Below are positions 1 to 40,285 of a stretch of 40,285 nucleotides of DNA, piece after piece. The DNA comes from Fibrobacterota bacterium (lineage in GTDB: Bacteria > Fibrobacterota > OXYB2-FULL-49-7 > JAEUSG01): NCBI GenBank assembly GCA_016788315.1, contig JAEUSG010000069.1:1-40285 (forward strand), in the 5' to 3' direction. Made by a program: the position numbers and the translations under genes. Positions within the stretch are counted from its first letter, which is position 1. The number at the start of each line of letters is the position of its first letter. A model generated the notes under the pieces. That model saw only the letters and a program-made list of their open reading frames with translations. It made no database searches and was not told where the DNA came from.

Positions 1-1
1 G

Positions 2-1618
2 CCGGTTGTAACAAATTCCACAGATACAACAGGCAAACCGGCAGCTGGTTCGTCATTTACAATATCAGCGTCTGTTTCAGACAATATTGCAAACACAAGA
101 GTAACACTGTACTTCCGCAATGGCGGCGGAACAACATATGATTCAATAGTAATAGCAGATTCTCAGAATAACGGTTTTACACATACTCTGAATCTCTCCG
201 GAAATGGATTGGAATACTATATCAGAGCATTTGACGGGAATAGTTCTGTTGTCTCTACCCGATACAGCGTATCGGTGAAACTTGTCAATCTGACCAGTCC
301 AAATGCCTTCCCTGCCGGAGAGTGGCGCATGTTCTCTGTTCCTGCCCGTGCTGTTAATGACTCACTCCTGCGTCTGTTTAAAGATTGGGGAAGTTATCTG
401 TATGACTGGCGTCTTTACGAATGGAAAGGTACAGCCTATACTGAAAGGGGTGAAGACCGTTCAGCAAAGATTGTGTCCGGTAAACCATACTGGCTGAAAA
501 CAGTTAAGACAGATAAGAAGTTCATCGTTGATACAGCATACACAGTATCAACAAATAAGAATTTTGAAATCACATTGCTTCCTAAGGAATGGACACCTAT
601 AGCGAATCCGTTTAACTTTACTGTAAGCTGGGCATCTGTCGTGGCTGCCACGGGAAAAGATTCTATGGTCACAGGTCCATATACATATGCAGAACGCTCC
701 TGGTTCAATCCGAGAAATGTGCTGGCGCTTGTACCATGGCAGGGCTACTACGTTTATAATCATAGCGATTCAGTTATTGTTCTCAAAATTCCTCCGATTG
801 AATATGTCGGACCAATTACGGTTGCCAAAACAGCTACAGTTAAAACAGGAAATATGGAGTTTGCGTGGGAAGTGTCAAGTGCGGATAGAATCGATAGAAA
901 CAACTACTTCGGCATCAGTGATAATGGTAAGAGCACAGCGGGCTATGATTATGGTCTTGATGCGTTAAGAGCACCTGAGGGACCGGATAAAGGGGTAAGG
1001 GCAGTATTTACGAGAGCGGAATATGAAAAAGATCTGCGCAGACTATGTGTTGACTATTCTGCAATGGAAAATGGCGGTGCTGAGTGGAATGTTTCGATCG
1101 AAGCTATTTCGGCTGATGCACTTTATATATCAAATATTAAAGGTCTTGAATATCTGCCGGAAGGTGTCAGTGCAGTTGTAGTAGATTCTAAGAGAGGTAT
1201 TAAAGTTGATGTCACAAATAGAGAATACACATTTACAGCAGATAGGAATGAAGCAGCAAGAAAGTTAAATGTGCTTGTTGGAACGGATGCTTATATAACG
1301 GCCAGAACCAACGGCCTTAAAGAGCTTCCGCTTGTTTCAGGTATGGAGAATAACTATCCAAACCCATTCAATCCGGTTACTACTATCAGTTATTCAGTTG
1401 CAGGTAAGTCAAGGCAGCTTGTTACTCTTAGTATCTATGATGTTAAAGGTAAATTGGTTAAAGAACTGGTTAATAAACCATTAGAGAGCGGCCATTATAA
1501 AATCAGCTGGAATGGTTGCGGCAACAACAATAAACCTGCCGGAAGCGGTGTGTATGTTTATCGTCTGAAAATTGGAAACAAATTTCAGAAGAGTATGATG
1601 ATGGTCTTGGTTAAGTAA
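2..1618 (+). CDS. Secreted protein with T9SS-type C-terminal sorting domain (5' end outside window)
   Basis: The reading frame is open from base 2, so this is the last 538 codons of a larger gene; the TTG at 209 is internal. The first part (about residues 1-95 of the fragment) is beta-rich and Ig/FN3-like. Residues 100-260 contain a Trp/Tyr-rich domain typical of very large Fibrobacterota surface proteins. The C-terminus from about residue 450 reads NNYPNPFNPVTTISYSV and ends GVYVYRLKIGNKF...VLVK, the classic type A sorting/FlgD-Ig-like domain that directs proteins through the type IX secretion system. The sorting domain is seen directly; export is inferred from the family. No catalytic motif is recognisable in the visible part. 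The TAA stop is at 1616-1618. Confidence 0.85.
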   Translation, partial: PVVTNSTDTTGKPAAGSSFTISASVSDNIANTRVTLYFRNGGGTTYDSIVIADSQNNGFTHTLNLSGNGLEYYIRAFDGNSSVVSTRYSVSVKLVNLTSPNAFPAGEWRMFSVPARAVNDSLLRLFKDWGSYLYDWRLYEWKGTAYTERGEDRSAKIVSGKPYWLKTVKTDKKFIVDTAYTVSTNKNFEITLLPKEWTPIANPFNFTVSWASVVAATGKDSMVTGPYTYAERSWFNPRNVLALVPWQGYYVYNHSDSVIVLKIPPIEYVGPITVAKTATVKTGNMEFAWEVSSADRIDRNNYFGISDNGKSTAGYDYGLDALRAPEGPDKGVRAVFTRAEYEKDLRRLCVDYSAMENGGAEWNVSIEAISADALYISNIKGLEYLPEGVSAVVVDSKRGIKVDVTNREYTFTADRNEAARKLNVLVGTDAYITARTNGLKELPLVSGMENNYPNPFNPVTTISYSVAGKSRQLVTLSIYDVKGKLVKELVNKPLESGHYKISWNGCGNNNKPAGSGVYVYRLKIGNKFQKSMMMVLVK

Positions 1619-1668
1619 ATCTCCACACCTGTTTATTCTGAAGAACATAAAGGTATTTTACAGATACC

Positions 1669-2154
1669 ATGATATGTCATATCAAAGAATTATCCGATGG
1701 TTCAAGGCTTGCTTTCGGGAGAGGTAAGTTTGACCACTGGTGCATCTTTCTTAAAAAACCTGATAAAAAGTGGCGTGCTCCACGCGACCTAGAGTGTTTT
1801 AACGGTCTCTTAAGAGTTGCTAAAAAACACGGAGCTGCGAACGTATATAACGACTTTGTCTCCATTTATAATGTGACAACAGCAAAGTTTAATAAAGAGA
1901 TAGTTGCCGCTATAACTTCGCTTGTCGAGAAATATGGCGAGGATGCTTTAGTGGTTGATTTATGGTTTACAACTCTCTATGCAGCAATGGTAGCAGAGGA
2001 GAACAAGAAGAATGCTATTCTTAAAAAGCGAATAAAGCGACTTGGCGTTCACCAGCTTCTGGTTGATAAAAGAACTGCCAAGGTAGCAGCCAGCTTCAGT
2101 AAGGGCAAAGAGGCCTGGATGCTGGATTTATTATGCTCCTTAAAAGGGTTCTGA
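1669..2154 (+). CDS. Small conserved protein of unknown function (DUF7004-like)
   Basis: A soluble 161-aa protein with no signal peptide or membrane segment. It begins with a KELSDGSRLAFGRGKFDHWC segment and has a basic stretch KKRIKRLGVHQLL near residues 120-133. From memory this pattern resembles an uncharacterised family (DUF7004) found in Bacteroidota and on mobile elements; this needs a profile search. The start at 1669 is preceded by AAAGG (1649-1653), which is partly inside a small hairpin (GGTAT 1652-1656 with ATACC 1664-1668) directly against the ATG. It lies between two secreted-protein genes and has no evident functional link to them. It ends convergently with the Kelch gene. Confidence 0.6.
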   Translation: MICHIKELSDGSRLAFGRGKFDHWCIFLKKPDKKWRAPRDLECFNGLLRVAKKHGAANVYNDFVSIYNVTTAKFNKEIVAAITSLVEKYGEDALVVDLWFTTLYAAMVAEENKKNAILKKRIKRLGVHQLLVDKRTAKVAASFSKGKEAWMLDLLCSLKGF

Positions 2155-2166
2155 CCTGTTTTCATA

Positions 2167-2198
2167 ATCCCCCCCCCGCTTTAGGTATAGGGGGGGAT
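2167..2198. terminator. C-run/G-run hairpin between convergent genes
   Basis: ATCCCCCCC at 2167-2175 pairs perfectly with GGGGGGGAT at 2190-2198 around a 14-nt loop; the C run is nine long (2169-2177). It sits between the stops of the convergent genes at 2154 and 2206, where a bidirectional terminator would be expected. Neither strand has a clear U-run after the stem, so intrinsic termination is only possible. The homopolymer is also a place where sequencing length errors could occur. Confidence 0.4.
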
Positions 2199-2205
2199 GT
2201 TCTAC

Positions 2206-4806
2206 CTATCTCACAAGAATAAGCTGTCTAACAATCTTCTTGCCGGAATGTGTCAGTACAGCTGTGTAAACTCCTGCGGCCTGCTGTTTCGCATCCCATA
2301 CAATCTGTTTATTTTTAACAAGAGAGCTGGATAAATCTGCTACTATTCTGCCGCTTACATCGTGGATTGTCAAACGGGCGCCTTTGCTATCCTTAAGATA
2401 GACAGTCAACCCAACAGCAGGATTGAAAGGGTTTGGAGAGGCAACAAGTGCATCAGCTTTGGTTACTGCTGCTTCGTTTTCACTCTTGGTTGTTACGCCG
2501 GTTATCTTAAGAGCATATACAGCACTTGCATTGGAGGTGAGCCATACAAGGGCGCGCTTCTGGTCAAACATTAGACCGGGGCCAACACCATTGGTGATTG
2601 CGCTGTTTATGCCGCCTATTGTTATAGTGGTCCATTGGTTGTTAGCACAGTTATAAAGCAGGTGTCCGCTCCCTTTTGCTATTGTAAATAGCACGGCATC
2701 AAGGCCTGGCAGGTAGATGCATTCACGAAATGAAGCACCGCCGACAGCCAGTTGTGAATCTGCCGGGAAGAGTTGACGTGCAGTTGCTGTTTTAAAATCA
2801 TACTCATATGTGCGTACTGGATTTACTGAGTTTCCGTAAGTGTTGAAAAAGTGCAGCATTCGATCACGTTTGGAGTCGTAGACGGCACCTGACATATCAA
2901 TGGTAAAGCCTGGCAGTGTACCAGTCTGCGGAAGCTTGCGCCAGCGAAGGCTGTCAGGTGAAAAGAGATGGCTTTGTGCATTGAAATATCCATAGGCACC
3001 GTGCGGTGTTGTAAAGACTCCACCGCCGCGGTCGGCTGAATAGTTTTCAGCATTGTGGATATGGATAGTTGTATCCCAATCCATTTTGTCAGGATCGTAA
3101 AGATATGTATGTGAATTGACAACGCTGATCATTCTCTTAAGATTGACATCGTAAGCATAGCAGCGGCGTGTGTGCCCTGAAAGGAATGGTCTGTTATTGA
3201 AGGTAATTGTGCCAGGATTACATTCATTGTTGCCATCATACTCAAGTGGGCCTTCAGGTAAATATCCAAGACTCCAACGATTCTTATTAGGTGAATAGTG
3301 CGGTACATCTGTGCCACAGTATGCTGCATGGCCGCCGGACCAGCGCATGAAAAGATCTCTGTCAGGATCAAAAACTGCAGTTCCCCATGTCCGATCGCCG
3401 CCAGGAGTTTGCGGCGGGGTTATGAGTGTCCATGTATTAGCAGCTAGCGAACGAAGGGCAGTTTCTGCTGCATTTGTGTCTGGCGCAGCACCTGTTGTAT
3501 ACCACGAAGGATTTGTCCATCCGCCGCGGAGACCGACTGTGTCGCGCTGTGTTCCATAAGTCAATGTGCCCTGATTGTCTACTATTGAAGGGTCATAGGC
3601 CATTCTAAGAGTTTGAGGTGAATAGCCGTATGGACTGTTAGCCGAATCTGTAAGCGCTATTATGGTGTCCCCCAAATCTGTTGCAGCATGACCACCAAAA
3701 CCTGTCCAGCTCAACCCCATTCTCGGCCACTCTTCGTTTGCTGTAAACCGTTTGTTGAGAACCCATACATTTGTACCTACATCATATGACCACATTTCAA
3801 ATTCATTGGTCTGGTTTGCTTCATAACGGTATCCGCCCATCATAACAATCTTACCGCTCTTGGGGAGATAAAGCAGCGCATGGCCGGCACGTGGTCTGGG
3901 GCGATTTGATGGGTTTTTGTTTTCCCATGTTCTGGTAGCGCAATCATAAACCCATGTTTCATTCATTAAATAGTCAAGATGGTCACCGCCAAACAGGACT
4001 ATCTTTTTACGAACAGGATCATAGGCCATGGCTGTGTTAGCTCTTGGCTTCGGCTGGACTGTAAGTGAGAGTTTACTCCAAACTTTGGTTGTTGTGTTGA
4101 AAGTCCATGTTCCTCCGATTGACCCCTGAGGTTTATCTATGCCGCCTCCGCCAACAAGAACAAGCTCTTTGTTGTGGCCGTCGTAACAGAGAGTACCCCA
4201 TTTCAGGAAGTAGTTGCCATTCCATGAATCATTGAAAGTTGTAGTTCCGTTTGGATGGAGTGCTGTCGACAGTGTGTCCCAACGCCGTGTGGCTGGATCG
4301 TAGGTAAAGGTCTGGTTGTTGACAAAGAAATAGATTTTACCGTCATCTGTATTGTAGCAGAATTGTGTGTATGCACGAAATGCTTTTGCATCGGAACTGG
4401 TATTTGGACGCAGATAACCTAATACATTACGCCAGCCGAAACGCCAGCCGAATCCGGCAATTCCTTTGTTGTAGCCATAGCCATATGCAGTGCCTGTTGA
4501 ATCAGCCCATTTGCCGGCAGCAGAATCTACGGAATTTGCGTTTGCAGCAGAACCATAGAGTGAGTCATGAGGCAGAGCATTTATCCACTTACCTAGTGCA
4601 TGTGAATAGTTCATTACGTGGTAGGTCGAAGGTGTGGGTTGCTGGCCGGCAGTAAGTACGAACTCACCGGTGGCGGATGAGTATGCCAGAGCAGGATACT
4701 CCCATTTGCCGACCTGTCTGCCTGTTGTTTTGACCCATGTGTTGACTTGTGAAAGCAAGACCACATTAAAAAGAAGGAGAAAAGGGATGATAATTGATGG
4801 TTTCAT
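2206..4806 (-). CDS. Secreted Kelch-repeat beta-propeller protein with T9SS sorting domain
   Basis: An 866-aa protein. The N-terminus is a signal peptide (MKPSIIIPFLLLFNVVLLSQ). Kelch/galactose-oxidase-type blades are visible at about residues 210 (KELVLVGGGG), 268 (KKIVLFGGDHLD) and 318 (GKIVMMGGYRYE), each followed by a W(x)YD or WVYD strand. From about residue 790 the SPNPFNPAVGLTVYL motif and final GVYTAVLTHSGKKIVRQLIL form a type A T9SS sorting domain. A GGAG Shine-Dalgarno sits about 8 nt before the ATG. Kelch propellers bind proteins or glycans, or form the scaffold of copper oxidases; no oxidase copper ligands could be assigned here. The likely location is the cell surface or outside the cell. 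It is divergent from the transporter gene at 4968. Confidence 0.85.
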   Translation of the reverse strand: MKPSIIIPFLLLFNVVLLSQVNTWVKTTGRQVGKWEYPALAYSSATGEFVLTAGQQPTPSTYHVMNYSHALGKWINALPHDSLYGSAANANSVDSAAGKWADSTGTAYGYGYNKGIAGFGWRFGWRNVLGYLRPNTSSDAKAFRAYTQFCYNTDDGKIYFFVNNQTFTYDPATRRWDTLSTALHPNGTTTFNDSWNGNYFLKWGTLCYDGHNKELVLVGGGGIDKPQGSIGGTWTFNTTTKVWSKLSLTVQPKPRANTAMAYDPVRKKIVLFGGDHLDYLMNETWVYDCATRTWENKNPSNRPRPRAGHALLYLPKSGKIVMMGGYRYEANQTNEFEMWSYDVGTNVWVLNKRFTANEEWPRMGLSWTGFGGHAATDLGDTIIALTDSANSPYGYSPQTLRMAYDPSIVDNQGTLTYGTQRDTVGLRGGWTNPSWYTTGAAPDTNAAETALRSLAANTWTLITPPQTPGGDRTWGTAVFDPDRDLFMRWSGGHAAYCGTDVPHYSPNKNRWSLGYLPEGPLEYDGNNECNPGTITFNNRPFLSGHTRRCYAYDVNLKRMISVVNSHTYLYDPDKMDWDTTIHIHNAENYSADRGGGVFTTPHGAYGYFNAQSHLFSPDSLRWRKLPQTGTLPGFTIDMSGAVYDSKRDRMLHFFNTYGNSVNPVRTYEYDFKTATARQLFPADSQLAVGGASFRECIYLPGLDAVLFTIAKGSGHLLYNCANNQWTTITIGGINSAITNGVGPGLMFDQKRALVWLTSNASAVYALKITGVTTKSENEAAVTKADALVASPNPFNPAVGLTVYLKDSKGARLTIHDVSGRIVADLSSSLVKNKQIVWDAKQQAAGVYTAVLTHSGKKIVRQLILVR

Positions 4807-4897
4807 AGAAACTCCGTGATAATGTTTGTTTTCTCAATAAACTAACCTCAGATAGGGCGAATGTCAATACATATTGTGCTGTAACATTAATATTTTG

Positions 4898-4926
4898 TTG
4901 ACTATTTCTGCTCTTTTGAGTAGTTT
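4898..4926 (+). promoter_or_regulatory. Weak sigma-70-like promoter ahead of the MFS gene
   Basis: TTGACT (4898-4903), a 17-bp spacer and TAGTTT (4921-4926) lie about 40 bp before the transporter start. The -35 box is good and the -10 box is poor, so this is a suggestion only. Confidence 0.3.
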
Positions 4927-4967
4927 AGTGTAGCAAAACATTTCCGAAACAATAATCAGGGGGCATC

Positions 4968-6323
4968 ATGACTCAAACCGGCGAAAAAAAGAGCTGGAAA
5001 GTTGGTACGCTGACCTACACAACAGGCGGTTTGGTTGGTCTTTTTGCCTGGCTTCTTTGGGGCGATTTTGCATGGGCTATAAAAGAACGGGCTGTTAGTC
5101 CTATTGTCCAGCTCATGCTCCGTGAATTCAAGTCATCAGATTTTATAAATGGTCTTCTTTTAGGAACCCTCCCTGCGGCTCTCTATATGTTTCTTGGACC
5201 AATTGTCAGTTTAAAGTCAGATAGGCATCGTGGTAAATTGGGCAGACGAATCCCATTTCTGCTTTTCCCGACACCGATTGCAGCACTCGCATTAATTGCA
5301 TTGGCGTTCACTCCATTTTTCGGTTCATGGCTCCACGAAACACTTGGAGAAAATTCTCCAGGTCTAAATCAGTCAAGGGTAATCTGTTTTGGTGTGCTCT
5401 GGGGCATCTTTGAAATTGCTACAGTCATTGCCAACTCGGTTTACAATGGTTTAATTAATGATGTTGTGCCGCAGCCGCTTTTAGGCAGATTCTTCGGGCT
5501 CTTTCGCGCATTCAGTCTAGCAGCAGGTATTTTGTTCAATTTCTGGCTTATAAAATATGCTGAAGCTCATTATAAGTGGATTTTTATCAGCATCGGTGTC
5601 CTGTACGGTGCAGGTTTTATGCTTATGTGCTATAAAGTTAAGGAGGGAGAATATCCTCCACCAGACGATAAACAGGAAGGACTAAATTTCTGGTCAAACG
5701 CTAAAGAGTACATAAGAGAGTGTTTTTCGAGTCCATTTTATGTGTGGGTGTTTATTGCATGCACTGTGTCTGCAATGGCCTTTATGCCATTTAATCTTTT
5801 CAGTGTCTTTTATGCTAAAAGCATTAATATGAGCATGGCAACATATGGTAAAATAGTTGCAATGAACTTTGCCATTTCACTTTGTATAGCATATCTGTTA
5901 GGATATCTTGCAGACCGTTTTCATCCGCTGCGTGTTGGAATGGCAGTTATATTATTCTATGGGATAATGACTCTTTGGGCCGGTCATTACGCAACAACTG
6001 TACCTGCTTTTATAGTGGCGATGTCTTGCCACAACGTTATATCGGGCATGTGGTTTACCGGTACTGCTTCGTTGGCTTTACGATTATTTCCGCAGGCAAA
6101 ATTTGCACAGTATGCAGCGGCTATGGGAATTCTTATGTCTGTTGCTACAATGGCAACTGGCCCATCTGTTGGCAAGATTCTTGATATTACCGGTCACAAC
6201 TACAGATTTACATTTATACTTGGAAGTGTTCTCGCTTTTGCAGGATTTATTGCTGTAGTAATTCTGCATAAAAAGTTTATGCGTCTTGGGGGGCCAAAAG
6301 GATATGTGCCTCCGGAAATTTAA
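4968..6323 (+). CDS. MFS transporter (GPH/SLC45-like sugar symporter type)
   Basis: A 451-aa hydrophobic protein with about 12 membrane helices and a central cytoplasmic loop (around residues 225-245, KVKEGEYPPPDDKQE). The loop after helix 2 contains SDRHRGKLGRRIPF (about residues 84-97). This is the MFS signature in the form usual for glycoside-pentoside-hexuronide and SLC45-like sucrose/maltose symporters, which also carry the GRRxPF element. Helix 8-9 has a second DRF-type element (ADRFHPLRVG). A strong AGGGGG Shine-Dalgarno precedes the ATG. It lies 50 bp before a hybrid histidine kinase on the same strand and near secreted glycan-active proteins, so uptake of a sugar is likely, but the substrate cannot be read from the sequence. 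Confidence 0.85.
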   Translation: MTQTGEKKSWKVGTLTYTTGGLVGLFAWLLWGDFAWAIKERAVSPIVQLMLREFKSSDFINGLLLGTLPAALYMFLGPIVSLKSDRHRGKLGRRIPFLLFPTPIAALALIALAFTPFFGSWLHETLGENSPGLNQSRVICFGVLWGIFEIATVIANSVYNGLINDVVPQPLLGRFFGLFRAFSLAAGILFNFWLIKYAEAHYKWIFISIGVLYGAGFMLMCYKVKEGEYPPPDDKQEGLNFWSNAKEYIRECFSSPFYVWVFIACTVSAMAFMPFNLFSVFYAKSINMSMATYGKIVAMNFAISLCIAYLLGYLADRFHPLRVGMAVILFYGIMTLWAGHYATTVPAFIVAMSCHNVISGMWFTGTASLALRLFPQAKFAQYAAAMGILMSVATMATGPSVGKILDITGHNYRFTFILGSVLAFAGFIAVVILHKKFMRLGGPKGYVPPEI

Positions 6324-6373
6324 ATAATAAATCTATTGTCTCCATTCCGCTTGACAGCATATCTTGTTATTAT

Positions 6374-8896
6374 ATGGATAATAGCAAAAATAGATTCAGG
6401 ACAGTTCTGCTTTTAATTATTATAGTCGGTCTGATTATAGGGCTTGGCAGTTACTTTTACAAAGCTCAGAAACGAAACATACAATCAGCTGTAGAACGAC
6501 AACTGCTCTCAATTGCAGATCTTAAAGTATTTCAGATTGAACAGTGGCGGGAAGAACTCAAGGTCGATGTTGGTGCGGTGAGGTCCGGTCCATTTTTTTT
6601 ATCATCCACGGAAGCTTTTTTACGAGGTAATATTTCAGAAAAAGAGAAGCTCCTTAAAAGGCTGCGGGTGGTCCAGGAAATTTATGGTTATCACGATGTC
6701 CTTCTTGCTGATTTAAAAGGTGATATTCAATTAAGAATTAATCCAGGTCCAGCAAAGCTTGCAACGGAAATGATGATTGCAGTACAACGAGCTATACAAG
6801 AAAATGATATTATACTGACAACTCTCCATCTAGGTAAGTCGGATGGCATACCGCATCTTGATGTTGTTGCTCCTCTTGTTAAAGATAATTCTCATGATGT
6901 TTTTGGTGTATTGACAATTCGTATTAATGTACCGCAAACCCTATATCCAATAATATTGAAATGGCCCGTACCAAGCACAACTGGTGAAGCTTTACTAGTT
7001 CGTCAGGATGGAGACTCCGTTCTTTTCCTGAATGAAGTGCGGCATAAAACAGGGACAGCTCTCCATTTTAAAATTCCAATGACCAATATTGATGTGCCTG
7101 CAGTAAGAGCAGTATTAGGTCATGAGGGTGTTTTTGTGGGGAAGGATTATCGTGGTATAAATGTTGTATCAGCAATACGAAGTATAAATGATTGTGATTG
7201 GCGGATTGTTGTCAAAGAAGATGTGAAAGAGGCTTTTGCAGAGTGGTATTCAATTTCAAAAGCTATTCTTGGCTTGATATTTGGTATGATTTTGACTGCC
7301 GTTGCAATTGTTGGGATGCTTCGGCAAAGAGAGCTTAAAGAGCATTATCAAACACTATATAAATCAGAATCCGCATTAGCCAGAGAAAGAGAACAGCTAG
7401 CTGTAACATTAAGAAGTATTGGTGATGGTGTTATTACAACAGATGCGGAGGGGCGTGTGACGCTGCTTAACAAAGTGGCCGAACATCTCACCGGGTGGTC
7501 TACACAAGATGCTATGGGTAAAAAACTTCCGGAAGTATTCAATATTGTCCATGAATACACAAGGGCGCAGTGTGAAAATCCAGTTGAAAAGGTACTTCGG
7601 ACAGGTGAGATTATTGAACTTGCAAACCATACTATGCTTTTGTCAAAAGACAACAAGTCTTATATCATTGCCGATAGTGGTGCACCAATTAGAAATGACA
7701 AAAGTGAAATTGTCGGTGTTGTTCTTGTTTTCAGGGATATGACAGAAAAGCAGCGTATGCAGGACAACATGCAGCGTTCTCAGAAACTGGACGCGCTCGG
7801 AGTTCTTGCAGGTGGCATCGCTCACGATTTCAATAATTTACTGTCAGGTATTTTTGGCAATGTTGATATGGCGCGGGATTATTTTAAAAGAGGGATTCCT
7901 GACAAAGGTTTCAATGCTCTTGACAGAGCGATTGGAGTTTTCAATAGGGCAAAAAATTTGACACAGCAGTTTCTCACCTTTGCAAAAGGCGGAGATCCAG
8001 TAAGGCGTGTCTCCGATGTCTCTTCATTGCTGAGAGAAACGGTGCTTTTTGCTCTGTCCGGTTCGCCGGTAAACTGCAAATTCAATATAGCTGAAAAACT
8101 ACCCCATTCTGAAATTGATGTGCATCAGATTGGGCAGGTTGTTGATAATATTGTAATTAATGCTAAGCAGGCGATGCCTATGGGGGGAACTCTCGAGGTT
8201 TCGGCTGAAACTGTTTGGATTGGCCTCGGTGAACATCCGACACTCTCTGCTGGCAGTTATGTAAAAATCCAATTTGCTGATACTGGCGTTGGAATGCCGC
8301 CTGATATAGTTCCGCGAATTTTTGATCCATTCTTTACAACTAAGCAGATGGGGAGTGGCCTCGGACTTGCAACAGCTTATTCAATTATACGACATCATGA
8401 TGGTTTTATAGAAGCTTCATCGGTTCAGGGTGAAGGTAGTGTCTTTTCCATTTATCTGCCAGCATCTGAAAAGAAAATGTCCAAATCAGATTCCGTGACT
8501 ACTCGGAGTGAAACAAAGGGAACAGGAGCAATTCTGCTTATGGACGACGAAGTTTATATGCGTGAATTTGCTTGTGAAACTCTGGAAGGGGCGGGATATG
8601 AATGTATCAACGCTGCAGATGGACGTGAAGCAATAGCCTTATATGAAAAAGCAATAGCTTCAGGTAAAACAATAGCTGCGGCTATACTTGACCTAACTGT
8701 TCCAGGAGGAATGGGAGGACTTGAAACATCTAAAGAGTTACACAGGCTTAATGGTTCTCTCCCAATAATAGTATCAAGCGGATACTCCACTGATCCTGTA
8801 ATGGCTGAGCCGGAGAAGTATCACTTCTGCGCCAGTCTAACTAAACCTTATCGGAAACAGGAGCTGCTTGAGGTTGTCCGGCAACATACCGTTTAG
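6374..8896 (+). CDS. Membrane hybrid histidine kinase (PAS-HisKA-HATPase-receiver)
   Basis: An 840-aa protein. One membrane helix (about 10-27), an extracytoplasmic sensor of about 265 residues resembling a Cache-type domain, and a second helix (about 296-316) are followed by a PAS domain (340-455) with the IGDGVITTD signature. The HisKA H-box [11 protein letters not shown] places the phospho-acceptor at His484. The N-box ([11 protein letters not shown]), G1 (DTGVGMP), F (FDPFFTT) and G2 (GSGLGLA) boxes of the ATPase follow. A C-terminal receiver (718-840) has acidic pair Asp724/725, phospho-acceptor Asp773, Ser801 and Lys824. All catalytic residues are present. It likely senses an external ligand and signals through its own receiver; the partner is unknown. 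No Shine-Dalgarno is evident at the ATG. The last 56 bp overlap the end of the convergent sigma-54 activator gene. Confidence 0.9.
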
Positions 8897-11189
8897 CCGG
8901 TCCCTTGCCAACTGTTTTCAGCTTTCCTTCACGCTGGAGCTTCTGTAAATCGCGCCTTATTGTTGGTAAAGAAACAGGAAGAACTTTTCGGCAATCCTGG
9001 GCAGAAAAGAATGGCTGTGTATCAAGGAGCGACAATATTCTGCTTTCTCTGATGTGCTCAGGAATGAATTGACGCTGTCCTTCGCTGGTTGATGTCTCTT
9101 TAATGTTTTCCGGTGCCGAGTCGATCATGCCGTTTTTCCGGTCTACAGCCAGACGCAGAAGTGTATTGTAAAGTTCTCTTACGTTACCATGCCACTCATT
9201 CATCAGGAGTGAATTCATAACCGATTTCGAAACTCCATGAATATCAAGTTTGTGCCTGGTGTTTATGTCCTGAATTATGTGTGCGGTAAGAAGAGGTATA
9301 TCGTCAATTCTATCCCTTAGCGGAGGAAGTTTTAAAGCAACTACATTTATTCTGTAGTAAAGATCCTCTCTGAAGGTTTTGGCCTTCACCATAGACATAA
9401 GAGATGCATTGGTTGCAGTTATTATTCTTACATCAATTTTACGTCTTTCGGAATCGCCGATTCTGCTGAATGAGTGGCTTTCAAGAAAGTCAAGCAGCTT
9501 AGCCTGCGTTGCCGAATCTATGTTGCCGATTTCATCTAGGAAAAGCGTACCGCCGTCAGCTGATTCGAATTTTCCTATTCTGCGGCTGCCGGCACCGGTA
9601 AAGGCTCCCTTTTCGTGGCCAAAGAGCTCGCTTTCCATAAGCGATGAAGGTATTGTTGAGCAGTCAACCTTAACAAAGGGGCCATCTCTTCTCCTGCTTC
9701 TCCTGTGTATTGCATTTGCAAGAACCTCTTTGCCGGAACCAGTTGGCCCCTCGATAAATATCGCAGTATCTGTGTCTGCGAATTTCTCAATTTTGTCTAT
9801 TATCGAAATGATTTTTGAATTGCCGCCTACAAATCCGTAATAATCCTTAGCTTTAAGGAGCTGGCCTATGCGTGTGGCAGAATCACGATCCTCTTCCACT
9901 TTTGCAATCTCCGTAACATCCTTAAAAAGTAAGGTTCTCTGTTCTCTGACCAATCCATTTCTGACAGCCGCAAGTTGAAAGAGGTGTGCCTCAAAAACTC
10001 TTCCCTCAAAGGCTCCTAGTGTAATACGTGGAGCCTTGAAAGTCCGCGAAGAGTCATATTTGGATTCTCTTGTGTTGAATGATACGCCTGTTATTAGCGA
10101 GTCTCCATTTGACAAAATGCCAAAGTGTCGATTGTCTTCCGGCTCAGGCGAAAGGTCATACCATTCACAGATTTGTTGATCGTTTATGCTTACAGTGAAA
10201 TGACCCCCTGTTTTGTCTACTCTGAGAGTTGTTTTTCCTTTTGGTGTCGAAAGCAGTTTGGCATATTTTGCAAAGAGAGAATGTTTCTTGATACTTACGA
10301 ATGGTTCACCGTTTACAATATTGAATCCGATTGAATAGCCGCTGATTATCCACGGGTTAGGCTGCTCGCAGCAGATCATGACAGCAATGCGGTGATAAGC
10401 GGTTATGGTTGTAGACAGGGTAATTGATATGTCTTTACCCTTTGTTTCTATTTTGCTGTTGCTGTAAATATAGGCTGTTGTGCCGTCAGGTTTGCATGTG
10501 AGACCAGACTCGTTTTTAATAAACCATAATGGGCGGAATTCTCTATCTATTATCCAGTTGTCCAGCGTTCTGAAATTGTCACTTACTACATTGGTCCATC
10601 TGCCGGTTGAGGTTTTTGAAAGTGATTGGAGATATGAGAGAGAGAGTTTCTCCCGTTCAATTATCTCGTCAGCATCATTCTTATTCATTATTTCGGAGAG
10701 ATCCGAGCCGTGTGCATTTTTTCTTTGCATAGGAAAGAATGTGTAGCCGGTAATAATTTCATCAATGCTGTTGTCTTTATTCAGCATTATGTAGAAGTCT
10801 GTAAAGGTTGATGCAATAATGTTGAATAGCGGGTTCTGAAGTTGTCTGAATGATAATATTATATCACTGTCAGTAAGTGTTGAAGCGATTACTACTCTCT
10901 CGAATCTTGTAGAGCCGGCATGTTTCAAGGCGGTGGATACATTTGGATTGGAAAAGTTAAATAGCACTCTCAATGTATGAATGTTATGCTTATATATGGA
11001 ATCGATGCTCTCTGTTTCTTCGGGTGCTTGCAGAATTAAATCAGTCAAAGGTATGCCGGCGATGGATGTTTTTTTTAGACTGAACCATTCTTCGGAAGCT
11101 TTGTTTGCCCATCTTATCTGTTTTGTTTTTCTGTCGATACACCAATATGGGTAGGGTTGAGTATCGAGAAAGTGATCATAATCAATCAT
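8841..11189 (-). CDS. Sigma-54-dependent activator with jelly-roll insert and winged-helix C-terminus
   Basis: A 782-aa protein. Residues 1-50 resemble a PAS core (YWCIDRKTKQIRWANKASEEWF) and a second PAS-like stretch follows. Residues about 203-372 (DNFRTLDNWII ... HFGILSNGDSLITGVSF) look like a concanavalin/LamG/DUF1080-type beta-sandwich. The AAA+ domain has Walker A GPTGSGKE (481-488), the sigma-54 contact loop GAFTGA (528-533), Walker B GGTLFLDEIG (546-555) and WHGNVREL (666-673). Instead of a Fis helix-turn-helix, the end (about 718-770) is a DeoR-like winged helix (LPTIRRDLQKLQREGKLKTV). There is no signal peptide, so it is cytoplasmic. It is expected to open sigma-54 promoters; the 660-aa gene divergent at 11306 has a matching element. 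No Shine-Dalgarno is seen; TATATT lies 7 nt before the ATG, suggesting a leaderless mRNA. Confidence 0.88.
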   Translation of the reverse strand: MIDYDHFLDTQPYPYWCIDRKTKQIRWANKASEEWFSLKKTSIAGIPLTDLILQAPEETESIDSIYKHNIHTLRVLFNFSNPNVSTALKHAGSTRFERVVIASTLTDSDIILSFRQLQNPLFNIIASTFTDFYIMLNKDNSIDEIITGYTFFPMQRKNAHGSDLSEIMNKNDADEIIEREKLSLSYLQSLSKTSTGRWTNVVSDNFRTLDNWIIDREFRPLWFIKNESGLTCKPDGTTAYIYSNSKIETKGKDISITLSTTITAYHRIAVMICCEQPNPWIISGYSIGFNIVNGEPFVSIKKHSLFAKYAKLLSTPKGKTTLRVDKTGGHFTVSINDQQICEWYDLSPEPEDNRHFGILSNGDSLITGVSFNTRESKYDSSRTFKAPRITLGAFEGRVFEAHLFQLAAVRNGLVREQRTLLFKDVTEIAKVEEDRDSATRIGQLLKAKDYYGFVGGNSKIISIIDKIEKFADTDTAIFIEGPTGSGKEVLANAIHRRSRRRDGPFVKVDCSTIPSSLMESELFGHEKGAFTGAGSRRIGKFESADGGTLFLDEIGNIDSATQAKLLDFLESHSFSRIGDSERRKIDVRIITATNASLMSMVKAKTFREDLYYRINVVALKLPPLRDRIDDIPLLTAHIIQDINTRHKLDIHGVSKSVMNSLLMNEWHGNVRELYNTLLRLAVDRKNGMIDSAPENIKETSTSEGQRQFIPEHIRESRILSLLDTQPFFSAQDCRKVLPVSLPTIRRDLQKLQREGKLKTVGKGPAKRYVAGQPQAAPVSDKV

Positions 11190-11262
11190 ATTCGCTAATA
11201 TATAATTTCAAAACAGGTAAAAAGAGGTTATTTTGCTGAAATTTGAGAAAATGTATTAGGCA

Positions 11263-11278
11263 TGGCAATTGCAAAGCA
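11263..11278 (+). promoter_or_regulatory. Sigma-54-like -24/-12 promoter
   Basis: TGGCA at 11263-11267 and GCA at 11276-11278 place the invariant GG (11264-11265) and GC (11276-11277) exactly 12 bp apart, as in -24/-12 promoters. The -14/-13 positions are AA rather than TT. A start site about 12 nt downstream would leave a short leader containing the AAAGGAG ribosome site before the ATG at 11306. The divergent neighbour encodes a sigma-54 activator, which strengthens the call. Confidence 0.5.
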
Positions 11279-11305
11279 TAATGTGAATCAAATAAAGGAG
11301 AATAT

Positions 11306-13288
11306 ATGAATGTTATAAAAAGTGCGTTGGTCTTAGCTGTTGCAATCAATGCATCGCTGTTGGGCCCGGTATCACTAACAAATAATGGCGCTTCGATTAC
11401 CATATCATTTTCAGTATCAGCAATGACTGATGTTGAAGTTGCCGTTATCGGTACAGATGGCAAAGTATTACGCCATCTGGCTGCTGGTGTGCTTGGAGGC
11501 AGTTATCCTCCGCCCGAACCTCTCATTGCCGGACTGGTCCAATCAATTGTTTGGGATGGCAAAGATGATTACGGCGTTTGGGCAGGAGACAGATATCAGT
11601 CTGTGCGTGTCAGATCCGGAGTGCACCCTGTTTTTGAACGGTCAATATCCACAAAGGTCTTCGGAACCTCTCGTACTTATGGCCCTGAAAATGTAGATCC
11701 GCAGACAACCTATCTTTCAAAAAGTCACCCTTTGTTTGCTAAAGATACAACGCTGTATGGTGAAGATAATCAGCTTGATTTTACTGTGTCAGATGAGACA
11801 GATGAAATTTTTATCAAACATACAAAAGGCGACTTGACGAATGCTTCATGGCAGGGTTGGAGCCATCTGGCAAGGTTTAATGGCAAAACCGGCGAAAATC
11901 TCGGTATGATTACCAACTTCTCTTTCGACAACATCTGTCAAAGTGTCGGCTGGGGTGAGCCGCTTGTAAGCTGGAAGGGAGATAAAATTCACTTCATCGA
12001 CTGCAACTATTCCTATACCGTATGCGGTTCAGCAACAAAACCTATGAGTCATGTCATAAGTTTTAATCTTGATGGTTCAAAAGCTGTCTATCAGTCAACG
12101 GGCAATAATTATGTATCTGGTTTTTATAATGGAGATAACAGATCGCGCGGATTCTGTGAAGGGCCTGATGGTAGTCTTTATATAATGCATTATGGAGATC
12201 CCGGTTCCAACTGTCCGACATGCACTGTAGCTGTTGGAAAAAAACCACAGGTTGGAAATGTGTCACCGATCGGTTTAACAAAAGTAAAGAACGGTGTGAT
12301 TACAGATCCTTTCAAACTCGTTATCTATGCACCTGTTTCCGGTGTCAGAGTGGATTTGAAGGGAAATATATATGTAGCCGCCAGGATAAAACCGCACGAT
12401 AAAAATGTTCCCGATTTTGTTAAGCCTGAATCTCTCTCTGGAAAATTTTCAGAGAACTTCTCTCAGGCCTTCTGGGCCGATGATATGTATGGATCAATAC
12501 TAAAGTTTGATTCAACCGGAGGCAGCGCCACTGTTTTCGATTCGACAGGTGCTACACTTGCAAGCAAAAGAAACAAAGGTGATTTTGAAGGCGGTGCAGG
12601 CCGTGCTTTAAGGGAGCCATATGTCATGAGAGCGCAGGACGCTGTAAGAATGACAGGCGGTTTTAAATGGCTCCATTACGGTGTTTCACATATCCTTGGT
12701 CATGTTTCGTGGAGAGGTAGTACGTGCTGGTGCAATCAGACACGCTTTGATGTCGATCGCTATGGACGGGTTCATTATCCTAATACATTTATGCATGAAG
12801 TAGCAGCGATTGACAACAACAGAAATATGTTTTACAGGTTTTCCAACCGTGATCTAAGGGGAGCAGTCAAAATCGGTCTTGGACATGAGATTGAAGCAAC
12901 TGACTACGGCTTATATGTTGCTGATTGGTTTAATAATCAGATTGCGGTATTCAAGTGGGTTGGCGATGAAGAGCAGACACTTGCGACAAAAGCAGAATTG
13001 GTTTCGGTACCTGTAGGTCGACCATATCTGGAAGTAACACCGAATCCCTTCCGCAATAATGTGTCCATAACGTACCTGGCACCTTCAGCTGAGAATGTCA
13101 ATGTGCAGATCTTCAATGTAGCCGGTAAATTAGTACGGACACTTTTATCTGGAAACTGTGTTAAGCAGGCTGGAAAAGTGCAATGGAACGGTATGGATGA
13201 AGCAGGAATTCTTGTTCCTGGCGGTATGTATATTGTAAGGATGAATGGAACAAAAATTCATACTAAGAAGATAATACTAGTTCGTTAA
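11306..13288 (+). CDS. Secreted NHL/propeller-like protein with T9SS sorting domain
   Basis: A 660-aa protein with signal peptide MNVIKSALVLAVAINASLLG. Residues about 25-115 form a FlgD-like Ig domain (VAVIGTDGKVLRHLAAG ... IVWDGKDDYGVWAGD). The middle contains propeller-type strands (SGVRVDLKGNIYVAARI, about 350; YGLYVADWFNNQIAVFKW, about 535-552) and two Cys-rich loops (CPTC, CWC). From about residue 575, VTPNPFRNNVSITYLAP and the closing GGMYIVRMNGTK form a T9SS sorting domain. An AAAGGAG ribosome site precedes the ATG. No catalytic motif is recognisable; a surface binding or lyase-type propeller role is possible. It is probably transcribed from the sigma-54-like promoter and may be the target of the divergent activator. 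Confidence 0.8.
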   Translation: MNVIKSALVLAVAINASLLGPVSLTNNGASITISFSVSAMTDVEVAVIGTDGKVLRHLAAGVLGGSYPPPEPLIAGLVQSIVWDGKDDYGVWAGDRYQSVRVRSGVHPVFERSISTKVFGTSRTYGPENVDPQTTYLSKSHPLFAKDTTLYGEDNQLDFTVSDETDEIFIKHTKGDLTNASWQGWSHLARFNGKTGENLGMITNFSFDNICQSVGWGEPLVSWKGDKIHFIDCNYSYTVCGSATKPMSHVISFNLDGSKAVYQSTGNNYVSGFYNGDNRSRGFCEGPDGSLYIMHYGDPGSNCPTCTVAVGKKPQVGNVSPIGLTKVKNGVITDPFKLVIYAPVSGVRVDLKGNIYVAARIKPHDKNVPDFVKPESLSGKFSENFSQAFWADDMYGSILKFDSTGGSATVFDSTGATLASKRNKGDFEGGAGRALREPYVMRAQDAVRMTGGFKWLHYGVSHILGHVSWRGSTCWCNQTRFDVDRYGRVHYPNTFMHEVAAIDNNRNMFYRFSNRDLRGAVKIGLGHEIEATDYGLYVADWFNNQIAVFKWVGDEEQTLATKAELVSVPVGRPYLEVTPNPFRNNVSITYLAPSAENVNVQIFNVAGKLVRTLLSGNCVKQAGKVQWNGMDEAGILVPGGMYIVRMNGTKIHTKKIILVR

Positions 13289-13374
13289 TTCATTTTTGTA
13301 TTAGAAGGTTAATTGAGTCTTGTTAGTGAGAATTGATTATCTTGTGCTGAGTGTTAAATTGATAGGAGGCACAA

Positions 13375-16080
13375 GTGCGTATCAGTATACTCATTACTAT
13401 TTTGGTTTTTTCATGTAACATTTTCAGCACAACTTATTATCTCTCGTCGAAAGGTGCTGATACCGGTTCTGCTGATGCAGCAACTCCTTGGAAAACAATC
13501 GAACGGTTGAATCAGGTCACTCTGTCTGCCGGTGATTCGGTTTTATTCAACAAAGGGGACACCTTTCCCGGCGGGGTTGTGATAAAGGGGTCTGGTCAGG
13601 TTAACAATCCGATATACTATGGCTCGTATGGCTCAGGCATTAAACCTGTTATAACAGGTGCTGTTAAAATAATTTCGTGGACTTCGCGCGGGAATGGATT
13701 ATATGCAGCACCGCTGACGCAAAGACCATCCATGGTTGCATACGACGGTAAACCACTCATGCTTGCCCGTTCGCCGAATAAAGGCTACTATACGGTAACA
13801 GCTGTTGTTGACAGTATGACCCGTTTTACAGATTCATCGGCAAACAGCTCAATAGATTGGATAGGAGCAAGAGCGCAAATTAGAACATCAAACTGGACAG
13901 TGCATACAAAGAAGGTAACTGCCTTTGATGGTGCATCAAAAACATTTACAGTTTCTGCAATACCTAGTTATCCCACCGGCTACAAAATTCTAAAAGGGTG
14001 GGGCTATTTTCTTAACGACCATGTTGCAGCGCTTGATACGGCAGGTGAATGGTTTTTCGATTCTTCAGCGCAGGAAATACTGCTTCGCACACCGGATGGC
14101 ACCAATCCTACTGCGCACATTGTTACTGGCTCTGTATTGTCACACGGTTTTTACTGCTATGGCTCAACAACTTATAATTACATAGTAATTGATGGGTTAG
14201 AAATAAGTCAATTTGCAACTATGGGAATAAAAATTCTGGGCAGTGGTAATAAAATCAATAACTGTAATTTGAAATTTAATGAACAGAAAGGGATAGAAAT
14301 ATACAATGGAACTTCAAACCATGTTGTCGGTAATGTAATATACGGAACTAATGGTGTGGGTATTAATATGCAGGGGGGTAATTCTGTAATAGAAAGGAAC
14401 ACCATCACTGCTATTGCTCTATTTGATAGGCTGAACGGGTATGGCATTCAGCTTGGTTATGCAGCTCTATCAATCGGAACAGGAAATGTTATCCGACTGA
14501 ACCGCATTGACAGCGTAGGTTATATAGGACTGCTTTTTGATGGTGTCAACCATCTGGTTGAAAAGAACTTCATACAGAATGTCTGCCTTGTAAATGATGA
14601 CGGTGGAGGCACGTACTGCGCAAATAGAAACTTCCCCACAAATCAGGGTGTTGTAGGTTCCATCATAAGAGATAATATTATTCTATCATCGAAAGGTAAT
14701 GGGGCAGGTTCCGAGAAGTTAGACAGCAGGCCTGCAAACGGTATTTATTTGGATGACTTTACGCATGATGTTACGGTTACCGGAAATACCGTAGCATACT
14801 GCAGTGGTTGGGGTTATATGATGCACAACTCTGTAGATTGCAGGATTATAAACAATGTTTCTGTTGGTTGCAGCGGAGCGCAGATATACATGCAGCAAGA
14901 TGCAATTATGTACAGCGACTCCATGCGCAATAATAGAATTGTGAAAAACAGCTTTTGTTCTGTCAATGAGTCTCAAAGGGCTATATATATTGCCAGCCAT
15001 CTTAACCGCTTTTTGTTCGGAGTGCATGATTCAAACAGCTACTGGAATCCTTTTGTTGGCGCTCCGATTGATGCTCCGGGCGGTCCTTATACGTTAGCAC
15101 ATTGGAGATCGGTATCAGGACAGGACTTATCGACAAAAGAGGCCCCTGTTAAATGGAATGGTTTTAAAGTTACAGATACAACAGGCAGTGAGTTGATATT
15201 GAATGGTACTCTGGATGTAAATACTACATCCTGGAGGATCTGGTCTTCTTCAGGTACATGTACTATAGCGCGAGATACCGGCAAAGGTTTTGAAGGTGGT
15301 TCGCTGCGTGTTAACTGTCCCGGACAGACCTCTCTTGCGAGTTCAAGCAGCATTTCGATGGTTAAGGATCAGAAGTATCTTGTCAGATTTTCAATACGTG
15401 GAACAAAGTCAAGTAGTTCATATGTTTTTGTACGTCAGAATGGAAGTCCTTCATATAATCCTGTCGGTCTTTCTAAACTTGTTACAATAGACAGCTCAAA
15501 ACGTACATATAGTCTTCTGTTTACAGCCACAGAGACAAATAGCAACTGCAGGCTTGATTTTCAAAATATGCTAACTGATTCGGTATATTGGATTGATAAT
15601 ATAAGTGTACGTGCAGTGAATGCAGTTATACCCAATCCGTCAGAACAGGTATTGCTATTTGTCAATCCAACAGAGCAGGATAGTACTGTTACGCTTCCTG
15701 AATTCCTCTATACGCTCGATGGTGTTAAGGCTCCGCGCAGTGTGATTCTCAGGCCATTCGGTTCCGCAGTTTATTACAAGGATTCTGTCGCAGGAAGTAC
15801 ATTAATTGAAGCAGTAGATTTAAACACAGACTTCAAAGCCGAAATATATCCCAATCCATTTAATCCGGCAGCAGATATTTTTGTTAATGGTGTTTGGGGT
15901 ACTGTAAAGGCGGATGTTTTTAGTGCCGACGGCAGGATTGTAAGTAGCATGGAAAAAGCAAGCTGCAGCGGAGCAGCAGTTCTTAGCTGGAACGGCGCAT
16001 CATTACCGAGCGGAATGTATCTTTTCAGAATTTATTCCGGAAAGCAAATGGCTATCCGTAAAGCTGTACTGCTTAAGTAA
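13375..16080 (+). CDS. Secreted right-handed beta-helix protein with CBM-like and T9SS domains
   Basis: A 901-aa protein starting at GTG (13375), chosen because AGGAGG lies at 13364-13369 with ideal spacing and a signal peptide (VRISILITILVFSCNIFS) follows. N-terminal strands (YYLSSKGADTGSADAATPWKTIE) are the usual opening of pectate-lyase-like beta-helix enzymes. Helix coils with asparagine-rich turns run from about residue 255 to 520. Residues about 600-745 (ELILNGTLDVNTTSW ... YWIDNISVRAV) look like a CBM4/9/22-type carbohydrate-binding module. IYPNPFNPAADIFVNG at about 822 begins the T9SS domain. It is likely a polysaccharide-active surface enzyme; lyase or hydrolase activity cannot be decided by eye. 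It follows the 660-aa gene by 86 bp and ends directly against the convergent HDAC gene. Confidence 0.85.
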   Translation: MRISILITILVFSCNIFSTTYYLSSKGADTGSADAATPWKTIERLNQVTLSAGDSVLFNKGDTFPGGVVIKGSGQVNNPIYYGSYGSGIKPVITGAVKIISWTSRGNGLYAAPLTQRPSMVAYDGKPLMLARSPNKGYYTVTAVVDSMTRFTDSSANSSIDWIGARAQIRTSNWTVHTKKVTAFDGASKTFTVSAIPSYPTGYKILKGWGYFLNDHVAALDTAGEWFFDSSAQEILLRTPDGTNPTAHIVTGSVLSHGFYCYGSTTYNYIVIDGLEISQFATMGIKILGSGNKINNCNLKFNEQKGIEIYNGTSNHVVGNVIYGTNGVGINMQGGNSVIERNTITAIALFDRLNGYGIQLGYAALSIGTGNVIRLNRIDSVGYIGLLFDGVNHLVEKNFIQNVCLVNDDGGGTYCANRNFPTNQGVVGSIIRDNIILSSKGNGAGSEKLDSRPANGIYLDDFTHDVTVTGNTVAYCSGWGYMMHNSVDCRIINNVSVGCSGAQIYMQQDAIMYSDSMRNNRIVKNSFCSVNESQRAIYIASHLNRFLFGVHDSNSYWNPFVGAPIDAPGGPYTLAHWRSVSGQDLSTKEAPVKWNGFKVTDTTGSELILNGTLDVNTTSWRIWSSSGTCTIARDTGKGFEGGSLRVNCPGQTSLASSSSISMVKDQKYLVRFSIRGTKSSSSYVFVRQNGSPSYNPVGLSKLVTIDSSKRTYSLLFTATETNSNCRLDFQNMLTDSVYWIDNISVRAVNAVIPNPSEQVLLFVNPTEQDSTVTLPEFLYTLDGVKAPRSVILRPFGSAVYYKDSVAGSTLIEAVDLNTDFKAEIYPNPFNPAADIFVNGVWGTVKADVFSADGRIVSSMEKASCSGAAVLSWNGASLPSGMYLFRIYSGKQMAIRKAVLLK

Positions 16081-17295
16081 TCAGTCAATGTATACAAACG
16101 GCAAAACAATATTATTTCTGTTTTGCCGTTCTATTTTTAAAAAGTAACGTCCGCAGGAGAGTCCCCAGTGAACTAGGGGAATCCGTTTACCGCTATTTAT
16201 TGGAACTTCATAGATTCGGTTCCCGTTTGTGCCAATAAGAGTAAGTTTCGCAGACTCAACAGAAAATGCTTCAGGAATTATGAGATTGTTAAAAGAAATG
16301 TAGGGAATGTTTTTTTCAGTGTCGGCAAGTTGCGTTTCAATGCTGTTTTCCAATCCTAATAGTGTTGAAACATGTGCAGCGGCTGCACTTCCCACTCCGT
16401 TAACGTTGTATCCGCCCTCAAGCATGGAAACGAGACGGCCATTACAATGTTTGTCGGCCATTGACATGGCAAGTTTTGTCATCTCTATAAAACCGCTGTC
16501 GGTTATCTTAAAGCATCCAAGAAGATCATTTATGCGGCTGTCGAAACCGCAGGATATCAGAACGAAATCTGGTTTGAATGAGTCTACTTTGGGTACAAGA
16601 ATAGTTTTCCATATGTTAATTACTGTACTGTCATTTGTGTTGCAGTCCATATGTACATTAATGTTGTAGCCGAGTCCAGGTCCGGTTCCAATTCTTGAAG
16701 GGTCTCCTGTTCCAGGATATGAATGCCAGTTATGGGATGAAAAGAAGAGTACCGTGGAATCGGAATAGAAAACATCCTCGGTGCCGTTACCATGATGATA
16801 GTCCCAGTCAATGATGAGTATCTTTTTGTATCCTAAAACATTCTGAGCATACTTTGCAGCAATAGCAACATTGCTGTAAAAACAGAAGCCCTCTTCACCA
16901 CCATAACTGTGGGCATGATGTCCTGGTGGTCGAAGTGCGCAAAAAGCATTCTTTACAGTTCCGTCGCTGACTGCTTTAACAGCTCCAAGTAGTCCTTCTA
17001 CAGCAGCAAGAGCTGAAGTGCCTGTATTTGGGATAGCTGATACTGATGCAATATGGGCATCTGTATGTACGTATTTTATATAGGGCTGCACATTTGTTAA
17101 AGGAACAGTTGGAACAAGTTTTGCCATAAGTCCGCTGTTTGTAAGAGTATCTTTAATTTTTACAACGCGGGAAGCAACCTCCGTGCCATGCTGATGAAGG
17201 AGGCATCTTTCATCGTAGGCAAAACCTGTTTTGTTGTAAGCGAATGTTACAGCAACGCAGCTGAGAGAAGCAATAAAGAGTAGTTTAAGACGCAT
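16081..17295 (-). CDS. Exported histone-deacetylase-fold amidohydrolase
   Basis: A 404-aa protein. Residues 1-19 (MRLKLLFIASLSCVAVTFA) form a signal peptide, unusual for this enzyme fold. All catalytic elements of the zinc deacetylase superfamily (HDAC/AcuC/acetylpolyamine amidohydrolase) are present: RPPGHH (122-127), DWDYHHGNG (163-171) with ligands Asp165 and His167, ISCGFD with ligand Asp252, and EGGY with Tyr296. Residues about 330-404 form a small beta domain (KLTLIGTNGNRIYEV ... GRYFLKIE) like a diverged T9SS/FlgD-Ig tail without the NPFNP motif. It should remove acetyl groups from an amine outside the cytoplasm; the substrate is unknown. It follows the beta-helix gene by 1 bp (TAA-T-ATG) in a three-gene operon with the S41 protease. 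Its stop abuts the stop of the convergent gene. Confidence 0.88.
   Translation of the reverse strand: MRLKLLFIASLSCVAVTFAYNKTGFAYDERCLLHQHGTEVASRVVKIKDTLTNSGLMAKLVPTVPLTNVQPYIKYVHTDAHIASVSAIPNTGTSALAAVEGLLGAVKAVSDGTVKNAFCALRPPGHHAHSYGGEEGFCFYSNVAIAAKYAQNVLGYKKILIIDWDYHHGNGTEDVFYSDSTVLFFSSHNWHSYPGTGDPSRIGTGPGLGYNINVHMDCNTNDSTVINIWKTILVPKVDSFKPDFVLISCGFDSRINDLLGCFKITDSGFIEMTKLAMSMADKHCNGRLVSMLEGGYNVNGVGSAAAAHVSTLLGLENSIETQLADTEKNIPYISFNNLIIPEAFSVESAKLTLIGTNGNRIYEVPINSGKRIPLVHWGLSCGRYFLKIERQNRNNIVLPFVYID
16097..16137 (+). terminator. Rho-independent terminator of the beta-helix gene, inside the HDAC coding end
   Basis: AACGGCAAAACA (16097-16108) pairs perfectly with TGTTTTGCCGTT (16119-16130) over 12 bp around a 10-nt loop and is followed by CTATTTTT. 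It lies 16 bp after the plus-strand stop and within the last codons of the minus-strand HDAC gene, so the same DNA is both terminator and coding sequence. Confidence 0.75.
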
Positions 17296-17296
17296 A

Positions 17297-19723
17297 TTAT
17301 TTTACCCTTAATAATTTTGTGACGATAATTTTATTATCAAACGACCACTTTGAAAAATAAAGAGCAGCAGCATTTTCAATGTCAGAATGCCATTTAATGG
17401 TTGTCAGGTTTGCTGGGTTATTGATTGATTTTCCAAAAACCAGCTGACCTGCAATGTTATATACTGATAGGGTTATGTTTGGATATTTTTTTGTCAGTAA
17501 AGGTAACTTCAGTCCGAGCGTAATGGAACCGTTGAAAGGGTTTGGTGTTGCAAATGCAACAGGTGTGTTATCTATGTTTCCTCTGCAAAATTCAGCGCTG
17601 ATTAGCGGAACCCACTCAACCGCGCCGATATCCGGTCCATTGCCGAGATAGCCATCATTAATTCCAGGGATAACCGCCCCGCGATCTATTTCTGAGCTGC
17701 TGAATGTCAATTGAACAACTGGAGTGTCTTTTGCCGTGCCAGTGAACAGCGGACGCTGTTTACCTGTATTAAAAATACCATGAAGTTCAAATCCTGCAGC
17801 ATTCGCCTGTGCAAGTGAGGTAAAGGATGTATCTTCAAAAACTATATAGGGAAGTGCGGATGAGCAATAGTAACTGTTGTAATCAAGCTGAATATTCTGT
17901 GTTCTGGTTATGCCTTCTGTACCATTGTACGGAGAATAGATCGAAGAGAGAATATTGTTCATATAAATGTCATTGAAATCGGAGCTTCCATTTACTGCGC
18001 CGCCATGCGAATATCTCTCATCGCCGAAATAAAAAGTGTTGTGATAGATGCAGGCAATGCCGTAGTCGTATTCCCATGCGTCTTTGGCTTTTACGGCGCC
18101 TTCAAACCAATTTGTCAATATGTTCCGCATAAAGAACAGCGGGCCTATGGTAGTAGGGGCATCCGAGAATCCATTCCGGAAATAATTGAATCTGTTATTG
18201 TAAATACGAAGATTTACAGCGGCTCCTTCAGGTTCAACACAGTCGTCTGCGATTTTTATTAATTCATTATTGCAGAAGTCAAAATTTCTAAAAAATCTTG
18301 GATCCCATAATTTATTGCGTTCACCATTCTGGCTGATATATAGGCCGTTAAACAGATCCTTGAATCGGCAGTTCTTTATAACCCAGCCGGTACCTGCATA
18401 AGAGGCATCAATGCCGTTAAGATGGTGCCGTGCAAAGGTGAATTCATCGTCGTGCATGAAGGACCATGCATTTGCAGTGTTCCAGGCCCAGGCTTTAGGT
18501 GCAGTAACGAAAGAGGACTCAATTGCACAGAAATTTGAAAGGTGGCCCTCTTTGACTGAATCAACTTTAACGTTCCAATATGTAAATGTGTCGCCCTGCC
18601 AGACATAGAATTTTCTGGTAGCTTTAAAATTGGGGATGCCATTGTTAGTACAGACGGCGGACTTGTGATATCTGAAATTGCATTTTGTAACGCGGATATG
18701 ATTACACCCCTCAAGAGAGAGGCCATAATAACCGCCATGCTGGATATTGAGATTTCTGAAGACAATGTGGGAGGAATAGCGTGCCCTTATGCAGGTTTTT
18801 CTGCTGCTGAAGACAATGTTAAGCGTATCCGGCGAATAGTCGCTTTGTATAGTGAAATAGACTTTACCTTTTGCTGAATCATGGTAAAATGCACCAAGAC
18901 GGTTTACCGAACTGCTGTTTTTGTAAAGGTCGGCCAAAGTATTGCACTTACTGGAGTTTGTGCTGTGATACTGATAAAGCATTCCTTCCATCATCTGGTT
19001 TGAGGCGCCGTGAACCCATCCACCGTCCGGACAAATATTAAGGGGTGCTGAGTATACCGGGTTTCCTCCGCTGTCTTTTCCTGTATCCTGCCATGAAACC
19101 GGTTTGAATGATGAGTCATACCCTTCTAAAAAGACAGAGTCTCCTTCACCTTCGAAAAGAATCTCTTTGCCGTTTTCACCATTTATAGAGTCCAGAAAGA
19201 GCTCCTCAAAGTAACGGCCGTTCGCTATGTGAATTATATCGCCTGGCAAAAGAGGTGTTCTGATTGCAGCTGAAATTGTACGTTTGGCCTCAATTCTTGA
19301 AAGACCGCTCCGATTATCGTCTCCAGTTTTACTGTCGACATATATATTGCGTAGACCGGAACTCCATTTATTCTTTCCTGTGCGGACAGACCGCAGAAGG
19401 TTATACGATTGGCCGTTTTGCTTGAGTATGGATATTCTGATTTCGTAAATAGTGTCTGGCTGTAGATTGAATAATGAAGTTGATAGAAAATTATCAGACG
19501 GAGTTAATGCGTTTTCATACCTGGTGCTGAGAAGTCGATGACCTTTACGCCAGGCAGATTCGCCCTGAATGCGGTATTCAATTTCAGAACTGGATGGGCG
19601 GGTTGTCAGGCCTAGAGAATCAAACGGCAGTACAACGCTGATGTTATTCGGAGTGGATTCGAAAAGTGGAATAGAATAAACAAGGATGCTGAAAAGGCAC
19701 GTAAAAAAGAATAGTTTTTTCAT
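17297..19723 (-). CDS. Secreted FN3/beta-helix protein with T9SS sorting domain
   Basis: An 808-aa protein with signal peptide MKKLFFFTCLFSILVYSIP. Residues about 25-115 form a fibronectin-III-like domain (LFNLQPDTIYEIRISI). The opening of the next domain (IYVDSKTGDDNRSGLSRIEA, with ISAAIRTPLLPGDIIHIANG) is typical of DUF1565/pectin-lyase-like beta-helices, and Asn-rich helical coils continue to about 650. FATPNPFNGSITLGLKL at about residue 727 starts the T9SS domain. It lies 15 bp after the S41 protease stop and 1 bp before the HDAC start, all on the minus strand, so one transcript is likely. A carbohydrate substrate is inferred from fold only; a paired deacetylase in the operon hints at an acetylated substrate, which is speculation. 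Confidence 0.83.
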   Translation of the reverse strand: MKKLFFFTCLFSILVYSIPLFESTPNNISVVLPFDSLGLTTRPSSSEIEYRIQGESAWRKGHRLLSTRYENALTPSDNFLSTSLFNLQPDTIYEIRISILKQNGQSYNLLRSVRTGKNKWSSGLRNIYVDSKTGDDNRSGLSRIEAKRTISAAIRTPLLPGDIIHIANGRYFEELFLDSINGENGKEILFEGEGDSVFLEGYDSSFKPVSWQDTGKDSGGNPVYSAPLNICPDGGWVHGASNQMMEGMLYQYHSTNSSKCNTLADLYKNSSSVNRLGAFYHDSAKGKVYFTIQSDYSPDTLNIVFSSRKTCIRARYSSHIVFRNLNIQHGGYYGLSLEGCNHIRVTKCNFRYHKSAVCTNNGIPNFKATRKFYVWQGDTFTYWNVKVDSVKEGHLSNFCAIESSFVTAPKAWAWNTANAWSFMHDDEFTFARHHLNGIDASYAGTGWVIKNCRFKDLFNGLYISQNGERNKLWDPRFFRNFDFCNNELIKIADDCVEPEGAAVNLRIYNNRFNYFRNGFSDAPTTIGPLFFMRNILTNWFEGAVKAKDAWEYDYGIACIYHNTFYFGDERYSHGGAVNGSSDFNDIYMNNILSSIYSPYNGTEGITRTQNIQLDYNSYYCSSALPYIVFEDTSFTSLAQANAAGFELHGIFNTGKQRPLFTGTAKDTPVVQLTFSSSEIDRGAVIPGINDGYLGNGPDIGAVEWVPLISAEFCRGNIDNTPVAFATPNPFNGSITLGLKLPLLTKKYPNITLSVYNIAGQLVFGKSINNPANLTTIKWHSDIENAAALYFSKWSFDNKIIVTKLLRVK

Positions 19724-19738
19724 AGCCTTATAAATTTC

Positions 19739-21835
19739 TTATTTTGCCATGCCGGAAATTATTTTTACTGTCTCATTAATGTAAACGTCCCGTGACAATG
19801 TCTTAATCCAAGTATCAAAACGTTCGCGTTTTGCAGAATCATCAGCAAATAGATTCTCTTCGCCCTTTATAAAAGAGACACTTAAAGAGTCATATGATTT
19901 TAACAGAGTGTCAATTTCAGAGGAGCGGGCAACTACCTCTTTCCGTTCCGTTCTGTACTTTGCAAGCTGTAACGGTTCTGATTTGTCCATCCGACCGGAA
20001 AGCCAGTTTGTGTATGAACTTATTTTGCCAAGCAGACGGTTTTCTGAAACTCTGGCCTGCTGTTTTTTTACAAACAGCTCTTTGTCAAAATTGAAATCAA
20101 AAGATGTAAATGGTGTTGGAGCAATTTCGTCCCATGCAAGTGCATCGGGTGAATCCTTCTCTCTGAACTTCTCATTCTCATGCATGGATGGAACGATGAT
20201 GTCAGGTGTAACCCCTTTTTGCTGTGTGGAAGCTCCGGTAATCCGGTAGAATTTCTGTCTGGTAAGTTTAAGCGAACCAAGCTCGGAACCATTGTTTTGG
20301 GGGAAAGAATTAAAGTCAACATCAATCTGATGCTGTACAGTTCCTTTTCCGTATGTGGCCGAACTTCCGAAAATTATTCCTCTGTTGTAATCCTGTATTG
20401 CAGCAGCAAAAATCTCAGAGGCAGAGGCACTGTATTCATTTACCATTACTACGAGCGGTCCGTCATAAAGAATTGAAGGATCTTTGTCGTAAAGAATGTT
20501 CGGTTTGCGGTTGTTATCCTTAACCTGAACTATTGCTCCCTCGTTAATGAAAAGACCGGCCATCTTAACCACCTCGTCAAGAGAGCCGCCGCCGTTATAT
20601 CTCAGGTCAACTATAATGCCATTAACGTTTTCGTTCTTTAGTTTGACAATTTCATTAGCTACATCTTTTGATGCGCGGCGATCGTTTGAAGAATTAAAGG
20701 GGGCGTAGAATTCAGGCAGATATATAAGTCCATATTTTCCGTTTGAAGTTTTTATAACGGCGCTTCTTGCATAAACCTCATCCTGAATGATTTTGGCTCT
20801 GATAAGAGCTACAACTTTTGTTGAACCATCCTGCTTTTTAAGAGTCAACCTTACCTCTGTGTCCTTGATGCCGCGGATAAGTTTTACTGCATCGTCTACA
20901 GTGTATCCGGCCATGTCAACTGGTGCTTCTGCACCCTGCGCCACCTTCGTAATTATGTCGCCTTTGTTGATTTGTCCTGATTTCCATGCAGGGCTTCCCG
21001 GAACAAGCGAGACAATGCTTATTCTGCCATCATCCTCTTTAAGTTGTGCTCCTATACCGAAGAATGTTCCGCTCATCTGTTCGTCAAAAGCTCTTTTGTC
21101 GATGGGTGGGAAATATGACGTATGTGCATCCATTGATGTGCTTATTGTATTGACAAAAATGCTGAATTTATCGTTGTTGTTTAATTTTAGTTTGTAACGG
21201 TCAAAAGTGCGGTTCATAATTTTCTGTACTTTGTCGCGCGCCTCTGCTTCGAGAACTGCATCTGTCTTTTTTGATATGCTATCTTCCGGTTTGCTTTTCT
21301 CCCGCTGGCTTAAAAGATCCTCATATCTTTCGAGCGCCATAAACTTCATCTTTTTGCGAAGCAGCTCTTCTCTTTCTTTTTCAGATTTCGGGAACTCCGC
21401 TTTGTCTCTTGCACCATCGTAAATCTCATCTACACTGTAATCAAATGGTTTTGAGAGTATTTTACTGCATATTTCAGAAGCCTCATTTACTCTTGTGCTG
21501 AATATATTCCCGGCTGCTGTGAAGAATGCAATAGGAGAGTCACCATTTATTTCATTGTCTATTTTTTTCGAAAAGCGTTTAAGCGAGTCAATATCTCTAC
21601 TGAAGAAGTATGAACGCTCAGGATCCAGCGACTCAAGGTATTTGCGGAAGACCTTTTCGGAAAAGTCATCATCTATCAGTTTTGGATTAAAATGGGCTGA
21701 AGAGAGCAGATACCCTACATTTAATAGTATAGGACGGTATTTAAGAGGTTCTGTTGCAGAAGTTACACCAGGTGAGTAAAAGAGAAAAATGGCTGCAGCT
21801 GCAATAATCAGCAGAAGGGAGAAGTATTTCTTCAT
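19739..21835 (-). CDS. prc: Carboxy-terminal processing protease, S41 family (Prc/Tsp type)
   Basis: A 698-aa protein, close to the length of E. coli Prc (about 680). The signal peptide is MKKYFSLLLIIAAAAIFLFY. A helical N-terminal domain contains the Prc hallmark FLESLDPxR-like KYLESLDPERSYFFSRDID (about 66-84). A PDZ domain spans about 245-340, with GIGAQL and PGSPAWKSGQINKGDII. The protease core has IIVDLRYNGGGSLDE and NEYSASASEIFAAAI with predicted nucleophile Ser471, and the general base Lys497 in YGKGTVQ. A C-terminal Prc-type domain follows. It degrades or trims periplasmic proteins from their C-termini. It is the first gene of the minus-strand operon. No Shine-Dalgarno is obvious. Coupling a C-terminal protease to proteins sorted by C-terminal domains is notable, though T9SS tails are normally removed by PorU. 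Confidence 0.92.
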   Translation of the reverse strand: MKKYFSLLLIIAAAAIFLFYSPGVTSATEPLKYRPILLNVGYLLSSAHFNPKLIDDDFSEKVFRKYLESLDPERSYFFSRDIDSLKRFSKKIDNEINGDSPIAFFTAAGNIFSTRVNEASEICSKILSKPFDYSVDEIYDGARDKAEFPKSEKEREELLRKKMKFMALERYEDLLSQREKSKPEDSISKKTDAVLEAEARDKVQKIMNRTFDRYKLKLNNNDKFSIFVNTISTSMDAHTSYFPPIDKRAFDEQMSGTFFGIGAQLKEDDGRISIVSLVPGSPAWKSGQINKGDIITKVAQGAEAPVDMAGYTVDDAVKLIRGIKDTEVRLTLKKQDGSTKVVALIRAKIIQDEVYARSAVIKTSNGKYGLIYLPEFYAPFNSSNDRRASKDVANEIVKLKNENVNGIIVDLRYNGGGSLDEVVKMAGLFINEGAIVQVKDNNRKPNILYDKDPSILYDGPLVVMVNEYSASASEIFAAAIQDYNRGIIFGSSATYGKGTVQHQIDVDFNSFPQNNGSELGSLKLTRQKFYRITGASTQQKGVTPDIIVPSMHENEKFREKDSPDALAWDEIAPTPFTSFDFNFDKELFVKKQQARVSENRLLGKISSYTNWLSGRMDKSEPLQLAKYRTERKEVVARSSEIDTLLKSYDSLSVSFIKGEENLFADDSAKRERFDTWIKTLSRDVYINETVKIISGMAK

Positions 21836-21886
21836 AATTGTAAAATAAAAATCGGAAAGTGCTTAAGGATACAAGCTTTTTACTTT

Positions 21887-21892
21887 TATAAT
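21887..21892 (+). promoter_or_regulatory. -10 box (TATAAT) ahead of the methyltransferase
   Basis: A perfect TATAAT stands 20 bp before the AAGGAG ribosome site. The -35 region is poor (TAAGGA at 17-bp spacing). A start near 21899 would give a leader of about 27 nt to the proposed AUU start. Confidence 0.4.
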
Positions 21893-21925
21893 ACAATAAT
21901 ATATCTTGTTTTAAGGAGTACCCCC

Positions 21926-23422
21926 ATTTTTACGCAAAAACCTTCAGACTATCCAGTTAAACCCTTAAACGGGGCGATACTTGAAGACTTTATTGTCCGC
22001 ATGGATACCATCGGCTACAATGAGTCAAATGTGGCGGTGAGGTTGGGACTTTCTGATATAAATGACCTCCAAATGCGCGCTTTACCAATTTACCGTAAAG
22101 AGAATCTTTATAGGCGCGAAGAGGTCGATCTTGCTATCGATCTTTTTCTTCTGCAGGGAGAACTGACTTCCAGTGAATTGTATAGACTGCTATCTGAAAA
22201 AGAGCAGCAGCTGCTTAAACAGGCCGAAGTATTGTCGGTAGATGAAAATGGTTCAGGCCGTGCAACAGTATCTCTTTATCCTTCGGGAAACAGACTGTTC
22301 TTTTCAGACCACGCATGGCCTCAACTTTCGCAGGCACCTGGTACAGCTGTTCCCTGGGGACAGGTGATGTTTGTTGGAACCGACAGCCGCTGGCTTGCAC
22401 GGAGTACTATACGAACACCGGTCGCAAATGCGCTGGATTTATGTACAGGTTCAGGCATACATGCACTGCTTGCAGCGACACATGTTAAACAGGCTGTAGC
22501 AGTTGACATTAATCCAAGAGCAGCGCAGTGCACTTTATTTAATGCACTAGCTTCCGGCTGTAAAAATCTCGAAGTAAAAACAGGCGATCTTTACGATCCT
22601 GTTGGCGACGAAAAATTTGATTTAATAACTGCCAACCCTCCATTTGTTCCATCCCCGGTGAATACACTTGCTTACCGCGATGGCGGCCCTTCAGGTGAAG
22701 ATGTTCAACGACGTATTGTTGCTGGTTTACAAAAACATCTCGCCCCCGGCGGCGTTGCACAAATTATTACTGAGGTTGGAGAGTCGAATGAGATCTCTGT
22801 AGCAGACAGAGTGCGCGGCTGGCTTCGAGATGCTCCAATTAATCTTCATGTGCTTAAATTCCGCATCTTCCCTGCAGCAGTTTATGCCATAGGACATGGA
22901 GCAGGGGATAATTTCAATGAACTTCTTGAGTCGGTTGATGACTGGGCATCAAATCTGCGTCAGCAAGGCTATTCCAGAGTTGTTGCAGTACTGCTTACAT
23001 TTCAATGGTCTGATTCTGTCAATGGCTCTCCGTGGAACAGAACAGATGAAGCTTATCCCCCTCGTGATAATTGTGGGGATATCATATCCAAAATTTTTGA
23101 TATTGAAAATAAAATCAGCAGTCACCGGTTTCAGGCAGAACTTGAATCAAAAAAGTTTTCCAGAATAGCTCCTGTTATTCTTAACGAAAACAGGGTTCTT
23201 GGCGGTAATCTTACGCAGGTCAGCAAAGGGTTTCTTTCAAAACAGCCGCTTTCTGTTGAATATTCGCTTGACCCGATTGAATTGGACTTGCTGGCTGCAC
23301 TGGAGCAGACAGTGGATTACACTACGCTGTTATCAGTAGCTTCCAACATAGGATTATCTGTAAGTGTGCTTAAGAATAGTCTGATGTCTTTATATAGAAA
23401 AAGATTAATTGAAGCTCAATAG
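21926..23422 (+). CDS. PrmC-like class I SAM-dependent methyltransferase, probable AUU start
   Basis: The protein is 498 aa from ATT 21926, or 473 aa from ATG 22001. ATT is preferred because AAGGAG (21913-21918) lies 7 nt upstream, the frame is open, no ATG, GTG or TTG lies between, and the extension reads through a helix (GAILEDFIVRMDTIGYNESN) that would be cut in half at 22001. Motif I is LDLCTGSGIHALL (about 169), motif II is VAVDINPRA, and the catalytic-type NPPF is at about 236 (TANPPFVPS). This is the signature of HemK/PrmC glutamine and RlmG/TrmN-like N-methyltransferases. The C-terminal about 70 residues look like a winged helix. The target is unknown. It is followed after 15 bp by a large secreted protein on the same strand. 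Confidence 0.82.
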   Translation: MFTQKPSDYPVKPLNGAILEDFIVRMDTIGYNESNVAVRLGLSDINDLQMRALPIYRKENLYRREEVDLAIDLFLLQGELTSSELYRLLSEKEQQLLKQAEVLSVDENGSGRATVSLYPSGNRLFFSDHAWPQLSQAPGTAVPWGQVMFVGTDSRWLARSTIRTPVANALDLCTGSGIHALLAATHVKQAVAVDINPRAAQCTLFNALASGCKNLEVKTGDLYDPVGDEKFDLITANPPFVPSPVNTLAYRDGGPSGEDVQRRIVAGLQKHLAPGGVAQIITEVGESNEISVADRVRGWLRDAPINLHVLKFRIFPAAVYAIGHGAGDNFNELLESVDDWASNLRQQGYSRVVAVLLTFQWSDSVNGSPWNRTDEAYPPRDNCGDIISKIFDIENKISSHRFQAELESKKFSRIAPVILNENRVLGGNLTQVSKGFLSKQPLSVEYSLDPIELDLLAALEQTVDYTTLLSVASNIGLSVSVLKNSLMSLYRKRLIEAQ

Positions 23423-23437
23423 GTAAAGGAGAGGAAA

Positions 23438-26400
23438 ATGAAAATTTTAACGCTTCTGGTAACAGCATTGTCATTGTATGCTCTTAATGTTCCGCTCGAA
23501 GTTTCAAACTGGAGTGATATCGCAAAAACAGGAGAACCGGTATCTGCAGGTGTTCCACTGCCAATAGGATCTGTTTCTGACCTTTCAAAATTGCGAATCA
23601 CAAATTCTTCCGGTGTGACCGTTCCGGCACAGTTTCATCCTCTTTCACGCTGGTGGAGGGAGAGAGCAGCTGGTAAGAGCAACCCTTCTGTAAAATGGGT
23701 TCTTTGTGATTTCCAGGCTGACGTACCTGCAAGCGGTAAAACAGCGTTCTTTCTGAAAGATGACAATACCGCTCCGCCAACCACACAGCTTACGTTAACA
23801 GAGGAAACATCGAAAATTACAGTTGTCACAGGACCGCTTAAATTTACCGTTTCAAAAACAGCGTTCAACCTATTTGATGAAGTCTGGCTCGATGCAAACA
23901 ACAACACTACTTTTGAGTCTACAGAAAAGGTAATTGCATCAAGCTCCGAAAACGGCGGATTTATAAAAGCGGGAGACTGGTCGGCAGAACAATGTACTAC
24001 AGGTGCTGTTCATTCTTCAACTGTTAAGCCGGTTGATAGAATTATTGTAGAAGAAAAAGGGCCGATGAAAGTTGTCATCAGAGTGGAAGGGCGCCATTTT
24101 AAAACGGTCGGCGGAGTTTCAAGAGGACTTTACGGCTATCAGGTTTTTATAACAGCTTACGCCGGTAAAAAAGATGTTGATGTTCAGTGGGCTGTTACTA
24201 ACCTTTACATGGAGGGTACAAAACCAGCACAGACAGGTACAGCAGACCCTTATAAAGTGTATGTGTGGCCATTCAGCGAGTATACACTTAATGTCAATCT
24301 TAATTTGAATGCATCAAGCCAGAACTATTCTCTTCTTGGTGCTTCTGAAGTCAATGGAACGTTATCCGCAACTCCTATCAAGCTTCTGCAAAAGTCTGGT
24401 TCGTACAGCGTCAATGGTGCGCCCGGCGGAACTGAATCCAAAGGTGCGGCGGCAATTACAGACGGGACTCTTGGTGTAATGGTAGCTCATCGCGACTTCG
24501 GGCCAAACAATCCTAAAGCGATATCTGTCTCCGCAAATAAATTATCTCTGGAACTTTTTCCAGATACAGGTGCCGGTGTAAAGTACTGGCTCGATCCCTA
24601 CACACGAAAAAATCACCGTCTCCGTTTCAGCTTTTTCTCAGGTTCATATTCCGCAGGTTCGCTTGCAGTACTTGCAAAAAATGTTGATGCACCCCTTAGA
24701 ATGCTTGCTCCACGTGAATGGTATCAGAGCACAGCAGCATGGTACAGAGGTTACGGCGTACCGCCGAATTCCGAGCTCAATCGTAAAGCATCATCGGCGT
24801 GGACAAGAATGTCAAAATCATCTTCAAATCTTGTAAAGAATGTAGCTGATAATAATCAGCTTCCAAACAACTGGAGCACCGCCTTCCAGTTGGGAGGTTT
24901 TAATTCCGGCGGAGACCACTGGAATCTCACCAGCTGCTTTTGGCAATATCTGAACACGGGTAATCCTGCAGACTTTGAATATCCTGAAGCTGTTGCCCAT
25001 AACTGTAACGATATGGTGCCGGTACAGTTCTCATGGTATGATGATCCATGGGTTAAACTCGACTGGTTCCTGAATGCAGAACAGCATTTGACAGGCCTTA
25101 CAAGTTATCATGGGCCGACTAATAACATTATTTACAACGGCACCTATGTAACTTTCCCGGGATGGGCCTATCACCGCAGCGATATACCGGATAATGGCCA
25201 TATGACCAATCTCCAGATGATTGAATATTATCAATTGACAGGAGACCTGGCGACAAAGGATTTCATTCTTGCCCTCGGCGTACGGGCCGATGCAGCCATG
25301 ATGGGAAACACCTATTTCACTGGTAATCCCGGCTGGAGACCGCGTACACCTGCCGTGAACGACAGCATTTACATGTTCGGAGGTCAGCAGAGATATATTG
25401 CGCGACCCGGAATTGTGATGTCTCACGCATATGATGTATCGGGAGATGTAAGATTCCTCAGAGGAATGCAGCTTTCAGCCTACTCAATGCGCAATTTTGT
25501 AAGAAGGAATCCATCCGGCTTTATGGCTGAAGCTGGAAACAGAAGTTATCTCTACGCATACAACGATGCAGGTCTGCTTGCAAACTGGAAAACAAGACAT
25601 CCATCTGATACTGCTGTTCCTGTGTCCTGTCATTCAAATGACTTTATGGAAGGAATAGCACTTGAGTGGCTTTATGATTACTATGACAAAACGGGAGATG
25701 CTGAAATACGTGATGCAATCATTATGTCAGTAAAGTCAATGGAGCAGCGAGCAGGACATGACGGAACAAAATACACTGGTTTCAATTACGGCGGATATGG
25801 CGACTATCTTTACGAAGGGCGCCGATATAATCTCTGTGCAGAATTGAGTGCGCCGATTTTCAATGTCAGTATGGCTGAAGCCTTTGGCGGATTTATATTT
25901 GGATATCTTGTAAGCGGAAGACAGGACTTCTGGCGCGTAATTGTCGATGGTAACAATACGTACAATAACAGCCATACAGGAGAAATGAAGGCAATAAATG
26001 TTTGGCAGGCCAAATACAAGCATGACTCTCTTGATATTATACCACCTGCTAAAGTGACAGATCTTCAGGCCGTTGCTGTCGCAGGTACAGGAGTACAGCT
26101 CTCATGGACCGCTCCAGGAAACAACGGCATGACCGGGAAAGCTGCCAGTTATCGTGTTAAGGTAGCTCGTGCTCCGATTGTAGACACTGTTGCCAGATGG
26201 AATTCAACAACACAGACCGGTTGGCCCGATATGACAGCCCCGCTGCCATATACTGTCTCTGCACTTATTGCAAAACAGGATAATTATAAACTGACAAAAG
26301 AGATAAGCTTCTGGGCAGCACAGGCTGCGAGCGGCGCCCCTGTGCCAGTAAACGGCGGTTCTGCACAGACAATGGTTATTACCGGTCTCGATACAGCCTA

Positions 26401-26788
26401 TACATATCATATAGCGCTCGTGGCATTTGACAGTGCCGGAAATGTTTCAGAGATATCAAATGTTGTTACTTCAAAAGGTACAGCAGTCGAAAAAGCATCC
26501 GGTAAAGAGACGCTTCTTGCACTATATCCGCCAAAGCCAAACCCATTCAATCCATCAACTGCAATCAGATTTACGCTGCCGGAAAACAAGCAGGTCTCTC
26601 TTGCTGTTTACGACATTCATGGTCGTCTTGTAAAGAGTGTTGTAGATGGATATCTGGAAAAGGGGGCACATCAGGCGTTTTGGGATGGTACAGATAACAG
26701 TAGACTTAATGTCAGCTCCGGTATTTATGTTTTTCGTCTTACTGTTGATGGAAAGGTACTGAATAGGAAAATGGCTCTTTCGAGATAG
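23438..26788 (+). CDS. Large secreted RIFT-barrel/exo-rhamnogalacturonan lyase-like protein with FN3 and T9SS domains
   Basis: A 1116-aa protein. A GGAG ribosome site and signal peptide (MKILTLLVTALSLYALNVP) support the start. Residues about 20-240 (VSAGVPLPIGSVSDLSKLRI ... VKWVLCDFQADVPASGK) match the RIFT-barrel N-terminus typical of PcRGLX/PL26-like exo-rhamnogalacturonan lyases. The centre (about 430-860) is alpha-helical and rich in aromatic and His residues (HSNDFMEGIALEWLYDYYDKT), like an alpha/alpha-toroid catalytic domain. A fibronectin-III domain covers about 870-1015. PPKPNPFNPSTAIRFTLP at about 1028 starts the T9SS domain. Polysaccharide (pectin-type) cleavage is the best guess from family resemblance recalled by eye; catalytic residues were not assigned. 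Confidence 0.8.
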   Translation: MKILTLLVTALSLYALNVPLEVSNWSDIAKTGEPVSAGVPLPIGSVSDLSKLRITNSSGVTVPAQFHPLSRWWRERAAGKSNPSVKWVLCDFQADVPASGKTAFFLKDDNTAPPTTQLTLTEETSKITVVTGPLKFTVSKTAFNLFDEVWLDANNNTTFESTEKVIASSSENGGFIKAGDWSAEQCTTGAVHSSTVKPVDRIIVEEKGPMKVVIRVEGRHFKTVGGVSRGLYGYQVFITAYAGKKDVDVQWAVTNLYMEGTKPAQTGTADPYKVYVWPFSEYTLNVNLNLNASSQNYSLLGASEVNGTLSATPIKLLQKSGSYSVNGAPGGTESKGAAAITDGTLGVMVAHRDFGPNNPKAISVSANKLSLELFPDTGAGVKYWLDPYTRKNHRLRFSFFSGSYSAGSLAVLAKNVDAPLRMLAPREWYQSTAAWYRGYGVPPNSELNRKASSAWTRMSKSSSNLVKNVADNNQLPNNWSTAFQLGGFNSGGDHWNLTSCFWQYLNTGNPADFEYPEAVAHNCNDMVPVQFSWYDDPWVKLDWFLNAEQHLTGLTSYHGPTNNIIYNGTYVTFPGWAYHRSDIPDNGHMTNLQMIEYYQLTGDLATKDFILALGVRADAAMMGNTYFTGNPGWRPRTPAVNDSIYMFGGQQRYIARPGIVMSHAYDVSGDVRFLRGMQLSAYSMRNFVRRNPSGFMAEAGNRSYLYAYNDAGLLANWKTRHPSDTAVPVSCHSNDFMEGIALEWLYDYYDKTGDAEIRDAIIMSVKSMEQRAGHDGTKYTGFNYGGYGDYLYEGRRYNLCAELSAPIFNVSMAEAFGGFIFGYLVSGRQDFWRVIVDGNNTYNNSHTGEMKAINVWQAKYKHDSLDIIPPAKVTDLQAVAVAGTGVQLSWTAPGNNGMTGKAASYRVKVARAPIVDTVARWNSTTQTGWPDMTAPLPYTVSALIAKQDNYKLTKEISFWAAQAASGAPVPVNGGSAQTMVITGLDTAYTYHIALVAFDSAGNVSEISNVVTSKGTAVEKASGKETLLALYPPKPNPFNPSTAIRFTLPENKQVSLAVYDIHGRLVKSVVDGYLEKGAHQAFWDGTDNSRLNVSSGIYVFRLTVDGKVLNRKMALSR

Positions 26789-27004
26789 TTTGTAGCCCCT
26801 CAAGGGGTCTAAATCATAAGCTATTTAGAAGATGATTTTGGGAGTGGTTGGGCACACAGGCCCAACCCTCCTGATGAAGAACAATAGATTTTCTGGAGCG
26901 GTCGGCCTATGTGCCGCACCGCGACTTACTCTAAAAGGCAATGGGGGGCTAAGCTCCAGGAAAAACCAGAGAGGCTGGTAGCAAGTGGCTAGCTTGGAAC
27001 GAAA
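26789..27004. repeat. Gene-free block with two REP-like palindromes
   Basis: The 216 bp between convergent genes hold no credible ORF. Palindrome 1 spans 26841-26871: GGTTGGGC-ACACAG-GCCCAACC with flanking GGAG/CTCC and one bulged T. Palindrome 2 spans 26898-26922: GCGGTCGGC-CTATGT-GCCGCACCGC with one bulged C. Read on the minus strand, palindrome 2 has loop ACATAG, so the two loops agree (ACAYAG) while the stems differ and still pair. A short CCCC-TCAA-GGGG hairpin lies at 26796-26807. The pattern fits repetitive extragenic palindromes in inverted pairing. Confidence 0.65.
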
Positions 27005-28765
27005 CTATTGTCTGATAAACTTCATTATATAGTATCTGTCACTTACTAAAACATTTCCCGCTTTGTTTAGAGTAATACCAGTTGGTTCAAAATCAGCGCT
27101 GCTACATGCTGCACATTCTTCACTAATTGGTAAGTATGTTTTCATTAAGAAAGACCCAGTCTCAGAGAAAACCTGGAATCTACCATTGACCATATCAGCA
27201 ATATATACGTCATTGTTTTTTGAAATTGATATTGAACCAGCTTCTTGAAACTTAGCATTGCTGGTACCTGTTTGTCCCCAGCTGGATATTAAAGTTCCAT
27301 TAGCATTAACTAAAACAACTTTATTGTACGAAGCATGCGTCATAATAAAAGCATTTCTGCTTTTTAAATATTCGATCTTTGAAAATGACATATTATTTAG
27401 CGGCATATCAACAACTTCGCTTGATATAAGATTGACAATTCTAATGTGTTCATGTGCATCACCAACAGCATATATCTTATTGCTATCGTAAGTAATTTGC
27501 GTATAGAATAGTCCACAACTCCATGATTTGACAAAACTTCCTGATAAGTCGAACTTTTGAATTCGACCCGATCCTCGATATTCAAGAATGTAAATATAGC
27601 CCGAATCATCAGTTGCTGCTGATATTGGCATATCAAATTCGCCATTACCTGTGCCTAATCCACCCCATTTAGTTGAAAGATTATTTAATGTGTCATAAAT
27701 TTGTATTGTATGTGTACCAATGTCAATTACTAGTAATCTTCCATCGCTTAAACTTATGATATCATAAATCTCATTAAATTTACCATCATCAGTTCCTCGA
27801 CCACCGAAAGTCGAAACAAACTTAAAGGCCGGCTTAATAGTAACAGTATCCTTCCACGTTGCCTTAATACTTCCTTCGTTATCCAGCGAATCAACAGAAG
27901 CAATACTATAAACATAACGCAAATCCTGAACAGCAGTGCTATCAACAAATACAGTTCCAGCCTTATAAGGAATAGCATTCAACTTACGAGCCGAAGAATC
28001 TACCTGCCGCCGGTAAATGTTATATCCGGCAACCTTCAATGGATTCATTGCATCCCATTGTAAAGTGACAAATTGTTTTAAAGTATCATATGTCAGCTTG
28101 AAACCTGTTGGGGTTGGAATCCTTAATGGCATCACTATCGGCGAATCGATAATTTTATTTACGCCTGATGCAATGGTTACTATGGTATCGTATATCGCAT
28201 ATTTAGGATCATATGCCCTGAACCTCAAGCGATACTGCCCCTTAGCCATCGAACCAAAACTAAATCCACCCGTACTATCGACCATCGAATAGGCGAGGGC
28301 TCCGATTACATATACTGATACCATCCTAGGATCATCACCGCGTTGCATTCTTACAGAGCCTCGTATTGATCCAGGAGTGTTAAGAGCAGCAGTATCAACT
28401 GCTAGAGTCTCTCCGGTAAACAGAAGTGAGTCGACAAAAGCTTTAACACTGTTACCGGAGTTCGCAGCGAGTACGTTCCATGTTCCATTAGTGAGATTGT
28501 TTGTGAAGTAGTATCCATTTCTATTTGTATAACATGAATCATATGCCTTAAGCGATATGGACGACCCCGTACCAGGATCCCAGTCTCTTGAGACAAAGCG
28601 GACAAGAGCATTTGGCACAGGTAAGCCGTCGCTATTGGTTACGAGGCCGTGAATAAGACCTGGATTGTTTGTCTCTGTAACTGTACCTGCAATATCATCG
28701 CCGCGCTTTTCGCAGTGCAGTATCAGCAGCAAAATGAGGCATAGGAGTTGATAGAGTTTGTTCAT
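27005..28765 (-). CDS. FN3/NHL-repeat lipoprotein, paralogue 1
   Basis: A 586-aa protein from ATG 28765; an upstream TTG (28774) lies only 3 nt from the -10 box and is rejected. The lipobox is LILHC with Cys18. Two carboxypeptidase-regulatory-like beta domains follow (HGLVTNSDGLPVPNALVRF, about 40; PGSIRGSVRMQRGDDPRMV, about 130), then a fibronectin-III domain (about 220-310, VAGYNIYRRQVDSS) and NHL-type propeller repeats from about 315 (FVSTFGGRGTDDGKF, GSGRIQKFDLSGSFVKSW). It is probably anchored in the outer membrane as a binding or sensor propeller. It is about the same length as, and strongly similar to, the lipoprotein at 29371-31131. Transcription is likely leaderless from the promoter at 28778-28807. 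Confidence 0.83.
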   Translation of the reverse strand: MNKLYQLLCLILLLILHCEKRGDDIAGTVTETNNPGLIHGLVTNSDGLPVPNALVRFVSRDWDPGTGSSISLKAYDSCYTNRNGYYFTNNLTNGTWNVLAANSGNSVKAFVDSLLFTGETLAVDTAALNTPGSIRGSVRMQRGDDPRMVSVYVIGALAYSMVDSTGGFSFGSMAKGQYRLRFRAYDPKYAIYDTIVTIASGVNKIIDSPIVMPLRIPTPTGFKLTYDTLKQFVTLQWDAMNPLKVAGYNIYRRQVDSSARKLNAIPYKAGTVFVDSTAVQDLRYVYSIASVDSLDNEGSIKATWKDTVTIKPAFKFVSTFGGRGTDDGKFNEIYDIISLSDGRLLVIDIGTHTIQIYDTLNNLSTKWGGLGTGNGEFDMPISAATDDSGYIYILEYRGSGRIQKFDLSGSFVKSWSCGLFYTQITYDSNKIYAVGDAHEHIRIVNLISSEVVDMPLNNMSFSKIEYLKSRNAFIMTHASYNKVVLVNANGTLISSWGQTGTSNAKFQEAGSISISKNNDVYIADMVNGRFQVFSETGSFLMKTYLPISEECAACSSADFEPTGITLNKAGNVLVSDRYYIMKFIRQ

Positions 28766-28777
28766 GTTCGGCAATGC

Positions 28778-28807
28778 AATATACGCTCATAAATATTACT
28801 GAGTCAA
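28778..28807 (-). promoter_or_regulatory. Sigma-70 promoter for lipoprotein 1 (leaderless spacing)
   Basis: Read on the minus strand: TTGACT (28807-28802), 18 bp, TATATT (28783-28778). The ATG follows 12 nt later with no Shine-Dalgarno, so the transcript should begin about 5 nt before the start codon. Confidence 0.6.
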
Positions 28808-28832
28808 ATTGATAAATATATTATAAATCCAG

Positions 28833-28861
28833 TTGCAATTTTTCCAGGTCTGGTATATAAT
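28833..28861 (+). promoter_or_regulatory. Sigma-70 promoter for the tail-fibre-like gene
   Basis: TTGCAA (28833-28838), a 17-bp spacer and a perfect TATAAT (28856-28861) are followed by AAAGGAG and ATG 28917. The promoter lies inside an upstream extension of the same frame, which argues that the extension is not translated. Confidence 0.7.
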
Positions 28862-28916
28862 TCTCCTATCGGTCTCTCTCAAATACTCACCACACAACAC
28901 AAAAGGAGTTTTTTTC

Positions 28917-29366
28917 ATGGCACAAATTATCTCTCTTGGGTCAAGCGATACTCTTGGTAACAGCGGTACGAATGGTAAAGTAGGTATTGGTACAACAACT
29001 CCAGCGACAAAATTGCAGATATCAGGGTCCTCAAATTCGATGAGTTTTGATGTTGATGATACCTATCCAAGAATAACATTTGCAGGAAATTCTCCTGTGA
29101 TAAACTGGCCTACTTCTTCAAATTGTTATTTAGGTGAAAATTCTTATACTGGAAATATTTTATTAAGAACTGGCGGGAAGGTCGGTATAAATAATAGTAG
29201 TCCAACTGAAAAGCTTGACGTAGGTGGAAATGTTAAAATTGGAGGTGGTGCATATAATAACGGGCATTTGGTTTTAGGTGGTTATCACCTTTGGGTTGAT
29301 AATAGCGGTAAACTGAGAATATTGAATGGAATTCCATCTAGCGATACTGATGGGGCTCCTGTATAA
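28917..29366 (+). CDS. Small tail-fibre-like beta-repeat protein
   Basis: A 149-aa protein from ATG 28917, chosen because AAAGGAG is at the right distance and a good promoter lies further upstream in the same frame. It has two copies of the phage tail-fibre/adhesin motif: GKVGIGTTTPATKLQISG (about 20-37) and GKVGINNSSPTEKLDVGG (about 86-103). The C-terminus reads YHLWVDNSGKLRILNGIPSS, common in tail-fibre-like proteins. There is no signal peptide and no chaperone (S74) domain, and no phage genes are nearby. It sits alone on the plus strand between two paralogous minus-strand lipoproteins and ends 4 bp from the second. Its role is unknown; it could be a domesticated fibre fragment or a surface fibre exported by an unrecognised route. 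Confidence 0.75.
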   Translation: MAQIISLGSSDTLGNSGTNGKVGIGTTTPATKLQISGSSNSMSFDVDDTYPRITFAGNSPVINWPTSSNCYLGENSYTGNILLRTGGKVGINNSSPTEKLDVGGNVKIGGGAYNNGHLVLGGYHLWVDNSGKLRILNGIPSSDTDGAPV

Positions 29367-29370
29367 TATG

Positions 29371-31131
29371 TTATTTATTTACATTAGAAGAAGCAAAGTA
29401 AGTAAATATACTTGTTCCTGTCGATATGTAAATATGTCTGTTGTCGGTAGAAATATCTGAACATGTTGGTCTAAGCCCGGAGGATGAGTTTGTGTACAGT
29501 TTTGTTATGAATTCTCCGGGCTCTCTTAATAACTGAACTCTGTAATTATCTCGATCGGTAATTATCATTAATCCTGATTTTGTTGTTGATATTGTAAAAA
29601 TATTATTGAATTGACCATTAGAAGTTCCGATGCAACCCATTTGATTTAAGACAGTGCAGTTTGTGTCCATAATTATGATTTTATCCTCATGATCTTCCAC
29701 TGCTATCAATTTTCTACTAAATAGTGAGTAAGACACTTTATCATAAGTGTGGCCATCCTGAAATGGCGCTATTGTTATTGTATCGGTAACAAGATTTAAG
29801 TGTTTGATGCATTTGTTTAATGGATCGACAACAAAAATATTGTTGCCGTCATATGTTATATCCGTGCAATATGCGCCGACGCTCCATGTCTTTTCGTATG
29901 TACCAGCGCTATTAAATTTTTGAATTCTTCCATTCCCAAGGAACTCAAGTATGTACAAGTTGCCCGAACTATCTTCTGTTATAGCTATTGGAGAATTAAA
30001 CTGGCCACTACCATCACCATACGATCCTCTTGAAAATATGAAAGTACCTGAAGAATCAAAAACTTGGAATTTGTTCGAACCAAAATCTACAACCGCTATT
30101 CTGCCATCTTTCAAATATTTAACATCCTTTATGCTTGAAAACTTACCATCTCCAGTACCTGGGCCGCCGAAAGTCGACACAAGCTTAAAGGCTGGCTCGA
30201 TAGTAACAGTATCCTTCCACACAGCCTTAAAACTTCCCTCATTACCTATAGAATCCACAGAAGCCACTCTGTAAATGTACCGCAAATCCTGAATTGCAGT
30301 GCTATCAATAAAGGTAGTTCCCGCCTTAAAGACAACCGGATTCAATTTTTTCTCTGCAGAATCGACCTGTTGCCGGTAAATGTTGTAACCGGCAACCTTT
30401 TTCGGGTTCATTGCATCCCACTGCAAAGTTACAGACTGCTTTAAAGTATTATAGCTCAACCGTAAACCAGTTGGCGTAGGAATACGTAGCGGCAGAACAA
30501 TCGGCGAATCGATAGACTTGTTAACCCCTGACGCAATGTCAACCACAGTATCCAGCACCTCATACTTCGGATCAAAGGCTCTGAACCTCAACTTGTAGCG
30601 CCCCTTCGCCATCGATCCAAATCCAAATCCGCCATCGCCCTCAACCATAGAATAGGCGAGCGCGCCTATAACGTAAACCGACACAATTTTCGGATCGTCA
30701 CCACGCTGAACCTTTACAGAACCGCGAACTGCTCCAGGAACCGTAAGCGCAGCATCGCTAACCTTAAGTGTATCGCCGGTAAATACAACCGAATCAACAT
30801 AAACCTTACCACTGTTGTTTGAATTAGCTGCAAGAATATTCCATGTGCCACTTGTCAATGCATTCGTATAATAGTAACCATTAGCATCTGTTAAACAGGA
30901 ATCTTTAGCTTCCAAAGAAACCGTTGAGCCCGCACCCGGATCATGATCTTTGGAAACAAAGCGCACCATAACATTTGCCGCCGGCATTCCGTCGTTGTTT
31001 GTCACCCGTCCGCTGATTACTGCCGAGTTCTTTACCTCTGTAGCAGTTCCAGCAATATCATCACCACCACTGTTATTGCTGCAGTTTAATGTAAAGAGTA
31101 AACCGAAGGCAACGAGAAGAAGTTTAGTCAT
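29371..31131 (-). CDS. FN3/NHL-repeat lipoprotein, paralogue 2
   Basis: A 586-aa protein from ATG 31131, which is preceded by GAGGG and begins a signal peptide with lipobox (MTKLLLVAFGLLFTLNC, Cys17). The longer in-frame start at 31170 would place a charged tail before the signal and is rejected. Domain order equals paralogue 1: two carboxypeptidase-regulatory-like domains, fibronectin-III (VAGYNIYRQQVDSAEKK) and NHL propeller (FVSTFGGPGTGDGKF... in variant form LVSTFGGPGTGDGKF). The first about 340 residues are highly similar to paralogue 1, while the propeller is much more diverged. Its ATG overlaps the stop of the upstream TIGR02147 gene by 8 nt, so the two are translationally coupled. Confidence 0.83.
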   Translation of the reverse strand: MTKLLLVAFGLLFTLNCSNNSGGDDIAGTATEVKNSAVISGRVTNNDGMPAANVMVRFVSKDHDPGAGSTVSLEAKDSCLTDANGYYYTNALTSGTWNILAANSNNSGKVYVDSVVFTGDTLKVSDAALTVPGAVRGSVKVQRGDDPKIVSVYVIGALAYSMVEGDGGFGFGSMAKGRYKLRFRAFDPKYEVLDTVVDIASGVNKSIDSPIVLPLRIPTPTGLRLSYNTLKQSVTLQWDAMNPKKVAGYNIYRQQVDSAEKKLNPVVFKAGTTFIDSTAIQDLRYIYRVASVDSIGNEGSFKAVWKDTVTIEPAFKLVSTFGGPGTGDGKFSSIKDVKYLKDGRIAVVDFGSNKFQVFDSSGTFIFSRGSYGDGSGQFNSPIAITEDSSGNLYILEFLGNGRIQKFNSAGTYEKTWSVGAYCTDITYDGNNIFVVDPLNKCIKHLNLVTDTITIAPFQDGHTYDKVSYSLFSRKLIAVEDHEDKIIIMDTNCTVLNQMGCIGTSNGQFNNIFTISTTKSGLMIITDRDNYRVQLLREPGEFITKLYTNSSSGLRPTCSDISTDNRHIYISTGTSIFTYFASSNVNK

Positions 31132-31993
31132 TGGATGCACCCTCTTTGACATTTTTTTTCTCAACCACATCAGAAAGTGGAAAGAGCTGAAAATTTAGCT
31201 GACACAAAATGTCATCATCAGTACTCTTCTCAATAATGTTTTTGATTCGCGCGTGACACGCCTCAATCTCGGCCTTAATATCCGGTATAGCCTTATGCGA
31301 TACACTAAAGGTTATTGAAGAGACATTTCGATCCGCTGGCTTAAAGCGATCGATAGATTCAATACCGAGCTGCATCATGTTCCGCCTGAAGTTCGCAGTA
31401 TTCAGCGAGTACACATCTGCATCGGTAGTGAGAGTCTGCTGCACAGCAACATATCGCCCGGTTTCATCAATACGGATAAAACCATTTTTCAGCAGAAAAC
31501 TAATAGCACCCTTGGCCTCCTGAGCCGTAATAGTTGGCCGAAGATGCTGAGCAAGCTCAGAATAATCGCCCCGAAACTCGAAAATTGCCAAAATTTCACG
31601 AACTGCCGGATAGTACCACAGTGAAAAATATTTATGGTCCTCTGTTCGTACCGTCGTAGCTTTTCCAGACAACAATCGTACCATTTTTCCAAAGTAATGG
31701 TTTTTGTTTTCAGTAGTTTTGGATTGATTAAACTTTACCAGGTTGTCGAAATAATCAGATTCCTTGCTGTTTAATCCCAAACCCTTAGTGAATTTTGCCA
31801 CAACATCGGGATTAATGTTCGTTCTTTTCTTAATAACATCTATCAATAACCCAGAGGAGTTATATCCTGCCTTTTCAGCAAATTTTCGGTAGGAAAAGCC
31901 CTTGCCAGCCTTTTTTTGTTCGCTGATATAGTCGGAAAGATATGTTCTATAATCGGTATAATTGAATACCGATACACTGGTTTTCGTTTTCAT
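31124..31993 (-). CDS. TIGR02147-family regulator (DUF4423)
   Basis: A 289-aa soluble protein. The N-terminus (YTDYRTYLSDYISEQKKAGK, GFSYRKFAEKAGYNSSGLLI, KGLGLNSKESDYFDNLVKF) is the characteristic start of TIGR02147 proteins. It resembles an XRE-type helix-turn-helix, and the family was defined from many copies in Fibrobacter succinogenes. The rest fits the DUF4423 domain, with a possible winged helix (EAKGAISFLLKNGFIRIDETG). A DNA-binding regulator is likely; the family remains uncharacterised to my knowledge. It is transcribed with the lipoprotein behind it (8-nt overlap) and divergent from a histidine kinase. It has no Shine-Dalgarno; the promoter at 32003-32031 puts the transcript start almost at the ATG. 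Confidence 0.88.
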   Translation of the reverse strand: MKTKTSVSVFNYTDYRTYLSDYISEQKKAGKGFSYRKFAEKAGYNSSGLLIDVIKKRTNINPDVVAKFTKGLGLNSKESDYFDNLVKFNQSKTTENKNHYFGKMVRLLSGKATTVRTEDHKYFSLWYYPAVREILAIFEFRGDYSELAQHLRPTITAQEAKGAISFLLKNGFIRIDETGRYVAVQQTLTTDADVYSLNTANFRRNMMQLGIESIDRFKPADRNVSSITFSVSHKAIPDIKAEIEACHARIKNIIEKSTDDDILCQLNFQLFPLSDVVEKKNVKEGASND

Positions 31994-32002
31994 TTATAAG
32001 TA

Positions 32003-32031
32003 ATAATAATTAACATAGGAGAAAAATTCAA
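32003..32031 (-). promoter_or_regulatory. Sigma-70 promoter for the TIGR02147 gene (leaderless spacing)
   Basis: On the minus strand: TTGAAT (32031-32026), 17 bp, TATTAT (32008-32003), then 9 nt to the ATG at 31993. No ribosome site is present, in line with a leaderless mRNA. Confidence 0.55.
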
Positions 32032-32036
32032 CATAA

Positions 32037-32070
32037 ATGTTCGTAAAATAATGTTCGTTGTTAAGAACAT
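32037..32070. promoter_or_regulatory. Operator-like GTTC half-site array
   Basis: ATGTTCGT occurs at 32037-32044 and again at 32051-32058. GAACAT at 32065-32070 is the inverse of ATGTTC, so three half-sites are spaced at 14 bp. They lie between the two divergent promoters, immediately upstream of the -35 box of the TIGR02147 gene, a good place for autoregulation. Confidence 0.45.
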
Positions 32071-32088
32071 ATTTATTTCAAAAACCTG

Positions 32089-32117
32089 TTGATCTTTATA
32101 CTGATCTGCACTATATT
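32089..32117 (+). promoter_or_regulatory. Sigma-70 promoter for the soluble histidine kinase
   Basis: TTGATC (32089-32094), a 17-bp spacer and TATATT (32112-32117) are followed by AAGGAG (32150-32155) and ATG 32161. The longer reading frame that begins at 32089 would overlap this promoter. Confidence 0.6.
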
Positions 32118-32160
32118 AAATCCATCAAATAATGTCGATAGTTTGCCAAAAGGAGTTGAA

Positions 32161-32994
32161 ATGAGCGTTGGTTCTAATAATAACAGCAGTGATTGCACAA
32201 AACGCTACGAAACTTTGGGCAAAATGACCACCAGGATAGCTCACGACATCAATAATATGCTCAGTATCATCGGCGGTAATGTTGATATCATCGCAAAATC
32301 ATTACATGGTACCGAAAAAAGCGCCTTCGCACTCGATAGACTTGAACGAATTGTCGAAGCCGCTAAAAAATGCCAGAATCTTACTGATAGTGTTGTCGAT
32401 TACGCTAACTACGAAACAAAACCGTTTGAAAGATTCGATCTTCATGATGTCCTCCGCTCCATGGTCAACCTAATCGGCACCGTAATTCCAAAAGGGGTCA
32501 AGGTCAATAGCGCCTACCGCGCAACCAATGCAATTATCTATGGCCGACCATCCGAAATGGAAGATGTTGTTGTTAACGTCCTGCAAAATGCAAATGAAGC
32601 AATGCACGAAAGAGGTAAACTGGAAATTAAAACCAGCAATATTACCTTCACAACTCCCCGCGAATCTGAATTTGGATTCATTACAGGAAATGGCGACTTC
32701 CTCCTTCTTAGCATCTCCGACAACGGCTATGGCATGACCGAGGAAACCAGACGGAAAATTTTTGAACCCTTCTTTACGACTAAGGAAAAGGGTGCAGGGA
32801 CTGGACTTGGGCTTAATAATGTGTATAATATTGTAAAGAGCTACGGTGGGTTTATTGAAGTAACAAGCAAGCCTGCATGTGGAACTACCTTCGATATTTA
32901 TCTTCCCGTTGTTGAGCAGTCGGTTGAGGTTGCTGATGTTGTTGTGTCGGAGAAGACTGTGAATGTTGGGAAGAGTGACTTTGCTGTTGCGTAA
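32161..32994 (+). CDS. Soluble histidine kinase without sensor domain
   Basis: A 277-aa protein from ATG 32161, chosen for the AAGGAG site and the promoter overlapping any longer start. It contains little more than the kinase core: H-box TRIAHDINNMLSIIGGN with His28, N-box VVNVLQNANEAM, G1 SDNGYGM, F-box FEPFFTTK and G2 GTGLGLNN, all intact. It lacks membrane helices, PAS and receiver domains, so the input must come from a partner protein or from the variable first 20 residues. The H-box type is the same as in the hybrid kinase at 6374. It is divergent from the TIGR02147/lipoprotein operon. No response regulator gene is adjacent. Confidence 0.88.
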   Translation: MSVGSNNNSSDCTKRYETLGKMTTRIAHDINNMLSIIGGNVDIIAKSLHGTEKSAFALDRLERIVEAAKKCQNLTDSVVDYANYETKPFERFDLHDVLRSMVNLIGTVIPKGVKVNSAYRATNAIIYGRPSEMEDVVVNVLQNANEAMHERGKLEIKTSNITFTTPRESEFGFITGNGDFLLLSISDNGYGMTEETRRKIFEPFFTTKEKGAGTGLGLNNVYNIVKSYGGFIEVTSKPACGTTFDIYLPVVEQSVEVADVVVSEKTVNVGKSDFAVA

Positions 32995-33168
32995 AGCAGC
33001 GTATTCCTGCGATTATCCCAGTCGATCACCTTTGGTTATTTTGGATTTGTGCTACGTGTTGATTTGTCGTGGTGTGTTTATGATGCATCATGCAATTCAT
33101 TTTGCGATGCATATTGTTGGGTGCAATTCTTGGGCACAAGGCAAGGAACCAAAAAGACAAGCCAGCGC

Positions 33169-33199
33169 AAAAAAAGCCGCCTTCCTGGCGGCAAAAATA
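33169..33199 (-). terminator. GC-rich hairpin with U-run on the minus strand
   Basis: GCCGCC (33176-33181) pairs with GGCGGC (33187-33192) around TTCCT. On the minus strand the stem is followed by seven T, as in an intrinsic terminator; on the plus strand it is flanked by A-runs. No minus-strand gene is now upstream of it, so it may be a relic, or it may block antisense entry from the defence block. The rest of the 267-bp gap (32995-33261) holds no credible gene, only a perfect ATGATGCATCAT palindrome at 33080-33091. Confidence 0.5.
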
Positions 33200-33261
33200 G
33201 GAAAAAAAGTAATTTAAAATTTCTTGTTTATAAAAGTAAATTCTTTTAGAAAGGAGTACTT

Positions 33262-33432
33262 ATGGATTCAATGACAATTTTTAATTTCTGCAGTGGCATA
33301 GCTTCGATCATTTCTTTAATAATAGCAATTTCTGCGAAAAATGAGGTCAAGAGAATAAATAGAAATCAAGAAATAACAATGAGACAGTCTGGCATAGGTA
33401 ATAAGCAATCTGGAAGAGACATGCATGGGTGA
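33262..33432 (+). CDS. Small membrane protein of the ABC-3C-like operon
   Basis: A 56-aa ORF starting at ATG 33262 with AAGGAG at 33251-33256. One membrane helix covers about residues 5-23 (IFNFCSGIASIISLIIAI), followed by a basic segment and a C-terminal QSGIGNKQSGRDM. The same type of motif, QSGTGNYQAGRDI, opens the next protein. The two genes overlap by 8 nt in different frames. Such Gly/Asn/Gln repeats link effector domains to the C-terminal domain in ABC-three-component proteins, as I recall. It may be a membrane-targeting effector subunit, or the N-terminal half of one protein split by a frameshift. Confidence 0.6.
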   Translation: MDSMTIFNFCSGIASIISLIIAISAKNEVKRINRNQEITMRQSGIGNKQSGRDMHG

Positions 33433-33913
33433 TATAAATCTCTCGCAATCAGGTACTGGCAATTATCAAGCAGGTAGAGATATTGTTATTCCCGTTCCTG
33501 AAGATGATATATCTGAGCCCGAATTTAAGATTATCATAAATAAATTTATGGTAGGTAAAACATCTGTGCCCGGTGAAGATTTAACAATTATTGAATTAAG
33601 TGAAAAAAACATACTTAACGAATTATCAGACCAAGCGTTTTATCATATTAAGAAATCCTCTGTGGTAAGCTACGATAAGTTAGACGCTTTATTAAAAGAA
33701 CCTACCAATGAAGATTTACGTGAATTTTATGAAAACCTAGTTTTTTCTTTACAGACACAGTATGTACACTCAAACATGTGTGGCAATATTGAAAGGTTTT
33801 TTAGAAAAACATATCAAATGTTCATTAAGAATGACGTATCTCTCAAAGAAAGAAATTGGGGGTTACAATTAGTTTACTTTATGTATCTTAGATGTGATCT
33901 AGGATTAAAATGA
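33425..33913 (+). CDS. ABC-3C-type CTD protein
   Basis: A 162-aa soluble protein. It begins with the QSGTGNYQAGRDI motif (about 8-20). The remainder is a helical domain ending in YFMYLRCDLGLK, which resembles the C-terminal domain (CTD) that defines ABC-three-component systems; this is recalled from the family, not searched. Its ATG overlaps the preceding membrane-protein ORF by 8 nt, and its stop overlaps the next start by 4 nt (ATGA). In these systems the CTD protein is thought to couple a variable effector to the ATPase. Here the effector would be the small membrane protein upstream. Confidence 0.65.
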   Translation: MGDINLSQSGTGNYQAGRDIVIPVPEDDISEPEFKIIINKFMVGKTSVPGEDLTIIELSEKNILNELSDQAFYHIKKSSVVSYDKLDALLKEPTNEDLREFYENLVFSLQTQYVHSNMCGNIERFFRKTYQMFIKNDVSLKERNWGLQLVYFMYLRCDLGLK

Positions 33914-34143
33914 TACTTCCAACAAAAAACACTAATTTGGACGAGTCACCATTAATCGCTGGAGCAACTATTATTGAATTGTTATCAAAAGGTAACGTGA
34001 CTGTTAGTAAATTATTAATAAAAATGAAGAAAGATTTTCCAGAACATTACTACATAGTAACTATGCGTGCAATAAACATGCTGTATATCTATGGTAAGAT
34101 TGAATATGATCAGACAACAGACTCTCTGGGATTATTAAAATGA
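33910..34143 (+). CDS. ABC-3C middle component (small wHTH-like protein)
   Basis: A 77-aa protein with ATGA overlaps at both ends. The start MILPTKNTNLDESPLIAGATIIELL and the end MLYIYGKIEYDQTTDSLGLL fit the small middle-component family (MC6-like) that lies between the CTD gene and the DUF2326-type ATPase in ABC-3C systems. The family has a winged-helix-like fold and is predicted to bridge the two partners. The overlapping frames imply tight translational coupling and near-equal production. Confidence 0.72.
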   Translation: MILPTKNTNLDESPLIAGATIIELLSKGNVTVSKLLIKMKKDFPEHYYIVTMRAINMLYIYGKIEYDQTTDSLGLLK

Positions 34144-35762
34144 AAATATTAGAACTTTCATCTACTGTTTCAACATTTAGAAATATCAGATTTAAACCTT
34201 TTCTGAATCTTGTTTTGGGTAATAAGGCAGAGGGTAACGAATCTATCAGTGGTCACAATGTTGGAAAAACATCTGTTCTTAGACTTATAGAGTATTGTTT
34301 GTTTGGTAAAAAACACGAAGATTATTTTGACGGGTGGCTTGCTAAATTTAAGAACGAAAAAATCAATCTTACTATTGATTATCAAGACGATGTAAAAGCT
34401 CTATCAGTTCCAATATCAAAACGCTTGTCTTTCACTAACACAATTAATGAAGTCTTACGAGATAACCGCAATGTAATAGGGTATTCAATTAGATACAAAT
34501 CCGATTATAACGATGAATTTTCTAGAATCAATTCGTTAAGGGGAAAGGATATTAATTGGAAGCCATTTGTTTTTGGTTTGCTAGGTTACAATGAAAAGAT
34601 CATGCGAGACAAAATGCAGTCGGACATCGATTATTCGAATACTGATAATGTTTTGAAAGCCATAGATTCAGCAGACCAAAAAGACCCAGATAAGTCAGAA
34701 ATTGTCAATCGATTAGTTGTAGAAGCACAAGAAATTAGAATCGCGATGTCTAAGTTTGATTTTTTTCAATATGAAAAACAAGTTTTCTCATCAAGACTTA
34801 ATATTTTAGATGAAGAATATTCAGCAGCAAAAACAAGAATTAGAAAGCTGGAAGTGGAACTTCAAACTATTCAAAAATCTTTGGGGTTCCAACTTAAGTC
34901 AAGCTTTAATATTCACGAATTAAAAAAGATTTACGCAGAGTGTGGTATATTATTTGCAGATGGTGTTGTAAAAAGATTTGATGAAGTTGTTGACTTTAAC
35001 AATAAATTAACACTATCAAGAAAAAAAATGTTGGAAGAAATGGCTTACAGTTGTTCCAAAGAGCTAAAAGGACTATATCCTGAAGCAAAAAAAACATCAG
35101 AACTTCGTGCTAAATATTTAGAAGTACTGAGCAGAAAAGACTATAAAGAAGAATATGAAAAACTACAATCAAGATTAATAGAAATAGAAAAGGAAATTAG
35201 TGTTCTTACAGTACCGATATTTAAAAAAAGTAAAGAAGAATTTATAAAAAGAAAAAACGAACTTGAAAACATTGTTTCCAATAACACGGTGGCATTGAGA
35301 GAAGAGCTTAATCGGGAAAACATTGACTTCGAACAATTAAATGCTTATTACACAATGTTAATTCAGTCTGTTCTTGGAATAAGAGCAAAAATTGATTTAC
35401 AAGAAAATAGTAATTCGAATATTAAGTTCTGGATAAAGATCAAAGACGAAGACATGGATCTTTTTACGCTTCGCGGAGAAGCATTTAGAAAATTATCATG
35501 TGGCCTATTCGATTTAGCATTGGCGGCTGCATTTCCTGATAGAAATATGATAATAGCTCATGATGGTATAATTGATGGCATAGAACAGCCACTGAAGAGA
35601 AGATACCTGTTGTGTGTTTATAGGTTTACGAAAATGCATAATATCCAATACACTCTTTCCGCAATAAATGAGGGTATTGTTCCGGAGATAATAAGTCGTT
35701 GCTCAATTATACAATTAAGTGATTTTCCAGAAACAAAGACATTATTTGGTTTACAATATTAA
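34140..35762 (+). CDS. DUF2326-like SMC/ABC-type ATPase of the ABC-3C system
   Basis: A 540-aa protein. Walker A is SGHNVGKTS (37-45), followed by LRLIEYCLFG, typical of RecN/SMC/DUF2326 ATPases. A long coiled-coil-rich region covers about 200-400 (EEYSAAKTRIRKLEVELQTI; RLIEIEKEISVL). The C-terminal half has KLSCGLFDLALAAAF (signature-like) and MIIAHDGIIDG, where Walker B/D-loop residues are expected, then a final beta hairpin. Such proteins are proposed to sense invader nucleic acid or complexes and trigger the effector. It is the last gene of the four-gene overlapping operon and, like its partners, is strikingly A/T-rich compared with the secreted-protein region, suggesting horizontal transfer. 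Confidence 0.8.
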   Translation: MKILELSSTVSTFRNIRFKPFLNLVLGNKAEGNESISGHNVGKTSVLRLIEYCLFGKKHEDYFDGWLAKFKNEKINLTIDYQDDVKALSVPISKRLSFTNTINEVLRDNRNVIGYSIRYKSDYNDEFSRINSLRGKDINWKPFVFGLLGYNEKIMRDKMQSDIDYSNTDNVLKAIDSADQKDPDKSEIVNRLVVEAQEIRIAMSKFDFFQYEKQVFSSRLNILDEEYSAAKTRIRKLEVELQTIQKSLGFQLKSSFNIHELKKIYAECGILFADGVVKRFDEVVDFNNKLTLSRKKMLEEMAYSCSKELKGLYPEAKKTSELRAKYLEVLSRKDYKEEYEKLQSRLIEIEKEISVLTVPIFKKSKEEFIKRKNELENIVSNNTVALREELNRENIDFEQLNAYYTMLIQSVLGIRAKIDLQENSNSNIKFWIKIKDEDMDLFTLRGEAFRKLSCGLFDLALAAAFPDRNMIIAHDGIIDGIEQPLKRRYLLCVYRFTKMHNIQYTLSAINEGIVPEIISRCSIIQLSDFPETKTLFGLQY

Positions 35763-36086
35763 AGGCAGAGCTCTCTCGACATCCCTGATCTCGATCGCAT
35801 AAAACAGCACAGGCAATAAAAATGAAAAAAGGGAGACATAAAGTCAGCGCCCAAGAACAACAACCAACAACGGCATGTTGGTTCAGGTCGGAAAGTCCGC
35901 CCTTCACCCAAATTGACAAGGTTATTTGCGGTAGAGCCATCGTGTCCATTCAAATGTGTCCTGTGTCCACTCACTTGTATTGCTCGTTCGGGCACAGTTC
36001 GCAGGTTCACGGCACTTCGGCACAAATAAAGTAGGTTGTTTTAGTACAATAATGTCACTAAAAAAATTGTTAACAATAAGGTAGTT
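35763..36086. other. Structured non-coding spacer after the ABC-3C operon
   Basis: These 324 bp carry no credible gene. The block 35850-36030 is clearly richer in G/C than the flanking genes. It contains CCAACA-ACGGCA-TGTTGG (35873-35890 area), and AACAACC near 35860 is inverse to GGTTGTT at about 36033-36039, so the ends could fold over some 180 nt. A perfect palindrome ATTGTTAACAAT sits at 36066-36077, just before the HNH gene, and could be an operator. The contrast in composition suggests a junction or a separate repeat element. Confidence 0.45.
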
Positions 36087-36407
36087 ATGAACAAGTGGGG
36101 AATACCCTTATGGTTGGAAAATGAAGTTATTGCACGTGATACTCATTGCGTTTATTGTGGCGTAAAAATGATAAGCAAGATGGTACCAGGAGGTAGTCGA
36201 AAAACCGTAGCTACTTGGGAGCATATTATTAACGATGCAAGAATCGTAACGCGAGAAAATATTTCAAGGTGTTGCTCATCTTGTAATTCTAGTAAAGGTA
36301 GCAAGCTTCTTGTAGATTGGTTGCAGTCGCCTTATTGTAAGAAACATGACATAAATGAAAATTCGGTCGCAGATGTAGTTAAGGCAGCTTTAAAAAAAGA
36401 TAAATGA
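36087..36407 (+). CDS. HNH endonuclease
   Basis: A 106-aa protein. Two zinc knuckles are visible: CVYC (Cys21, Cys24) and CCSSC (Cys63, Cys66). The HNH core is WEH (His46), ...RENIS (Asn58) and CNSSKGSKLLVDWL. The compact single-domain form is typical of HNH nucleases of restriction and mobile-element types. It has AAGG ahead of the ATG and a palindrome (ATTGTTAACAAT) at -21. A PD-(D/E)XK-like gene follows after 43 bp, so the pair may act together in restriction. The final residue of the catalytic triad is not certain by eye. Confidence 0.82.
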   Translation: MNKWGIPLWLENEVIARDTHCVYCGVKMISKMVPGGSRKTVATWEHIINDARIVTRENISRCCSSCNSSKGSKLLVDWLQSPYCKKHDINENSVADVVKAALKKDK

Positions 36408-36450
36408 GAAATTATTAAAACGAATCCTACATGAGAGATGTGAGGACCAA

Positions 36451-36963
36451 ATGAGACCAGACGATAAATGTTCAAGTGAAGTGCAAAAAAGGAAAGAGGC
36501 AGCAAGAAAGAAGTCCTTAGGTGAATTAGGAGAGCTTTTTGCAATAAAGGCACTAGTTGATAATAAATATGACAAGATTAGAAATTTAAACGATGATCAC
36601 ATGAACGAAGCATTTGCGGATTTAAGTTGCGAAAAGAATGGTACGAAATATGTTATAAGTGTCAAGGCCAGGAATATGTTTCAAATAAATGGGAAACTAA
36701 ACACCCGCTATAACCTAGGTTCAAAAGTATACGAAAAGGCAAGGATGGCTGAAAGTAAGTATGCAGCAATCCCATGTTGGATGGCGATTCAGTTCGATAT
36801 GCATCATTATTCGGTCTATTTTGGTGCAATAAAAGAATTGGATGGCTCGAAAGCTATACCTATAAATAAATGTTCGCGTAAAGAAGTGGGAGTAATAATA
36901 GTTGACAATAAAAGGCATTATTTCGATTTTGATTTTTATAAAAATAAGATCTATCGTTGTTAG
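36451..36963 (+). CDS. PD-(D/E)XK-like nuclease-fold protein
   Basis: A 170-aa soluble protein. GELGELFAIKALV (about 24-36, Glu28) matches the first helix of Holliday-resolvase/RecB-like folds. FADL (Asp57) and YVISVKAR (Ser70-x-Lys72) fit the D-(S/Q/E)xK core in which the middle acid is replaced, as in some restriction-like proteins. GAGG precedes the ATG with good spacing. It follows the HNH gene by 43 bp and precedes an Mrr-type gene, so a restriction or defence role is plausible. The missing acidic residue leaves catalysis open; a DNA-binding but inactive fold is the alternative. Confidence 0.6.
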   Translation: MRPDDKCSSEVQKRKEAARKKSLGELGELFAIKALVDNKYDKIRNLNDDHMNEAFADLSCEKNGTKYVISVKARNMFQINGKLNTRYNLGSKVYEKARMAESKYAAIPCWMAIQFDMHHYSVYFGAIKELDGSKAIPINKCSRKEVGVIIVDNKRHYFDFDFYKNKIYRC

Positions 36964-37094
36964 CGTTAACCATGTGAAACAGACATTTTGAATTATTGTC
37001 ATAGTTTTCAACAGTGTTGTTGCATGTAATAAAGCATTGTATGATTGCGTAAATGAGATGAATCATGTTAGTTTATAGTCAGGAGATAAAAGAA

Positions 37095-37994
37095 ATGAGC
37101 AAAAAAGAAATTAAAACAGTTAATGGCCCTGATTTTATGAAATATGTTATCCCAATTATCGAGGTCCTTAAAGAATTGGGTGGTTCAGGTAACCCTTCAG
37201 AAGTTACTGATCTAATTATTGACAAGTATAATATCTCAGAAGCTGAGCTTGAACGAAAAAATAAGAATGGTGGTTCTACCGTAAAAAATAGAATTGCCTG
37301 GGCGAGATTCTATATGGTCAAGGGTGGTATACTTGATTCGTCTAAGCGCGGTGTTTGGTCTTTTAAGGGTAACTTGTATGAGAATCTATCAGAGAAAACA
37401 ATCCCTAATTTTTTCAAGACGGTACATGAACAGTTTGAAATAGAGAAAGCGACTACGGAGAATCATAAGAAAAATGACCTTTTAGAAAATGAAATTGCTG
37501 AAAAAGTAGAAGATGAAAACTATAAAGAGAAATTATTAACAATCTTAAAAGAGCTGCCACCAGAAGGATTTGAAAAGCTTTGTCAACGACTTTTACGTGA
37601 ATCTGGTTTCACTCAGGTAAAAGTAACTGGGAAAACAGGTGATGGTGGAATTGATGGCTATGGTGTTTTAGAATTAAATCCTCTAATGAGTTTTAAGGTG
37701 TTGTTTCAGTCTAAACGATATAAAGATGTCGTTTCAACCGATAAAGTCAGAGATTTTCGTGGAGCAATGGCGGGTAGAGCGGACAAAGGTATTATAATAA
37801 CTACAGGTCGTTTTACTCAAGATGCAAAATATGAAGCTGTTAGAGATGGTGTGCCTCCAATTGAGTTGGTAGATGGTGATAAGCTCATAAGTATGTTTGA
37901 GAAACTCGAATTCGGATTAATACCACGGACCGTATACGATATAGATCTTGAGTTCTTTAAAGAATTTACTAATGAAACTCAGGAGAAGTCGTAG
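37095..37994 (+). CDS. Mrr-type restriction endonuclease
   Basis: A 299-aa protein from ATG 37095, chosen because AGGAG (37081-37085) precedes it; an in-frame ATG at 37065 lacks a ribosome site. The N-terminal domain (about 14-95, PIIEVLKELGGSGNPSEVTDLI ... WARFYMVKGGIL in split form) is the Mrr_N winged helix. The C-terminal domain has LPPEGFEKLCQRLL (Glu160), TGDGGIDGYG (Asp187) and LFQSKRYK (Gln205-x-Lys207), the catalytic core of Mrr_cat, followed by ADKGIIITTGRFTQDA. Mrr enzymes cut methylated DNA. It ends before a repeat element (38056-38204). There is no modification gene nearby, as expected for a methyl-dependent enzyme. Confidence 0.9.
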   Translation: MSKKEIKTVNGPDFMKYVIPIIEVLKELGGSGNPSEVTDLIIDKYNISEAELERKNKNGGSTVKNRIAWARFYMVKGGILDSSKRGVWSFKGNLYENLSEKTIPNFFKTVHEQFEIEKATTENHKKNDLLENEIAEKVEDENYKEKLLTILKELPPEGFEKLCQRLLRESGFTQVKVTGKTGDGGIDGYGVLELNPLMSFKVLFQSKRYKDVVSTDKVRDFRGAMAGRADKGIIITTGRFTQDAKYEAVRDGVPPIELVDGDKLISMFEKLEFGLIPRTVYDIDLEFFKEFTNETQEKS

Positions 37995-38055
37995 TTATTG
38001 ATGTTTCGCATAAAAGTTAGTTGCTGAGTCTGAGAAAAATTACAGAACAACAAAA

Positions 38056-38204
38056 CACCCGCGCGGTCGTCGAGCTCGTGTGTAAGTAGAACGGTGAGTC
38101 GAGACGCCGCGCTTCTGGTGGGTGACCTGCTTTTGCCTTTTCGCTTTTCTGCCTCCCGGTTGTCGAGTGATTTGCATGAAATGCAAATTGTATCGAGACA
38201 ACCG
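38056..38204. repeat. Two-hairpin repeat, copy A (149 bp)
   Basis: It starts CACCCGCGCGGTCGTC. Hairpin 1 pairs GCGCGG(T)CGTC with GACGCCGCGC. A pyrimidine-rich linker follows. Hairpin 2 (38157-38204) has perfect outer arms CGGTTGTC/GACAACCG and inner arms ATTTGCAT/ATGCAAAT with loop GAA. Copy C has the same length with about ten substitutions, and the 48-bp hairpin 2 is identical in all three copies. The remainder of the 37995-38329 gap shows nothing else I can support. Confidence 0.85.
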
Positions 38205-38329
38205 TTTCTTTTCCCACTATCTCAATTATAGTATTGCTTGTCTTAAAAGGAATATGCGATATTGCATTGCATAAAAGTAATACTAAGAAGATTCGTTGGC
38301 AACGTGATTAAATTACAAGAAAGCATGGC

Positions 38330-39070
38330 ATGTTAACTATTCAAGAAATAGCAGCTGTTGAAAATTATTTCCCGCAAATGTTTACGGGTTGTATAAAAAC
38401 AGAGGACTACGTATTGTATTACAACGAAAAGAATAAAGAATCCTGGGATTCAAATCATGCGATAATATTCAAGTATGACGAGAGGTATGAAGAACATGTC
38501 GATATCATCGCTTCTATTTACACAAACCTCGGCATAGTCCCAAGATTTTATAACGCCTATGTAAAAGATTATATCACTGCAGTGCGAGAGATGTTAATAC
38601 GTAAAGGATATACATTCGAGTTGAACGAGAATAGATTCTTTTATCGTTCAGGGCGTAGAGTGATTAAAGATCTACCAGAGCTTAAAATAAAACAGATAAC
38701 ACAGTCTTGTGATGCAATAGATGAAATTCTTGTAGATGCGCCCTGGATGAAGGTAGTCATAGAAAACTCTCTGCCATCAGATTCATTCCGCCTTTTCATT
38801 GGCTACGACTATTTAAAACCTGTAACAATGGCCTCATTAAGAACCATTAATGACCTTACGCGCTTGGATGATGTAAAAACACCATTGGCATATCGTGGCA
38901 GAAAGTATTGCCAGAGTTTGCTTAACGTTATTCTAAATGATGAAAGTATCAGTCACTATACAAAGCAGTATTTATACGCCTGTGAAAGAGACGCCGTCCA
39001 CATATATGAAAAACTGGGATATGTAGAGCATCCTGAAAAGGTTCATTTTTGGATGGCGTGGAAAGAGTAG
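38330..39070 (+). CDS. GNAT-family N-acetyltransferase-like protein
   Basis: A 246-aa protein. The C-terminal half has the acetyl-CoA fold pattern: FIGYDYLKPVTMASLRTIND (beta strands), AYRGRKYCQSLLNVILND (the R/Q-x-x-G-R-like loop and helix, somewhat degenerate) and YLYACERDAVHIYEKLGYVE, the typical GNAT end where a residue after 'A' leads into 'IYEKLGY'. The N-terminal 120 residues may be a second, degenerate GNAT half. The substrate is unknown. The start lacks a strong ribosome site. It is bracketed by copies of the same two-hairpin repeat (A upstream, B and C downstream), which suggests that it moved or is mobilised as a unit. Confidence 0.7.
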   Translation: MLTIQEIAAVENYFPQMFTGCIKTEDYVLYYNEKNKESWDSNHAIIFKYDERYEEHVDIIASIYTNLGIVPRFYNAYVKDYITAVREMLIRKGYTFELNENRFFYRSGRRVIKDLPELKIKQITQSCDAIDEILVDAPWMKVVIENSLPSDSFRLFIGYDYLKPVTMASLRTINDLTRLDDVKTPLAYRGRKYCQSLLNVILNDESISHYTKQYLYACERDAVHIYEKLGYVEHPEKVHFWMAWKE

Positions 39071-39100
39071 AGCCGTTTGCCTGATTTGTTTCCTGTCTCC

Positions 39101-39148
39101 CGGTTGTCGAGTGATTTGCATGAAATGCAAATTGTATCGAGACAACCG
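39101..39148. repeat. Two-hairpin repeat, partial copy B (hairpin 2 only)
   Basis: It has the 48-bp hairpin 2 identical to copies A and C, preceded by CTGTCTCC and a shortened form of the linker (CCTGATTTG at 39080-39088). Hairpin 1 is absent. It begins 30 bp after the GNAT stop. Confidence 0.85.
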
Positions 39149-39174
39149 TTTCTCCGGGTCTTCTTCATTCTAAG

Positions 39175-39323
39175 CACCCGCGCGGTCGTCGAGCTCTTGT
39201 GTATGTAGAGAGGTGAGTCGAGACGCCGCGCTACTCAAGGGTGACCTGATTTTGCCTTTTCGCTTTTCTGTCTCCCGGTTGTCGAGTGATTTGCATGAAA
39301 TGCAAATTGTATCGAGACAACCG
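39175..39323. repeat. Two-hairpin repeat, copy C (149 bp)
   Basis: It has the same length and order as copy A. The stems of both hairpins are unchanged, while differences from A fall in the loop of hairpin 1 and in the linker. It lies 26 bp after partial copy B. The rest of the 39071-39495 gap holds two TTGACA boxes (39432-39437, 39449-39454) whose pairing with a -10 box is unclear. Confidence 0.85.
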
Positions 39324-39495
39324 GCTCTGAAGCGTTTACTACGAAGTTGGCTTTTCTAAACAGCAGATGGCACAACCAGTACAATATTCCATAATAATTC
39401 CTATTTGTAAGTTTCTTGTTATCAATTGCTATTGACATAATATTATATTTGACATGGAAAATATTGAAACTACTTACATTAAGGAGTAATGGAAA

Positions 39496-40254
39496 ATGAA
39501 AGTTGTCGTAGCTGTATTGATGTTTTTGACATGTATGATTTATGCACAGTCGTCGGTGCCGTCGATAGGTTTAACAATCCCTGCAACAGATAACAGTGTA
39601 AAAAATATTCTTGATTATAATCTGAAAAGTAATTTGCAGTCGCAGATAGAAGGGGTGCATAAGCAGGTATCTGAAAAGATTGTTGGTGAATTTCATGCTG
39701 GCGGAGGATATATATATGGTCAAAATCCTCTTGGCGTTTTAGCAATTAAAATAAGTCCATGTAATTCAAAAATTGCGGCAGTTAATACATTAAGAGCAAA
39801 TGTTTTCAGGATACGGCAGACATATGCTTCATTTAATGAATCAATTACAAAAGGCAACGATAGTCTTTTGAGCAGTATTGAGTCTGAGTTAAAAAAGTAT
39901 GAGAAAACAAAATGGAAAAGACCATCGCTGGGAATTGTTTTTCCGTTTAATTTTCTCCGTTATGATACGTCTTACAGCTTCTATTATATAGGTGACTCGC
40001 TTGCGCAGAAAAACAGGTCTATCTCTTCTCGTGTAGATTTTACTTTTAAGAAGATAGGAGCCTTTGTCGGTTATGACCTGGGGGATTTCTGCACGGTATC
40101 CGTCGGCGTTGTAGATTTTAATTCACCGCTTTTCTTTGCCGGTTTAACGGCGGATATAAGTACGCCTACGTATTGGATGGTTTCGTCGTTTAAGCGCAAT
40201 CTTCGTGGGTTGACGCAATCGTACATTCCGGAGACGGGTAATCCTATATATTGA
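39496..40254 (+). CDS. Exported protein of unknown function
   Basis: A 252-aa protein with AAGGAG (39481-39486) 9 nt before the ATG and a signal peptide MKVVVAVLMFLTCMIYAQ. After a helical stretch (about 30-140), the second half alternates aromatic and Gly residues (FFAGLTADISTPTYWMVSSF; GAFVGYDLGDFCTVSVGVVD), suggesting a small beta-sheet envelope protein. It has no T9SS tail and no lipobox. I do not recognise the family. It lies next to repeat copy C. Confidence 0.65.
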   Translation: MKVVVAVLMFLTCMIYAQSSVPSIGLTIPATDNSVKNILDYNLKSNLQSQIEGVHKQVSEKIVGEFHAGGGYIYGQNPLGVLAIKISPCNSKIAAVNTLRANVFRIRQTYASFNESITKGNDSLLSSIESELKKYEKTKWKRPSLGIVFPFNFLRYDTSYSFYYIGDSLAQKNRSISSRVDFTFKKIGAFVGYDLGDFCTVSVGVVDFNSPLFFAGLTADISTPTYWMVSSFKRNLRGLTQSYIPETGNPIY

Positions 40255-40285
40255 TATGAACGGTAATGATTAAATGCTTTTCTGT

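Follow-up and report, generated by a model that had tools for sequence, protein, structure and literature searches.

Orphan copies of CGTC-tagged, REP-like hairpins in a Fibrobacterota contig and their probable pairing with GIY-YIG nucleases elsewhere

Repeats in the window

The DNA analysed here, called the window, is a stretch of 40,285 nucleotides from a Fibrobacterota bacterium, and towards its end three copies of a palindromic element lie in the same orientation around one gene. The question that this locus raises is whether the hairpins move the gene between them, act as RNA, or belong to a family of dispersed repeats with an enzyme of its own. The first-pass annotation had described two 149-bp copies of a two-hairpin element and a third copy with hairpin 2 alone, and sequence comparison within the window confirmed this: copies A (38056-38204) and C (39175-39323) agree at 93% of positions along 149 bp, the match of copy B (39076-39148) is limited to the hairpin-2 part of the unit, and 52 bp of hairpin 2, read from the sequence, are identical in all three copies (38153-38204, 39097-39148 and 39272-39323). 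The left arm GTCGAG and the right arm TCGAGAC are, as had been noted, common to hairpin 1 and hairpin 2. The features of the locus are as follows.

38056..38112, + strand: hairpin 1 of copy A, outer stem GCGCGG-T-CGTC / GACG-CCGCGC, core GAG...TCGA
38113..38149, + strand: linker from hairpin 1 to hairpin 2 of copy A, common to copy C, diverged (read from sequence)
38150..38204, + strand: hairpin 2 of copy A, degenerate tag TGCC, core CGAGTG-ATTTGCATGAAATGCAAAT-TGTATCGAG
38330..39070, + strand: gene between the copies, 246 aa, weakly GNAT-like
39094..39148, + strand: copy B, hairpin 2 alone, TGTC tag
39175..39231, + strand: hairpin 1 of copy C
39232..39268, + strand: linker of copy C (read from sequence)
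39269..39323, + strand: hairpin 2 of copy C, TGTC tag

The gene at 38330..39070 matched Acetyltransf_7 with E = 0.0026, which is under the curated cut-off; it is probably just a neighbour of the repeats and not their cargo. A Mrr-type restriction endonuclease gene (Mrr_cat E 1e-31, Mrr_N E 1e-17) lies immediately upstream of copy A, at 37065-37994. At 33425-35762 lies a possible ABC-three-component (ABC-3C) pair, of which the first protein is a CTD12 protein (PF20279, E 8e-11) and the second, of 540 aa, has no Pfam match above cut-off; the pair adjoins a weakly HNH-like gene and the Mrr gene, so that this part of the window looks like a defence-like island.

Fold and covariation of the hairpins

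When the 149-bp unit was folded and compared with shuffles, z was -3.67 and -3.60 for the two strands as single-stranded DNA, and as RNA it was -2.17, which is less clear. Among ten distinct forms of hairpin 2, Watson-Crick pairing was kept in 47 of 50 cases in the outer stem, compared to a permuted mean of 29.6 and a maximum of 40, and pairing was kept in 49 of 50 in the inner stem, compared to a mean of 28.1 and a maximum of 41, although the sequences of the forms differ. Since both stems covary this strongly, the fold is under selection. One copy of hairpin 1 carries a compensatory change from CGTC/GACG to CATC/GATG, and this change together with the covariation of hairpin 2 means that each of the two hairpins represents a family whose fold is conserved. 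The earlier proposal that the internal design shared by the two stems is a selected fold is thus borne out, and the tandem G-A design marks a large repeat superfamily. The pattern GAG..CGA is specific, with 84 hairpins in the GIY-YIG loci described below and at most one for scrambled triplets. The hairpins are very probably single-strand recognition structures.

The tandem G-A mismatch itself, which the annotation had read in both hairpins, stands less firmly. Energy models prefer a CGA/TCG pairing with a 2-nt bulge over the tandem G.A mismatch. The closing pair beside GAG/TCGA, which the pattern search left free, was complementary throughout: all 30 short hairpins had T-A there, and of the long hairpins 11 had C-G and 3 had T-A. 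Because the 3' base would be free in the bulged register, such a concerted switch fits the tandem-mismatch register; as all the 5' bases sampled were pyrimidines, this covariation is support for that register rather than proof of it.

Distribution in the source genome and in other genomes

In the source genome (5.55 Mb in 850 contigs, a bin that is 95.5% complete) the exact core of hairpin 2, CGAGTG-variable-TGTATCGAG, was found in 13 copies and its reversed control in none. Hairpin 1 alone was found on C602, on C643 and twice on C130, 148 bp apart, and the full unit of hairpin 1, linker and hairpin 2 was found in the window only. The stretch between two hairpin-1 copies 148 bp apart (L013, 230-423) holds another, different palindromic sequence. 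The copies are dispersed and mostly intergenic, and most are single or in inverted pairs, with opposed pairs on C115, C329 and C849. TGTC stands before TCCCGG in about half of the copies, B and C included, and the outer stem is longer in this genome than in Flavobacteriia. The only IS200-like Y1_Tnp gene of the source genome (L071, 1200-2200) has its own unrelated palindromes, GCAGGCCAAAGGCCTGC.

A looser core matched in 14 of 61 genomes of the source phylum, where some matches resemble coding sequence, and clear structured copies were present in four of them (G028, G047, G045 and G024), with eight in G028. In that genome the apex of two hairpin-2-like elements (L067 at about 1501-1552 and L069 at about 1501-1553) holds a second palindrome, for example ATTTCGACTTCGCTCAATGAC, which resembles the short GAG/TCGA repeat flanking the GIY-YIG gene L365 of the same genome, so that these are nested repeats. 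Many Flavobacteriia were among the matches listed in a GTDB scan, and there the elements often formed opposed pairs with a few dozen bases between them. In 39 elements among those matches all 4 bp of the outer stem were paired, and in 34 of these the stem was immediately preceded on its 5' side by CGTC or TGTC. The tag is therefore conserved along with the fold. The annotation had allowed that the element might occur only here, with no covariation elsewhere, and the copies in relatives, with stems that covary, dispose of that. Two other searches were set aside: the looser pattern GTCGAG..TCGAGAC discriminated too poorly, with matches in relatives mostly coding-like and controls comparable, and in a viral scan the few matches that had paired arms look like chance.

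GIY-YIG genes flanked by hairpins

When open reading frames around the elements were clustered without a prior idea, a GIY-YIG protein of about 95 aa was encoded 40, 68 and 249 nt from elements, and its family was the recurrent close neighbour other than housekeeping genes. At the best-scoring GIY-YIG locus of each of 30 motif-bearing genomes, chosen blind to the repeats, there were 0.536 tandem-GA hairpins per kb (0.54 and 0.34 for stand-alone loci), compared to 0.093 per kb at UvrC loci from 20 of the 30 genomes, UvrC carrying the same GIY-YIG domain, 0.058 at Y1_Tnp loci and 0.03-0.08 in shuffles; the absolute rates are inflated because the flavobacterial genomes were chosen for the hairpin-2 core, a bias that the UvrC and Y1_Tnp controls share. 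A hairpin lay within 600 nt at 16 of 30 GIY-YIG loci and at 3 of 20 UvrC loci, and hairpins lay on both sides at 10 of 30 GIY-YIG loci compared to none of 20 UvrC and one of 21 Y1_Tnp loci. GIY-YIG proteins with a W-S-x-K-K signature were flanked in 18 of 25 cases and the others in 5 of 25 (p = 0.0005).

The type of hairpin follows the type of enzyme. In a tree of 77 GIY-YIG proteins, the long class GAGT[AG]..GTATCGA, which is the type of hairpin 2 in the window, was present beside every one of the 19 members of one clade (node support 0.78) that had been sampled blind to the repeats; proteins of this clade end like LPNLAKKKF. The short classes GAGCGCAGTCGA and GAGCTTGTCGA flank other clades, and still others have no hairpins. 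Over the proteins labelled by hairpin class this class needs 5 Fitch changes, compared to a mean of 13.6 and a minimum of 9 in shuffles (0 of 5000), and the result was the same without three loci, two of which were duplicates, that had been selected because elements were present. There is one GIY-YIG gene outside the clade with hairpin-2-type neighbours (L439). The tag was present in 89 of 93 long hairpins near GIY-YIG genes, as CGTC in 49 and TGTC in 40. In other genomes, then, hairpin types sort with GIY-YIG clades and lie beside the genes of those clades.

A stand-alone GIY-YIG gene ringed by its own repeat was found in Flavobacteriia and, in the source phylum, at L500 (G196), where the gene lies inside an inverted pair of CGTC-tagged hairpins with 51-nt arms that are 90% complementary; the protein is the closest match in that phylum to the hairpin-2-type clade. 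In G028 the hairpins around the flanked GIY-YIG gene are of another, short type. Two flavobacteria have similar GIY-YIG genes in tandem, with spacings of about 349-484 bp, at L432 (G092) and G063:C1:1044211-1045458. At L365, L394, L400 and L397 the GIY-YIG frames run into the downstream repeat and apparently have repeat-encoded C-termini, for example VIEPVEMTD or SSTGSE.

The source genome has two GIY-YIG genes, one UPF0213/YhbQ-like and one UvrC; neither has hairpins beside it, and a close match to the hairpin-2-type clade was not found in this genome. The window copies look like orphans because no flanked stand-alone GIY-YIG gene was detected there. Since the bin is short of complete and several copies lie where contigs end (C366:14, C130:230), it could lack a gene that has repeats on its flanks. 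The window copies are probably relics, or are served by a gene absent from the assembly.

A proposed explanation and its alternatives

A probable explanation is that the repeats of the window are orphans, non-autonomous copies that belong to two related CGTC/TGTC-tagged REP-like palindromes, which a cognate GIY-YIG nuclease would nick and spread. Each unit would consist, in order, of the 5' tag, a variable outer stem, an invariant GAG/TCGA internal motif and a variable inner stem, the motif being a tandem G.A, a G-C pair and then a T-containing internal loop. Such a unit would form a hairpin when the DNA is single-stranded, for example when it serves as lagging-strand template or is being taken up by a cell, and a stand-alone cognate GIY-YIG nuclease would recognise the fold and the tag and nick there. 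Once nicked, the DNA would be repaired or joined anew, which would spread copies and give rise to inverted pairs and to mosaics, among them the 149-bp composite of hairpin 1, linker and hairpin 2. That the enzyme recognises single-stranded DNA, nicks it and spreads the copies is what we infer from the genomic pattern, in which a small GIY-YIG DNA-cutting enzyme is probably the one that recognises the hairpin.

The structure is real and selected, and other readings of it were weighed. Tandem G.A motifs are stable in RNA, and a structured RNA element (a 3'-UTR stabiliser, terminator or regulator) would also agree with the avoidance of divergent intergenic regions, 8 copies being in these compared to 52 in co-directional and 24 in convergent ones. 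The elements show little preference, however, for the strand of the gene that ends at them (56 same, 44 opposite), the fold stands out less from shuffles as RNA than as DNA, no Rfam match for the element exceeded the gathering score, which counts against RNA, and selection at the RNA level leaves the link to a clade of DNA nucleases unexplained; we consider this reading unlikely. That the hairpins serve for recombination, as attC-like sites or composite ends, and so move the bracketed gene as in a cassette array was suggested by the three same-orientation copies in the window and by G047:C161, where the spacing about a gene fragment is similar, at 748 bp. We consider this very unlikely, as the copies, being mostly single or inverted, argue against a cassette array, ORF clustering found no integrase family recurrent beside them and there was no gene common to arrays. 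The ends GGTTGTC...GACAACC do not fit the attC core RYYYAAC...GTTRRRY, and an integron attC site was rejected on that account. Orientation and neighbours thus give no sign of a moving cassette, and a mobile cassette with cargo is not supported, the gene that the annotation had called cargo being weakly GNAT-like.

The annotation had also pointed to an HUH tyrosine transposase (RAYT/TnpA-REP), which mobilises REP elements in E. coli and Pseudomonas. The 5' tetranucleotide tag, the inverted pairs and the intergenic scatter are like those of GTAG REPs (PMC3733652, PMC6006769) and the source genome does have one Y1_Tnp gene, but the motif does not flank it, the tag is CGTC/TGTC instead of GTAG, and five genomes (G028, G062, G063, G070 and G071) have the motif without a Y1_Tnp match. 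At 21 Y1 loci in 11 motif-bearing flavobacteria the hairpins were at background density, with the loose design on both sides at one and the hairpin-2 type at none. A RAYT/HUH partner was rejected, Y1_Tnp loci being at background in the source genome, 8 related and 15 flavobacterial genomes; this reading is largely refuted, is very improbable for the window, and gives way to the GIY-YIG nuclease as the best-supported partner elsewhere. More serious is the view that the repeats are decayed and inactive in the source genome, an ordinary segmental duplication of a relic. Copies A and C have diverged, the tags are partly decayed and the cognate enzyme was not found in the bin, and we regard this as quite possible, somewhat short of an even chance. 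It leaves the covariation and the nuclease link elsewhere unexplained, and it is compatible with spread by a GIY-YIG nuclease as the end state of that process in the source genome.

Comparison with known systems

The nearest likeness on the side of the enzyme is Ssn, a family of GIY-YIG single-strand-specific nucleases that, with their NTS repeats, are said to have been described by Chenal et al. in Nat Commun in 2025. Ssn, in Neisseria and in homologues, reportedly cuts single-stranded DNA at its own dispersed repeats. As with Ssn, a small stand-alone GIY-YIG enzyme is paired here with its own dispersed repeat family; unlike in Ssn, the source genome has the repeats and no detected enzyme, and the comparison is made from sequence. 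Because the Ssn family reportedly embodies such a pairing, the principle of pairing a nuclease with a repeat is probably already known, and what is added, unless the Ssn paper covers it, is the long-hairpin type, the tandem-GA core, the tag and the clade-level pairing in Bacteroidota and Fibrobacterota. Searches of the literature on the hairpin core, on GIY-YIG combined with REP and on Ssn gave no relevant paper.

GTAG REPs and REPINs with their RAYT (PMC6006769) are similar in having a tag, a hairpin with an internal mismatch and inverted doublets, and also in that cognate repeats flank the enzyme gene and the repeat type tracks the enzyme clade. They differ in the fold of the enzyme, HUH-Y1 compared to GIY-YIG, and in the tag, and neither a GTAG/GTGG tag with a flanked Y1_Tnp gene nor hairpin-2-type flanks at Y1 genes were found here.

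The CGTC-tagged REPs of Di Nocera, De Gregorio and Rocco (2013, PMC3733652), which include dRS3 of Neisseria and RPE-4/6 of Rickettsia, are a superfamily, described in that paper as lacking a dedicated transposase, in which the CGTC tag varies to TGTC, and their four families have stems of 8-9 bp and loops of 4-5 nt. The present element is placed in this superfamily because CGTC or TGTC precedes its stem. Like those REPs, it has the tag (CGTC, or TGTC/CCTC) unpaired at one foot of a palindromic stem, is intergenic and multi-copy, often in opposed pairs, and occurs in several phyla including Bacteroidetes with no associated tyrosine transposase. Unlike them, the window type has an internal GAG/TCGA plus T/TAT motif and a second, variable stem, so that hairpin 2, with outer stem, internal loop and inner stem, is not of the published size, and the outer stem of hairpin 1 is extended and rich in GC. 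Hairpin 2 is a variant of the superfamily outside the four published families, and the link to GIY-YIG is absent from that paper. It is conceivable, though we hold it only tentatively, that tandem-GA CGTC-tagged REPs are copied and spread by the nucleases of one GIY-YIG clade, their missing dedicated enzymes, which would be an HUH-independent mobility in Bacteroidota and Fibrobacterota. The window is merely an orphan example of this kind of repeat. Since the pairing of hairpin and nuclease is clade-specific, and names both a motif (CGTC tag with GAG/TCGA hairpin) and an enzyme clade, it makes the gap left in 2013, the missing enzyme of the CGTC-tagged REPs, directly testable.
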